Below, piece by piece: positions 1-64,000 of a stretch of 64,000 nt of DNA; the stretch's first letter is position 1; each line of letters starts with the position of its first letter. The DNA lies in the NCBI GenBank assembly GCA_003194525.1, contig NBIV01000046.1, positions 248,001-312,000 of the forward strand, given 5' to 3'. The DNA is from Gracilariopsis chorda. Its lineage: Eukaryota; Rhodophyta; Florideophyceae; Gracilariales; Gracilariaceae. A program made the position numbers and the translations under genes. Under the pieces are notes generated by a model that was not told where the DNA came from, ran no database searches, and worked only from the letters and a program-made list of their open reading frames with translations.

Positions 1-495
1 TGCTCTCTATTACCTGTCTTTGCCTGTGGACCTCAAGAGCACTTCCGCTTCGTACAATTTTCAGAGAACCAAGGATACTTCCAGAAACATGTTGAATCAA
101 AGAACGAAACGAATACGTACGCATGTGCTCATCAATGCTGTGTTTTTCTTGTAAATTGGCGTTCTCAAATGCATTCGCTTCATCGACAATAGCTGACGTA
201 GTTTGGAGGGAGAATATTTCATTATCTTGTGCTGATGCATCATGGGACAGCTCAATCCCCTTTTTGGCAATTAATGCTTCATGGCTGTCTTTCTCTGTAT
301 CACAGACTGCGTCCTGCTCGATTTCGTGTAGATTAAACTTTTCCGAGATGAAGAATGACTGGATTCGAAGTCTTCCAATGATAATGAAGGTGGTTTTGGA
401 ACGACTACATTCCTGCTTTGAAGAGGTAAAGCTGCTCTCCAATGTCTGTAGGCTGTTGCTTTTCGAACGATTCTCCCCCGTGGACAAGGAAAATT
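1..495 (-). CDS. partial unknown coding frame running off the window start
   Basis: A minus-strand frame stays open from a TAA at about 497-499 to the first base of the window (about 160 codons). Its composition is that of a real protein: charged, with Glu/Asp/Lys-rich stretches and a short hydrophobic Ile run. The same frame continues upstream of the TAA as another open, charged stretch to about 757, so the stop may lie in an intron or mark a dead gene. No start codon is resolved and no family is recognised. Confidence 0.3.
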
Positions 496-1418
496 ATAGC
501 ATGGAAAGCATCTGTACCCACCTTCCGTCATCTTCGTTCAACTCATCACTACGGTATCTTCTCCAAAAAAGAAAAGAAAGCCAAGAACAACTCCTGATGA
601 AAACCCCAAAGTTAAGTACGTTTTGCATCTTTTCGGTTGGGGTTTTCTTATTTCGTTTCGATCGTTGGATTGAATTACATATAGAGTTTTCGGTCCCAGT
701 CGCTCTCCTCTTCACAGACGTGAGAGATCTCTGCAACTCTTCGCTGGATCTTGACAACCGTTATCGCGTTTCCATTGTGGAAGAAGTTCGAGAGTTTGGC
801 ACTACGCCCTGCTGGGGTGAAATCATTTCCTCAAAGCCCCGAAATTGATCTTCTCGAGTGTTATGCACCTTGCGTTCTCGACAGCAACAACGGCGGCAAG
901 AATCTCCTTCGCTCTGTACTTACAATCAAGTTAAGGCTAGTTGTTCTTCATCTTCCAAACCATGACCATCACCTTGGCTGATTGTATCGGCAAGGATTTC
1001 GTTCTCCACTACTTTGAATTTGAAACAAATAGAATTTAAGCCTCTTGCAAGTACTCATCTTTTGATCTGAACGCACGGACTTTGCAGAAACAATCTAGCA
1101 CGTTTTGTGATGAACAAAATACATAACGGAGTGATCATGCACCCACACTCTGATGGGAAATCTGGGAAGGTGTACATTGGAGAGACACTGAAACAAGCAG
1201 TTCAAATATAGAATGAGCGCAACCCAAGAACAGCAATGCCTGTGATACAATGCTCCGGAAAATCATACTCTTTCCGCCTTCTTGCTGCTGCCGGGAGGGA
1301 GCTGGAGTCCTCCAAACTGTTTCATAAGTTTTAAGGTAAGTATTCATTTCACGAAATGGAAACGGCAATGTCGCGACGCAAGTATGAGTTCCAAAAAGAG
1401 CCTCGGAGGATATGTTAG

Positions 1419-2297
1419 AACCTTGCAGACAAATTTCCACACGTTCAAGCCACAACCGATCTATGGGCGGCGTATGAGGAGGTAAAAGGAAAACTTTGTA
1501 ACCAAAAGGGGGAACGGAAACGAACAGCTTGCCTTCGGGAAGCAAATTCAGCATCAAAGCAGTCAAACGGCAACGAAGCACAATTGGCACACGGCAAAGC
1601 TTGTAACAGTCACTCGTTAAGGGCATCGGGCCTTGTAGAAACTCGTCATCGAAAGGCCGCAGCGAGGAGAGAGGCTACTGCGCTGGTTTTCAACAAGGAA
1701 GATGTGCCTCCTCGAACTGAAAATACCATGAGAACCTCTCCATCGGAGGCGTCTATTTCGCATCCAAATGACGAAATTAGTTTCTTAATCACTGATCAGA
1801 AACGTGTTTTCGACGATGAGTCCGAGGAACCCACCGAACGTCGGCCACCCAACGAGGACAAAGCTTGTTCTTCCGAGGATGATGTGCTTCCTAGACACTC
1901 ATCCAAAGTACTGCTGAAGCTGAAGGTCAAAAATACTGCGGTGGAATGTAGGAGAACCTATACAGCTGATGATAGTAATCGTTCTCCAAAGAGTGTGTGT
2001 AATTCAGTTCATTCTAGAAAAGCTCCAATTGTTGAGAAGAAATGTAATGATAGTCTCGGAACCAATACAGGAAAGGGTAATCACAGTCAGGAGATAAAAG
2101 AAGGAGGAGGGCGATCCCGAGATGTACAGAAAAAGAAAGAAGCTCTGGTCAGAAAGTGTTCCATAGCATGCAAAACGCCAAGTCGTAACAAAAGAAGGCG
2201 AACAAACGTTCCAAAACGATATCGTGACTACTTTGTTTCACCTGGCGGACTAGTCACCCCCCATCACCACCAAAATGTGATGAATCTGATTTGCTGA
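1419..2297 (+). CDS. hypothetical basic, low-complexity protein (probable 3' exon)
   Basis: An open frame of about 290 codons lies between an in-frame TAG at 1416-1418 and the stop at 2297. It is rich in Lys, Arg, Ser and Glu, with clustered basic stretches near the C-terminus (KTPSRNKRRRTNVPKRYR) that look like a nuclear localisation signal. No ATG lies at its beginning. The sequence just before it ends in TATGTTAG, which would serve as a 3' splice acceptor, so this is probably a terminal exon. No domain is recognised. The composition suggests an intrinsically disordered nuclear protein, but that is inference. Its neighbours are unknown or dead genes, so context gives no function. Confidence 0.35.
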   Translation, partial: NLADKFPHVQATTDLWAAYEEVKGKLCNQKGERKRTACLREANSASKQSNGNEAQLAHGKACNSHSLRASGLVETRHRKAAARREATALVFNKEDVPPRTENTMRTSPSEASISHPNDEISFLITDQKRVFDDESEEPTERRPPNEDKACSSEDDVLPRHSSKVLLKLKVKNTAVECRRTYTADDSNRSPKSVCNSVHSRKAPIVEKKCNDSLGTNTGKGNHSQEIKEGGGRSRDVQKKKEALVRKCSIACKTPSRNKRRRTNVPKRYRDYFVSPGGLVTPHHHQNVMNLIC

Positions 2298-3754
2298 CGA
2301 TATCCTGCGTTCATTTCGTCTGCAAATTGTACACCACAAGTAATGGTCTTCGGGGTTTTTGCAGGTTTTTCCTGTCTCTTTCTACCTCTTTTGAGCTCTG
2401 CCCTTCGACAGAGTACTTTTAAAAGCAAGACGTCAGCCTGTTCCAAGTGAATATATCATCACGGATATTAGTTCGAACCAACTTGCGGATGTGCAAAAAT
2501 TGAAGCAAGGCATCCATTAAAAGTCTTGATTTGCAGAAATATCTCTTGCTGATTTCCCCAGAGAAACCTAAGAGTAGCACGTGAATCTCTCAGTAAGTAT
2601 ATGCATTCAATGGTTTGCACCAACTCTTTACGTGCTTTGGTCTCCGAAAACTTGAAAACAAGAAATGCAATAGGGAGCAAAGCGTACCAGAGTATTATCT
2701 GAGGGAGAAGAAAAAACCTTTTCTTCGATTTGGTGCATTGTTTTGGAAAGATCCGTTGTGCGAGAGACATTCTTTTTTGACGCATAGAAGGTGTATTGGT
2801 CGGACGGTTGGTTCTCGAACATAACGTGTAGTGCTTGGTGCCGGGTTACGAACTGTCATCAATTGTTAGAACACAAGCATTGTCATTAACTGTTTCACCT
2901 GATTCGCTATTATTTGACCAAATTTGTGAGACGGTTTCAAGATGTACTCCAGAGACGACCGAGCAGGAAACCGTAATAAATACCCGTCAAAACCCTGTGA
3001 CACTACGTTTCCTCAGCCTTTCTGACAATACTTGAGTTGTGTGATGCATTCATGAAATTGCAGACGGGTACCAGCTGATGGGAAGCACGAGACGGTGCTG
3101 GTAAGAGAGCTTGACATCAGACGGACAGGAGCACCGAGAAGGTGAGTGCTCCAAGACCCAAGTAGTTGAAACTCGCCTTTGACATCGGAAACAGTCTGCA
3201 ATGTTGTCATGGTCCAAATTATTTTTGAATTCGTCACCGGAAAGGCATCATATGATTGGCTGGCAACCATCACCGGATTTTTAGATGAAGAATGATTGGA
3301 AAGACCGAATCTTTTGCTGGAACGCCCCTTAGGAAGTTCTTTTCCAGCAGTAGGTCGGTCAAGCTTCTTCACCGTTAGTGCAAAGATCAGATGCATTCTC
3401 AGAGAGCACGAAATCATCTTCAAATCCCGAAGAAGAGGCTCGAGACCTAGAGGGGAACCTGGGGCTTTGGATGATAGGAGCCATAATCGAAACTATGCCA
3501 ACATATCGATGTTCTCCTAATTAAGCCTGAGACACATGTGTGGTATCTAGATATCTGGAAGTATCGTGGCTTTGAAAATTGTTCATTTCGAGGTCTCCAG
3601 CTACCCAGAGAGGATTTGAGAAGAAAGGCGGACTGCAGTGAATCATGTTTGGATAACCTCAGATATCTCTGAGCACAAATAGAGCTTCGTTGATTTTGTT
3701 CTGTTTCCTTTTCCTAGAGCAATATTGCCAGTTCTTCATGCGGCAGAGTAAACC
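2298..3754. other. no supported gene; ambiguous minus-strand frames
   Basis: Two minus-strand frames of 100-136 codons (about 2468-2785 and 3013-3423) have a protein-like composition. They match nothing recognised and do not join into one gene. No repeats, tRNA or transposon signatures were seen. Confidence 0.3.
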
Positions 3755-4312
3755 ATGAATTCATGCAAGGAACTTCATCGTGGTAACTGTATTTACGCAG
3801 CCAACCCTGGATCTGCATTGTTTGTAAAGTGCATTGTGTGCCTTGCCGATCTTCATATGGAGTGCGGAACACATGCATCGGAGAACATTATCCAATGGGG
3901 CCAGTGGCTAACCGGAAAATCTCTTGCCGCTCTGGATTCTCCTGCCCAAAAGGTGTGTTCTGCGTGCAACAGTATTGAACCCAGAATGGTCTCACACCGT
4001 GCTCCAAAAAAGAACGCTTTACCACTCCTGATGTATAGTGTGGTTTCAGAACACGTTTCGAGGTTTACTTTCTCCCAGAATCTGGAACAAGACGTGAGAT
4101 CAAAATTTAATTGTGTTGAACACTACAGTTGTGATGAAATCCCGGCTGCGCCGTGGAAGCCCATTTCAAGTCACAAAGTAATTCGGAGACCAAGTAAGAC
4201 GTTCTCGACCACTGCAGGTGCTAAACGCCAAAGACGATATAGAAAAAAGAACAGGGATCAAGTGAATGAAGGGCAAGAGAGAATTATATCAAATAAAAGA
4301 ACAAAGCGGTAG
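3755..4312 (+). CDS. small Cys-rich (PHD/RING-like) hypothetical protein
   Basis: This 185-codon frame starts at a true ATG. The N-terminal third holds spaced Cys and His residues: CIVC near residue 28, then L-H-M-E-C, and CSAC near residue 71. The pattern resembles a degenerate PHD or RING-type zinc-binding fold. The C-terminus is strongly basic (runs of K and R over about the last 40 residues), as in nuclear proteins. A chromatin-reader-like role would be inference only. It lies among decayed sequences and could be a gene fragment; more coding-like frames follow at 4454-5173. Confidence 0.4.
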   Translation: MNSCKELHRGNCIYAANPGSALFVKCIVCLADLHMECGTHASENIIQWGQWLTGKSLAALDSPAQKVCSACNSIEPRMVSHRAPKKNALPLLMYSVVSEHVSRFTFSQNLEQDVRSKFNCVEHYSCDEIPAAPWKPISSHKVIRRPSKTFSTTAGAKRQRRYRKKNRDQVNEGQERIISNKRTKR

Positions 4313-4453
4313 GGAATGTGTCAAACAGCCTCGAAAGTTCCCGCGGAGTTGTACAACCGATTGCAGTTGATAAGGAAACATTTATAGTTTCGGAGGGTAG
4401 GCGTGGAGGAAAATCTCATTCTTTCTCTAACTAATTCGGACGGGCATTAAACT

Positions 4454-5173
4454 TTGAAAGTTGTTCTCGATCGCTACGACGTGAAGCACTTTTTTCATAC
4501 CTTTGAAGAAGGTAATAAAATTACGTGTACTGACGACAACATCCGAATGGTTCAGGTCATGCGTAGTACTCAAGGAAAACGAGTTTTGTTTCTGCTGCTG
4601 AAGATACTGGCTCCTCGGACTCTACTCAAGAAGAAATGAATGACCCAGAACGTGGGCAAAGTCCGTAAATGGTGCTGGGACATGAGATCTGGGCAGCGCA
4701 TTTCTTTCCGTAGTCGTTCAGAGACTGCTACTTGCGATCAGATTGCGGAAGAAACGAAGGCCAGTGAGATTCAGACTGAGTCTTGCAAGGCAAATCATAT
4801 CGTCGTAGCCTGCAGCCATTGCGGATCGGAACGTTTGATATCAAGCATCACAAAACAATTTGGTTCTCTCTGCTTTTCTGAGATTATCTTCAGTTTGTCT
4901 GGGAATAAATGTAGTATCGGAAACATCATCGAAATGAAGGCGATTAAGGTTGGCGGCTACAACACACTCCGGAACACAACCGCCTGGAGAGTCGAAGATA
5001 TGATTCGTACCTTTTCTTTTAATTCTTTCAGCAACACTCGGAAGCACATGCTTTTCTACGTGCTGTCGGATGTCATGGGTTCTATACCTCATAAACAATA
5101 TTTCGATGAGATGCCATACTTTGGATGCCATTTCCACTGCAGTGAGGAAATCTTGATGAGTTTGGTCTTATGA
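4454..5173 (+). pseudogene. broken or spliced unknown coding region
   Basis: Two stretches of one frame, 4454-4636 and 4640-5173, are separated by a TGA immediately followed by ATG. A different frame over about 4580-4665 encodes an acidic Ser/Thr-rich stretch ending in a stop. Frame switching and stops suggest either unrecognised introns or a dead gene. The downstream stretch contains a CSHC motif near its middle, which could go with the zinc-binding protein just upstream. No family is recognised. Confidence 0.25.
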
Positions 5174-5460
5174 GGAACTTAGCAATTCTTTGCATTTTTC
5201 ACGAGACAGCGGTAACGGAAGCTAAGCTCTGCTGGCAGGAATTGAAATTGTCGAGAGAATTCACGGTGGGCGGCGCGGAAGAGCTTCAGCATCGGGAGTG
5301 GAAGTTTTTCATGAAGTTGTGAATATACAGTGGGGGTAGACGTTGGAGCGGATGGTCGAAAGAAAAGGAGTGACTCTGAAAGTACTTTATTATTCGACGG
5401 AAACAGAGTTGGCACCATTTTTGATGATTACGGTGACCCGGTCAGGCCTGGCGGAGCAAT

Positions 5461-6814
5461 TTGTTTCTGAGTAGTTGCAGAAATACACTATCTCATGGTG
5501 GGGAGGAGGTGGGATTTCGAGAGAAACGCCACAGCTCCTGTGGACAACGCTTCTTAGCGTCTTCAGGAGCTATCGGCGTCGTTGAAGTGCGTGAGACTCT
5601 TCGCGCGCAGTTCAACGAATTTCACGCGAGAAAGAGACCAAGGCCACAAGCACCCCGTGAACTCAATGCAGACTGTCATTCTGCGGGAAATTATGTTGAT
5701 GCACCGTCAAAAGCTTTGGTCAGATCGGAGAAAAACCAGCAACAAATTAAGGCCCTAACTTCAACGCGAAGCACGGATTCTATCTTGCAGATGGTGAAAA
5801 GTCGTGAACCCGCCTTGGAGAAAGAAAAGCCAACATGGCATCTGCCTTGGCTATGGTATCAAGTTCTTATTGGGCACCTGGGATTGGTTCGATGTGTTGC
5901 TTTCGACGTAAGCAACGCCGGGTTTGCCACTGGTTCTGCAAATAGCACCGTGAGGTTATGAGACTCTGCTACAGGGCGCCTCAAACTAACGCTAACTGTC
6001 CATGTTCCAACCGTTTGCATAATTGCAATATCAGAACGTCACACTTATATGTTTACGGTTGGAGATGAAAAAAAGGTTAAGTGCTGGGATCTGGAACAAA
6101 ACAAGGTCATTCGGAATTATCATGATCACATCTCCGGTGTGTGCTGCGTGTCTTTGCCTCCAGTTCTTGATGTGCTGGTCACAGGAGGACGATAGTCCAC
6201 CGTTAGAGTTTGGGACTTACGGAAAAGGGCCTAAGTATTTGTTTTGGGCGCTCATAGAGACACAGTCAACTCAGTTTTGACTCAGTCTGTTGATCCCCAA
6301 ATCATTTCCGCAAGCGTCGATTCGACCATCTGAACGCAAGAGCTTGCTGCTGGAAAGTGCTTTGGAACGCTAGAAAATCACAAGAAGGGCATGTGACCTT
6401 TGGTCCAACATCCTCGAGAGTTCTCATTTGAGTCTGCTTTGGCGGATAACATCAAAACATGGGCGTTACTACATGGGACGATCATGCACTACTTCAGCGG
6501 CGCACATGGAGGGAAGCTTCTCAACGCCTTGGTAATTAACGAAGGCATGGTTTTCGCAATTGGCGGACGACGACGGAACTGGCGCTTTCTGGGATTACAG
6601 CTCAACCCACTGCGTTCAGAAAGCCAAGGGAGTGGTTCAGCATGGAAGTCTTGAGCGTGAGAATCGCATCCACGAACTTGCTTCCGATAAGAGCGGAAGT
6701 CGCCTGGTTACTTGCGAAACAGACAAGACGGTTCGTAGATGGCGAGAAGTTGAAGATGCGACAGAGGAGACACATCCAATAACATGGGAGCCCAGGAAGC
6801 GAGATATGTATTAA
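5461..6814 (+). pseudogene. PLRG1: pseudogene of pleiotropic regulator 1 (PRL1/PLRG1, WD40)
   Basis: PRL1/PLRG1 is a seven-bladed WD40 subunit of the spliceosomal NineTeen complex. The conserved entry into the propeller (PTWHLPWLWYQVLIGHLG) is at 5827-5883. Successive blades follow in changing frames: KCWDLEQNKVIRNYH near 6075, TGGR and RVWDLRK near 6180-6230, and SRLVTCETDKTVRRW near 6690-6750. The copy ends with the family's ETHPITWEP tail before 6814. At least five frameshifts or stops interrupt it, for example a TAG in the TGGR segment and a TGA after LRLSGHL-like text, so no full product is possible. No introns are visible, which fits a processed copy or simply an intron-poor parent. An intact copy presumably exists elsewhere because the family is essential. 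Confidence 0.85.
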
Positions 6815-6952
6815 TGTTGACTGTTTCGTGAACGGCAGACATGGTCCGAGTAGAAGGAAATCGCGAAATATTTCTTGTCCTTCAAGAAGCACAAAGGGTA
6901 TGGGAAGAGAAACACTGGAAATGCAAAGTATTGAATAAATTTGTATAAGCTA

Positions 6953-7585
6953 CTACTTCAGTGTTGGAGCTAACTTTTCGGGAAGGCGCTCAACCTTGTA
7001 GTGATGCCCTGAAATATACATGATCGGTATTCCAGCAACTTTCCTAATACGCCTCTTCAAATCGTTATCACAGGTAGCCACAACGTATGTACAATGTATG
7101 GCAATACGCTGGATGATGCAACCGTCGGCATAAGGTCCTTTACGAGAACAAACCAGTCGTTTGAAGCGTCTATCTCGTGCTACTCGCAAAGCAACAGAGT
7201 ATTTCTTGTGGAGCTTTTGTAGCTCGGCGATGATGCAATCTGAGATCCAGATGATAGAAGGCATTGCAAGACAATCAATCATTCCACGAGTTACGGCAAT
7301 TTCGTTGGCCACGGAAAAGTTAATGAAGTTTGTACCCAATAGAATTCTCAATGGAGGTCCAAGGGAAGGGTTGAATTGGAAGAAAATTGAAAAAGGAGTG
7401 GAATTGTTCGCCAAGAAGTCTTTGTCTAGTTTCTTCTCAACGGCTGGCGCTGCATCTCGCTTTGAAAGCTCCTTTATCTTGAGACGAGAGTTTTTCGGAG
7501 AAACGAGACGTTTCACTTCAGCATACTTTCGATGACGTTTCTTTCTCGCGCCTTTCATTGTTCGTTTAAGAAACTCAAACCCCAT
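6953..7585 (-). CDS. FCF1: FCF1/UTP24-like PIN-domain protein, catalytically suspect copy
   Basis: FCF1/UTP24 is the PIN-domain nuclease of the small-subunit processome and cleaves pre-rRNA at the 5' end of 18S. This 210-codon frame covers the family from the basic N-terminus (KKRHRKYAEVKR) through LGPPLRIL, TNFINFS, ISDCIIAELQKL and CDNDLKRRIRK to the tail VPIMYISGHHYKVER-type ending. The family start (MKG..) is probably the second ATG at 7558. Two acidic positions that are Asp in eukaryotic FCF1 are Gly here: residue 84 (LLGTNF instead of LVDTNF) and residue 155 (YADGC instead of YADDC). Both read GGT where Asp would be GAT. The frame is otherwise intact. It lies beside the PRL1 pseudogene, so it may be a young decaying copy or a non-catalytic paralogue. 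Confidence 0.85.
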   Translation of the reverse strand: MGFEFLKRTMKGARKKRHRKYAEVKRLVSPKNSRLKIKELSKRDAAPAVEKKLDKDFLANNSTPFSIFFQFNPSLGPPLRILLGTNFINFSVANEIAVTRGMIDCLAMPSIIWISDCIIAELQKLHKKYSVALRVARDRRFKRLVCSRKGPYADGCIIQRIAIHCTYVVATCDNDLKRRIRKVAGIPIMYISGHHYKVERLPEKLAPTLK

Positions 7586-7833
7586 TTCCGCCTTTTAAGT
7601 AGTTTTATTGGTGACTCAGTTCGCATCTAGGGTACATACGTCTGTTCGACACAGCTTTGTAGTGCTGGGACTCGTCGACGGGGGATGAGGATGGTCATGG
7701 TTCTGTGACGAAATACTTGTTGGATACTGGCGTCTGGGCGTTGAAAGTGCTGGAAAGCATCTTGGATGAGACCCTGACGTTGGCGCATTTGGTAAATTGC
7801 TGACCGGTGGATGTGTTCCTCTATCTATGACGA

Positions 7834-8322
7834 ATGTCAGAGAAGAAGTATTCAAAGCTTTTGATGGAGATTCGGAAAAAGGAGGGATTGCTTTATGGTC
7901 TTCCGTACACGGCAAATGCTATCGGGTGTGCGGCTGGGGTAGAACGTTTGAGGGGATTTGAAGTATTCCGAGACCATGGCGAGGAGCGCTTGGAGTATTG
8001 GGATGAGGGCGTTGCACGAGAGATAAGCAGCTTTGATCTCATCAAGGGTGTGAGCGTCGTGGTGACTGTTACGAGTGTGGAATTCAATACGAAAGATGGA
8101 GAAGGATATAGCGCTACTGGGGCTCTCGAGATTTTGTGTAGGTTGAGGAATGAAAGTGTTTTCACGAGGCCGTTGGCAAACATAGTATATATGCTGTGCA
8201 CGCTGCTTTCAGAGAGAACGCACTGTGACGTGCTTCCGAAACGCTTAATGCGAGTGTTAGACAAGTACCAGCATGAGGCGTCAGGTTTTCAACCAAATAA
8301 AGACCACTTTTTGGCCTCATGA
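7834..8322 (+). CDS. unknown protein, probably a C-terminal exon or fragment
   Basis: This 162-codon frame has balanced composition and alternating hydrophobic strands (VSVVVTVTSVEFN near residue 74) followed by helical segments. It reads like a folded domain. The start at 7834 is a plausible ATG. The sequence upstream (7615-7834) encodes protein-like text in other frames, so the N-terminus is unsettled. No family is recognised. Its 5' end faces the 5' end of the FCF1-like copy, about 250 bases away, making the pair divergent. Confidence 0.4.
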   Translation: MSEKKYSKLLMEIRKKEGLLYGLPYTANAIGCAAGVERLRGFEVFRDHGEERLEYWDEGVAREISSFDLIKGVSVVVTVTSVEFNTKDGEGYSATGALEILCRLRNESVFTRPLANIVYMLCTLLSERTHCDVLPKRLMRVLDKYQHEASGFQPNKDHFLAS

Positions 8323-9640
8323 GCGATGGAAATTTCGTTAAGAAAGGGAGGCAGAAGAACTCATCGCGGCGAAAACAATGCCCGTTTTGTTGCAGATAGA
8401 ATTTGCGCCTTCTTCAGGGGCAAGTGCCAATCACTCCGTACTGGTCAGTGCAGACCTATAGAGTCCGGACCGTGGGCAGGAAAAGAGCGTCAAACACCTT
8501 CATCTTCTTCTTTACTGTGGAAATTGTGCTCTAATTCCTAGCAACAAGCACTGAGCTTGCCGCACAGCATCTTACCAAGAGTCTAATACCACCAAGCCCA
8601 GTTTGCCCTCTCTTGACGAGAAGTATGCACAGCGATGCGCAATCTGGGTATGCAGAGCGACCTCTTCACCCATCCATCTTCGAAAACTTCCAGCGCCCAG
8701 ATGCATCTCAAGCAAGATGGAAAGCAAAGTTTTTATTGATGTGTTAGGAGATATTGTATCCATTCTAAGCGAAGCAGTTCTTCACCTAGTCGTTTTGATC
8801 GGCCAAAATACGGAAACCGCACCCAAACAAACGTCTTTGAGAGCATCCTCTTGAAAGAATTTGGAGACGCGAACGACATTGCTACCCTTGATAGATGATG
8901 TGTTTAGTGATGACGCTTTCTTTTCGGTTTCGCGACTTCGTCTACTCCTCAAGGGTGAACTAAACGTCATGTGGTGAGTGTTCGTGTTCGACTTTGAAGC
9001 TTGGATTCCATGTCGGGTCAGGTAACAACGCACTGCGAAAGCGCACTGGCTTTAATGTAAGTTGTGCCACTAACTGTATTACAACGAGAACGGAAACTTC
9101 CCGTCGGGAGGCACGTAAAGCTAAACTTCAACTGGCCGGCCCAAACCGTTGATCCATTCTCAAATCGTGCACCCAATCATTTTTTCTATGACTGCGCTAT
9201 CGTGGTATGATATACCAAGGTACAGGTACACCCCAAAAATACCATATGACAGCGTTATCAAGATACTGGTCACCATAGGCAAAACTCATTGCGTTCGTTC
9301 GTTCGATCACCGTGAAGGTCCTAGATCGCAAATTGAGAACGACACTATCTTCAAACTTATCATGTCCTTCAAAGAAAGGTCCCCATTACAAAGAACAGAT
9401 GCTAACTCACTCTTAAATCCATCATCTCCAGAGTAGTTTGCTCATCCACACTCGTCCGGTATCTTCTAGAGGGTACTCGAAGGCGTTGGAAATGCGAACA
9501 GAATGTCCCGAATATTGTAAAAATAAATAAAGCAGACGTCACGAATGCTGAGAACTTGACAGAATCGCTCGGTCACTGCAGAATTGTTCTGTCAAAGTTC
9601 ATGGCGAAACCCAAAAACAAATCGCAGATCACTGTTTTTG
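8323..9640. other. no supported gene
   Basis: Only short, inconsistent open frames are present. The segment includes the first copy of a dispersed repeat (8639-8790). No transposon domain, tRNA or other gene signal was found. Confidence 0.4.
8639..8790 (+). repeat. dispersed direct repeat, copy 1
   Basis: The segment containing GCAATCTGGGTAT and TTTTATTGATGTGTTA is repeated in the same order and orientation at about 11097-11242, with scattered differences and small indels. About 2.4 kb separates the copies. They could be remnants of long terminal repeats or of a duplicated gene fragment; no coding function is apparent. Confidence 0.6.
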
Positions 9641-9643
9641 CCA

Positions 9644-10209
9644 TTAGTCCCACTTCGCCTTCATTATCATGCGCATGCCTTTGGTCATCAGCTCATCGTC
9701 ATCTCTCTTTGCTTTGGCTGCTTTCTGAGCTTCCTTCAAAATTTCGTTCCTTTGCCTAGTACACAGGGCGATATCCTCCCTAGCACTTTCTATCAACTCA
9801 CCAACGAAAGTCATATATTTTGAAACTCAGTCAACGAATTCGTTTGAGTTTAGGTCCTCCTTCATCGTGAGCTCAAGCGTGGGCTTCACCTCTTCACAAG
9901 CGACCTCAACCACAGCAAATTGGCCGTTTCCCATCAAAACAGTGAGAGTGCCTGTGTCAGTCCGATCGACAATGTTCGAAACTTTTGGGAGAGATCATGG
10001 GTATCCTTGGTCGAGAGCGCATAGCCATACCTCGAAAATATCTCGTCGTGGATGAAGAAGGCATCCTGGGATGTAGTTCCATCACACACGGAAACACGGA
10101 GGAAGGCATGTTCTTGCGAGTTCCGTGGAAAGAATTCAAAGAGCACGAACCATGTTTTTTTTATTCGCCAAGCAGTTCTGGTCTGGAGCATATTGTTGTG
10201 CCCCACCAT
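9644..10209 (-). pseudogene. unknown gene remnant with a frameshift and an in-frame TGA
   Basis: From the ATG at 10209 a frame reads about 75 codons of convincing protein. A frameshift near 9965 moves the reading to a second frame encoding VLMGNGQFAVVEVACEEV and a charged stretch. That frame meets one TGA and then continues through a Lys/Glu-rich, probably helical tail (EILKEAQKAAKAKRDDDEL) to a TAA at 9644-9646. The continuity of coding style across both lesions argues for a single dead gene. The family was not recognised. Confidence 0.5.
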
Positions 10210-10260
10210 GATGGGCCTTCGTCCGACATTGCCTTCAATACCGTATTGATTCTCAAATAA

Positions 10261-11778
10261 GCTGGAGAAGGGAGAGAGAGCCTCGCGATGTTGACCTCGA
10301 CATCACACCCCAGAGGGTTGCAGATTACAGGAGCACGCGGCGCTTCGATTTATCTTCATTTGCAAAAATCGACAACGTTTGCTGGTAGTCGTTCTCATGC
10401 ACACTGCAGAAATCCACAACGACCCTGTGCGGCACAAGGAAGTTGATATAACTATTGGGTCGCCCGATGTGAGAGACAATGACTGGTCACTGGCCAGAAA
10501 CTTTCTGTGCCCACAATTACAATAGCTGCCAATACCTCTATCTACGTCTCTTTCTACTTTACCTCTTCGTTTCGGGATATACTGTTTGAACTAAGACGAT
10601 ATGGACTTGTTTTCCCTGTGTTTGGCCGTATGTCAACCGATGCGATAGAAAGTTGCAGTTCACGAACTGAGATGTAAAGTCACTTTAGGAGTCGAAAGGC
10701 TTATGATTTCATGGCCAAGAGAAAGCGCAAATGCAAGAGGCAATGTAGAGGGTGAGCATAAGAACAGTTCGGAGTGACGCAGTTTGAATTGATTACTTCT
10801 TCGTGCATCATTTGACTTGATGAGTTTTGGGCCTCTCCGAGGCTCTGTAAAGACCTTCCTTAGGCCGAGAAGATTACAATTGACATTCTCAATGGGAGAA
10901 AGTGGTACCAATAGCCATGAGACTTATCCAATGGCGTGTTCCCATCTTCAGACGCACTTGGGGGTGTAAAAATCTTCTGAATACGTTCGTTCGCTCCAAG
11001 CTGCTGCCATTTTCGTGAGCATTTGTTCCGTACCATACATGGTACGTCCATTTTTGTTCCGCTCACGATTCTCTGCATACCGACGGTACCCTACACGCAA
11101 TCTGGGTATATAGAGCGATGCTTACACCCATCTACTTTGGTAAATGTCGAGCGCCAAGAGAATCTAAAGCAAAAAGGAAAGCGAGGTTTTATTGATGTGT
11201 TATGAGGTATTGTATCCATTGTAAAGGAAACTGTTCTTCAGCAATCGTACGAAAGTGCCTACCTACCTATCCAGCTCAAAGCCAATCAGTTTCCATGTGT
11301 AAGTTTACTGGAAAGCAAGCATACCGAAACCAAACTTTGACAAAACCGTAGAAGACATCCGTGCGTCAAATACCAGCACTCCTCGTCACGTCATAGCAGT
11401 GTGCGTGCAAGACGTTCGAGCCACGAATTTCGTGGCATACGAGGCCCAAGAACAACAGCTTGAGACCCCTAGAACTGCATTACACAACTTGCTGACAGCC
11501 TGCGTCAACTAGATAGGTCTAAAAGTAGACCCAGAGCTAGACGGGATAAGTAGAACTTGCTAATGTCGACAGGCGCTGGTCACAAGCCCTCTAAAAAACT
11601 CATTCCCAGCATAACCAGCCCCAAGGAGTACAAGGTCCACTTATTCCTTGGGAGCCGAAGCAGTTGCCCATCGAACTCCTAGTGACGGCTACATACCCAG
11701 GGTACGCCGAACTGAATCACAAAAAAGAATCAAAACAGAAACAAACAGTGATGGGTTGGTTAGAGAAGAAGACGTAGT
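10261..11778. other. no supported gene; contains repeat copy 2
   Basis: No open frame of convincing composition was found. The segment carries the second copy of the dispersed repeat (11097-11242) and a GTACCATACATGGTAC palindrome near 11027-11042. Confidence 0.4.
11097..11242 (+). repeat. dispersed direct repeat, copy 2
   Basis: It matches 8639-8790 in the same orientation. The shared blocks are CAATCTGGGTAT, CACCCATC, GAGCGCC, GGAAAGC and TTTTATTGATGTGTTA followed by TATTGTATCCATT. Differences are spread evenly, as expected for an old duplication. Confidence 0.6.
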
Positions 11779-13040
11779 GTGCGGAAGGTGGAGAATGACG
11801 GTGCAGAGCTTACAAAAACCTATCGAATGAGTATTGATGAGTTGGTGTTTGGGGAGCAAGGTTGGATCAAGGGGTCATCCATTGAGCTCAAACAATTTGC
11901 TCCATATTTTGGTGCACGACATATTGCACATCTATTGAAAAATTACTACCTAGATCCAAGTCATAGAAAACATATTGATGTTTTAATGAGCTACAGTTCC
12001 GCCTGGGTATGCTACAGAAGATGGAATTACTGAAGTCCGCGCGTGAGCGCGAGCCAATGGAAACGCATTTATGTGTCACTATAAATGAAGATTACGTAAC
12101 GTTGGTATTGTAACTGCGAAAGACCGGGCTTGTCCGGCAGACTATGGAACAACTGAAGGTAATTAATGGAGTTTTTGCGCTAACGAAGAGTGATAAGGGA
12201 AGCCAGAGGCTGACTGTCAAGGGGCGTAACCCGAATAAAGCCTTTATAGCACCTGGTGAGATTGATTTAACGAATCTACGACACCTTGCCCGTTTGTGCA
12301 TGCCCCTTGCGCAGAAGCTATACCTCGGTAAATCGGATATGGACAATCAATTTCATCGGATGAAGATACGGGAATGGCTAAGCCCCTATTTCGGTTTACC
12401 TCTGATAGAAAAGCATGACTCGCAGCCATACCCTGTTATGCATTCCATGCCCATTGGGTGGTCACACTCTGTGTTCGTGGCACAGACCATTCATCAGGAG
12501 CTGCTGGAGTCTGCCAGCGTATCGTCGAGGGGCTGGATAACGAGTATTATCGCCGTTTCGGAATTGAGCTATGGAGCCTTTGTTAATGGTTACTTCTCCT
12601 TTGGCACGAATGTGGAAAAAGCGACTGTGGCTCTGAAGGCGGTTATACGGGATTCCGAGCGATATTGGCTACCGTCCCAACCACGAAAAGTGTCGTGGCC
12701 AGCGACGATATCCTGCACCGAAGTTCTGGGAATCGAAGTTCACGAAAATGGGTTGCTCCTGCTGAAAGCGACAATGATGCGATGCCTTTTATCGCGGACG
12801 GTGAGCTTCGTGAAGCTAAGACGCTGGAAAGTGCGCGGACTGCAGTGTCTGTTGGAGAAGCTGGCCTGGTTTCTTCTCTTGCGTCGAGTCCTCTTCTCGG
12901 TGTTGCAAAGTGTGTACCAGTGGAGCCAATCTTTCTCCTGTACACTCTGTGGCATAAGGAATGTTCGGCATTTCGAGGCACACTTTTTGCCTAAGTCGCT
13001 GACGACGATTCACACCAGGATGGTAATTCTGGGTAGCTAG
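11779..13040 (+). pseudogene. retroelement pol (reverse transcriptase) fragment
   Basis: Frames at 11779-12033 and 12144-13040 carry reverse-transcriptase-like features. There is a K-S-D-M-D-N-Q-F-H fingers/palm motif near residue 63 of the second frame, then EWLSPYFGLP. A conserved P-I-G-W-S-H-S-V-F-V-A-Q segment precedes the expected catalytic loop. The YxDD box is not present: the corresponding place reads SYGAFVNGYFSFG, so the enzyme is dead. Stops separate the two frames and the 3' half is uninterpretable. The type (LTR or DIRS-like) cannot be settled, because no integrase or recombinase domain was seen. Confidence 0.55.
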
Positions 13041-13700
13041 GGATACCCATATGGGCTATTGATGGGTGCACTGGGTGATGCCGCTCATATGTGGATTGTG
13101 CCACTAATTTGGACGCGCACACACCTAAAATATCTAGATATTTTCTGATTAGCAGTAGCGAGGAGCGGCTGTCCGTGCTGTACTTAGTCGTTGAGGCTTG
13201 GACCTTCTCAGAGAACGGTGGCAAGAAGGAAATGAACCCATGTCCTTAATCTTGGATTCTTGCTCAGATTTCCAAAACTAGTGCATGAATTGCAGCTTCC
13301 GGCCCCGTTCCTAGCGCATCACTCGCCAAACGACTACCCATGACTACACGCTCTGCCACGCACCGCTGCTCGGGGTATCTATAGGACACTCGCCGCCGCA
13401 AGCGGCACCCTTTCATATAGGGTTAATTGTGCGGATCACCGCGAGCTACCGAATCCCTCCGGGGAAGTATACGTGATACCACACAAATTTGTCTCCCGAC
13501 CTAGAAGATACTTTCCACGTTGATTGCGGGACATCACGTGTCAATCCGATTACGGAACTGAAAGAAGTCATCAAATTTGCCATCTGGGATCAGACCCATC
13601 TCGAGTTCTATACTACTCGCTCCGGTAACCCGGATTTTAACTGCGTGACCACCAAGAGACTGAACATTAGCTGCAAAGTGTTGCAAAGAAGATACTTGGC

Positions 13701-15852
13701 ATGGTCCCTACTCGTAGTCGTTCGAGTTCCGCGCAGCCCGGTCCTTCTGCACAACCCCCGCCGACGGAACGCTAGCCACTTCGGTCGAACCCGGGAACCT
13801 TTATAGGCAAGCTGTCCAGTCAATAGCTGATCGACAGGCGCGGTCCCAGCTGAATTGGATGTACTGGCCCTGGGGTTAAATACAACCACAGGAATGGGAA
13901 TAGCGGTTAACCCCGCTGGACCCTCACAGAAGTACAGGCTATGCACTGAAGTTCAACGTCTTCGAACCGATTCGGAGTCTCACAGAACCCGTATCACGGA
14001 ATTGGAAATGTAGCTCGCTGCCCTGAACGAGTCACTGGACCGCTTAAGTGTGGAACACCACGCACTGGCAAGCCAGAGTCAAAGCGCGCAGATGACTGAA
14101 ACAGTGCAGACGATCCAAGAAGACCTTAACCAGTTGATGGAGCGTCAGGGAAATGCATCCGGATTACTGCCGGGAATAACCGTAAATGTGGACGAGGTTC
14201 TCACTCATGTCAACACTCGCCTCGAAAGTCTAGAGGCCACGGTTAATGCGCAGACTGCTGCTCATGGTCCGATTGAGATCGATGTCAAACAATCCACTGC
14301 TGTGGAATCCCCCTCGAAGAAGTCGAAAACGAAGCATCGGAAGTCGCGGAAGCCCGTACCAGATTCAGATTTGGATGCTTCCGAAGACTCAGGGACGATA
14401 GCTCCAGTTCAGCAGAATCTGAGGAGGATACGTCACAGGATGAATCCAGTGATAATGATACTCGCAGGTCAAGAAAGAAGTGACGCAGTACTTCTGCTTG
14501 GATACGCCGCAAGAAAGGCCCGTCAAAGAAGGGAATTAAGGTTCTCCCATGCACAACTCCGCTATATATGAGGATCATTGACTACCGCCTCTACTGCTTG
14601 GAGATACGGAAACTGAAGCGAACAAGTCGCGAAACAGGTAGGGTAAAGGATCAGGCCAAGAGATTTAGAATTGGCAGGAATGATCTCAAGTTGGACGGAA
14701 AGGACCCCATCCTGATCTTCGATTTTCTTTCTCGGTTTGTGGCCGAAGCGGATATGCTAGGAATGACTGAGACTCAAGCGTACGTGGCTATACCACACCT
14801 CATGACGGGTTTAGCGCTAAAACCATATCGCGCCGTGTCCGGCTCACCAACTGTGGATGAAGGTGGAGTCACCAATTGGCCGGAAGCTGTGCAGTATCTG
14901 CTGCGAAGTTACACGACGTCTAACGCCATTCTTGAATCGATCCTGACTCTCAGGGATGTTACCCAGAAACCTGGAGAGAACGAATTGGAGTACAGCCCTC
15001 GCTTGAATAAAGCTGTAATGTTGAAATGCTCACTCGACGGACGAGAAGATGCCTCTATTCGTGGACGGACTTGATTCGGCTATTAAGTACCTGGTTGCGA
15101 GACCAGGGGAGAAGCATGCAAGCATGATTTTCTTGGAACTAGTCCAGTTCGTATAAGCTGAAGGCGATGTGGTGCGCGCCCGCGGACAACAGCGCCGAGC
15201 GATGGCTTTCGCAGCGCCGAAGGACGGGCCCACCCCGTACATCGAAACCTAAAACCAGCAAACTGCTGTATGCGGACTCACCCGAGGACTCTCGTTACTC
15301 GTCTTTTCTTCACGAAGATCACGGGGACATGCTGGGCGACGCGATGCAATACCTGGTTATCCAGATTCGTCGATTTGGACAACGGAGCTGCCTACTACTG
15401 GCACGCCCTTGGAATGCTCGGGACTTGTCCTAGTGGAGGGTAGACAACAGCTATACGCTGTGACGGTATCTCCATAAGGAGGGGTGACTCCCAGCAAGCC
15501 TGGATCGATCGATAACCGCACTGTCAACCGCCCTTATGCTCACCCTCGCTGACGTCGAGAAGGAATTATCTGTTATGTGTGCTATGGACGCCACCATCTG
15601 GTGGTTGATTGCACTCTCCCAGCAAAGTATTTGCTTCGTGTTCTCCCGATTTACGTGGCTTTGACGGAACCCGAACGTGCCGGTATACCTGCGACAATGT
15701 ATTGGAAAGCCAAGGGATATTTTGCTGCGGATCCACCGCGTATAGAGACCATACCCGCAGCTCAACACACCGAGGCTTCACAGGTCCATCAGACACGTGA
15801 TGTACCAGCAACCGCTGTAGCGAAAGAGAAACCGAAGCATTCGGGAAACTAA
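13701..15852 (+). pseudogene. broken gag-like gene with CCHC zinc knuckle
   Basis: An ATG at 13701 begins a Ser/Pro/Arg-rich start typical of gag (MVPTRSRSSS). Two early stops follow, then a coiled-coil-like stretch (14050-14300), an acidic/basic low-complexity linker, and a capsid-like helical region at 14600-15060 (including ILIFDFLSRFVAEADMLGM). A perfect C-x2-C-x4-H-x4-C knuckle (CYVCYGRHHLVVDC) lies at about 15571-15612. Frameshifts separate these parts. No intact protease or pol follows; instead a Harbinger transposase begins at 16255. Gag normally precedes pol, so the upstream pol fragment (11779-13040) belongs to a different or rearranged copy. Confidence 0.65.
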
Positions 15853-16254
15853 CGGGGGGAGCCCCAAGACATTCGGTACAGATCGACTCCGTTGTGCCGA
15901 CTGAGGAGGCCCGTTCTCCTCGCTCCCCGGTATGGAGGCCGAAGGTTCTCCTTAGGCAATTAACGTCCGGATTTGCCGGAACTCAAACGCAGTTGGACTG
16001 CGGGTTACGTCGATCATGGCGACGTTACCAGTGCCCTGGGAGACGAATTATTTATGTTACAGATCTTACGCAAGCAGCACTTCTGCAATGGCTGCGTGAG
16101 AAATGCAAACATTACAGCAGATTTTGTAAGTATTCGAACTTTGCTCACGGAGTTGCTGAATCGAAATTACGCATCAACTTATTCTTCGCCAGAGGAGTAC
16201 TAACTTCGAAGGCTTGCACCCCTCTCCGTCCGTCTTTACTCCATCAACTCAGTT

Positions 16255-17433
16255 ATGCCACGTAGATCCACTCTGAAGGCGAGCACAAAGGCCATGTCCC
16301 GCCGTGACGCCAGAAGATGGAGGACAATCCTTCTTTTATTGATTCAGAGGCGTGCCCAAAAACAGGAGTGTGTATCCACAAACATCATCTACGTGCCACT
16401 GCGTCTATTTGGTAAAGCACGCCACAAGTACAACAATTTTGCACTACACTGCCGCCTGATTTCAAAGACATCATTTGGAGCTGTTTTTGCAAACATGAAT
16501 GATGTTACCTGCCTCAGTCATTTTCATTTTCTCAAATGCGACATACCCCGCATTGTGTCGTTTGTTGAAGGACAAGCCGGTGAATACGTCACCGCTTGCA
16601 ATCGCTACTCCACCTCCGCTTTACCTACTACGTGTGTCATTCTCAAACGTTTGGCTACGCCGTTCCGTTGGACAGATGTTGAGATCCTGTTCAGGAAATA
16701 CCCATCACAGTTGTGTGAAATATTCTGAGAGGGCATCGAAGAGCTCATACACACTCGGGGACATCTACTAACTGGCTCTTTGTCAAATTAATGCATTGAG
16801 CAGAACGCTGAGCGGTACGCTGTCGCCGTCAGGGACAAGTGCGGAGCCCTAGAGAACTGCATAGGCTTTATGGATGGGACTGTGATTGGAATCGCAAGGC
16901 CTTCTGACCACGCCTTTCAGGCCGTAGTTTATAATGGCCATAAGAAGAAGCATTGCTTGAAATTCCAGGCTATAACAACGCCAGACGGCATGTTTCTTCA
17001 TGTCTTCGGTCTTTTTGAAGGGCGCAGGCATGACTGGACCCTCTATGTGAGGTCAGGAATGGACAAGGAGCTTGAGGAGATCTTGTTCTTCGGTGAGAAG
17101 CAGTTCTGTCTCTATGGAGACAGTGGTTATTACGAGCGTGACTACCTTAGGATCCCATTCCAAGGCTCAGAACTGAACCCAAACGAAGCAGCATTCAACA
17201 GCGCGATGTCCAGCGGACGTATAACTGTCGAATGGATGTTTAAGGAGGTCAAAAAGTACTGGAGTACTGCTGACTACAAGCGGAAAATACGCGTTCTCCA
17301 ATCACCAGTGGGTTCTTTTTATCTTTGTAGCATGCTCTTTTCAAACGCAAGAAGTGCACTCCACTCTAACCAAGTAGCAGACTACTTTAATTGCCAACCC
17401 CCTACCTTAGAAACGTTCATCAACTGGCGCTAA
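16255..17433 (+). pseudogene. PIF/Harbinger-type DDE transposase with two nonsense codons
   Basis: Harbinger transposases excise and insert DNA elements through a DDE nuclease related to HARBI1. A single frame of 393 codons runs from an ATG at 16255 to 17433. It is interrupted only by TGA at 16726-16728 and a TAA about 20 codons later. The DDE_Tnp_4 core is intact: first Asp in FMDGT (about 16870), second Asp in YGDSGYYERDY (about 17117), and Glu in ITVEWMFKEVKKYW (about 17230). EGRRHD lies between the first two. With only two stops the inactivation looks recent. The partner Myb-like protein lies just downstream on the opposite strand. Terminal inverted repeats were not located by eye. Confidence 0.8.
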
Positions 17434-17559
17434 TAAATGATACCCAATGGGGCGAGCGGAGCGGAGCCCCATTGAGGTTTCATCAGCAGCGTTACTCGGT
17501 TCCTGTCGACGGGACTGCGCAACTGCGCTGGAATGGCTTGGGCTACCAAGCTTGTCAGC

Positions 17560-18499
17560 GAGCACCTCCATTGTGAGGCGAAATTTGTCGAGTTTGAGCT
17601 TGGATGTCTTTTCCCCTTCCTCCCTACGCTCCTGACGATCTTTCTCTCGCTCCACCTCATTAGTGCTACGACCAATGCACTTTCCATCGAACCTCTCCCG
17701 ATCAAGGTGGAGTCTCTTCGTTTCAACCTCGTGGTGGCTCGTGTCCGCTTTTGTATCAGGGAGACAAAAACGGCTTTGTTGTTCTCAACGCATCGGAGAC
17801 GTCAGTCTGCTTCACACGTGACACCTTTTGTGACTTCTTTGTGTCATTTTCACCGCCTGTCGGGTCTTCATCATCTGTTCCGCTGTTACCAACCGGGCGA
17901 GTAATCGCCCGCTCACGTAATAAAGCACTTAAACGCTCTTTTTCTTCATCTCTCTCGAGCAACTTTTGGCGCTAAGATTTACGCTCGGTCTCCATCGCTT
18001 CTTTCTCCTCCCTCATTGGAGACAGCATTACGTCTAGTTCTCTAACCCCCCCTATATTCCGCTCATGCGAGCCTCAATCTTATCCTGTTCATCAAAACTT
18101 GTATCGGTCTTGAACGCTTTTCCAAGTGACAGCCGAAGATACTTTCCGGGTAGCGTTTGCCTTAGATGCGGTGATCTCAAATCGTTCTCTCGTCTCACCA
18201 TTACGCTGTGCAATATGAGCTTTTGCAGCGGCTCTTTCGTGGACAAGTATCAAATTTTCTTGGGGTCTAAATTTAAAACGGCGCCCGCGTGACATCGGTT
18301 CAGGCGTTAGTGGCGGCCTGGCTCCCGTAGCGTCAGGCTGCGGGATCAGCGATGAGACCGGCAATGGGAGCGGTGATTGACCAGGTGGGGGTGTCTGCGG
18401 GATAGGTTCACCCATATTTGTGGGTGGGAGGGTCACTCCAGTGTGAGGCTTGGAGCGTGGTGGTGTATTGGCGGGAAGATATACGCACGTTGTCTTCAC
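17560..18499 (-). pseudogene. Myb/SANT-like DNA-binding protein remnant (Harbinger accessory)
   Basis: Harbinger elements usually encode a second, DNA-binding protein that recruits the transposase. On the minus strand a Pro-rich N-terminus (18499 downward) leads to a basic segment (GRRFKFRPQENLILV) and a helical region ending in VTWKSVQDRYK. The reading then shifts frame to FDEQDKIEARMSG and on to a charged, coiled-coil-prone stretch at about 17756-17962, with further fragments to about 17560. The order and helix-rich character fit a trihelix/Myb-like protein. At least two frameshifts break it. It is convergent with the transposase at 16255-17433. Confidence 0.5.
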
Positions 18500-18880
18500 T
18501 ACCCTTCTCAGAGGCTAACTTTGGCACAGCTAACGGTAATTTAAATGACAAATTATTTTCTTTTGAGCCGTTCGTTTCCAAACGGCTCACAAATAATGCA
18601 GCTTAGAGAGCTGATTACAACGGTATGCAGAACGTCGCACAAGCTTCATGATGACGGCTAGAACCTCAATATCTCTCCCGTGCACCCAGAACCTCCATCA
18701 AAGCGGGGCGGGGGTAATTTGAAACACGGAAAAACCCTCGCTCCCAACGTCTGCAGCGTCTCCAACAACCTCAAAAACAAGCTGGGCGGCATACTGAAAC
18801 GAAGATACAGGTATGTGCTTTGGCTTTCCGCTGCGCTGATGTGACTTACTACCGTTTGAACGCATCTACTTTGCCAACTT

Positions 18881-20789
18881 CTAACCAAACTGGCGTGCGC
18901 ACCGACGAAGCTCCTTAATCTGCTCTCTTTCAATTGCAGTTTTCTGTCTTTGCAGAACTTTTACACGACGTTGCTCTCGGTCTGCCAGTTTTTGAAGTCG
19001 TTTTCTTTCTCGTTCTGCCGCCCGTTTTTCGGCAGCTGCTTCCGCTTTCTCACGCGCAGCAACTCGCTTCTTTGTTTTGCGCACTTTCTCCGCCAATCGC
19101 TCTTGTCCTGCTCTTGCTTTCTCCTGCTCCGCGGCTTTTCTTCGACGTAATTGTTCCCCGTGCGTTACCCACTCTGCTGTGGCTCCAGCATCATACAGAT
19201 TTCGCTCACGCCGCTGGCTGTTGTCGCTGTTTTGCATTTTACTTTTTCCCTTTATCTTCTCCATTAAGATGCTGTTAACCGTTTCCTCTTTCTTCAGTAT
19301 TGTTTCAATGTTCTGAATCTTCGTTGACACACCTTCTTTGCCTTCTATAATGTTCATCATCTGGTTGAAAATGACTTGGTCTGAGTGGCGCTTGCGAACT
19401 GCTGGAACCCTAGAGGCGACTGTGGCTCCATTCAGTTGTTTTTCTCTCGCATCCACCACCTCATTTTGCTCGTCTTTAAACGTCTTGTATTTTCCGCGAA
19501 CTTCCGCTGGAACGGAAACGTGCCAGTAACTTTGAACGAGGCTTAAATCATTTCTGGAGTAATGTTTTCCCAGGCATAAACAGCACATGCCAGATTGAAG
19601 TTCACTTTGGTTGAATCAAAGACGCCCTGTCTGCAGAACTCATCTCGAATACCTCGCATAAGCTCATGGACGCGCTTGTTTTTAAGTTGGCGGCATGGCT
19701 TGAGAATATGCGACGTATTGGTGGCATTAATTATAGCTTCCATGATGTTATCAGAGCAGTAATCTATCCATACTGGATGCTTGCGAGACGAGTGACCATC
19801 AGGGAAAAGAAGGAAGGCTGCTTTCTCTGTGATCTGTTTTCGAGCGGTGTTATGAACATGCTGCACAAATTCCTGTAACAAGGGGCCTTCCATAGACCCA
19901 TTCTCTGTTCGAGAAATACAACCGTCAGATGGGAACCAGCCAGGCTGCATAAACCGTTTGATGATACCAAACGGTGGAGCCGATAGATGCCCTGAAACTG
20001 GGCTATGCCAATCATCGTTCATCCGTTTGCCTGCAATTATAAAGTATGGAGGGGTCATTTTCCCGGCAGCCGACGCAGCAATTACGGTGCTATGTGCCTA
20101 CTTGCACCATACGTCGACTTAAAGCCTTCGTGTCCGCTATTATTCGTGTCACTTGAAGTGAAACCTTTTTCCCATGTTCTAAGCCAGCAGTCAACTGCAG
20201 TTTCATCGAGGTTCCACATACGATGGGAATTCAATAAAATAATAGCGTGGTCGCGTTGCACATCGTCTAGGAAAGCAAAGAATGTGTCGATTTGAGCGTA
20301 TTTCTCGGCGGCTAGCTTTGCAAATTCCTTGTTCTCAATGCGTTTTTAGGAGATGTCTTTGTTTTTTGCACGATACGTGCGAATTACTTCATCGCTTGGA
20401 ACGCCATTTTTTTATCCCATTTGTCCGTAGGCTGCTGCTCGAGAGAAGCAATGTTTAAGCTGAGGTTTTCCAACAGCAAACCCTCGATTGGCTGCCCGTT
20501 TCAGTCTTGAATTAATCAATTCTGCCTCCTCAGGTCTTATAACGCGCGGTCTACCAGCACAGATTGTTGTGCTTGTCAGGCGAGACAATTCCCTGTCGTT
20601 CTTAGAAACAGGGCACGAAAAAAGACGTTGCACGGTTCCAGTTGAGACAAGTGTTGCTCTTGCTATAGTGCGAATGTTTTCACTTGCCTTAAGGAGCTCA
20701 AGGGCGCAAAGACGGTTCTTGGCCTGAGCTGAGAGTCGCTGGATCCGCTTTTTGTAGTCTGCTGCCTGCTTGCGCATCGAGGGAGGCAT
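18881..20789 (-). pseudogene. pogo/Tigger-type (DDE_1) transposase pseudogene
   Basis: From an ATG at 20789, a helix-turn-helix N-terminus (ENIRTIARATLVSTGTVQRL) is followed by a TAA, more in-frame sequence, a second TAA, and the first catalytic Asp in MWNLDETAVD at about 20210. After a frameshift the core resumes at 20058-19543 with LLFPDGHSSRKHP holding the second Asp. The third acidic site, usually in a QPLD motif, reads KPCR and is lost. A further frameshift leads into a 150-residue Arg/Glu/Ala-rich coiled coil ending at 18881, as often seen at the C-terminus of such proteins. Two stops, two frameshifts and a missing catalytic residue show it is dead. Confidence 0.7.
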
Positions 20790-21548
20790 TGTAGTGTCGT
20801 GACTGCTATGGGAGTCCCGCGGAGTGTTTTGACTACATTACTCATCTGATTGAGAGTCTACAGAGCCTTGGTGGCGTCTATCGTCTTCAGCTGGCTCACA
20901 TGCGCATGCTTTGTTTGGCGGGAGGCATTTAAACTCTTCTTGTTTTGGCCTTTCGGTTGTGGGCGAGGCGTTTCGGTTGTGAAGAGAGTGGCGGGAAATC
21001 GTTCAAAATATCCCCCTGTTCATAATTAAGCCCTTGAGAAGGGTAACATGGCGTGCTTCTGCAATTTGGTGAAGCCGTCTTGCAGAAATTCTGCAATTGG
21101 ATGCCATGTGTGCCTCGTGGCAGTTTCTGTTTGCTCACGTCATGCAGAATTCCTTCTGCGTAATATCCCTAATACCTTGATACCGTGCAAATCGGTTGGT
21201 CGTTTTTGTGCATATTTTTGACCCTCGTTGCAGCGATGCGTAATAGAACCCATCCGTCGCAGAGCAATGCATGATAAAGATCATCTTTGTTCCAAGAGGT
21301 TTATGCTCGGAGATAAGAGGGTTAGCGGTCCGCTAGCCTTGGTACCCTCCTTGTTAGTGGAGGTTTGATCCCAGAAGCTCTGAATATTGCACCTCCATCG
21401 ACTTTAGGACCCGAATATCAGGTCAAGGTTTTCAGTGCCGTGCCCCTTCGATAATACTCATTGCTTGTCGTTCTGTGTTTCTTTTGAGGGTTCTTCGTTC
21501 TTCATTCTGTGCAGCAAGCGTTTTTGTTCCTCCAAAAACCTGAAGGCT
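20790..21548. other. no supported gene
   Basis: The spacer between the pogo remnant and the CTU2-like gene has only short frames. A region at 21310-21380 superficially resembles tRNA arms but does not fold as one. Confidence 0.4.
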
Positions 21549-21563
21549 TAGGAAACAGAGCGT

Positions 21564-22616
21564 TTGACTTTTCTCGTTCTTTCCACCATACTTCCAAAAT
21601 GCATTCGCTGTTCGTCAGAAGCCACTGTCTACATGCCGGGTACACCGCGCTGTGCTTCCTGTTTCAAACACTACCTCCACAAGACATTTAAGTCCTCTAT
21701 TGGTCGTCTTGGGGGAGGAGGGCGCCGAAGACTTGCCATTGCCGTTTCCGGAGGTCCTGTGTCCGCAGCAGTATATCTACTATATGCGCAATACATATAT
21801 ACCCTTGCGCCCAATCCAAAAGCACCCAAGATGCAAACAAACATAGTGCATGTCAACGACCACAGTGCACCACCCGTGGTTCAGACGTTAGCGCATCATA
21901 TTCTGAACTCGACGGTTATAGTTGTGCCACCTGCTTTTGGCGCTAGCGGAATCCGGGACAACAGCGTCCGTTTTGTTATTCATCAAGCATCTGTTATGAA
22001 AGCATAGCTGAATTGTGCTTCCGACTAGAAATGGGATAGCCTGATGTTGGGAACTTGTGCCAATCGTGCAGCTGCTGACGTTTTACAAGCGCTTATCACA
22101 GGTAGAGGAACGGCAGTCCCAGATCAGAGCGCAAGGTTTGAAGTTGATGGAGTCAAAGTCTTGCGACCTGTCCGAGATATTGCGGTGAGATGGCTTGTTC
22201 GATATGCATATTTGCGATTACCAAAGGAACAATTTGTCTACAGCGAGTCAGATGCGGGCATTCATGACATTATTGAGCGCTTCATCGAACATGCTGGTGC
22301 AGATAATGCTGCGTCAGTCCATAACATTGTGAAGACAGCAGATAAGTTGAACAAAAACGAGGGGGAAAGATGTCTGCTTTGCAAGAGTGTTTTGAATAAG
22401 GTCACAAGCGATGAAGCTGAACCGAACTGTGGTGACTGTCAGTATTGCGGTTGTTCACCGAAAGTGGGCTTGTGTGAAGGTTGCCGGGCTTGTGTCGAAC
22501 GTGCGGACGGCGAGGGCAACCGTGTTTCGGAACTCATCGAAGAAATTACTAAGAAAGAACGAAAGCGTGTTGGTATGGAGAGTATGCGAAAGCAGATTGA
22601 GGAGTTTCTTCTGTGA
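21564..22616 (+). pseudogene. CTU2: cytoplasmic tRNA 2-thiolation protein 2 (CTU2/NCS2)-like, disrupted
   Basis: CTU2/NCS2 works with CTU1/NCS6 to thiolate wobble uridine-34 of cytoplasmic tRNAs. The N-terminal CxxC pair regions (CIRC, then CASCFKHYLHKTFKSSIGR), the PP-loop-like segment AVSGGPVSAAVYLL, and the later LMLGTCANRAAADVLQ and VLRPVRDI motifs are all present. So is the C-terminal Cys cluster (CLLC, CGDCQYCGC, CEGC). The frame is broken at 22005-22031 by two TAGs. A neighbouring frame over this stretch reads SIAELCFRLEMG, which is what the family should have here, so two compensating frameshifts or base errors are likely. No in-frame ATG precedes the first CxxC. It is either a recent pseudogene or a live gene with sequence errors or introns. 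Confidence 0.75.
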
Positions 22617-24493
22617 TCATCTTTAGGGCACCGTGAGCTGTGAGCTTACATTCATCCCTCATTTTCATGTTCGAATAATTTGGCTGCTGGGACGCTGGGG
22701 AGAGCAGCGCAGCGATCTCATGAAAAGTTTATCTGACGGCAGGCCTTCAATATCAGTGGGAGAAAGTCTTTGAACTGCACTGGCTGCCCGGAGAACTGGT
22801 CTACGCTGAGACGACAGGAACAGGGTCAAATCTGTCGCAACTCATCTAGAGCTGCGCTGCTCAGTGAGTATGTAGTAGATGAGTGATGCGGTGATGAATC
22901 ACACAGGGAACGACAGCAGTCCAACCCAGGACGCAAGATGTTTCTCCTGCATGGTGTGCCAACTTTCCTGTTGAATGGAATCAGAAGAAAACGAAAAGGT
23001 TCAGCAACAGGCGAGCATTACAAACTAGCCGTTCGAGGCAGAGATTATAGCTCGTGGAGTTATCAGGATTAATCTGCCTTCAACAACCCATCAACCGACT
23101 AATTATCGTACTCGGAGAAGAGACTGGTTGGAGTGAACGGAAGCAATCGTTCCGGTGCCTAACGCAGTTTTGCCAGCATTGTTCAAAGCGAAGACATGAT
23201 TCTTACAAAAACAGGTTTCGGCTATCGGATAGCAGCACGGTGCAAGAAAAGACTTGTCTTACAGAGAATTACTCCCGTTATGGCGCATAAGATAGTCCAG
23301 ATTACGAAATATCTACAACCGATTCCCGTTATAGTGCACAAGACGGTCCAGATTACGAAATATCTGCAACCGAAAAAGCAGAAGCTGGTCTGTCTTCACG
23401 AGATGTGCCCGCTTTCGATCGGGTCTAGTGGGGGAAGCAATATGGGCTCGGGACTGAAGTCTCGATCTGCTGCAAAAATTGTGTTCTTTATATTTTTCTC
23501 TTGAAGAGCTAGAGGGATGCCGGTAACACTGAAGCAGAAGACATGTGATACCAGGCTGAGTTCCCTCACTCGCCCTTTTTCGATTGTTCAGAAGTAATAC
23601 CATCTCTTATGAGAGACGGTACACGGATCGCATATCAAAGGCTTTAAAGAGAAAGGCTATCGTCGTATTTTACTCGCTTGAGTCAGTAGCGTGCGCCCAT
23701 GAGCAACAATAGCAAAGCGGTATTGCTCTAAAACGCGTGCTGAGGTTGGACATACTTTCTCGATTCGATGGTCCAGGCAATATTTGCGTGAGAAGAGGGT
23801 AGAAAGCTAGATAATTACCCTTGGCAAAACGATGCTACCAACTGTACAGGGGAAGCAGAAGCAGAAGTGGCTACGCCGAATAGGCAGTATAATTTTGTTT
23901 AACTGGTTTTTGCGGATGGAGAACAGCTTCCAGATTATTCCCAGACCTTTATCCGACTTGTGAGGGTCAGAAGCACGCTGGCAATTCGACAACATCCTCT
24001 TAAGAATTGAATGCACCATGCAGAAACTGACGGCATCCGCTATAAATACACGTCGGCAGCTGCTAAGGGATAACCCTTTAGCCGCTACCGTCCACAATTC
24101 ATAGCCCTACCTTTGTACCTCTTGACACTTTCTCTCTTATCCAACCGTCCCCTCTTGAAATGAATGGCTTTCTCTTCCGCTCTGTCCAACCTGAAGACAC
24201 GGGACCGCATGTAATTGACGGGTGAAAATGCCGTTGCCAATACGTTGCTGTTTAGCTTTGGGCGATTAGTGAGGAAGCGGATTCTGGCTCGGCTCAGATA
24301 GGGCGAGAGATCTGTGGGTGACATGCTCGTTTTCGACGCTCGGCAGCAGTTCTTTTGTCGCATCAAGGCGCTGAGATATGGCGCACTCCCATTGGACCAT
24401 TTGATCTGAGCGGCGATTCTCAAACGCTGGGCGCGGCAATCCCGCGAAACACAATCCCCGTCGCGGTTGCCCGACGGAACTGCCGCAACACAT
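22617..24493. other. no supported gene; contains a short tandem repeat
   Basis: Only short or low-quality frames occur. A 51-bp direct tandem duplication lies at 23273-23374. Nothing else was recognised. Confidence 0.4.
23273..23374 (+). repeat. 51-bp tandem repeat, two copies
   Basis: Two adjacent units share GTCCAGATTACGAAATATCT flanked by CCCGTTAT and CAACCGA, with a 51-bp period and about five differences. The period is a multiple of three, and in one plus frame each unit gives a 17-residue repeat containing VQITKYLQP. The surrounding frame is short, so coding is unproven. Confidence 0.7.
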
Positions 24494-24500
24494 CCGAGAG

Positions 24501-24510
24501 CAATATAAGA
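24501..24510 (+). promoter_or_regulatory. TATA-like element of the MAPEG gene
   Basis: CAATATAAGA lies 84 bases before the ATG of the MAPEG gene, in a GC-richer surrounding. The spacing suits a core promoter with a short leader. Confidence 0.4.
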
Positions 24511-24593
24511 ACATGTCCGGCGCGAGCTCGTGCGTCGAGCAGCAGTGTGCATCAGACTCTGTTCTCAACATCACATCCCGTTTCACATCAACA

Positions 24594-25019
24594 ATGGTTA
24601 ACTTCTCCTGGCCAGCTTTCTCGGTCATTCTGGCCATCATTTTGGCCTACCTTCCCCATTTCATGAAGGTGACCTTGCTGACCAAATTCGGCAAGTTTGA
24701 TAACAAGGATCCGCGCGCACATACATCGCAACAGTCTTCTGTCCCGAAGGAAAAACGTGCATTGGTGACTCGGTTGGCTGGATGTCACAGTAATCAAATC
24801 GAGATGCTTGGGGTATACGCGGCAGGCGTTGCGGCAAACCTGTCTTTGAAAGAGAGTGACACCGCGTTTATCGTGCTTACTGCCTTGTATGTTGGTTTCC
24901 GGGCGTTGTATATCATCGTTTATGCGGCACCACAGGTGTTGGGTGGTAATACTAGATCGATTACCTTTGTTGCGTGTATGGCTACCGTCATATCTATATG
25001 GAGTAAGGCTGCATTATGA
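24594..25019 (+). CDS. MAPEG-family membrane protein
   Basis: MAPEG proteins are small four-helix membrane enzymes that conjugate glutathione or metabolise eicosanoids; several branches have no known substrate. The 141-residue product starts at an ATG in good context (ACAATGG). It has a first membrane helix at about residues 5-25, a short loop, the family core RLAGCHSNQIEML at about 60-75, and three further hydrophobic segments (about 75-90, 95-115, 120-138). The order Arg, Asn, Glu around the second helix agrees with the eukaryotic/bacterial MAPEG pattern. Length and topology are normal and no break is seen. The exact reaction cannot be assigned. Confidence 0.8.
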   Translation: MVNFSWPAFSVILAIILAYLPHFMKVTLLTKFGKFDNKDPRAHTSQQSSVPKEKRALVTRLAGCHSNQIEMLGVYAAGVAANLSLKESDTAFIVLTALYVGFRALYIIVYAAPQVLGGNTRSITFVACMATVISIWSKAAL

Positions 25020-25845
25020 GCAATCATTCATCACATTTACTTTGTGCTCGTACGAGAAGGGTACCGTTGTACCAGGGATATCCCTCTTAAGCCAACTGTT
25101 GCCCAATCTACACAGAATGGATGAACGTTGGTGTTGAATAACTGCAACGTCCTTTGTCGCCAGGAATCAGCAGAGCAGCGACTTCGTTAGCGAGTTAGCC
25201 TCTCGTCTCCATCTTTCTGTGCGTGCCCATGGGTTATCTACGCTGCAACCCATTCAGCGTATTCACATTATAAGTTATAACTCAAAGTCTTTCCATACCT
25301 GTAAATAAAAAGTCTTTACCGGATCATTCCCAGTCACTTCTCTATCCTACGTACCAGAAACCTTGAAGGGTGCTCATTTCCGTAAGGACTTGTTCCTGGC
25401 CGTGATCCCCGCGCTACAGTAAAGCTTCCAGACTACGTTGTGATTTATGAGTAGCTGCTAATATCGGACATGCAACATGATGTTGTCTTCAGGTTGAAAT
25501 TTGCTCATCTTGTGCACAAGTCATATGTAAATTAACGTTGCAGGGTGGTTAGACTAGTCTAAAGTCGAAAGGAGAGGAGAAAACTCACTGTCGGAAAGTG
25601 TATGCTTCGGTTGGCAGTCCGTTACTTCTTTTGACCCAACCACCTCATCAGTGGCAGCCGCACATCTAAAATAGTTGCACTTGCCGCAACATGATTCCCT
25701 TTGCACCATGAAAACCATTACCGTATGATCCAAGCTGAAAGGGTACAAGCCGATCCGCCTTCACGAGGTGTACCCGTCTTCCTCCCGCCAAAGAAGGAAG
25801 CGAAATGGACAGGCGATTGGGTCTCTCACGGAGACCAACAGCTTT
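25020..25845. other. no supported gene; GTACC palindrome just 3' of MAPEG
   Basis: GGGTACCGTTGTACC lies about 40 bases after the MAPEG stop. The rest has no convincing frame. Confidence 0.4.
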
Positions 25846-27502
25846 TTAGCTTTTCAAGCTGAAACACTGCAGTGAGCAGCAGTACTCATAGACATCGTCG
25901 ACCAGAGTCATGCGATGCACGTATTTCCATCCATCTGGACAGCGTATCGGAACATCACTATGCGCGTCTGAAACACCGCCGCTAGAGACTTTCGAACCTC
26001 CAACAAAACTGTACAAGACGTACAAAGAGCTCATAGATACATCTTCCAACAATACTGCCCTCATATCTCTCATGTATATGGAATGTCCAACGGTGTCCAG
26101 AATAATGGGTCTCCCATGGGCGTTCTCTTTGGAAGAAGTGGAACCCAACACGAATGATTTGGGAGATGTTTGAAGAACTTGGGAATATAGAACTACTTTT
26201 CACGAAAGGAGCATCAGGATCATCACGATATCCGTACTTACCCAAAAGGGTTCCTATGCGTTTTGCCTAGTTTTCAAGTACAAAGTATGGAACGACACTC
26301 GGTTTTCCACTTTGCTTTTGACATTTAGCTATGAGGTATGCCCGGAAACACGCATCGTCAATCGGCTCGCTTGCTTTTTCATTCTCCGCAAAACTGAAAT
26401 GAACCTGAAGTCCAAGCCCAAGAGCATAGGCCATGTGCAACCTTGCCGGAAGTCCAGTGTTATGGTTTGATAGAAACTGCATCGAGTATCCAACTGTTCA
26501 CCAACATAAAACAGTTCAGCACTCTCAGGAAAGACGGCAAGAGGCACGAAACTATCCGTAGTTTGACCCCAATCGCTTTTAGCAGCGTTCCTCAGCGTTT
26601 CTTGCTTTGAGGGATCAATGATGCTTCTCTGTAGAATCGATAGCTTCGGAAAAGGGGTTGCAGCCAGTCGGTGATATACCGGAAACTTCTGGACTTGTGG
26701 CTTTTTAAGCTTGTCTCTGACTAGAATACCACATAGTCGCTCGACATTAGCATAGCTTCTTGCCCTCCAACGCCCTGCCAAAATGTGATGTACATGCACT
26801 TGCGAGAACTTTGGAAACGACAGCCCTCACAGAAACACTCGCTCTTTAATAAATGACGCAAATCTTCATCGTAAAAGTGTTTAACGACATTGGAGGGAAC
26901 ACCGCGATATATGAGTCGTACATGAGTTTCATACGTTAAGTCCACGATTGCTGATAGAGAATAGAAAAAGAAGCAGTGAAGCCCTGTGAACCTTGAATCC
27001 TTAGTATAGCTATGTTCTGCGTTGTCGCTAAGCAGTTCCGGAGAAGATTTCGGTGCCTCGTCACCTAGATCAGATAGAACTCCAAAACTTGATTTTGAGC
27101 CAGAGTTCAAATTCCAAGGCACATGATCTGCATCTGTCTCCTTTGAATTGTGAGCAAACCCGTACTCAAAGCTAGTCAGAGAGAAATTAGTCCACTTCGC
27201 GGTTGTTTCGTTTTCGAAGCTGAGCACTGTCTTTGTATTCTCCAATCTATTTGTTAAAGGATTTTGTAAAGAATGATCAGTTTGAAGAGTCTCCAGTGAA
27301 GTGGCTTCATTGCGTACGGACGATTCTTGGTGAGAGAAACTTGGAAAGATGATTCATTAGAAGAGATATATCGACTCTCTGCATGTGCCAGAATGATGCC
27401 GAGTACCAGCAGAAGCAATGCACCATGACCTGTTTGTTTGGAGGGAGAGGTAAATGCGTTGACCTGGTGCCGGCCGAGAGGCGGGACCCTTTTCATATCC
27501 AC
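25846..27502 (-). pseudogene. multiply frameshifted gene for a secreted or membrane protein
   Basis: A series of minus-strand frames tile this stretch in one direction with small overlaps: about 27502-27254, 27245-26721, 26799-26329, 26482-26267, 26245-25982 and 26151-25846. Each reads like a real protein and passes the text to the next. The first contains a strong hydrophobic signal-like core (ALLLLVLGIILAHA), so the parent was probably secreted or membrane-anchored. Later parts have Cys pairs (CFCEGC) and a C-terminal IRCPDGWKYVHRM segment. At least four frameshifts make a functional product impossible unless several introns are hidden. The family is not recognised. Confidence 0.6.
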
Positions 27503-27607
27503 TAAAATACAGAGCTGTATATCTGTTTTGAAGCGTTTCGTGAGCTGTTGAGCTGCCCCACTCTAAGGTGAACAATTATACCCCAAACTGCTCAACAGAC
27601 ATTTCCG

Positions 27608-28411
27608 TTATGAAGCAGGAAGTCCTAGAAAGATGTCGCCAATATCCATTTCTTTCTTCGGAAAGGCAGCTAATGTGATGCGGCCTTTAAAGAAAACCTC
27701 GTCGTACATGAAACGGTTTCCTTGCGGATTGCGAAGGATGCGCACAGTGCGCTTATTGACATCTATTATCCAGTACTCTGGAATCCCGCTGGTGGCGTAC
27801 TTAGTCAGCTTGGTCGTGCTGTCAAAATCCAAAGAGGAGTTCGACACCTCGATCACCACAAAGATGTCTCTTGGTTCAGGATGGCCATAAATGCGTTGCT
27901 TAGAAAGAGTCATATCTGGCTCTGGTTCTGATTTACCGTCTGACAGAGAAATAGGAGTACCTGGCCCAATCTTTGCCACGTCGGAAAAGCTTTTTACCAG
28001 TAGAAGGGTGAGGTTTTTTACGACCTCAGAGTGACGGGGTGATTGAGGATGCATCTGAATGAAAAAGCCGTCGATCAGCTCGCCACGAGCATGGTCCAAA
28101 AATCCAGTCTCAATCAACTCATGGTATTCCTCAACCGTCAAGCCCCTAGGAATATGGCTTGCAGCAGCAGAGTGCAAACACATCACGCGGGGCATGATCG
28201 TGAATCGGCGAGTTGGGTGCTTCGAAACTAACAAGGGCGCACCGCCGCGAGATATACGAGATCGCCACAGAAGTTGTTCCGAGATGAAGCATGAACTTGA
28301 TGACAGCTGTTCCATTGCGGGAGTAAGGACGTTGCACCGAGCCAGATATGATTTGGCTGGGAACTGGTAAGCCTTTCCAACGAAGGATAGTGTGCGCAAC
28401 CTACCAGACAT
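27608..28411 (-). CDS. Uma2-family (DUF820) PD-(D/E)XK endonuclease-like protein
   Basis: Uma2 proteins are restriction-endonuclease-fold proteins that are abundant in cyanobacteria and of unknown role. The 267-residue product begins at a real ATG. Residues 1-88 are a Ser/Arg-rich, acid-poor extension that resembles an organelle transit peptide. The domain starts at GLTVEEYHELIETG (about 90) and shows the family hallmarks: EPEPDMTL with Asp166, FVVIEVSNSS with Glu188, Lys201 in the following helix, and the signature GIPEYWIIDV at 209-218. All PD-(D/E)XK positions are present, so it may be active. The frame is intact. Its upstream region is cut by the Mutator-like element 140 bases from the start codon. 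Confidence 0.85.
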   Translation of the reverse strand: MSGRLRTLSFVGKAYQFPAKSYLARCNVLTPAMEQLSSSSCFISEQLLWRSRISRGGAPLLVSKHPTRRFTIMPRVMCLHSAAASHIPRGLTVEEYHELIETGFLDHARGELIDGFFIQMHPQSPRHSEVVKNLTLLLVKSFSDVAKIGPGTPISLSDGKSEPEPDMTLSKQRIYGHPEPRDIFVVIEVSNSSLDFDSTTKLTKYATSGIPEYWIIDVNKRTVRILRNPQGNRFMYDEVFFKGRITLAAFPKKEMDIGDIFLGLPAS

Positions 28412-28550
28412 TGTCTAGAGAATATCTAACCCTTACTTTCGTACCCTTAGCACGAATCGAGAACCCAGTGTCGGGGGCGTCGGGTAGATTTCCAAGGGTG
28501 TTGTACACGTGGTATCCTGCACTCTAATACAGTGGTTTTGTGATCACCTC

Positions 28551-28559
28551 GAGCAGGAC
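28551..28559. repeat. left 9-bp target-site duplication (GAGCAGGAC)
   Basis: GAGCAGGAC directly precedes the left terminal repeat and is repeated exactly at 36208-36216 after the right one. Nine bases is the classic duplication length for Mutator-superfamily insertion. Confidence 0.95.
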
Positions 28560-28799
28560 GGGAAAGGGCTAAACTACACGACGTAGATAGTGTAGGCGAG
28601 TCAGCGCGCATTTGCACCAATAAAAAGAGAGAGTCAGCGGGCACGTGCCACGGCGAGCTGCACAAGTGCCCGTGCCACTTCAGATCTTACTGTAGCCAAT
28701 AATACGCCCCTATTTTGGATTTCAACCAGTAGATCCGCAGAGTCAGAGCATTCCCTCTATCCCTGCTCTCTCCGGCCGCCAAGTCAGCACAACGTAAAT
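28560..28799 (+). repeat. left terminal inverted repeat (240 bp)
   Basis: It starts GGGAAAGGGCTAAACTAC and ends ACAACGTAAAT. I found no mismatch when comparing it by eye with the reverse complement of 35968-36207. It is GC-rich internally (for example GGGCACGTGCCACGG) and probably holds the element's promoters and transposase binding sites. Confidence 0.95.
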
Positions 28800-28806
28800 A
28801 TCATAA

Positions 28807-29892
28807 TTGCCATTTGGCGCCATCTTTGTGCAAACGGGTGAGCGTAGCCGAGGAAGAAGAGTATTAGGGAATCGTGATCGTGCGGTGGGTATTATTGGCG
28901 TTGCAGAGGACACTACGGCCCAGGACCCAGTGGACAAGGCTGGGGATGACGCCCACCCAATTACCGAAGATGAGCCTCGAGAGCACAATTTGGATCTAGG
29001 GACCATCGACACTGTTGCGGAGGAAGCCGTGGTGATCGCAACGCAGGTGGATGATGGCGGCAGTACAGAGAATCCAGTGGAAACTGAGCTCCACAAACTC
29101 GAAAAGGCCGAAGGAGAAGACGACGAGATCTCTGCGACTGGCCAATAGCGCGTAGTTGAAACAGAAGCGACTGCTTTCGATGTCGAGGGCGAAGCTAAAG
29201 GGCAAGATGCTGGAATGCCTACCGAAGATGTGGACACATCGCAAGAGCAGGAACAAGAATCAATTCCCAGACTCGTAGTTGATGTAGATGCGGCTGTTGT
29301 TGAGGGAGGAGGTGCTGAGGAGGGTGCAGACGAGGAGTACATTGAAGAAGTTGATGCCAAAAGGGAAGAGTATGGTGGCGACGAGGACTTTGAAGCAGAG
29401 CCACCTGTAATGGCTTTTGTTACTCTCAATGTCGTAGGAGAGGATGATGATGAGTACGACGAAGCTGATGAGGACGATGAGGGCCTGAGCGGTCAAGCGC
29501 CTGTTGAGTTCGATGTTCGGGACGAAGTGGAGGAGCTTCACTTAACTGCGGAAGGGAGACCCGCAGACCTTGATGCTCATTCTGATATTGAAGAAGACTA
29601 TGAAGATGTTGTCGATCCGGATAAGGTATACGGTCAAGCAGTCGTTGAGGAATTAGGTGACATTCAACAGGTCGACTCAGAGCAGTCTCCCATTGTGGTC
29701 GCAGAAGGTATGCTCACAGAAAACGTGCGTGTGGACCGTGCAACGACTGAAGCTATAACAAGAGATTCGAGTTGTGTAACTGGGATTGACGAGTCCGACG
29801 TGAACCAGCATGGACCTGAAGTACTGTTGGGGACAGTTGAAGTTAAGTCGGAAGAAACTGCATCTCCGATTGCTGTTCATGAGTTCAGGTGA
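28807..29892 (+). pseudogene. acidic protein frame of the Mutator-like element, one in-frame TAG
   Basis: One frame of about 360 codons runs from just inside the left repeat to a TGA at 29890-29892. It is interrupted only by TAG at 29146-29148, and the coding style is identical on both sides. The product is very acidic: about a third Asp and Glu, with runs around 29300-29500. Near its end is VEVKSEE, which fits a psi-K-x-E SUMO acceptor consensus. No ATG lies at the start (a TAA precedes a TTG), so an upstream exon or an alternative start is needed. Coding-like fragments in shifted frames at 29930-30180 may be 3' exons. Function is unknown; acidic partner proteins often bind the transposase or chromatin. 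Confidence 0.5.
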
Positions 29893-30180
29893 TACTATTG
29901 GTTAGTCTTTTCAAAGATACGTTGGCTCTTCAGTGATCGAGGTGCATGGAACAATTCCAACTGGGCTTCCATTTCGGGGTTCTCAGATGCAAGAAAGACT
30001 GTTCACGCGTTCTTGGACGAGGTTTTAGAATACGCGACGATATCTAGAAGTTTAATAAAGAATTAAAGTGAAGCAGAAGGCGAAAGAAGCAAGACCTCAA
30101 GGCTTTTATGAAGAGCAGAAAGAGCTCAAAGAAATTATGGAAGAAGGAAAGGGATCAAACGCCTGTGGTCAATGCTACAG

Positions 30181-33114
30181 CTAGTGGATGTGTCCGAGAG
30201 ACTTTGACATAATTCGAAGTGCTTTGTCTTGCACGTCTTGGGCTATGGAAGTTGAGGGTGTCACAGCTGGTTCTGAGGATGTTGAAGGTGGGTGACAGTC
30301 TTTCTGAGACACTTCCTGGGATGAATGTGGGCTTGTCCTCGCTCGCTTTCTCGTGCGCTCCAAGGAGCTTTTCTTTCTCCGTTGTGCTCTGTGGCGTCCA
30401 TTGTTTGGCGGACGGATCCCTGATGAACTGAAATCTTTTTTAGAAGACGATGGATGCAGTAAAGTGACAGTGTTCTCTGTTTCTTCCGCGTGTTCTGTTA
30501 ATGAAGCCAGCCTTGTTTTAAAGGTACCTCTAGCTTCGAAGTGTGTCGCTTTTCCTTGCTGAATGTCTGCGATGGCATCCCTTAAAAGACGTAGAACTCC
30601 ACTCACCGCAACACGTCCAATTCCAGTAGCTTGTCGATGTAAAGCATCGTAGAGGTTTTTTCCTTCCATGTACGTATTGTACCCATCTACTTCCGAGTCT
30701 TCTCTACTGGTTCTAAGTATATCTGAGTCAATGGGGATAAACTCTTTCTCCGTCGACTCATCAAAACGGCGTAGTCGGTAATCCATCTCCTCGTTGTTGA
30801 AGTATCGGGTCTCTGACCTGAGTTTCGCCAAGTATGGGACTGTCATAGCAGAAGTATCTTTTCTCCAGTATGTAGAGAAAAGCGCTTCAAGAGGTATGAA
30901 GTATCCTAGTATGTTTCGTAGTTCAGGGAAACGCAGACGTTCTTCCTGATAAACCACAGCACATCGAACCATGTGACGACAAGCAAAACCAACGGACCAG
31001 GGCTGCCCACAGGAACAGACACCAATAAACTCTGCCTTAACGTCATCCCCCGACCCCGTATACCTTTTTGAGAATTGCACAACAGTCTCCTGTGATGAGC
31101 GCTCTTCATCCACCGACGCATTCCGGTTCTGACTCAGATGGCTTCCCCATTTCAACTTAAAGCGAGCTACAGGTCCCATTGCTGGGGTTGAACTACTTTC
31201 CAGGTTTCTGATTGCTTCTGGCCACGCTTCCTGTGAATAATCCACAACCTCTGTGCTGGAAAGAATGTAGTTCTTCGAGGGCTTAAAGCTCAAATCTACG
31301 AAGTGCGCCAAGGCGTAGTTCGTGTACTCAGCCACCAGGCTGTCTACAACTTCTACAGGTAGAAAGTGCTCAAGCTCTCTTGTCTTCCGATATCTCCCAC
31401 TTTGAGAAGATAAGGTTCTTACAAGCTCCAAGTTCCGGGTATCAGCCCGTTCTTGGGATATACGCCGAACCTCCAAAGGAACCTTGCACAAGGGAATCTT
31501 CTTCGATATAATGATCTTCTTGTATGCAGAGTTAGAAGATTCGGTGTAGCCAGTTCCTTGGAACATGTAACGGGTAGGTATAGCCGCGTTTCGGAAGCAA
31601 GACACCAGCATATGCGGCTTATAGTGGTACAAGTACTTATACCACACAGGGAGACGATCGTCAAAAGCATCAAAGTACTTGCATTCTAGCATTCTTCTCC
31701 TTTCGAAAAACGTTTCCGACGTATATGACTTTCTGAGGTTGAACAGGTCTTTCTTCATATCGTGCATCCACTCCATCTTACCAATCTTTCTACACCAATT
31801 GGCCACATTCTTCTTCTGATTCTCGTTCAGATGCCATTCGTCGAGGCTTATATAGGACGAATTGAACACCTTCTCAGCTGCATTTATACACGCAGTGTTC
31901 TGGTCCATCACTACCATCGCCGGTGAGACGGCGACTATAGACTTGAAGTAGGACAGAATTCGTACGAAGTCCTCTTCTGTTTCGGAGCACATATACCCCA
32001 TGAAAAATGTCAACACATGACCATCATTGGCTCTTCCATTAATGGTGACCAGAGGGAAACCGTATCTATTGGCTATGGCTTTACAATCAATAGATACCCC
32101 CGGAACAATGCCGAACTTCTGGTAGTCTTCCATCCACTCTCGAAACGACCAACAAGCGTACTTCATCCTACCCGAATCATCCGCAGCGAAGAATCCCTTA
32201 TTCCCTGCATCCTCCTGGCTCAACGAAAAGAGCAGATCACACAACCTTACACATTCCAAATCGCGGGGATTGCTTGTGGAGGAAGCATACCTCAACTTCT
32301 TCCTCGCCGATACCGGATTAATCTTCTGATTGTACTTGTCTTCCAGGTATCGTATGGTATCTCTAAAGCTCATATGCAAATCGTTCGTCATATGTATCGC
32401 TTCAGAACGCATTTGCGGCTTGAGATGTCTAATACCAAAGCTCCCAGAGGGACCATGTCCATGTTTACAACCATTTAAATTAGCCACGTAGATCATTCCA
32501 CCATCTTCCTCCTGCCCAGAATCCTCCGTCTTAATCGTTATCGAGAAGAGGCATCGCGTCATCTTGTTATTGTATTGATCGCACTTCAAGATTCCCTTCT
32601 TCAGCACCCTTCTATTCCCACGTTCAGCACCACGACTCTTGGGAGACTTTGCCTTATCCGGAGATCGCTTTCGTTCTCCAAAGTATATAGAAGTCCTTAC
32701 GAATAAGCTGTACCCGAAGCAGTCCGCGATAAATTGAACTTCCTTCAGAACCGTGACACCAGGAGCATTGAGAGGAAGGGTTTCCAGATAGGCTAAGACT
32801 GCTGCTTTAAAACACTCCTCAATTCTCTCATTCGGTATCGTGTTCTGTACGGATTCCGTGCCCAGTTCTTCATCACCATCTTCTGTCCAGTACTTTTCGT
32901 CTTTCTCTCCAAGGACATCTTTCTCCTTTGGTTCTGATTCTTCTTCATTCAGGATGCCACCATCAGAGTCTTCGAAGAAGCATGAAGGAACCTCTTATTC
33001 GTCATCCAAGAATCGATCAATCAGCAGCGCCTCCTCTTCTTCAACGGATTGCTCATCTGAAACCTGCTGCGCATATGCAACGTTTGCGTTGAGAGTTTCA
33101 CTCTCCTCACTCAT
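30181..33114 (-). pseudogene. MULE transposase with SWIM zinc finger, one in-frame stop
   Basis: MULE transposases cut and join DNA through an RNase H-like DDE core. From an ATG at 33114 a single frame encodes 977 codons, interrupted only by TAA at 32995-32997 (codon 40); no other Met precedes the core. The N-terminal 150 residues are acidic, then basic (GERKRSPDKAKSPKSRG). The first catalytic Asp lies in GVSIDCKAIA (about residue 343). The second is in VVMDQNTACINAAEKVF (about 404), followed by DEWHLNENQ. A SWIM finger C-x-C-x(n)-C-x-H (GVCSCGQPW...ACRH) lies at about 700-715, and a Ser/Lys/Arg-rich tail ends the protein. The lone early stop may be a lesion, a read-through site or a hidden intron. 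Confidence 0.85.
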
Positions 33115-33122
33115 TTTTGAGC

Positions 33123-33557
33123 CTAATTCGGCGCCCACAGCGCTGTGGCGTGCACGCTCGCATTTTGCGTCCACTGTTTGTGTTGAGGAGTTCGGAGAAG
33201 CAGCAGGGGGTCAGCTTCAAAAGAGCTAATGCCAAAATCGCCTCTTACGCCACTCTCGACGTTAAACGCATTATCCAGAAGTCCATCCGAGCATTTTACA
33301 TCGTTTACGCCACCTTTCCCGATGCCTTCCCTTGAGATAGGTCCTTGCTGCGGCCTCTTCGGTAGATTGGAAAACGGCCTACCTCCTTCCTGTGAAACCG
33401 AGGAGTGTTGCTTCCAAAGCTCGGGTTTGGGTTCGTGAACTGCTCTTTGCGAAGCACGGCCATCAAAAACACCTCCCCTCTCAGGGCATTTCGTGCTATG
33501 CAACACGCAATAGAAGGGATAAAAGTCCTCAGCCCCACTGGAGTCGCCATACGCCAT
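33123..33557 (-). CDS. possible small protein frame between protease and transposase
   Basis: An ATG at 33557 opens 144 codons ending 8 bases before the transposase ATG. Its first part overlaps the last 10 codons of the protease gene. The composition is plausible but matches nothing. It could be an alternative 3' end of the protease gene reached by splicing or frameshifting, a small separate gene, or chance. Confidence 0.25.
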   Translation of the reverse strand: MAYGDSSGAEDFYPFYCVLHSTKCPERGGVFDGRASQRAVHEPKPELWKQHSSVSQEGGRPFSNLPKRPQQGPISREGIGKGGVNDVKCSDGLLDNAFNVESGVRGDFGISSFEADPLLLLRTPQHKQWTQNASVHATALWAPN

Positions 33558-35787
33558 ATCGTCTTCGCTTCCTGTTTCTGCATTGCTTTGAGATAAAGGA
33601 CCATGTGAATGCTCTAGGAGGTAGCATGATGAGCTGTTGTAGAACTCGGCTCCCTGGAAGGGGGGTATGGTTCGAAATATGCGTGTGTATCAGGTCCTGT
33701 TCAATTACCCAACATCTCTCCATGGGATAGAACTTTGCTCGAATGTTGGAGCGGCACTGCGACTTGTGCCGCAGACACCGCAATTTTCCGGTGAGCAGCG
33801 CAGACGACCTCGACTTCCTCGTCTGCAACACTGAGAAGTATTGTACACCATAAAGGTAGCCAAAGTTCTTAGCGATGTAGGCAACCAGTGCAGGGAGGTC
33901 AAAGACCTCCTTTAAACCTTTCAGAGCTGAGACAAGCCTCTCGTTTGACATCGCAAGTTCTGTCTTACATTCACCACCGTCCTCAAGTTTCACATCAACC
34001 CATAAACGCCTTCCATTGTTTTCAAATGTCTCTTGGACGTCTGCCTGATCCTCAGTGCATGACCCGGTCTTGGTAGTGCGTCCTTCACACATAGTCATTG
34101 ATGGTAGCTCCATGTGCGGCTTCTCCTGTATCTGAGCGTCAGAACAGGCTGCCAGCTCTTCATTGAGCTCTTGAGCTTGACCACCATTCTCAGAAGCCTG
34201 CTTCTTCTCTTCAATATGTTTTTCAGTTTCTGCGTTCAGCTCGGAAGGCGCCGCGGTATCCTTCGCTCCTTCTTCAGCTTCAACTTCTACCTGTGCCTGT
34301 GTCCGACTGATCGTCTTTGCTGGTGAATGTCCGTCAATTTCCATGTCTACTTCACTACCTTCTCCAGTCTGAATCATTTCCTGCTCCTCTTCTACACCTG
34401 ATGCTCCAATTACTTCAGAACTTCTTCCAGTTTTCTCACCTAGCGCTTTGTGCACCATCTCGGAGCGCTGTGATACACATATCTCAATCAATGTGTTCAC
34501 AATGTCCGCTACAACCGGAGCAGAATCAGAAAACTGCACTCGTCGCTTCATGCGAATCTTCAGGGGTAGACACATCCCACTGCTCTGAACAGAACTTTGG
34601 TTCAGCTCATGAACACGCTTTGTTCGCTGGCTTTTCCGTATAGCACGCGCCTCAGAGTCGCGCGTACCCAACGGCATTGGCTGAAGATCCACGACCTTTC
34701 CTTCTCCTGCTTTTCGTTCTCCCAGAACTGTATTCACATCCGTTCCCTCTTCCTTTCCAGCTTCTTCCTTTCCAGTCTGCATCCCAATGCTCCGCTCCAC
34801 GCTTCGTTTCGTACGCTGCCGTTTTTTTTTACCTTCCTTCCTCATGCGAAGGAGTTCTAAACGATGCTCTGACCGGAGCCGTACGACCATTGTTTCAGTA
34901 ACAATGTCGGTTTGAAAGAACTCCTTCGCCATGAGTATGTGTAGAATCCGGATTCTAATGGACATCCATCGAATCCTCTCAGTCAATGCTCGGCTGTACC
35001 CAGAGGCGTAGGTTCGCTTCGGGATACAGCCGTGGTCCGCACTGAACATGTTGAAAAGGGAAACAACATAGCAACCACAGCTGTGCGAGTCCTTTTGTCG
35101 CTTAAACCCTTTTACCTGTAGCATGTAGTTCCGCTCCGATATCACCGCACGTAGCGCTTCATCTCCTGTGAGGCAAAAGGGAAACAAGAAAGAGAACAGT
35201 TTCATAATCCTTCGATCAACAGACATTCCAAGACTGTCTCCAAACCAAACCGTCCATCGTTGCGTTCCTCGCGCCGCATTGACAATTTTCTTCCCTACCA
35301 AAACACCCCAATGGCTGTTAGACATGTTCAATGGGACTAGAACGGTGTTTATCTCTGTATCACCATTACCTTTAAAGGTAAACCACTTCTTGAACACTTC
35401 CAAATCCTCTTCCGGTATGTTTCCCTTCTTTCCCTTGAATGACTTCGATAGCCTTGTCAGCATCACTCCAATAGAACATGAGGCAAAAGCCACACCAACA
35501 GAAGGTACCATGTTCAAAACAGCTGTTGAGATCAAATCGCTACACATTTCCGAGTCAGGTTTTGAACTGTGTACCAAAGAAACCGGTGATGTTTCTTTGC
35601 CTTCTGCGATCAAGATTCTGGCTACATGGTCCTTCACAACCGCAAAAAGGACTTCGGAACTCGCAGAGCCATCACTGATGCGCATTTGCGTACGCTTTTC
35701 AAGATTCTCCCAGAACGACGTAAAGGTTTCATAAAGTTCATGTTCTGGGAGAATATCTACGTAGTCAGACGCTTTGTTTTGCTCCAT
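33529..35787 (-). CDS. ULP1-like cysteine protease (peptidase C48) of the Mutator-like element
   Basis: ULP1/SENP proteases process SUMO or related modifiers. The 752-residue product starts at a true ATG (35787). The C48 catalytic set is complete in the N-terminal third: His159 in NMSNSHWGVLV, Asp184 in VWFGDSLGM, Gln231 in GFKRQKD and Cys237 in SHSCGCYVV. After about residue 300 come Lys/Arg-rich and then long acidic, Glu/Gln-rich low-complexity segments to about 600, and then a small basic domain to the C-terminus. The catalytic domain is therefore N-terminal, unlike host ULP1 and SENP enzymes, where it is C-terminal. It shares strand with the transposase and lies 415 bases upstream of its start. 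The reading frame is intact. Confidence 0.85.
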   Translation of the reverse strand: MEQNKASDYVDILPEHELYETFTSFWENLEKRTQMRISDGSASSEVLFAVVKDHVARILIAEGKETSPVSLVHSSKPDSEMCSDLISTAVLNMVPSVGVAFASCSIGVMLTRLSKSFKGKKGNIPEEDLEVFKKWFTFKGNGDTEINTVLVPLNMSNSHWGVLVGKKIVNAARGTQRWTVWFGDSLGMSVDRRIMKLFSFLFPFCLTGDEALRAVISERNYMLQVKGFKRQKDSHSCGCYVVSLFNMFSADHGCIPKRTYASGYSRALTERIRWMSIRIRILHILMAKEFFQTDIVTETMVVRLRSEHRLELLRMRKEGKKKRQRTKRSVERSIGMQTGKEEAGKEEGTDVNTVLGERKAGEGKVVDLQPMPLGTRDSEARAIRKSQRTKRVHELNQSSVQSSGMCLPLKIRMKRRVQFSDSAPVVADIVNTLIEICVSQRSEMVHKALGEKTGRSSEVIGASGVEEEQEMIQTGEGSEVDMEIDGHSPAKTISRTQAQVEVEAEEGAKDTAAPSELNAETEKHIEEKKQASENGGQAQELNEELAACSDAQIQEKPHMELPSMTMCEGRTTKTGSCTEDQADVQETFENNGRRLWVDVKLEDGGECKTELAMSNERLVSALKGLKEVFDLPALVAYIAKNFGYLYGVQYFSVLQTRKSRSSALLTGKLRCLRHKSQCRSNIRAKFYPMERCWVIEQDLIHTHISNHTPLPGSRVLQQLIMLPPRAFTWSFISKQCRNRKRRRYGVWRLQWG

Positions 35788-35967
35788 TGCTCAAAGCAAT
35801 AGAACAGTACACGAGAGCGGTCCGGGAAGGAGATTGGGACGTAGAGAGAGTCAGCAGTCTTTGAAAGGGTCGTCGAAGATGTGAAGGAGGACGTAGTACC
35901 TGACGTATCTGTCATTCCCACACAATTTGACGACGCCGCGCGGTAACCTCGACTGCATCTACATCTC

Positions 35968-36207
35968 ATTTACGTTGTGCTGACTTGGCGGCCGGAGAGA
36001 GCAGGGATAGAGGGAATGCTCTGACTCTGCGGATCTACTGGTTGAAATCCAAAATAGGGGCGTATTATTGGCTACAGTAAGATCTGAAGTGGCACGGGCA
36101 CTTGTGCAGCTCGCCGTGGCACGTGCCCGCTGACTCTCTCTTTTTATTGGTGCAAATGCGCGCTGACTCGCCTACACTATCTACGTCGTGTAGTTTAGCC
36201 CTTTCCC
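35968..36207 (-). repeat. right terminal inverted repeat (240 bp)
   Basis: It is the reverse complement of 28560-28799, the same length and without a difference that I could find. It ends GTAGTTTAGCCCTTTCCC, next to the duplicated target. Confidence 0.95.
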
Positions 36208-36216
36208 GAGCAGGAC
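36208..36216. repeat. right 9-bp target-site duplication (GAGCAGGAC)
   Basis: It is an exact copy of 28551-28559. The inferred empty site would join ATCACCTC to GTGACTTT around a single GAGCAGGAC. Confidence 0.95.
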
Positions 36217-36386
36217 GTGACTTTTCTAAAGGCGTTGTGTCGACTAACGTCGGTACCAAAAGGTAGTGCTACCAGTGTGGGGTTCGACTGATGTGGATAT
36301 CAATCACCAACGACATCGTGCAGAACTGGAACTTTTATCGAGGACGATGCCGTCCTCGCCAAGCCCTCCTGGCTGTCGCTTACGTA

Positions 36387-36960
36387 AGGTTCCGAGAGAG
36401 TGGAGCTTCGTTGTCTGTCGAGGAAGGCGTTGTGACGCTGCAGGGCCTGTTCAAGCGAATCAGGGGACTCTGTGAATCCTGCGAAACGAAGTATGTTTCG
36501 GACTTGTGAGAAGGCTGGTTGTCTGTCGCCGAAGGCGCAGAGGCGCTGCGAAGACTTGTTTATACCCTGTGAGGGTGTTTCGATTCGTCGTCAGGGCACG
36601 GGACGAGCTGCGATGAATTTAGTGTAACTGAGGCTCCGAGAGAGGGAGCTCTGTTGTCTTCCGAGGAAGGCGTTGTGGCGCTGCAGAGTCTGTTCATGTG
36701 AACTAGGGGCCGTGTGATGTCCTGCGGAGACAACTTTCAGCCTTGCGAGAAGGCTCGTATTGAAGTCTGGCTGAATGCGCAGAGGCGCGGCGAAGGCTTG
36801 CACGTTATTCTTTGGGGGTGTTTAAGTTCGTGGACAGGGCGCAGGAGGTGCTGTGATGGATTGAGTCTAGCAGAGGCTCCGAAGGAGGGAGCTATGTTCT
36901 CTACAGAAGAAAAATTTGCCCGTGCTTAAGGGTCTGTTCATGCGGAGACATGGTTCAAGT
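36387..36960 (+). repeat. 243-bp tandem repeat, about 2.3 units
   Basis: Units begin at about 36387, 36631 and 36873 with AGGYTCCGA-R-GGAG and share GAGGAAGGCGTTGTG, GCTGCAG, GTCTGTTCA, GAGAAGGCT and GGGTGTTT blocks. The spacing (244 and 242) averages 81 codons. In one plus frame each unit encodes EGxxLSxEEGVVxLQxLF-type text, and a weaker second motif (EGWLSVAEGAEAL) sits about halfway. This suggests a decayed repeat protein, with stops in every unit. Confidence 0.65.
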
Positions 36961-37886
36961 TTATGAGAAGGAATATAATCTATTGCTAGATGGGGCCAGA
37001 GACACTGGAAGAACTTGATCATGTTGTAACTGCATTTAGTATGCAATTATCATCGTTTTATGACCTAGTGAGGTTTCATCATCGCGATAACGTGAAACAA
37101 TTTCTGTTCTACATGGTTTATCCTATACGGTCTGCCGTGAAAAAGTGAAAGGTTTGAACGAGGACGTTGAAAGTTGGGAGAAGGCAATGGTGAAACAGAC
37201 ATCGCGACCGCTGAGGTCAAGGTGCCGTGTACCGCATTTTCAATTGCTTGGATCTCCGTCGTTGCGTCCGTTGGGTCGACTTGCAACTAATTGTTCGCCT
37301 TATCAACAAGTGTGACGCGTTAGCTGCAGAAGTGAGGGCAGACTATCGGCCGGTCAGAACTACAGTTCTTGTAAAGTATATCCCAGTTGCTGCAGTAGGG
37401 GTCTTCAACCGCTGAAGCGTTTCATTTCCAACGACTATGTCGTTCCGAAGGAAAGCCGAAACGGTTCTTGAGCCCCTCGACATGTTGCGAAGTATAAGAT
37501 AGGGTTACTGGAGTAAAACTCCTCGTACCCTTGTACCGAAGGGTACATGTAATAAATTTACAAAGTGTTACATCGCTTCATTATAGATTCGAGTCTTGAT
37601 CCTTACTTTCAGAATCTTGCAAAGCATTTCGATAAGTACGAAGTCAGCCACTTTCCGAAGATCGTAGTGGTGTTTTCGAATAAGTAAATATGTTATACAG
37701 AACCATCGTCAGCCTTCTTGGAATCCAACCTATCAAATGTCTCAGGTACAAGACTTCGAAAGGATCATGAGAACACTATAGCGCAGGCCTTTGAACTCTA
37801 AATCTGGTCCATCATTGCGGTGCGCAAAAGAGAATGATGCGATCGAACGTAGGAACCGTTTTGGTACTATGGGCTGCTATAAATCG
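36961..37886. other. no supported gene; GTACC palindrome
   Basis: No convincing frame. GTACCCTTGTACCGAAGGGTAC (arms GTACCCTT/AAGGGTAC) lies at 37525-37546, downstream of TAF1. Confidence 0.4.
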
Positions 37887-40800
37887 TCAAAGCATAGAAT
37901 CGCCACCCCCATCCAAATTCAGGACAATGCTGCGTTCATTGGCATCAGCACCACCAGCGGTTGTCGGTATGTCCGTGTCCATCGGGAAAATGTCATCAGC
38001 CGCGATCCTGGAACCTAGAAATGTGCTACTGAACGTTTGAGCCCGTTCCGAACCTCTATTGTACGGTTCGTCTACATTGATAACGTCTGGTTTAGACATA
38101 GTTTTAACTTCGATGATGTCATCCGGGTTGTCCTGAATCACAATAACCTCCTTTGATTTTGTGGATTCTTTTTTCTTACTCCCCCCTCCTGACTTCTTTT
38201 TCTTCTTCGTCTTGGTTGATGATGCGGAGGCCTTTGCTTCAGCTTTTTCCAGTTTCACCATCTCTTCAGCGGCTTTGATGTCATCTGATCGCCTCTGCAC
38301 TTGTTCCCGAGCAACTTCGAGTAGTAACTCCGCATGCTGCACTACCCATTGCACATCTGCACTCTTGTTGAATAAGCGAGCGTTGGATGTCATTAATTCC
38401 ATGTCCGTTAAAAACTGCGCAGATGTTTCATACGTCATCTTCTTACATTTCTGCCGTACCAAGTTCAGGTACATCGGGTTCTTGACGATTTGCGTGTACG
38501 TTGGGACGAGCTTCGCGTCTACAGGAGCCGTGAAATCCAACCCAGTGTCTTTGGGCACCGCGAGATTTGTAGCAGTCACCCCAGGTGGTGGAGATTCACC
38601 GTCTTGAAGACGAGCGATTTTAATGACCGACATATTTGGAACGATATACCCTTCGGTGCTGCGCACGATTTCCTCAATTTGTTCCAAGATTCCGTTCAGT
38701 TGCACCGTGCCGTTCCGTTTCCGACGAGAGGTTTTGGCCGTCTTCTTTGCGCGATAGTCGATTATGTCGTCCCCGTACTGTGATCTCTTGCGTTTCAAGG
38801 CTGCTTGTTCCTTTTGCTTGTTAATCTGCTTAGTGCTAATCTTGATCTTTCCAATCTGACCTTTCCGCTCTCCACTGATTTTCTGGATCGGTTTATCCAT
38901 AGGCGTTGGCGCAGTAGGGGGATTAGTCTTCTTCGAGCTCTTTTTCTTCTCGGGGGCGTTCGATTTCTTCTTTACACCTTTCGTACCACCTTGCAGGTCT
39001 CTCAGCCCAATAGCGATCTTAAGCTTTCCGTCCGATTTCCCACTGGGCCCTCCGCTCGCTACGCTCTCCTTCTTATTCTTCTTTGAAGCCCCTCGTTTCT
39101 CTAGGCGGCGCTTTATTTCTTCGGGATCTGTTACATATGTCACCACTGTTCTTTGTTTCCCGTCTGCCCCTGTTACTTTCTTTGTAACCTTGAGACGCGT
39201 GACTTTCTTTTTCAGTTTTCTCTGGGAGTCCTCCACAGACTCCGCAGTCTTTTTCGCCCCATTCCCAGGACCTGTTCCACCTTTTGAAGAGGATGCAACC
39301 GCTGGACTTGCGCTGCCTGTCACCGCGGAGCCGGTTTTCCTTTTCGGCGTATTTCCAGAACCATTTGACCTTCCTGACGGAGTGGGCGCCAATCTATCCT
39401 TAGAAAAGTCTCTCTTTGAACGTTCTCCAAACACTGCCCGGGCCGCAGCATAAACAGCAGGGCCATCTTTTTCTGGAAAGTAGTCGTCAGCCTCGGTTGG
39501 GAGTTCATCTACTTCTCCATCTTCCAGTGCTCTTCTCTGAACCTGGAGAGGGAGACTAAGCATGGTACCGCGTGACATCGCTGTTCCAACTGCAGCAATA
39601 GCGGCCCCCTTGGCCAACCCGGTATCTCTGTGCTTCTTCAAGACTGTTCGAATAACATTCGAGTAGTCTGACAGGTCTTGTACATTACTCTTTTGCTTTC
39701 GTTGGACCATTTCTCTAATTAATGCCCTCCGTTCCTCCAAGTTACTAGGAATCTTCTTCTGATTGAGTCTGTAATGGTTCATCAATACGCTGTTCAATTC
39801 TGCGGCAGAAAGGGTCATGAGCCGTGACTCCATTGAAGTACCTCCTTCTTTAAGGTCATTGACAATCCTGGCTAGCGACAATACCTGGAGAAGGTCTTTC
39901 CGTTGCATACGCTGTGCTGCGATAAGGTTCTGTGACTGGTACCAAGGCGATTTCAGTAAGTGACACTTCAAGAAAGTTGCTACAGCTTGTCCAGCTTCAT
40001 GTCCAGTCTTTTCTGAAGCAGCGAGGATATTGCCTTGTCCACTTGGAAACGTGAATGTTTGAACACCTATGTCCAAAAGGTGTTCCCATCCGGATTCCAT
40101 AGCTTCATAGGCTGTAGTTTCTTGTGGGGTTAATGTTCGAAGTAACTCAGCCTCTTTTGCTTCTCTAAAAGCTGTGTTCTTAGTGAAGTCCTCTGAAATG
40201 ACATACTTGCCGTTTTGATTCTTCGACATTTCTCGCAACAGCTTGATCAGAGAAGTCTCGGGATACGTCCTTCGACGAGGGAACGCTCTGAAGATTTGCT
40301 CCTTCTCAATAAAGGGTTGCGGCTCCTCCCGAGGGGCACTGTGATCCTCTTTTTGTTGCTTCTTTTGCTGCTTCAAAAATTCCTTTCGTTGTCTTGCAGC
40401 TTCGCGCATCACCCACAACGAAACACGATCCTTGGCAAATTTTTTGTACCGCTCGGTGTTCGGGGCCATAACTTCAATCTTAGGTTCGGTCATACCGACC
40501 GACACTACTGAGTCAATCTCGCGCACAAACATTTCATTATCGTTGCGAACCAACAGAAAGTCAGTAGTTGGCGTTGTCGTCTTGGCACATGGAGCAGAGT
40601 ACACATGAGACTCAATGACAGAAAGGTGCTTTCCGTCAGAGTCGATATCGCCGGCATTCACGGGTGGCGGTTCATCTGGTGCCAAGAAGACCGTATCTGC
40701 TTCTGCTGTACCGGCAGCATTCTTTGATGCTTGCGCCGCTTCAGCTGCTGAATCCTTTCTCGCAAAAGTTACAACTCGGGACGCCATGCCAGGTATGGGA

Positions 40801-42848
40801 AGCACCGAAGGCTGTCGTTCAAGTGCGTACTCAAATAGCGATACTCTGTAGGCATCCTTGACTGAGCATTGCAGCTCCGATAACTTCTTCGGAATCTGTC
40901 CTGCAATTTGTGCTTTGCCACCCTTTGGCCTCTTTCGCCGAAACGGTTGGAGCACCGCTTTCTTGGGTAAGTTATCAGCAGACAGCTTTGGTCTTCTGAA
41001 GGACAAAAGCGAAGCAGTGGTCGCAGAATGATGCGTTGTCTGACACTTAACAGCTGGTGGAGCATTCTGGAGCCCCCGAAGAATCGATCTTCGGTCAATT
41101 CTTTGATGCGTTGAAGACCCACTCGCGTAGTACAAGTCATTAGATATATTGAAACGATCAGATTCCAACAGTTGTTGAAGCTTTGTTCCAGTAGTTTGCA
41201 ACAGGTCCCGGCTTTGACCGTGCACGTTCAAAACGTTTTTCCCGGTTAGCATTCCACTCTTCTCTTCTGTTGAGTTTTCGGACACCTGCTCAAACATCAT
41301 GTTCTCGTCGTTAAGATCTAAAATCAGTCTCGACAGTTTCTCGCGGTCACTAATGATGCTTCGATTGCCTGAACTAGTTGAAGAATCATCTGGTTCCGTT
41401 TCGCTTTGCGAGTCCCAAGCAATGCCGCGAACCCAGGTGCCATCTCGAAGATCTGGATTTTGAGGGGGTATGGATTCTAGGATTGATTGGGGCGGAATTG
41501 CCAAGCCAGCTTTCGCCGTGCTATCGGTGTGCGTGGCATTCTGGGTTCCGTTTTCACTTGGGTCGGACTGGGCAGATGGGTTCTTCTTGTCTTCCTGAGA
41601 GCCATGAGACGAACTCTCTTTTGTATTCGACACCTGGGTTGCAGGAACATCAATGTCCATTTTGTCAGGACCCTTGAGTGTGTCACCCTTAACGGTGTTG
41701 GCATTATTCGCGGTTACGCCACCATCCTCCCACTCAATATCATCATCCGAGTCAGCACCAGCTTGGTTGTGATGCTTGTCAACGTTAAGCTGTACAGGAT
41801 CTTCAAACTCGTCATCGTCATCGTCACTATCCATTATGCGCACATGCGGTTTCTCACAGGACTGTCCTATAGCCCAATCATCCTCATCATCTTCATTAGT
41901 TTCTCCCCATGCGATATCACCTTCCCAATCCATCTGCTGCACCAAAGCATGCGTCTCAACAACAGGTTGAACGTGGCCGTTCTCCTCCAACGGCAGTGCG
42001 GCGTCATAATATTCTTCGGTAAACACGGGTAGTTGTTGAGTGTGCTGCTTCTTTCCTTCTCTCTGTTGAGCGTTTTTCTGGTCCAGAACCAGGACCACGC
42101 TGACGGGGTCAACCTCCGGTAAGGCCGGTGCGCTCTGCAATCTGTCAGCGGCATCCGGGGCGAGTTGGATGGGCTGTGGCTCGCGCACAATGCCGTACCG
42201 TTTCTGGGCGGCGACAAAACGTAGAGGAGGTGGCGGTTTGAAGAACAGCTTTGTAAATGGCAACGGGTCTTCTTCTTCTTCATCTGCAGCAGTTACAAGG
42301 TGTATGATAGGTTTCTTGACCGCCTCGCGCGCCGCCCTCATGAGACGACGTTGTTGTTCAAGAGCGGTAAGCGTTCGAGGGCTTTGATGCGGCTTCACAG
42401 GTGAGGCTGGGTGCGAAGATGGAGTGGAGTGAGGCTTCGGTGCTGAAGCGGATGGAGCGGGCTGTTCGGGCTGTGGGCCGTCGTCGTCGCCATCTTCATC
42501 ATCGTAATTTTCATCCTCGTCTACGATAACGGGTTTGGGGCGGGAAGAAATGGCGTGCATATCCTGACGAGTGGCCTCGTCGAGGTCATCAGGGTCATCA
42601 ATATCGTAGTAGTCTGATTTCTTGGGGTCGTCATCGTAGTGGTCATCGTCGTCGGAAACGGTGTCCCTCTTGAGGGGGAGCGATTCAATTTCGCGCAGCT
42701 GCTTGTCTTTAGTTTCTATTTTGGCGCCGACGTGGTCAATATTGTTCTTAGTCTCGTCGTCGAGGTAATCCTCGTCAAGACGGCCTCGTCGATCAATATT
42801 ACCGAACAGGAAGCCCGTTCCGCCGGTTGCTCCTTCGCGCGCGGACAT
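37887..42848 (-). CDS. TAF1: TFIID subunit 1 (TAF1) with a single bromodomain
   Basis: TAF1 is the scaffold of TFIID, binding TBP, promoter DNA and acetylated histones. The start is the first ATG (42848), immediately before the TAND-like motif FLFGNIDRRGRLDEDYLDDE (residues about 13-32). The product is 1,653 residues with no introns. Acidic stretches occupy about 50-450. The DUF3591 core, which forms the TAF7/promoter-binding module, spans about 600-1120 (including LSFRRPKLSADNLPKKAVLQPF and LSAAELNSVLM). A Lys/Gly-rich linker leads to one bromodomain at about 1395-1515 with PTYTQIVKNPMYL and the acetyl-lysine Asn in SNARLFN (about 1490). A Lys-rich tail follows. I did not find the zinc knuckle of animal TAF1. 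Animals have two bromodomains; one is usual in plants and algae. Confidence 0.9.
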   Translation of the reverse strand: MSAREGATGGTGFLFGNIDRRGRLDEDYLDDETKNNIDHVGAKIETKDKQLREIESLPLKRDTVSDDDDHYDDDPKKSDYYDIDDPDDLDEATRQDMHAISSRPKPVIVDEDENYDDEDGDDDGPQPEQPAPSASAPKPHSTPSSHPASPVKPHQSPRTLTALEQQRRLMRAAREAVKKPIIHLVTAADEEEEDPLPFTKLFFKPPPPLRFVAAQKRYGIVREPQPIQLAPDAADRLQSAPALPEVDPVSVVLVLDQKNAQQREGKKQHTQQLPVFTEEYYDAALPLEENGHVQPVVETHALVQQMDWEGDIAWGETNEDDEDDWAIGQSCEKPHVRIMDSDDDDDEFEDPVQLNVDKHHNQAGADSDDDIEWEDGGVTANNANTVKGDTLKGPDKMDIDVPATQVSNTKESSSHGSQEDKKNPSAQSDPSENGTQNATHTDSTAKAGLAIPPQSILESIPPQNPDLRDGTWVRGIAWDSQSETEPDDSSTSSGNRSIISDREKLSRLILDLNDENMMFEQVSENSTEEKSGMLTGKNVLNVHGQSRDLLQTTGTKLQQLLESDRFNISNDLYYASGSSTHQRIDRRSILRGLQNAPPAVKCQTTHHSATTASLLSFRRPKLSADNLPKKAVLQPFRRKRPKGGKAQIAGQIPKKLSELQCSVKDAYRVSLFEYALERQPSVLPIPGMASRVVTFARKDSAAEAAQASKNAAGTAEADTVFLAPDEPPPVNAGDIDSDGKHLSVIESHVYSAPCAKTTTPTTDFLLVRNDNEMFVREIDSVVSVGMTEPKIEVMAPNTERYKKFAKDRVSLWVMREAARQRKEFLKQQKKQQKEDHSAPREEPQPFIEKEQIFRAFPRRRTYPETSLIKLLREMSKNQNGKYVISEDFTKNTAFREAKEAELLRTLTPQETTAYEAMESGWEHLLDIGVQTFTFPSGQGNILAASEKTGHEAGQAVATFLKCHLLKSPWYQSQNLIAAQRMQRKDLLQVLSLARIVNDLKEGGTSMESRLMTLSAAELNSVLMNHYRLNQKKIPSNLEERRALIREMVQRKQKSNVQDLSDYSNVIRTVLKKHRDTGLAKGAAIAAVGTAMSRGTMLSLPLQVQRRALEDGEVDELPTEADDYFPEKDGPAVYAAARAVFGERSKRDFSKDRLAPTPSGRSNGSGNTPKRKTGSAVTGSASPAVASSSKGGTGPGNGAKKTAESVEDSQRKLKKKVTRLKVTKKVTGADGKQRTVVTYVTDPEEIKRRLEKRGASKKNKKESVASGGPSGKSDGKLKIAIGLRDLQGGTKGVKKKSNAPEKKKSSKKTNPPTAPTPMDKPIQKISGERKGQIGKIKISTKQINKQKEQAALKRKRSQYGDDIIDYRAKKTAKTSRRKRNGTVQLNGILEQIEEIVRSTEGYIVPNMSVIKIARLQDGESPPPGVTATNLAVPKDTGLDFTAPVDAKLVPTYTQIVKNPMYLNLVRQKCKKMTYETSAQFLTDMELMTSNARLFNKSADVQWVVQHAELLLEVAREQVQRRSDDIKAAEEMVKLEKAEAKASASSTKTKKKKKSGGGSKKKESTKSKEVIVIQDNPDDIIEVKTMSKPDVINVDEPYNRGSERAQTFSSTFLGSRIAADDIFPMDTDIPTTAGGADANERSIVLNLDGGGDSML

Positions 42849-42990
42849 GTTGCTGGCGAGAGTGGCGAGACGCGGGGTACAAAACGAGCTAGTGGGGCGT
42901 ACTGGGAACACAAGGGGCGCAGCAAGCAAGTAGCATGTTTAGAGCAAGACGGGGAGCGGAGCGCTTTGGAGGCGAAAGCGACGGCACGTC

Positions 42991-43034
42991 TACCAACGGT
43001 ACGGCTACCTTTGGTACCTTTGGTACCGTTGGTA
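42991..43034. promoter_or_regulatory. GGTACC-rich inverted repeat upstream of TAF1
   Basis: TACCAACGGTAC (42991-43002) and GTACCGTTGGTA (43023-43034) are perfect 12-bp inverted arms. The 20-base spacer itself contains CTTTGGTACC. It lies 143 bases upstream of TAF1 and 446 bases upstream of the divergent gene at 43480. A second, shorter palindrome, TGTACCAAGGGTACA, is at 43180-43194. This may be a bidirectional promoter element. Confidence 0.5.
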
Positions 43035-43479
43035 ACTGCTACCTCCGACACCCGCCAGCGCAGAAGCGACGTATGTAGCGCTACGGACACCTTCGACGGA
43101 CCAAAACACACGCTGTTGCTCACGTGACAAGTACGGCCGACAAGTATGGCGCCCGAATTATGCGCCAAACCGCATTCCATGTACCAAGGGTACATCACTT
43201 TGTAATTGCTGTAATGCGCCCCCGCTGACAGCGAGCGCCGCTGGCGCACGCACTTCAGTCGCTCAACAGCCGACGTGGCGCCCGCCAGTTGGCTGGTTCC
43301 AAAACGCGTAGAGCGCCTCCGCTTGTCGCGCGCCGCCAACACCCGCCGCGCCCGACACCCGACGTTGCGCCTTCTGCCCACTGCACCTGTTCCACCCCAC
43401 CGTTCTCGTCCCCCCCCCGCCTCCTCCTTCCCGTCCGCCATCGCGCTCCCTTTGCAACCCCTTCTTCCTCCCGCCCGCA

Positions 43480-44349
43480 ATGAAGGTCCGTCTCGAGTTC
43501 GACATCGATCCCGCTGAAGCTCAGCGTGTCACCCCTCTTCTCGATGCCTTCAAGGACTTTGTCGACGCCCTCAACTCGGTCGATCTCAACAAGTTCACCC
43601 CCTACCCCGATTCAGACCCCTGTCTCAACGGCGACACGCCCAACTCCACCCCCCCGCGAGAGCATCGACCGCCCCGCCAAACCCGCCAGCGACCAAGAAA
43701 GCGACACCCCCCCCTCGATAACTGCGACCGACTCTTCGCCGCAGTAGCACAGGCCCGCGTCCCCGTCAAACGCGCCGCTTCGCAGTTGCAGCAACTCATG
43801 GCCCGTCCAGAGCAGCCCGTCGCCGAGCACCACGTCGTTGCCGCCGCCACATCTGAACTCGTTGATCCTTCCAAGGTGTGCAATCACCCGTCCAGGGCCG
43901 CCAACATTGTGCACACCTTATCCGCCTGTGGAGACTCGCTACTACAACGCTTCAGCAATTCCTTCACCGCAGAAGCGGCGCATCAATTCAGTAAGCCGCG
44001 CCACATTCATTGCGACAGAGCTCAGTTTTTGGGCTACTCAGATGGGCTCGCCACCATGGTACAGCAAGCCGTCATCACGGCGGACACAGCCATCGACCTT
44101 GTGCTCAATCTGCTCCGAAGTACACCGTCCTGGACGGCCGCCGTGACAACGCTTTGTAAACTAGCAGAAACGTGTGAACCCCCGCTGGAGGCGCGTGTAC
44201 AAGACCTCAAAAAGCTCACATGCGTGAAGCACCTGTTGGTCGACGTCGCCAACAGCGCAGAATACTCATACGACATACAATACCTCAACGGAATCACAGG
44301 ATGGAACATACCCTTATCCAATTTGAACAAACAAGCTAAACAACGCTAA
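43480..44349 (+). CDS. hypothetical protein, 289 residues
   Basis: A true ATG opens an intact 289-codon frame in a GC-rich context. The N-terminus (EFDIDPAEAQRVTPLLDAFKDFVDAL) looks like an amphipathic helix. Residues 45-85 are Pro/Arg-rich and probably disordered. The second half is helical (FLGYSDGLATMVQQAVITADTAIDLVLNLL) and resembles an alpha-helical repeat fold. The family is not recognised. It is divergent from TAF1 and convergent with the EDC4-like gene, whose stop lies only 36 bases away, so their 3' ends must overlap. Confidence 0.75.
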   Translation: MKVRLEFDIDPAEAQRVTPLLDAFKDFVDALNSVDLNKFTPYPDSDPCLNGDTPNSTPPREHRPPRQTRQRPRKRHPPLDNCDRLFAAVAQARVPVKRAASQLQQLMARPEQPVAEHHVVAAATSELVDPSKVCNHPSRAANIVHTLSACGDSLLQRFSNSFTAEAAHQFSKPRHIHCDRAQFLGYSDGLATMVQQAVITADTAIDLVLNLLRSTPSWTAAVTTLCKLAETCEPPLEARVQDLKKLTCVKHLLVDVANSAEYSYDIQYLNGITGWNIPLSNLNKQAKQR

Positions 44350-44385
44350 CTTGCACAGTACCCATAAAACGCTACTAGCCTACGC

Positions 44386-45345
44386 TTACATCCCGCTCAA
44401 ATGCGCTTTCAACACTCTAATTAACAGCTTTGCATGCTTGGCCTCGCCCGGTGCCGGAGATCCGTTCTTCTGAAAGTCTGAAAGTCTGTCTATTGTGCCA
44501 TTAAGCCTTCGTTTCATGCTCTCCACGTCATCCCCTTCCGCACTTTCCGCGTCGTCCATCAACGTGATAATTTCATAAAGCCATGCCAGTCTCGCCTCCG
44601 TACGATCAGTCAAGTCCATACTCAGCAGTGCCGCAAAGTTAACTAGGTCCAGCATGGACGGTACCACCCCGCCCATGGCGTCCTCCGGCCGAACTGACGA
44701 ATCCAAAATTCCGCTTACAGCCTTGGCTTTGACGGCCGTCGACTTGCCAGAACACAGCGATAGTGCTTCTTTCACATTACCAGCATCCAACGCCTCTTGT
44801 ACTGCAGCTAGATCAGCCGACTCTCCACTCGCCGCCATATCAGCCATAGCGCTCTTGGCACCGCGAATGTCGTCCGCCGCGTTTTCCAGGGAAGTAACCA
44901 CCGACTGAGAAGGTTCCAAAAGCCTTTCATCGACTGCTTGTTCAACGTTCTTGGAAAGCGAGTTCAACATGGTTGCAATAGCGCTTTCAAACTCCGGCAA
45001 CACAGTTTGTTCAAACGCCTTGATGAAATTTTCCTTTGCCGCAGTGGTATCTTCCTCGGATACGGTAGCCTTTGGAGAGGATTCCTGCAAGTTGAGAAAG
45101 GCTTGCATGAGCGTTTCGGTCTCTCTTTGAGCGGCAGTGGCCACGACGCGTTCCAAAGTGTCATTGAGAACATCCGATACTGCGCGAAGCAACATGTCCT
45201 GTCGCTGACGGAAGGAAGCTTCGAGACGATTTCGTTCGCGTTGCAGAGCTGATTCAAGGAGTTGAGTCACCTCGCGTTGCACGCGCGCTGACGGCGTTTG
45301 TGGCGGTGTCGCACTCGGTCGTTTGAGGATCTTCATGTGCTTCAT
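44386..45345 (-). CDS. EDC4/VARICOSE C-terminal-domain-like protein
   Basis: EDC4 (Ge-1, VARICOSE) scaffolds mRNA decapping; its C-terminal alpha-helical domain oligomerises and targets P-bodies. This 319-residue product starts at ATG 45345; a TGA lies about 28 codons upstream in frame, so no longer start is possible without splicing. Residues 20-160 form long amphipathic helices (QLLESALQRERNRLEASFRQ), as in the EDC4 linker coiled coil. Residues 195-319 match the C-terminal helical domain: a small-residue turn, ALDAGNVKEALSLC, then MLDLVNFAALLSMDL and a final LLIRVLKAHL helix. The WD40 propeller of full-length EDC4 is absent. Either the protein is split, or this is a dedicated short form. 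Confidence 0.65.
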   Translation of the reverse strand: MKHMKILKRPSATPPQTPSARVQREVTQLLESALQRERNRLEASFRQRQDMLLRAVSDVLNDTLERVVATAAQRETETLMQAFLNLQESSPKATVSEEDTTAAKENFIKAFEQTVLPEFESAIATMLNSLSKNVEQAVDERLLEPSQSVVTSLENAADDIRGAKSAMADMAASGESADLAAVQEALDAGNVKEALSLCSGKSTAVKAKAVSGILDSSVRPEDAMGGVVPSMLDLVNFAALLSMDLTDRTEARLAWLYEIITLMDDAESAEGDDVESMKRRLNGTIDRLSDFQKNGSPAPGEAKHAKLLIRVLKAHLSGM

Positions 45346-46390
45346 TGCTCCAGCTCCAAACTCTTTACAGTTTAGGGATCTGTCCGAAGAGATCAACTTG
45401 GCTCGCGCTTCAGGGGGTCAATGAAGATGCGCGCTGTGTTGCCTAATAGCCGTGGCCCGAGTCCTGAACTAGATTCATCTAACCTCTGGAAGACGGATTT
45501 GGGGCCGAGAAGCAAATGATCTCTTTATTTTCAAAAAAAATCCGTCGCACCCGCGTTGACGATTCCCTTTGAATTGCCCAACGATTCAAAAATCCTTTGG
45601 GGAAAGGCTGGAGATAACCGCTGGCCCCCACGATGATGCCCGTACGGCGTCATGATATGTATGGACGAGTCTGGTCGTTCCCGCAAGTTGGCACTGCGCT
45701 TTCTTGTGGGAGAAACGAGGGAACGAAACGGACGGCGTTTGCCTTGTGGCGTGATAACCTGGGTACTACCAAGGTTATCACGCCACAAGGCAAACGCCAT
45801 CCTTCACGAACAGCCACCATGGCCATGATGCTGCCTCTTCGAGAAGGACGCTGGTTGTCTTGTGTCATGATACACGTGATCTAAGCAAAAACCAAACTAG
45901 TCTTCATGTTCAAGACCAGTCTGGTTTCTGCTTCGACCAGCTACAGTAGGGTATTGGTTGAACCCGTGTCGGCAACAGCTCTATGGCAAGTTGCTATTGT
46001 TATCAGGCAGGCCACCGTATCATTGTGTTTTAGAGCAGGAGATCATCTCTGTAGCAGGCACATCTGCAGCTCCCAGAACGAAACTGGTGGGATCTCGGAG
46101 CGTGTGTCTATCCAGGATACCTTTCACGGAACTTTCGCATCGCGCAAAAAGCGCATCATGTCCAAGAAGCCTCAACGTTTTTTGTTAAGCATACCTTGTA
46201 ACTGGGCAACGCCAGGAGTGCACCACAAAACGTGACAAAGCCAAAGTTTCAAAGCAATAGTCCCATGTTTATAAGAACGTGTCCGCACGCATGCGATGAC
46301 TTTCTAGATATACGTTTCAAACAAGCGTCTTAACTAAGATTATTCTTGTTGATGGTTCTGCGGAAATAAGGTCCTATTTCCGCACAGCCA
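45346..46390. other. intergenic stretch with two hairpins
   Basis: No supported gene. It contains the long perfect hairpin at 45734-45798 and most of the hairpin that spans the M14 stop codon. Confidence 0.5.
45734..45798. repeat. 27-bp perfect inverted repeat (hairpin)
   Basis: GGCGTTTGCCTTGTGGCGTG plus ATAACCT (45734-45760) is mirrored exactly at 45772-45798 with an 11-base loop. Sequences further out on both sides resemble each other loosely (TGTCTTGTG, GTCATGATA). It could be a miniature element, a cruciform or an RNA hairpin; no gene covers it. Confidence 0.85.
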
Positions 46391-46404
46391 TCAAGAAGAA
46401 TAAT
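46339..46404. repeat. imperfect hairpin overlapping the M14 gene stop
   Basis: GATTATTCTTGTTGATGG followed by TTCTGCGGAAATA pairs with TATTTCCGCACAGCCATC followed by AAGAAGAATAATC, with a few mismatches. The minus-strand stop codon of the M14 gene (46391-46393) lies in one arm, so the mRNA would end in a strong stem-loop. Confidence 0.75.
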
Positions 46405-48064
46405 CAACGGGACACGTACCAGAACCAAATGTCGGTACCCCGAATTGCATGCCAAACGGAACCAGAGTATTGTTTTCCAAACTCGCCGCACCCCAGCCCA
46501 AGTTAGATGGTGCAGAAAGAATCCCACCAGTCGTGAGTGGAAGGTCACAGAATTTTGCATTCTCATCAGGCGGACACCCTCTCATCGACATCATCATCAG
46601 TGTTGCTCGAAGGAACACTTCGTGCAGACAAATGTTACTGGACAGCCAGCATGGTTCTATCCCGGGAACATCCACTCCAATCCTAGGCACTGGTTTGCCG
46701 TCTATAATACTCACAGACGTTACCGCTGGCCGAATAGCCATGCCGTAACTGAGAACCTCCCATCCTGAAGCAACTATACCAAGATCCTGTGGCGCTTTAT
46801 GCAGTGCGGCAGTAGTCAAATTGGCATTTTCGAACACGATTTGACTGAAGCGAGTCAAAGTTCCGGTCAGTCTGGATTGTAGCACAGGAATGATGCGGGT
46901 GAGAATGTTTCGCAACCATAGTTCATCCGTCGTGAAAGAGCTGCGCGATGGGGTAGATCGATTGTCTCGGGTACGAACTCTGTCATCTGCGAAGAAACTA
47001 CCAATAACAGTGTTCTCAAGGTCTGTGAGAACGGTTGGCACCTTATCCACGGGCGGGAGACAGCTCGCAGAGGACAGTGATCCGATTACTGCTCTAGGGG
47101 TAACAGAAGCAGGATCGATCTCACAGGCTGTTTTCTGAAGGTCACCATGCATGTCAAGTACGACATGAGGCCGGAAGCTGTGTAATGCGGCAATGATAGC
47201 TTGCGTTTCGACAGGCCTGATGGGACCGTCAAGCTTCACGAAGTGATAGCGATTGAGATCATACCCCCGTCCAACAACGCCAAAGAACTGCGGTTCGGTT
47301 TCAGCTCGAAAGCCGCCTCCCGCTGAAGGATCGACGTTCTGTCTGAAGAAGCCTTGCGAAGCCGTGAAGGGAGCTAGCGGCGGATTGTTCTCTGCGAGAG
47401 GTTCACCGCTATCCGGATTTGCACGCACGACAAACAGCAGCCTGAGCCTTCTCAAAAGACGTCTTCTGAGACGTCTGTGACGGCTTACCAAGTCCAAGAA
47501 CTTGATGACACCCTCTGTAGAAGCGGGTTCACTACCGTGTTGTTGAGTGACAACCATGACGTTCAAACTGTTAAAACGAGGGTTACCAAGACGGACAGCC
47601 AGCAACGGGCGACCCTGCGTAGAGTAACCTATTTTGGACGCGTTGGTATTGCCACGAGGCGGGTTGAGCGGGTCGTTCAGCACTGTGCAGATGACTGCTT
47701 GACGAACCGTTGGGGATGGTATACCGGGGCAGACGGAGGTGTTTACGTTTGGACGAGCCGGTTTAAGAGGCCGGTCGATGTCAAGCAGGCCGCCCATAGC
47801 GTCGTTGCGAATGAGGGGGCCGACCGACATGGCCCACGGAATACGTCGCTGAATTTTGCGCAGTTTGGGGAGTATGTCATCGTACGGGGTGAGCAAAGCT
47901 CGTTGCGCCTCTTTTGCAGTTAGGCCACACTGTGGATCGAAGTGCTGGCAAAGCTTGTGGTTTGAACTTGCTGCGACGGATGCGGACAGCAAAGAGGAGA
48001 CAAAGAGAGCCGAAACGACGTGCAGTGACAGCAGACGTCGCTTCAAGAGATGTACGTTTGCCAT
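46391..48064 (-). CDS. secreted M14-family zinc carboxypeptidase
   Basis: M14 metallopeptidases remove C-terminal residues with one zinc ion. I chose the ATG at 48064 because it opens a clear signal peptide (basic MANVHLLKRR, then hydrophobic to about residue 31, SASVAAS). The open frame continues upstream to 48394 without ATG logic. Product: 557 residues. The zinc motif HxxE is in QQHGSEPASTEG (about residues 175-178), and the third ligand His is in VVLDMHGD (about 304). Several Cys residues fit an extracellular enzyme. The C-terminal third carries no recognised domain. The catalytic Glu could not be placed by eye. The substrate is unknown; the closest type appears to be bacterial/fungal secreted M14 peptidases. 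Confidence 0.75.
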   Translation of the reverse strand: MANVHLLKRRLLSLHVVSALFVSSLLSASVAASSNHKLCQHFDPQCGLTAKEAQRALLTPYDDILPKLRKIQRRIPWAMSVGPLIRNDAMGGLLDIDRPLKPARPNVNTSVCPGIPSPTVRQAVICTVLNDPLNPPRGNTNASKIGYSTQGRPLLAVRLGNPRFNSLNVMVVTQQHGSEPASTEGVIKFLDLVSRHRRLRRRLLRRLRLLFVVRANPDSGEPLAENNPPLAPFTASQGFFRQNVDPSAGGGFRAETEPQFFGVVGRGYDLNRYHFVKLDGPIRPVETQAIIAALHSFRPHVVLDMHGDLQKTACEIDPASVTPRAVIGSLSSASCLPPVDKVPTVLTDLENTVIGSFFADDRVRTRDNRSTPSRSSFTTDELWLRNILTRIIPVLQSRLTGTLTRFSQIVFENANLTTAALHKAPQDLGIVASGWEVLSYGMAIRPAVTSVSIIDGKPVPRIGVDVPGIEPCWLSSNICLHEVFLRATLMMMSMRGCPPDENAKFCDLPLTTGGILSAPSNLGWGAASLENNTLVPFGMQFGVPTFGSGTCPVDYSS

Positions 48065-48357
48065 GTCTGCGACGAATGGGAGAGGATGCGCTTCAGGTCG
48101 GGAATGTACGCGGCCTGGGTCTCGGAAGAATGACGAAGAGACAGGAAGCAGGTTTTGAGTGCGTCTGCACGAAGCGGCACAAGGGTGAAACTGTCGCCAT
48201 GAGGGTGTTGATAAGAAATACAGGGTCACGCCGTCCAGTCTGAAGCCGGTCTCCGCGCTCGTGCAGAGCAGGTTGCATCGAACACGCACAGAGTGCCCCC
48301 TCGGAGGGGATGCTCCTCTCGCGTTCAGCGCGCGGCGTAGGAAAACGCTCGGAAGTA

Positions 48358-48635
48358 CAAAAAGATGAGTGATCTGTGCAGCGAAGAAGTACAAGAGCGC
48401 CGGATTGGCTAATCGTTTTTACAGCTGTGGGCAAGTCATTTTCAAGTCCCGCCTGGTCCAAGACGTACAGTAACATGCGCATGTAACCGCGATGTAGTGT
48501 GAGAGGTGCTCCACGCCAGCAGATATGCCAAACAAGAGATGGGTCGACGTCCTCAGGGAAGGGGAGTATAAGAAGATGAACGATCTGCGCAGAGAACCAG
48601 TACAAGAGCGCCGGAGTGGCCGGCCCAGTCGTTTT
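48358..48635. repeat. duplicated 62-bp segment upstream of the M14 gene
   Basis: 48358-48419 and 48571-48635 share AAGATGARYGATCTG, GCAGMGAA, AGTACAAGAGCGCCGGA and TCGTTTT in order, 213 bases apart. Flanking similarity is weak. It lies in the spacer between the M14 gene and the HAT protein gene. Confidence 0.55.
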
Positions 48636-48838
48636 CATAGGGGGCCTCCTTAGTGAAATCTGGGCATTATTTGAGCACATGAGGCCGTCAGTGAAGGGCG
48701 GCGGAAACAGCCAATGGACGCAGGTATGCTATACATTCTAATCGTCCGTAGGGAAACGGTTAAGGTTAAACTAGCTAAGGTAGCGAGATAAGCTAGCTAG
48801 ACAAATGTACATGCTCTACTCGCGAAAGACTGCTCATG

Positions 48839-50521
48839 TCATGCGGCTGGGTCACGCATGACAGGCTTCGGCAGCAAGCCGCGCATGTGCGAACTCTTCC
48901 GTCTCACGGAAGAGTTGCTCTTTTTTCCACCGAAGCCCAACTTCGCTCCCCTGTCATCCTTTTCATCGATTTTGTCAAACGCACTTTCACTGGGACTCAG
49001 CTCAAGCGCATCAATCCACATCCCCCCCGCCTTGAAGTCACCAGGAAGCGCTTCAGACACCACCAGCCGTTCCCCAACCTGTCTCATGAACACCACACAT
49101 CGTTCATACACAAGCTGCGCCCGATACACCGACCCATACGCCAACTCCAAATCCTCGTACAGCTTCCACGTCGACTTTAGATTCGGCTTGAGACGAATGC
49201 TCTGCTCAAGAAGTTGTCTCGCTCTGCTCATATCGCCCGTCATCGCTTCCAGCTTGGCCATCCCGTTAAGAATCGGTACGCTGTTGGAATCGATCTCCAT
49301 CGCATGTGCAAAGTACCGTCTGGCGGCCGAGAACTGGCGCTCTTGCATTTCCAAACTGGCCCATGCATGCCACGTCCGCACCGCATGCTCCGACTGCGGC
49401 GTCGCCCAAATCGCCTCTTGAAACAGCTCTCGCGCGCGTTGCACGTTACCACAACTCAGTTCTACGCACGCCCACGCATGCCATGTCGCGCCATGCGTTC
49501 GATCCACCTCCAAAGCGCCTCGAAAATGGTCCCGTGCGTCTTGAATGCGGCCCTCTCGAAACTGCAACAACGCCATCATCTGCCTCGGGCCCGGTTGGTC
49601 CGGACGAATGCTCAAAGCCGTTGTCAGTAACTCCTTCGCTCGTTTTCGAGAGCCCGCGCGCTCTGCCACCGCCGCATGCGCCACATACGCGCGTACATTT
49701 CTCGGAGATACTTTGTGAGCTTTTTCAAACATGCGCACAGCCATGTCCAAATTGTTTTGGGCGGCTTCGAAACAAGCCCACGCCACGTATGTAGCAGCAT
49801 TCCTAGCATTGACGTTGAGAGATTGTGCGAAGAAGTGTCTTGCTTTGGAAATGTTTCCTACGGAGCTTTCCAGCTGCGCCCACACTTGCCAGGCGTAGTA
49901 ATTGTGAGGTTGTGCTTCAGTGGCTCTTTGCAAGCATTCTCTAGCTGTTGTCAGATCATGTGCATGGCGCTGGTACCACAGAGCAAGCGCAACCCATGAC
50001 GGCGCGTGTGACGGGTGCGCGCGTACTGCTGCCCGAAATAGACCACGCGCCCGTGTAGGAGCGTGCTGACGCTGTTCCAGCACGCCCCACGCCTGCAGCA
50101 GGTGGGCGTTTTTCGGGCACGCTCGCATTGCCGCTCGAAACGTCTCTCGCGCGGCGTCGGGTTTGCCAGCGGCGATTTGCAGTCGCGCCAAACCGAGCCA
50201 GGCTCTGCCGTCGGCCGAGTTGATGCAAAGGGCGCGCTGAAAGAGGGCTGCGGCGCGATCAGGCGCGTGCCGCGATGCTCGGCGCGCGTGGTAGTTGAGC
50301 AGATCGAGCTGCAGCGGAAGCGGCTGTGGTGGGAGTGAGGACGGTGGGGCGTCCATGGACGTCTGCTCCTCGCGAAGAAGATGGTTGTGCACTTTCTCGG
50401 TCATGGCGGCTGCGCGGGGAGGCGGGGCGCTTGACGGGGGGGACGTGGCGCAGGCGCGCACTACGCGGGCGCGATGCGCGACGCGGAGCGGCGAGACGGC
50501 GAAGGACGGCGTTGTAGTCAT
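48839..50521 (-). CDS. HAT/TPR-repeat protein resembling plastid RNA maturation factors (Mbb1/HCF107 type)
   Basis: Half-a-TPR proteins of the Mbb1/HCF107 group bind plastid RNAs and stabilise transcript ends. The first ATG (50521) opens a 560-residue product. Residues 1-40 are rich in Ala, Ser, Pro and Arg with a Phe near the start (TTTPSFAVSP), resembling a red-lineage plastid transit peptide. From about 80 to 480, roughly 12 tandem 34-residue helical repeats follow the W-x2-W-A-x-L-E pattern (AWQVWAQLESSVGNISKARHFF-type units). Conserved R-A-R-x-LF junctions link units. The C-terminus is short and basic. Plastid location and RNA binding are family inference. A yeast-type pre-mRNA processing HAT protein is a less likely alternative. 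Confidence 0.7.
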   Translation of the reverse strand: MTTTPSFAVSPLRVAHRARVVRACATSPPSSAPPPRAAAMTEKVHNHLLREEQTSMDAPPSSLPPQPLPLQLDLLNYHARRASRHAPDRAAALFQRALCINSADGRAWLGLARLQIAAGKPDAARETFRAAMRACPKNAHLLQAWGVLEQRQHAPTRARGLFRAAVRAHPSHAPSWVALALWYQRHAHDLTTARECLQRATEAQPHNYYAWQVWAQLESSVGNISKARHFFAQSLNVNARNAATYVAWACFEAAQNNLDMAVRMFEKAHKVSPRNVRAYVAHAAVAERAGSRKRAKELLTTALSIRPDQPGPRQMMALLQFREGRIQDARDHFRGALEVDRTHGATWHAWACVELSCGNVQRARELFQEAIWATPQSEHAVRTWHAWASLEMQERQFSAARRYFAHAMEIDSNSVPILNGMAKLEAMTGDMSRARQLLEQSIRLKPNLKSTWKLYEDLELAYGSVYRAQLVYERCVVFMRQVGERLVVSEALPGDFKAGGMWIDALELSPSESAFDKIDEKDDRGAKLGFGGKKSNSSVRRKSSHMRGLLPKPVMRDPAA

Positions 50522-51216
50522 CGCGACGGCGGGTGACGAAGGTGCGGACGGGAGACGGTGGGGCGGAGGAGATGGGGCACGGCGTCGGTTGAAGGTACGT
50601 AGAGGCGTAGGGTCGGAAAATATCTGAGGCTGAAGCGCAGATTGCAGCACTTGTCGCAGTGTGGTTGGCTGCAAGGCGAACCGTCATCCAATCGCGGCGA
50701 GGGGGGAGGGGGGGGGGGCATGTAACTTCGCGAGGGGGGCCCCTTGGGGCAGGACTGTGAAGACCGTGCATATGCGCGGCGAAGGCGCATACGCCGCGGG
50801 TGCACTCGCGAAGGTGCGCGAGAAACAATACGAGTTGAAAATGACTTTGTACACGGCGATGAAGTGCGCTGACGTGGTGCGCTGCCCGCATGCGTCGTGC
50901 TGCTGCTTCGTCGCGCTGACTCACCATTTTCGCCCGCTGCCACCTCCACCGCGGCCGCGATGCGTGGCGTACTCTCCGCCGTTCTCCCGTACACGTCACA
51001 CCCACTCGCCGTCTGTGTAAGTGATCACTACTATCATCAGTTCGCAACAACGCCGAGCTTATCGGCAAACATCAAAAAAAGAAACCTCTTTTCTATCCGC
51101 ACTGCGTTTACTCCGTGTTCTAAAAAGGGAGAGCTTTTCTTAGGCTACCGTTGTGCACTTGTTGTTCGTCGTCGTGGTTTCCGGCTCTTTTCTCCCCCCA
51201 AAATTTAATCAACTCA
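50522..51216. other. GC-rich spacer with a poly-G tract
   Basis: No gene. A long G-rich run (about 50699-50719) with four G tracts could form a quadruplex roughly 180 bases upstream of the HAT protein ATG. Long open frames here are artefacts of high GC. Confidence 0.5.
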
Positions 51217-52059
51217 CTATCGTCTACCGTAATGTTCGTGACGCGAGCTACGGTGATGAGCGTGTGGTCTTCCGGGAGAGGCACGCCGTGAAATCGATTC
51301 CTCCAGTTCTTGAAACGACGGTAGCGGGCCTTGCGTCGGTGACGCAGCTGGGCCACGTAACATCTGCTGCAGAGAAGGTAATCGATCTGCGCTTGCAACC
51401 GATCCGGAACGGCTTTGTCCATACGGATGATCGCGTCCTTGTTTCCCGATGGGCGAACATGTGCGTCCCAGCGAAGACGCTCTGGAAAGTGTACACGGCG
51501 ACATCGAATTCCTCCGCCCTGGAGAACGAAACATACCAGAAGCCGTGCCCGCGGAAGAACATGGCACGCTCGATGCTCGTTGCCATCGCATTAGTTGTTC
51601 GTCCAAAACTGACATTAACGTTGAGCCGGAGCCTCGCGGTTTTCCCGCCTGCCGTCCCGCGTTAGTGCTCACCAGCTTCGAGCTTTCATCAGCGCGCGGT
51701 TTCACAACGGTCCGAATGATGGAGCGTACGATATCCGCTTTGTGGAGGTGAATGGCACGTACGTCTCCGCCAGCCGCTGTACTCACCTGAGAGAAAAGTT
51801 CATCCCACACGTACTGACTTTCGCGCGAGTTGAGCCGGAGAAGCCAACCGCGAAAGTCTCTAAAACCCGCTGGTTGCACGTGTCTGGGCGGACCCACACG
51901 CGTTGTAAACGTTGACACCGCGGACTGCATGGACGACGGCAACTTGTGCGCTCTCGGCGACGGCCGCGAACGCCGAAACGACGAAGACGAACTTCCATTT
52001 GCATGGCCTAATGGCGATGACGACGACGATGACGAAGAGCGAGAGTATGGTAGTGACAT
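51217..52059 (-). CDS. hypothetical Ser-rich protein, 280 residues
   Basis: A true ATG opens an intact frame. Residues 1-45 are Ser/Arg-rich. A compact, probably folded segment lies at about 60-120 (GFRDFRGWLLRLNSRESQYVWDELFSQV). The remainder is Ser/Pro/Arg-rich with likely phosphorylation sites (RSPGRR, SRASSLGR, TCSPIGK) and a short helix LPSLQQMLRG near 228. This looks like a regulated, largely disordered protein. The family is not recognised. The upstream flank has G/C tracts near 52076-52110. Confidence 0.6.
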   Translation of the reverse strand: MSLPYSRSSSSSSSSPLGHANGSSSSSFRRSRPSPRAHKLPSSMQSAVSTFTTRVGPPRHVQPAGFRDFRGWLLRLNSRESQYVWDELFSQVSTAAGGDVRAIHLHKADIVRSIIRTVVKPRADESSKLVSTNAGRQAGKPRGSGSTLMSVLDEQLMRWQRASSVPCSSAGTASGMFRSPGRRNSMSPCTLSRASSLGRTCSPIGKQGRDHPYGQSRSGSVASADRLPSLQQMLRGPAASPTQGPLPSFQELEESISRRASPGRPHAHHRSSRHEHYGRR

Positions 52060-55000
52060 TTTCGGGGCAGAAAGTGGGGTGGGGGGGAAACGGGGGAAGG
52101 AGAACGCTTCAGCAAAAGTAGACGCTCGCGTGCAGAGGATAGGGGAACGGCCGGAGGGAGCAGGGCCCCCGTGCGACGCTCCCTTAAAACACTATCAGAA
52201 GGCGCGTGACAGCGTGACACAGAGCCGCGCTGTACGAATATGCCGCCTTTTGGAAAATGGAAGACCGGCAGGGCGCTGATACAGCACGACCCTACCAGGC
52301 TCCGTCCTCGCCGACCAACATACCTTCGTCAAATGACGTCAGAAGCGAGCTTCCCCGACGCAATGCAACCAACGGCGCCTAGAGCCTTATCACCATTTCG
52401 CTGCCTTCGGAAACCATGCTATCATCATCAACGATGCCCCGCCTTTGCTTCTCCGTCTGTCCTTGCGTACATCCGGCAACCCCGCCCGCCGGGTACCGAC
52501 CCTACACTGTCCACCCTTTATCGCTGACGTGTTGTCCTTTTTTTCGTACCAGAAATCTATCAAGTGTCAATCACAGAAGCCCTCCCGCCGTGTCGACGCA
52601 ACGTTTAGTCCGGGCCCTTGCGTGTTTCAATGGCTTGTACCAACCCTGCACCACAGATCACTCCCAGACCGCCAGCTTCACGAGGCGGAAAACAGCGATC
52701 AACTCTGCGAGATCATCATGTGCGTTACCAATCACACAACGCGTCAAAATCTCGTCACTTACATCCCCATTCACTCACATACATGACCCACCATCAGCAA
52801 CGCGAGCTCTCTACTCATATCCGGCACTGCACGTATATCGGTTCAAACAAGCGGTTTCTAGGGCGCTTACCGCCATACCCACGCCCGTTCTTCGCTTCTC
52901 ATATCTATATTCTCTGTGTAATACGACCTGCCAGTCCACAAAATCGTACCATACACACCACACATATTGACGAGTTCTTGATTCTATGCGTTTTCTTTTG
53001 CATCTATTGGTTACATAAAAAGCTCACCACGCACAGCTTCAGCGGCAAGAAAAACATTTCCATCGACAAAGCCCTCATATCGCCATCTGCAAGATACGCA
53101 CATGCTTTTTGGGGTTAGCTTGGAATCAAATACCCAATCAAAATTGACACCTCCTCTCAGAAGTTTCCAACCGCCTCAACTTGGCTATCATTCAATGCTT
53201 CTCGTTCCGGCACATCTTCAATTCCCTTGAAGCCATACGTTGAGTTCTTTTTGGATCAAGAAACAATTTGAACTTAGAAACTAGTGAAAGTTATCCCCAA
53301 CCACTATCTTGATACATCGTTTCAAATTATATCCATATTCAAGCACATGCCCAAGCTTTACGGCTTGTCATTCCCTTTGGTGTATTGCACGTTCTATCAG
53401 TCAATAACGCCTTCATGTGACCAGCGAATAGTTTCGCATCTTTTCTTCCATCTCGAGTGCCCTCTACACGTTCTTGTTCAGGATACTTCACACTGTTTCC
53501 AACATAATGTTCTTTTCTACCAATTTTTTCCCTTTCGAGATCGACCATTAATCCTGAACTCCCCTGCCCCACACACGGTCATTTCATACAAATCAAACGC
53601 ACGTTTCAATATCCCCGAGAGTTGTCTCTAGCCACACAAATCCTCATCTTCCAAACACGTGGTTTTTCTTCACCACTCGTACACCAATGACATACACTCC
53701 ACAAACTATCTCTTGGCATTTTCTGATTGCCTACCGTCGCTGCGAAAGGGTCGCCAGATATCACTTCACCAGCACAAATTACATTTGACAGAATCAGGCA
53801 TTTCGCGCGGTCTCGATTCGCATCCTCATCAGTGAATGCCAAACTGCCTTCTAGGTCAATATCCTCCGTATCAAGGTGACAAGAACAACACTCCCTTCTT
53901 CCAGAAAGGAAACAAGTGCTAACCGTGGATGGTCTCTTGTATTCCCAATGCAACCTCGCAGAACATCAATTGAAGCAGGTGAGTCATTGCATTGGATACG
54001 TTGCTAGTTACCGTAGGTCACGCGAGTCCGTAGTATCTCACCATTTCACGTTGCAGGAATTGTTGATTTCTAATCTCGAGCTCCAAGAAAACACCCAAAA
54101 TAGTTCCTGTCTCTCTCCTGGCTTTTACAAGTATTCAAGGCACACCTACACGATCTTCATCGCTGTACCTTGGTAACCCTTTAACTCCACGTTTGTTCAC
54201 TCAAGTGGCTCAACCAAGATAGATAGGCAGTACTGTAATGTGATCGTGCTGTTGTATGGAACACGCATATGCGCTGCGATGAATGTTTCATTGAGATTTC
54301 TTTGAACCCAAGTGCGCCGCAACAATAATAAGTTTGCAAGTACCAAAAAGTGACCTTGCCGGTCTCGTTTATTATGTGAGAGCGGAGGTAACTTATGAAA
54401 TTCCTGAATTTGATAATCCACTTCAGGCCGCATTTGTACTCCAAGAGTCCCTAAGGATGGGCTGCAATGCCATTGTTACGTTTTCCGTGTGATTGAGGCG
54501 ATAGGGAAACAAAGCACCTTTCAAGGCTGGAAGGAAGGGTGACGAAATTGTGCGTTGACAAGCAAAGCATGTTATGTGAGCACCTTATAGTTCTACCCAA
54601 GACGCATCACTGTGGTGAGACATTGAAGAACTTTGCTGCTGAACACAACCATAATTGTCACAGCGAACACTTGTTTCTTGTTACAGTGTGTTCAAACGAA
54701 GGTTGGAATGTTCACTTTTTCTGTGTCACGCATCGACAGCAGTGCCATGAAATGTGACAAAGTTCAGTTTTTCGGCATTCAGCGTCAACAAGATCGACTT
54801 CGAACGGACAACATTCAATCCTTCAGCGCCGGATCGACAATGCGACTTGTTGCCATAGTTCCAACCCAAGGCCCTCAAGGATGCAGTCAAATTGATCCCT
54901 CTTATGTACGATTAGTATAACACGAGATAGCTCTGAAGAAGTAGTCACTGGATGGAATACTCCTGCTGAACCTGTTTGATGTTACAACACACTCTATGCG

Positions 55001-57759
55001 TGCAATCAATACCTCACGTATAATCAAGGGTGTACTTCGTGCACTGTCGGAGTCGCCCCGAGCGCGAAGACGGTGGAAAGTGGTACATCATGGCAACTCG
55101 AAGTGGTAGGACAGCGATGTTCACCAGATGAGCAGTTGCGCGATACTCTAACGGCAAACCCTTTTCGGATGCCAGAATCAGACAAACTAATAATGATGAT
55201 CTGGAAGAAAAGATTAGAAGACATCAGCTATTTCCTGCGAAGCCACTCTGCTCGTCAGAGCTGTGAGGTCCACAGCCTCTTGTTACGCGAATAGGGGTCA
55301 TCGGGTGCGAGACCACAGAATTGCTGGAGTTTGCTCTCGATTACAGCAGATTACATGTAAGTTAAATGCACATGTGCACATGATGCAATGCTTCAGGTAT
55401 TAAATTTTTTAAATGTGGGCCTTTTCTAAGGCCCAGAGGGCCTCTTCATAAACGTTCAAGTTATTCCAAGTTTTTAACATTAAGCTCTCGTTGTAACACG
55501 TGTATGCCGATGGTCCCTTAGAGACGACTTTCGGCGGCATGGAGCATATCCAAAGTCCTCCCTGAGTTCCCAATAATCGGACGCGTCAGAAACGAAATGC
55601 GCGGTCCCAGTTCGCATAAATGTCCCAATGAAAGATGAATACCTTACATGGATGACACGTCATAACGTCCTCGGCGGTCCCGACGCCAAGTGGTCTGAGG
55701 GATACAGATATCCATGGTGCTTTCGGCAATCCCGCGCTGATGGACCGGAAGGAAGCAAGTATCGTGACTTGTGAGTTTAGCTTACGCTGAAGGGTGAACT
55801 TTCACGTAAATCTCTGAAAATGAATCCAACAAACGTTGAAAAGAGCTGTGATGGCATCAGGGCTCCATCTTACCAACGGGAGGGGGCTCCCAGGCAGTTT
55901 TTGCTGGTTGGAAGTGAAACAGAGAAAACAGAGCGGACTGCCAGAGGGTGATGAATTCCAGCAGGGTCAATGTTTTGGGTGCGTCCTGCAGGAAACTATT
56001 CACGTGAGCATTACTTTGAGGAGCTTAATTCTTCTGCAAGATTTTGTTTTGAACAGTCATAAATGCCTTCAAATGGAGTACTGCTGTGCAAATCTCGCTT
56101 CCTGCACGAGGTGCAGCTCGCATTTTGAAAGAGATGTGCTTGTTTCCGACAAGTACCTTTTTGCCTGTCCAGCTTCTGCAGGACTTATCCTGTCATCCCG
56201 AGAGGATCTAAAAGTCACGGGGGCCGGAAAGATCGCCATGCGAGAAGAAGGCAGAACTGCAAATTGGATCTGCCGCAGCACTAGTTGTGGTTCGCATGTT
56301 ACGACATTTCGAAAGTAATGAAAAGGTCGCGTAATGCGCGACAACGATGGATCTGCGTTTATGTGCAGGACCCATTAGAATAGTTAATAACGCTGCCCAA
56401 CGCGATTACTTGGCGGTGAGCAGCAATTGTGATAGACGATCTCAAGTTCGAACTGTAGTAAAGGGAATTTATGCTTGTAAATTGTTCCAAGTAATGATAC
56501 AACAAGAGCTGCTTCACATGAGATGTACAAACAGAAGGAGATTGGTGACGGATTGCATTCAAAAATTGAGTACAGCAAGACGGTTTAGGATTACTTCATA
56601 GAAGAAAACCTCAGGACTTTCAGTGGTTCCATTAGTTTTCACAATTTGCCATGGAATCGTTTGGGCGTCACTATTCATTGTCATGAAGAAAAGGTGCAGA
56701 CAAATCAGAAATATCAGAATTTAGTGGCGGTACGTGAAGAATAGCATGGAAACTGAAGCAGTTTCTTGGTTTATAGCATAACTCTCGAAAGGAAGTAAAG
56801 CTGTGAGAGCCAATTATCGGTGGTGGTGATGAAACGAAACAGAGTGGTTTCGTGCAGAATTTCTTCGAAGAAAGTCTTTCAATGAGGAAGAATGCGAGGA
56901 TTGGATGGTAAGGTTGGGCACGAATTAGCTAAGGTGAAAAGGACGCATCCCGAATTTGAACAGAGTTTCGTTTACGACGGGATGTGTCTAGATACCCAAG
57001 GGTAAAGTCACTTGGGGCATGCAAATTCTGGAAGAAATCGTTTTATATGGTTTATTTGTATAATAGGATTTTAAAACGTGCTTCGTAAAGGATGAGGATG
57101 TTTCTTGTATTTTGGTGGGTGATGTGATTTTCTCTGCTTTGTGGTATACTGTGGTTTATGTTAATAAAGGGAGGGTGGTATTTCAACTTGGGTTGGTTGA
57201 GGCATTGATGATGACGGCTTACAGATGACACAGGCAAGTTAATGGAATGGTGTCAGGGGATGTGCAGCAGTTTCTCTTTCTTTTGAGGCTCGCTGCGTGA
57301 CAATTTCAACTCGAGGCGCTGCACGCAGCAATAGCAAACTGTTAGGATGGGCAACAGGGACGAGAATCAGATGGAAAAACTGCGCCATACCAAAAGGAGC
57401 TGTTAATCGTTTCGGCGAGCAACGCGGCGCTGAGCTCTGTTCAGAGAGTCATCTTGGGTGGTGATGCGGATTGCCTGAAATCGAGCGATGTCGTGACGAA
57501 TGACAAGCGGCAGCACACTTGTTTGTGAGCTGACGGGCAGTAGTTGGGAAAAACCCGTTATCTGCGGCGATGACCCCGGGAACCAGAAGTGGAAGATAAC
57601 GGGTTGCGATATAGGTTGGGAAGGAAGGACGGAAGCTCTTGCCTGCGGTGCGCTGTGATGTGTAACACGCACGTGTGGGGTGACAAGGACAAGGCGTGCG
57701 TCTCGGCGAACTTTCGCTGCTGTCATCAATTGCTGCACAGTCATTTTACTGCATGACAT
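52060..57759. other. 5.7-kb stretch with almost no supported genes
   Basis: Most frames are short and low-quality. Exceptions worth naming are a Cys-containing minus frame at 53606-53953 (115 codons, CCSCH and CHWC motifs, protein-like composition) and plus-strand fragments at 54633-55294. A plus frame at 55836-56318 has two CxxC-type pairs (CTRC, and CRSTSC near the end). None is recognised and none shows a full gene structure. No transposon ends were found. Confidence 0.4.
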
Positions 57760-57885
57760 GTGTGTCCACGACGTACCGTGGCCATGTATGTACTGCTGTG
57801 CAGCTGTACAGGTCTGTCAATATCTCTACGTCCATTTGGCAGCGTTGTGCACGTGGCAACGTGGGTCGGTTCCAGCGCTCATGCG

Positions 57886-58725
57886 ATGGAAAAGGTGATC
57901 TATGTCAACGAAACCGATGCGCAGAGGAAACCGCTGTTGCCGTCCGCTTCGTCCTCCGTCATGTCCGGTCTGCGTCTCACCGCGGGCGTTCCGCTCAAAG
58001 ATCGCGATGATTCCGTGCTCGCCTCCGCGGCGGGCGCCCCCGTGAAGCACACCTCCCGCCCCATCGTCACAGGCTCCTCCGTAATCGCCATGCGCTGCAA
58101 GGACGGTGTCGTAATGGCCACTGACACACTAGCTTCATACGGTTCTCTCGCTCGCTTTCGACAGATCTCCCGTCTGTACAAGGCTACGGACCACTGCGTC
58201 ATTGGAGGCGGCGGCGACATGTCCGATTTCTTTGAACTTTGTGAAACTGTTCGAAAGGAAACCACTTTGGAGTATTGCTACGATGATGGACATATGATTA
58301 CGGCTAGTGCCATTCATCAAATGCTAGCCCGTATCATGTACAACCGCCGAAACAAGATGGATCCCTACTGGAACTACATGTTGGTTGCCGGTTGGCAACA
58401 TGGCAAGCCCGTGTTGGGTTATGTCGATCTTGTGGGATCTCATTTCGTAAGCGAGGTTATAGCTACTGGATATGGAGAGTATCTTGGACTGCCTTTGCTT
58501 CGAAAGGCCTACCGTGAGGACATAACTGTTGAAGAAGGAAAGAAAGTGCTGCAACAAATTCTTACTGTTTTGTTTTACCGTGATGCCCGAACTATTGATC
58601 GAATTCAAATTGCTTGCGTTACTGAGAAAGGCGTTGAGATTAGTGAACCTACCAAGCTTGAGACCGAATGGAGTTACAAGGCCTTCATCAGCGGCGCCCG
58701 TGCCTCCGATGTCTCAACATGGTAA
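57886..58725 (+). CDS. PSMB4: 20S proteasome subunit beta-4 (PSMB4, beta7)
   Basis: This is a non-catalytic beta-ring subunit of the 20S proteasome. The likely start is ATG 57886 (MEKVIYVNETDAQ); the frame is open further upstream without support. The 279-residue product has a propeptide of about 60 residues, then the mature core PIVTGSSVIAMRCKDGVVMATD, GSLARFRQISRLYK, GGGGDMSDF and LVAGWQHGKPVLGYVDLVG. These are family hallmarks (the DTLASYGSLARFR segment is specific for this subunit). The mature N-terminus lacks the catalytic arrangement, as normal for beta7. The frame is intact and intronless. Confidence 0.92.
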   Translation: MEKVIYVNETDAQRKPLLPSASSSVMSGLRLTAGVPLKDRDDSVLASAAGAPVKHTSRPIVTGSSVIAMRCKDGVVMATDTLASYGSLARFRQISRLYKATDHCVIGGGGDMSDFFELCETVRKETTLEYCYDDGHMITASAIHQMLARIMYNRRNKMDPYWNYMLVAGWQHGKPVLGYVDLVGSHFVSEVIATGYGEYLGLPLLRKAYREDITVEEGKKVLQQILTVLFYRDARTIDRIQIACVTEKGVEISEPTKLETEWSYKAFISGARASDVSTW

Positions 58726-60147
58726 AGAACGCACCCTACATTTTTTTTCTTTCCTGTAACTTGTAAACAGCAGTGGACTGAACGTTTTCCTTAGCGGAAA
58801 CGCATTTGTGTCCCTGGAAGCGGTCCCAACTGAACCTGTCGTAGCTCGTCTACAGTTGCGGCGCAAGTCTGTTTGCTGTCCTGTGAACTGTGATGAACGA
58901 TCAGATGTGGAACGCCAGCGGCTCCGCATCAGGTCCCGTCGGTACCGCGCATTATTCCCTCCGCGATAATCGAAACCATAGCCTTGTGTGCCTTGCGAAG
59001 CAAGACCTATGTAGCTCATGCAGGTAACACCGAAGTAGCGAACGAAGCACCGCTTCAACCAAAACGACCAATCATCCATCAGACACCTGTTTTGCATGCT
59101 CTTATGTAAGGCGAAGACTGCTCTTTACCGCCTTCGCTATTCGTTAACGATTTGTATGACGGACACGACGATTCGTGGTGCGCCTGTGTTGGATATAGCA
59201 CTGCCTGACATCGCCACCTGTGGCCACGTTACTCAAAAGCGATTTTCGAACTTGCTATTGCGGCATGGTCTCCATGAACCTTCGTCATGAAGTGCTGGCC
59301 TTGAGACCGAACGCACAACTGCATTCAATTACACGAACCTTCGCAACGCCACGGGATTCTCTCTCGAGCTGCCTACGGGCCGGTTGCTCACCATGGAAGC
59401 TTAGTTGCTTCCTCGGACTGTTTGAGCACTATATTTATCAACCCCCACTGGTTATTGGTCAGTACTGCGGCATTAACGTTTGCTGCTTCTGTCTCGAGTG
59501 TCTCAAGTCTTTCGAGCCTATAGCCCAGGCACCTCTTTGGCACACTTACCCTAACACCTCATAAATGCTGATAAAAGGTTGACCCTTTTTCTTTTTGCAC
59601 CATCTCTTTCAAGACCAATATTTTCCAAAAAAAAAGGCATCAGAAGTAAGCGTTGCGTATTTGGCCTTCGATCACAAGAATATCGAATCATTGCACGTTC
59701 AATCGCGCATGCTGCCCGACATTGTTGTTCTGTATCTACCCTTCGTTTATGTTTGTAGTGCAGATGCCGCAACACCACCCATTGTTCCCCATCTCGTTTG
59801 AAGCCTTTCTTGCGTACTATTGTTGAGAAAACAAGGCCGTAGAAACAATACCAACTGATACTTCTTGGCCTGCATATCTCGTGACCAGGCGTCCACGAAA
59901 ACTACTCCAAGTGTGCGTATGGAGAAGGTTACAGGTCAAGACGTGTCAATGTCCAAACAAGCAACAGCCCTGGACATCCTTCAACACGTTTCCTTCAACA
60001 CACATCTTTCAATGTTCAAGGCAGTTGATCGGTTCTCATAGATATGCCCAAAAACACATAGCTCGTTATAAGAAGAGTTTATTCGATCTTTGATAATCCT
60101 GTGCAACTTACATGACAGCGCTCCTTGAAGATGTGGTAGAACCAGAC
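58726..60147. other. no supported gene
   Basis: Short frames at 59096-59564 (plus) and 58714-59097 (minus) have mixed composition and no recognised domain. The minus frame overlaps the proteasome gene's 3' end. Confidence 0.4.
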
Positions 60148-60157
60148 TTTATAAAGG
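60148..60157 (+). promoter_or_regulatory. TATA box of the alcohol dehydrogenase gene
   Basis: TTTATAAAGG lies 98 bases before the ADH ATG, a strong TATA consensus at a suitable distance, followed by a C/A-rich leader. Confidence 0.6.
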
Positions 60158-60254
60158 ACTCTGCCGTGCGTCACCCGGGACCTGTAGTATCATCATTACT
60201 GTTCATCACCAACCCTAAACTTCACTCCTCTTCAACTTTCTACACAATTCAGTC

Positions 60255-61409
60255 ATGACTCTGACAGAGACTGCAGGGGAATTCAAGATTAAGTCCAGCC
60301 ATGGCGTCGATGTTGTCAATGCGGCATTCAAGACTGAAGGTTACGTGGTGAATGAGAAAGGCGGCAAACTTGAGCTTCAACCAGTTACTCTCCCGCCCAT
60401 GACAGCAACCATGGTGCAGGTTAAGATTCAAATGGTTAGCCTTTGCCACACAGATGTTCACATGCGAGACAATGATATGGGCATTTCAGACTATCCAATG
60501 CTGCTCGGTCATGAGGGTGTCGGAGTCGTTACCCATCTGGGATCTGCAGTGAGAACTTTGAAGATTGGTGATACAGTTGGTATTGGGTGGATCCGTGATT
60601 CATGCACTGGATGTCGTCGATGCAAGGAAGGTAGAGAAAACTTGTGTGAAAATGGGTATCAAGCGATATATCTTTCCTCTTCTGCTGGTCCGATCGGTAA
60701 GTCCCCGTTGCAATACAATCTCCATGGAGGCTGCTTCGCTCGCTATCAAAGAATTGAAGAACGATTTGCTGTCAAAATTCCAGACGGAGTTCCACCTGAG
60801 ATGGCTAGCCCACTGCTTTGCGGAGGAGCGACCGTCTTCGAGCCTCTGTGCGACTATGTTACAGCTGGAGCTCATGTAGGGGTTCTGGGTATTGGAGGGC
60901 TTGGCACTGCGGCCGTCAAACTCGCTCGACTTCGTGGTTGCATTGTGTGGGCAATAAGCGGAACACCTTCGAAAAGAGAGGGCATTCTGCAAGCAGGAGC
61001 CCACCACTTTGTGAATCTGGGTGACAAAGAAGCCCGCAGGAAGGCGACGGGAAAGCTTGACCTTATCATTGACACATCTCCTATCAATCCAGCGGTAGAC
61101 CAGCTCCTGGAACTCTTGGCTCTGAATGGTACCTTGTGTAAGGTAGGAGTTCCTCTTTCAACAGATTGCACGTACTCTGGAGATTGGAGAAACCTTATCT
61201 TTTGCCAGCGAAAGCTTGTAGGGAGTGGCTCGTGCGGCACGAAACGGCTTGATGACATGATGGAACTTGTCGCTGCAAATATGGATTTCATGAAGGACAT
61301 TGATGGATGGAAAACAGAGCATTTACCTATGTCGAAGGTGAACGAAGCTATGGATCTTCTTCAGAACCGAAAGAACGCGGCATATCGATATGTACTGGAG
61401 TGGAAATGA
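60255..61409 (+). CDS. zinc-dependent alcohol dehydrogenase (MDR superfamily, CAD/YahK-like)
   Basis: This is a medium-chain zinc alcohol dehydrogenase that oxidises alcohols or reduces aldehydes with NAD(P). The 384-residue product starts at ATG 60255. Catalytic zinc ligands are Cys64 (SLCHTDVH) and His86-Glu87 (LLGHEGVG), with a third Cys in SPLLCGGATVFEPL. Structural zinc is held by Cys117, 120, 123 and 131 (CTGCRRCKEGRENLC). A Rossmann fold starts at VGVLGIGGLGTAAVKLA (about 213). The layout matches cinnamyl-alcohol/YahK-type dehydrogenases rather than class I ADH; substrate is unknown. A good TATA box lies upstream. Intact and intronless. Confidence 0.88.
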   Translation: MTLTETAGEFKIKSSHGVDVVNAAFKTEGYVVNEKGGKLELQPVTLPPMTATMVQVKIQMVSLCHTDVHMRDNDMGISDYPMLLGHEGVGVVTHLGSAVRTLKIGDTVGIGWIRDSCTGCRRCKEGRENLCENGYQAIYLSSSAGPIGKSPLQYNLHGGCFARYQRIEERFAVKIPDGVPPEMASPLLCGGATVFEPLCDYVTAGAHVGVLGIGGLGTAAVKLARLRGCIVWAISGTPSKREGILQAGAHHFVNLGDKEARRKATGKLDLIIDTSPINPAVDQLLELLALNGTLCKVGVPLSTDCTYSGDWRNLIFCQRKLVGSGSCGTKRLDDMMELVAANMDFMKDIDGWKTEHLPMSKVNEAMDLLQNRKNAAYRYVLEWK

Positions 61410-61969
61410 GGAACCGGTCTCTAGTCGCGCAATCCAAGTTACTTGGGAGGTACTGCAGACGAGCGAAGTCCACGAAGGGCTTCCGACTATTCTCATTCCC
61501 CTTCGATGTCATTCGTTTGATACCAAGGCTGCTACGGTACGAAGGTTACCGTTCCCGATGCCAGGGAGTACTCTCGGTTCTTTGCCATGCTAGCGAAACG
61601 GACAGTTAGTGCGAAGCTGATAGGAACTGTCCCCACACTGTGTCTTTATCCTTTGCTTTAAGGAAATATGCGTTATCTGCAGACCCTTAGTGTAACAAGA
61701 ACCAATACAACTGCGACTGCCTCGTAATTTAGGACGTCTGAATACCCGAATGCATACAAAGTGTAGGAAAACAGGTGGCTGGAAAATCGTCGTTCATACG
61801 TCACAGCCTTGTGAAGATATCGCGATCTCGAGGTAATAAAGAAAATGACAACCTAAACAAAGCTTTCGCGTGCCGTAGATGGTGGAGGGTTGGCCTTCGT
61901 GAGTCTGAGGGTGTGTTCTAAGCAGCATGTGAGTATATATTCGCCGTACGCTTGTTGAAACTATACACG
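61410..61969. other. convergent spacer, no gene
   Basis: This lies between the 3' ends of the ADH and FIGNL1 genes. A GATACCAAGG...CGGTACGAAGGTTACCG cluster near 61519-61550 again resembles the GTACC palindromes. Confidence 0.4.
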
Positions 61970-63538
61970 TTATGACGGATCAATGTGGCCATCGTCAGTT
62001 TTAGCAGCATCCTGGTTCATAGCAAACGATCCATATCTGTCATTCCATTTTGTATACCCCTTCAGCTCTGATGTCGCGACACTTGCTCGCACAGCTCTGG
62101 TAGCCTGTTCGAAGTCTGGCTTTCGAATCGGTCTTACGCTCTCAGCATCCACACTGCCAATACGATCCCCTAATTCTCGCACCGGCTCAAGTGCCGCCTC
62201 CGCACACAAAGCGTACAAATCACTACCAGAGTATCCTGCCGTCATTTCTGCAACCTTACCTACGTCTTCTCCACTCATATCCGTGCCTTGTTTCTCTAAC
62301 AAACGATTAATCAGGGTGGTTCTGGCACCTGAGTCAGGGAGCGGAATATACAATCTCTTCACAAAACGTCGCCTTGCAGCTTCATCTAGTTCCTGCGGTC
62401 TATTTGTTGCACCCACGACTAACACACGATCATCTCTGCTGGTACCAGCCCCGTCCATCTGGACCAGGAACTCGGTCTTGACCCGCCGTGATGATTCATG
62501 TTCCTTGTCGCTTCTGGCCTGGAGAATGCTGTCCACCTCGTCAATGAAAACTACGCTTGGTTGCATGGCTCTTGCTGTCAGGAAGAGCGCTCTGACAGTT
62601 TTTTCACTTTCGCCCATCCACTTCGACAACAACGACGATGCGCTAATGTTAAAGAATTTCGCTTTTGATTGCGAAGCGATTGCCCTACCAATCATGGTCT
62701 TCCCAGTCCCAGGAGGTCCGAATAATAGCAAACCCTTTGGAGGTCCTCTAAGCCCGACGAATATATCTGGTCTCAACATAGGCCATATTACAGCTTCTTT
62801 GACACAGCTCTTTGCAAAGTCCAAGCCAGCAATGTCATCCCACTGCACATTTGGAGCTTTCTCGAGCATTTCTTGCGTTACCATCTCGACTAACTTTGGT
62901 TCGGCGCCCGGAACGTTGGGGATATCAGAGGAGCTTTCTCGGCAATCATTTTCGAGACGTGCTCGTTTCGAACCAAAAAGAGACTTTGACATGGCTTCAA
63001 GCATTTCATCTCTTCCTGGGGTTCTTCGATGCCGCGCAGCAAGCTGGGCACGCCTCTTCAACGGCAAACGTGATCTGGCAGATCGAAAAGAGGAAGCCAT
63101 GGGATTGTCCGGCTGAGACATGTTGGAGTTTAAATTGTTCATTGTGTGTCGCCTGGTGTGTAATTTTCGCGGCGGCATTGAAGCACCATCAGGGTTGGCA
63201 GAATCGGGTTGCTGGGCCGGGTTGTTGTTGTTTTCACGACGCAACAGTTTGTGCTTCTCGCGCGGAGGTATGCCTGGATACTCCGGACGGGCGGCTGCAA
63301 ACAGAGCGGCTACGACGTCTCTAGAAAGGGGTTTGATGACGTTTGAGGGTTCCTCTTGGATTTCGACGGGTTTTGCAGGTTGTGGATAGTTGAACGGGGA
63401 GAACATGTCGGGAATGTTTGTGGGTCGTTTCCGGGGGGGCAGCGAAGCTATCGAACGCGAGATGGACAAGGTGTCGAGCGCAACATCAAGTGAAGAATCA
63501 TTCAGGGCTACGAGACGGGTGTAGCGCTGCTCTTGCAT
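61970..63538 (-). CDS. FIGNL1: fidgetin-like AAA ATPase (FIGNL1)
   Basis: FIGNL1 is a meiotic-clade AAA ATPase that disassembles RAD51 filaments and may sever microtubules. The 522-residue product starts at ATG 63538. Residues 1-220 are disordered and basic with nuclear-signal-like stretches (RARLPLKRRAQ type). The ATPase core has Walker A GPPGTGKT (about 272-279) after the family signature LRGPPKGLLLF. Next come the pore motif SKWMGESEK and Walker B VVFIDEVDS (about 329-337), followed by the signature EHESSRRVKTEFLVQMDG and sensor/Arg-finger segment GATNRPQELDEAARRRF. A C-terminal Vps4-like helix ends the protein. Intact. A long antisense open frame over it is a shadow. Confidence 0.9.
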   Translation of the reverse strand: MQEQRYTRLVALNDSSLDVALDTLSISRSIASLPPRKRPTNIPDMFSPFNYPQPAKPVEIQEEPSNVIKPLSRDVVAALFAAARPEYPGIPPREKHKLLRRENNNNPAQQPDSANPDGASMPPRKLHTRRHTMNNLNSNMSQPDNPMASSFRSARSRLPLKRRAQLAARHRRTPGRDEMLEAMSKSLFGSKRARLENDCRESSSDIPNVPGAEPKLVEMVTQEMLEKAPNVQWDDIAGLDFAKSCVKEAVIWPMLRPDIFVGLRGPPKGLLLFGPPGTGKTMIGRAIASQSKAKFFNISASSLLSKWMGESEKTVRALFLTARAMQPSVVFIDEVDSILQARSDKEHESSRRVKTEFLVQMDGAGTSRDDRVLVVGATNRPQELDEAARRRFVKRLYIPLPDSGARTTLINRLLEKQGTDMSGEDVGKVAEMTAGYSGSDLYALCAEAALEPVRELGDRIGSVDAESVRPIRKPDFEQATRAVRASVATSELKGYTKWNDRYGSFAMNQDAAKTDDGHIDPS

Positions 63539-64000
63539 TGTGTGACGAAACGGAAGCGGGACGAGTCTGAGGAGGAGTCGCTGTTGACGGGGAAAGCGAT
63601 GATGCTGAAATAAGGGTTAAGGGTTAGGATTGCTACGCGCTGGAGTGCTAACCTTGGTACCTTTGCTGCCTTTCGGTACCTTTGTACCCTGGTACCAACG
63701 ATACCGAAGGTACACCAGGGGAACAGGAGTTTCGTACTCCGATTTTTGCGGTCATTTCTGAATGGCCAACCGCCAACGCTGTTTTCGCGCATGCATCACT
63801 TTTCGGTTCTCAGGTTGCATGGCAGTGCGTGGCGCTCTGCTGAGCATCCTGAATGCGGGTGTGCATTCTGCTTCCGTGGGCTCCGTTATCACCTCCCCAA
63901 ATTGTCGCCGCTTGGTCCGGGCCTCATTTGGATCCTCCTTTCAAGTAACCGGGCACTGTTGACGGGAAGATTGAGAAGGGCTTCATGTCCAAGGCAGGGT
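63539..64000. promoter_or_regulatory. FIGNL1 upstream region with GGTACC cluster and telomere-like motif
   Basis: 63610-63630 carries AAGGGTTAAGGGTTAGG, a telobox-like motif. 63651-63718 carries four GGTACC/GTACC elements, some forming inverted pairs (CTTTCGGTACC with ATACCGAAGG). No gene is supported in the last 300 bases. Confidence 0.4.

Follow-up and report, generated by a model that had tools for sequence, protein, structure and literature searches.

A red-algal Mutator-like element whose open relatives encode a C48 protease and a transposase in one chain

Between positions 28551 and 36216 of the window, the 64,000-nucleotide stretch of the Gracilariopsis chorda genome analysed here, a transposase of the Mutator-like element (MULE) type lies beside a protease of the C48 (ULP1) family. 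Is this protease a gene of its own, a host gene or a part of the transposon, and what would a mobile element do with it? A sequence-only reading had described a complete transposon with an intact protease in a probable red alga. The red-algal host is supported by seven phycobilisome-linker matches in the genome, five of which are on contigs that also bear pieces of the element (C12, C144, C60, C427 and, with a fragment, C101).

The ends of the element are exact. The two terminal inverted repeats (TIRs), at 28560–28799 (plus strand) and 35968–36207 (minus strand), are 240 bp each and 100% complementary, as had been claimed; an arm reported as 241 bp is the 240-bp TIR plus one chance base of the target-site duplication (TSD). 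Comparison of the flanks gave the perfect 9-bp TSD that had also been claimed, GAGCAGGAC, at 28551–28559 and 36208–36216 (unstranded). In the TIR tip, CTAC stands at position 15 and GTA at positions 24–26; the four families described below have these motifs in common. TIRs, a TSD within the 8–11 bp of the MULE criterion and a MULE DDE transposase domain are all present, and they place the element among the MULEs.

A search of the genome with the window TIR gave at least 40 scored matches among 160 candidates, the window's own two counted, so the element is multicopy; two fully open copies were found (L013 and L017). Pairing of the repeats in other copies, on which the sequence-only reading had made its claim depend, was observed at 15 of 20 fetched TIR places, the other five having a single TIR. 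Copies were oriented by their interior before alignment, as the TIRs are symmetrical and copies occur in both orientations. The 9-bp TSD is perfect in 11 of the 15 other two-ended copies, and all 11 differ; one of the remaining copies has one TSD mismatch and the other three have two, seven and eight. Some copies are 99.7–99.9% identical to the window element, yet have different TSDs, and from this we infer a recently mobile transposon family.

In the intact copies L013 and L017, which belong to family I, protease and transposase form one uninterrupted open reading frame (ORF) of 1913 codons. The order from the N terminus is C48/ULP1, zinc finger, linker, second zinc finger, MULE DDE core and SWIM; both zinc fingers are FAR1/WRKY-like. 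In the window, the protease part of this ORF (C48/ULP1, linker and first zinc finger) is at 33680–35787 and the rest (linker, second zinc finger, MULE DDE and SWIM) at 30181–33682, both on the minus strand. The C48 domain covers residues 107–251 of the protease part by Pfam and has His, Asp, Gln and Cys. Pfam matches in the window to MULE (PF10551, 1.7e-8) and Peptidase_C48 (PF02902, 4.6e-5) are both above the curated cut-offs. SWIM is readable as CxC..CxH and is called by Pfam in the relative L047 (22.6 bits); Pfam makes no such call in the window protein or in P0001, an intact protein of family I. The window copy itself is damaged. Its protease frame stops at 33529, past a 137-bp deletion near 33680, with the C48 domain whole; the transposase half is broken twice, by a nonsense codon near 32997 and by the loss of one base near 33205. 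The missing 137 bp are present in all 14 fetched full-length two-ended relatives, and in two fully open relatives the frame runs on from protease into transposase. Two separate genes can be rejected, since the open relatives have one ORF, and the two-gene reading of the locus is corrected. The domains named earlier stand, as do the exact ends and the whole C48 domain; the intactness of the copy and the protease as its own gene do not. On sequence grounds, the window element is a defective copy; the TIR-type MULE to which it belongs is autonomous, and its single main gene codes for the fusion.

The other end of the element is variable. Subfamily A, to which the window copy belongs, has a cargo segment of about 1 kb (28884–29873, plus strand, limits approximate). 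Two ORFs, at 28807–29148 and 29215–29892, run convergent to the main ORF; the second codes for an acidic protein of 225 aa. Subfamily B has a different stretch in its place, and this contains a fragment of eIF4G MA3, which matches the MA3 region of a host eIF4G-like gene at 72%; its identification as MA3 derives from the host gene, not from Pfam. Capture of a host gene piece of the Pack-MULE type is thus confined to subfamily B, and the window copy has a different insert. Pfam gave no match to the subfamily A cargo ORFs or to a 164-aa ORF of subfamily B. In MuDR of maize, two convergent coding regions start near opposite TIRs and the TSD is 9 bp. The present element resembles MuDR in its convergent coding regions and 9-bp TSD, but its second region is without a Pfam match and varies between subfamilies.

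Three further families in the genome carry the same fusion, each with TIRs of its own (345 bp in family II, about 374 bp in III and 343 bp in IV) and duplications of 9–10 bp (10 bp in two family II copies, 9 bp in single copies of III and IV). The fusion is a single ORF of 1714 aa in L047 and L049 and of 1683 aa in L048 and L050; the fourth family (L051) is likewise single-ORF. PF10551 is above cut-off in families I, II and III, and in IV (C190). The C48 region is 27–45% identical between families, and the MULE motifs, SWIM and the H-D-Q-C set of C48 are kept across them. Across the genome, a C48 match lies upstream on the same strand, at 2.2–3.7 kb, in 59 of 111 MULE matches, downstream in one and on the opposite strand in two. 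At 52 of the 111 a C48 partner was undetected; C190 and C83 are among these and carry a C48 too diverged for detection. No relatives were confirmed in viral_contigs (A1, A2) or genome_contigs (A2). With the fusion present in four families and its catalytic set kept, the comparison indicates that it is old here and is not a host gene. The fusion arose before at least four families of this genome diverged.

The host genes themselves bear this out. Element C48 and host SENP/ULP sequences lie on opposite sides of a branch with 98/99 support (nine-row tree, midpoint root). A host gene without counterpart in related elements, which the earlier reading had named as the case against its claim, was not what we found: host SENP/ULP form a separate group. 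A host protease gene standing beside the element by chance is rejected by this grouping and by the strand and distance pairing with MULE. The domain is recognizable as C48. His-Asp-Gln-Cys align in families I–IV (the Cys of family IV taken from C83); Tyr replaces the catalytic Cys in one family IV copy and another keeps it. PF02902 is above cut-off in family I; in proteins of families II and III it scores 18.3 and 20.3 bits, below the cut-off of 20.7. Alignment of the element C48 profile with host SENP/ULP genes in hhalign gave a probability of 94%, with catalytic residues aligned. A profile search of the PDB with C48 gave no match, and phmmer against the PDB placed Ulp1 (E 1) below chance-like protoglobin matches (best E 0.074). 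The AlphaFold single-sequence model of the window C48 is of too low confidence to show a fold (pLDDT 34.5). No solved SUMO protease is close to this C48 in sequence.

Selection was assessed from substitution ratios. For intact pairs of three families pooled, pN/pS is 0.36 (p 1.1e-6) over the whole fusion and 0.19 (p 2.1e-7) over the transposase. Within C48 alone, the three pooled pairs differ by 3 synonymous changes and 9 non-synonymous ones, a ratio of 0.90 that is not significant. Over the whole fusion, the family II pair by itself gives 0.61 (p 0.45, not significant). Against single deeper copies, the C48 ratios (nominal p values) are 0.37 (L033, p 3e-4), 0.43 (L035, p 0.01), 0.12 (L021, p 0.009), 0.24 (L016, p 0.03) and 0.61 (L026, p 6e-4). 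Constraint is not significant in 7 of the 12 copies with C48 in this comparison, and the ratios are 2.39 in L012 and 2.09 in L024. When families are compared with one another, synonymous sites are near saturation or have reached it, and identity over the C48 region remains at 29–43%. These comparisons demonstrate long-term selection on the protease.

What does the protease do? We have established from sequence the anatomy of the element, the open-frame fusion, its age, long-term selection and its separateness from host ULP genes. The most likely function of the C48 domain would be that of a transposase-tethered SUMO/Ubl deconjugase. The transposase would carry the protease to the TIRs and to insertion sites. 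There the protease could remove SUMO, or a modifier like it, either from the transposase or from proteins of chromatin and repair. Removal of the modifier would ease silencing or aid the cut-and-paste reaction. Because four old branches kept the fusion, the data suggest that the protease helps the element to move or to escape silencing. On balance we favour this account: a defective copy of a recently active TIR MULE with a C48–transposase fusion, the tethered protease of which would strip SUMO or a similar modifier.

Adenoviral and poxviral relatives of C48 process viral proteins. By analogy, the fusion might be a self-processing polyprotein, in which C48 cleaves the linker of the chain it belongs to and frees the transposase. 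A long linker of low conservation (16–32% identity) follows the N-terminal protease, and the alignment has a Gly-Gly in an acidic stretch ahead of the transposase that is common to families II and III. However, family I is without that Gly-Gly, the family IV protein has its three Gly-Gly at other places, and no cleavage site conserved in all families was seen. We regard self-processing as unlikely.

Rather less probable is action in trans, with the protease, like plant VANC/KIU, lifting repression of all family copies and joined to the transposase incidentally. Passages of a review (PMC13317346) describe hypomethylation of related elements as induced by KIU-carrying VANDALs, which have an Ulp1 domain in their VANC gene. 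The same passages, however, term the Ulp1 function unknown, and SUMO, protease and peptidase are unmentioned in the main text of PMC10398659.

The fusion could also descend from a ULP-MULE of the common ancestor of red algae and plants, which we find more doubtful still. Both domains do occur in MULEs of red algae and plants. In excerpts of PMC2528002, the ULP-MULEs of melon, rice and grapevine occur with and without TIRs and with ULP in either orientation; TIRs and direct orientation are also found here. But the same excerpts place the grapevine ULP downstream of the transposase ORF, whereas here, compared by description, it is upstream and within the ORF. The sequence-only reading had likened the element to KI-MULE/KIU (Kaonashi) of the Arabidopsis VANDAL elements. 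The pairing of a ULP1 peptidase domain with a MULE is indeed shared; a close match is not, as KI is non-TIR with ULP in another gene, reversed relative to mudrA (PMC2528002, in excerpt), whereas the present element has long TIRs and one same-strand ORF with N-terminal C48. Those excerpts also give the plant ULP families as non-monophyletic, read as several independent captures or losses, and the review passages (PMC13317346) date the non-TIR capture to the monocot–eudicot split. Of the earlier alternative, ancient architecture or independent capture, the four deep families support age within this genome; the arrangement is unlike those described in plants. Independent acquisition is the likelier, the plant arrangements being set apart by description. 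A functionless host ULP fragment captured by the MULE is very improbable: MULEs capture host fragments (the eIF4G MA3 piece of subfamily B), ULP capture by plant MULEs is frequent in the excerpts of PMC2528002 and recent C48 ratios are near neutral, but C48 keeps its position, frame and catalytic residues in four families, deeper copies are constrained and host ULPs stand apart in the tree (98/99).

Related elements are known. MULE-Cc groups 36 and 38 (Dupeyron et al. 2019, PMC6446971) are also MULEs of Rhodophyta; group 38 has a 9-bp TSD, TIRs of 244 and 640 bp, one ORF and SWIM, and group 36 has inserts that are potentially host-derived. The terms ULP, C48, protease and peptidase are absent from the main text of that paper. 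In passages of Bao et al. (2010, PMC2836005), Ulp1 sequences are aligned from Mutator transposases of hydra and lancelet, and therefore other genomes probably have such a fusion too; the lancelet MULEs were doubted later (PMC6446971). Ginger1, in the same passages of PMC2836005, likewise fuses Ulp1 to a DDE transposase, but there Ulp1 is C-terminal and the DDE is of integrase type, in contrast to the N-terminal C48 and MULE DDE here. CACTA-ULP joins Tnp2 and ULP1 in one protein, as here, in another superfamily (excerpts of PMC2528002). CryptonF and CryptonS are mobile elements with an Ulp1-type C48 peptidase too, but use a tyrosine recombinase (passages of PMC3212892). Titles, abstract openings and passages of cited papers yielded no C48–MULE fusion in red algae.

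ULP1-like domains are thus recurrent in unrelated DNA transposons (plant MULEs, CACTA, Ginger1 and Cryptons). The present genome offers near-identical copies, some intact, with protease and transposase in one chain, and four diverged families that serve as natural replicates. More tentatively, in red-algal TIR MULEs the SUMO/Ubl protease may be a built-in and needed part of the transposase, gained independently of plants. If so, the element would bring its own deconjugase to its ends, and the pairing of protease and transposase would be a convergent solution reached several times by DNA transposons.

The element in the window (contig C46 of genome G000, G000:C46:248001-312000, + strand) is bounded by two 240-bp TIRs, at 28560-28799 and 35968-36207, which are fully complementary. 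Both flanks carry GAGCAGGAC as the target-site duplication (TSD). The ends drawn in the sequence-only reading were exact, and Pfam matches both the MULE transposase (1.7e-8) and the C48 protease (Peptidase_C48, 4.6e-5) that it placed inside. It had also called the element complete. This holds for both TIRs and the TSD, but the copy itself is defective, with 137 bp missing, one further base lost and a nonsense mutation. A Uma2-family gene (27608-28411; PF05685, 9.1e-27) lies approximately 140 bp from the insertion. The Uma2 family is mostly bacterial, and horizontal transfer is possible for this eukaryotic copy. Close outside the element, at 36402-36800, are degenerate short direct repeats, with units of 65 nt and of 31 nt that each occur three times. 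Past its right end is a TAF1-like gene (37887-42848), a 1653-aa ORF with DUF3591, bromodomain and TBP-binding domains.

The 137 bp are present in all 14 other full-length two-ended copies examined. In two of these, L013 and L017, protease and transposase form a single open frame of 1913 aa, which makes them one protein rather than the two genes of the earlier reading; the frame is broken in the remaining 12. Pfam places C48 at residues 107-251 and MULE at 1284-1368. Two C..C..H.H fingers (~670-702 and ~1114-1156), which we take to be FAR1/WRKY-like, and the SWIM finger reported before (1636-1650) are visible by eye. The transposase core is assigned to the DDE type.

A C48 query against the genome gave 130 match rows, among them long open frames with identities of 44% and 32-33%. 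Besides the window's family I there are family II (L047, L049; 6184 bp, 345-bp TIR, 10-bp TSD, ORF of 1714 aa), family III (L048, L050; 7882 bp, ~374-bp TIR, 9-bp TSD from L048, L050 being partial, ORF of 1683 aa) and family IV (L051; 5704 bp, 343-bp TIR, 9-bp TSD, single ORF of uncertain start). Identities between families are 27-45% in C48 and 38-58% in the transposase core. Families I and II show the highest identity in both domains, the pattern to be expected of domains that moved as a unit. The catalytic His, Asp and Gln of C48 are kept in all four families and the Cys in I-III; in family IV, L051 has Tyr and the C83 copy has Cys. Genome-wide, 59 of 111 MULE-domain matches have C48 upstream on the same strand, 2.2-3.7 kb away; it is otherwise downstream once and on the opposite strand twice (119 of the 130 C48 rows entered this count). 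The other 52 include matches on C190 and C83, which both do carry C48. At the TIR tips, CTAC at position 15 and GTA at 24-26 and again at 33-35 are common to the four families. Within the first 40 columns, 15 are invariant, a score that none of 20000 shuffles equalled, and these bases are a plausible candidate binding site for a common transposase.

The conserved fusion is under selection. For intact pairs of families I, II and III pooled, pN/pS is 0.36 over the whole fusion (p 1.1e-6), 0.19 in the transposase (p 2.1e-7) and 0.90 in C48, which is not significant (3 synonymous, 9 non-synonymous). By family pair it is 0.26 for I (p 6.6e-4), 0.38 for III (p 3e-4) and 0.61 for II (p 0.45). C48 was compared with L013 at 14 loci, of which 12 were usable (at L027 the alignment was unusable, and L020 yielded no C48). 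By uncorrected p, it is significantly constrained in five (L033, L035, L021, L016, L026) and shows no significant constraint in seven (L017, L012, L019, L015, L024, L025, L028). Synonymous sites have reached or come close to saturation between families, yet the C48 region is 29-43% identical. We conclude that C48 has been under long-term purifying selection, without visible constraint in the youngest copies.

Four strong C48 matches in the genome are host-type: L029 (SENP1/2-like), L030 and L031, which cluster with L029 in the tree, and L032 (ULP2-like). In the tree (nine rows, midpoint root), a branch with 98/99 support parts element from host proteases, and when profiles of the element C48 and the host ULPs are compared, their catalytic residues line up at 94% probability. 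C48 was therefore not recently taken from a present host gene, and the possibility raised earlier that the protease is itself a host gene does not agree with this split. L045 (G000:C140:183904-187293) has a further C48-like domain in an 890-codon frame. It falls on the host side, outside the four host ULPs, and is perhaps another mobile element.

The genome-wide TIR search proposed in the sequence-only reading gave at least 40 scored matches out of 160 candidates. Of twenty TIR-bearing places taken for comparison, 15 are two-ended (both TIRs present), and in 11 of those the 9-bp TSD is perfect, each time with a different sequence. The others have mismatches (L019 one, L028 two, L024 seven, L026 eight). 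Family I was mobile recently, since the window copy shares 99.15-99.88% identity with L009, L012, L013 and L014. At L018 (G000:C178:43401-48500), both TIRs and a perfect TSD enclose a deletion derivative of 4.2 kb. It combines a B-like side (76%) with an A-type insert at the opposite end, and may have arisen when two elements recombined. L026 (G000:C156) is a mosaic relative to L013, mostly 98-99% identical in the transposase half and mostly 72-93% in the protease half, which suggests recombination between lineages.

These A and B types are subfamilies of family I that differ in ~1 kb of unrelated sequence near the left TIR. A comprises the window copy, L009, L012, L013, L014, L019, L026 and L028; B comprises L010, L011, L015, L016, L017, L024 and L025. 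The two are still alike over the 84 bases that adjoin the TIR and at the far end of the variable segment, and outside it L013 (A) and L017 (B) are 95-100% identical. The A segment holds an acidic 225-aa ORF, open in all eight copies. The B segment holds an ORF (164 aa in L017) that matches, at 72% identity, the MA3 region of a host gene on C218 resembling eIF4G (MIF4G 2.3e-32, MA3 2.7e-6). This ORF is open in five of the seven B copies examined (L010, L011, L015, L016, L017); in L024 it is split, and L025 showed no such ORF. The B insert is a host-gene capture in a family whose intact copies are potentially autonomous, and the C218 gene is its likely donor. Four eIF4G-like matches are spaced ~9.53 kb apart at G000:C218:86798-115873, and may form a tandem array or stem from misassembly; both domains were seen in the last copy only (L053 spans 115001-117200).

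The genome has seven phycobilisome-linker matches, five of them on contigs with element pieces (C12, C144, C60, C427, C101). They fit the red alga thought probable earlier; by this marker a glaucophyte is also possible.

The C48 of the fusion may remove SUMO or a similar modifier at the ends of the element. Rival readings are that the protease processes its own chain, that it acts in trans against silencing, or that it is a passenger.

Several transposons are known to carry ULP sequences. Melon, rice and grapevine ULP-MULEs are TIR and non-TIR with ULP in either orientation, downstream of the transposase ORF in grapevine, and the plant ULP-MULE lineages are not monophyletic (PMC2528002). CACTA-ULP (PMC2528002) and Cryptons (PMC3212892) also carry Ulp1, and hydra and lancelet are named as having Mutator transposases with Ulp1 (PMC2836005). 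For red-algal MULE-Cc groups a table lists a 9-bp TSD, one ORF and SWIM; protease terms do not occur in the main text of that paper (PMC6446971). Arabidopsis KI-MULEs are non-TIR with ULP reversed (PMC2528002; PMC13317346), whereas the present element is a TIR MULE with C48 in the same ORF. Ginger1 has its Ulp1 at the C-terminus (PMC2836005), in contrast to the N-terminal C48 here. Characteristic of the present elements is an N-terminal C48 in the same ORF as the transposase of a TIR MULE, an arrangement kept in four families.
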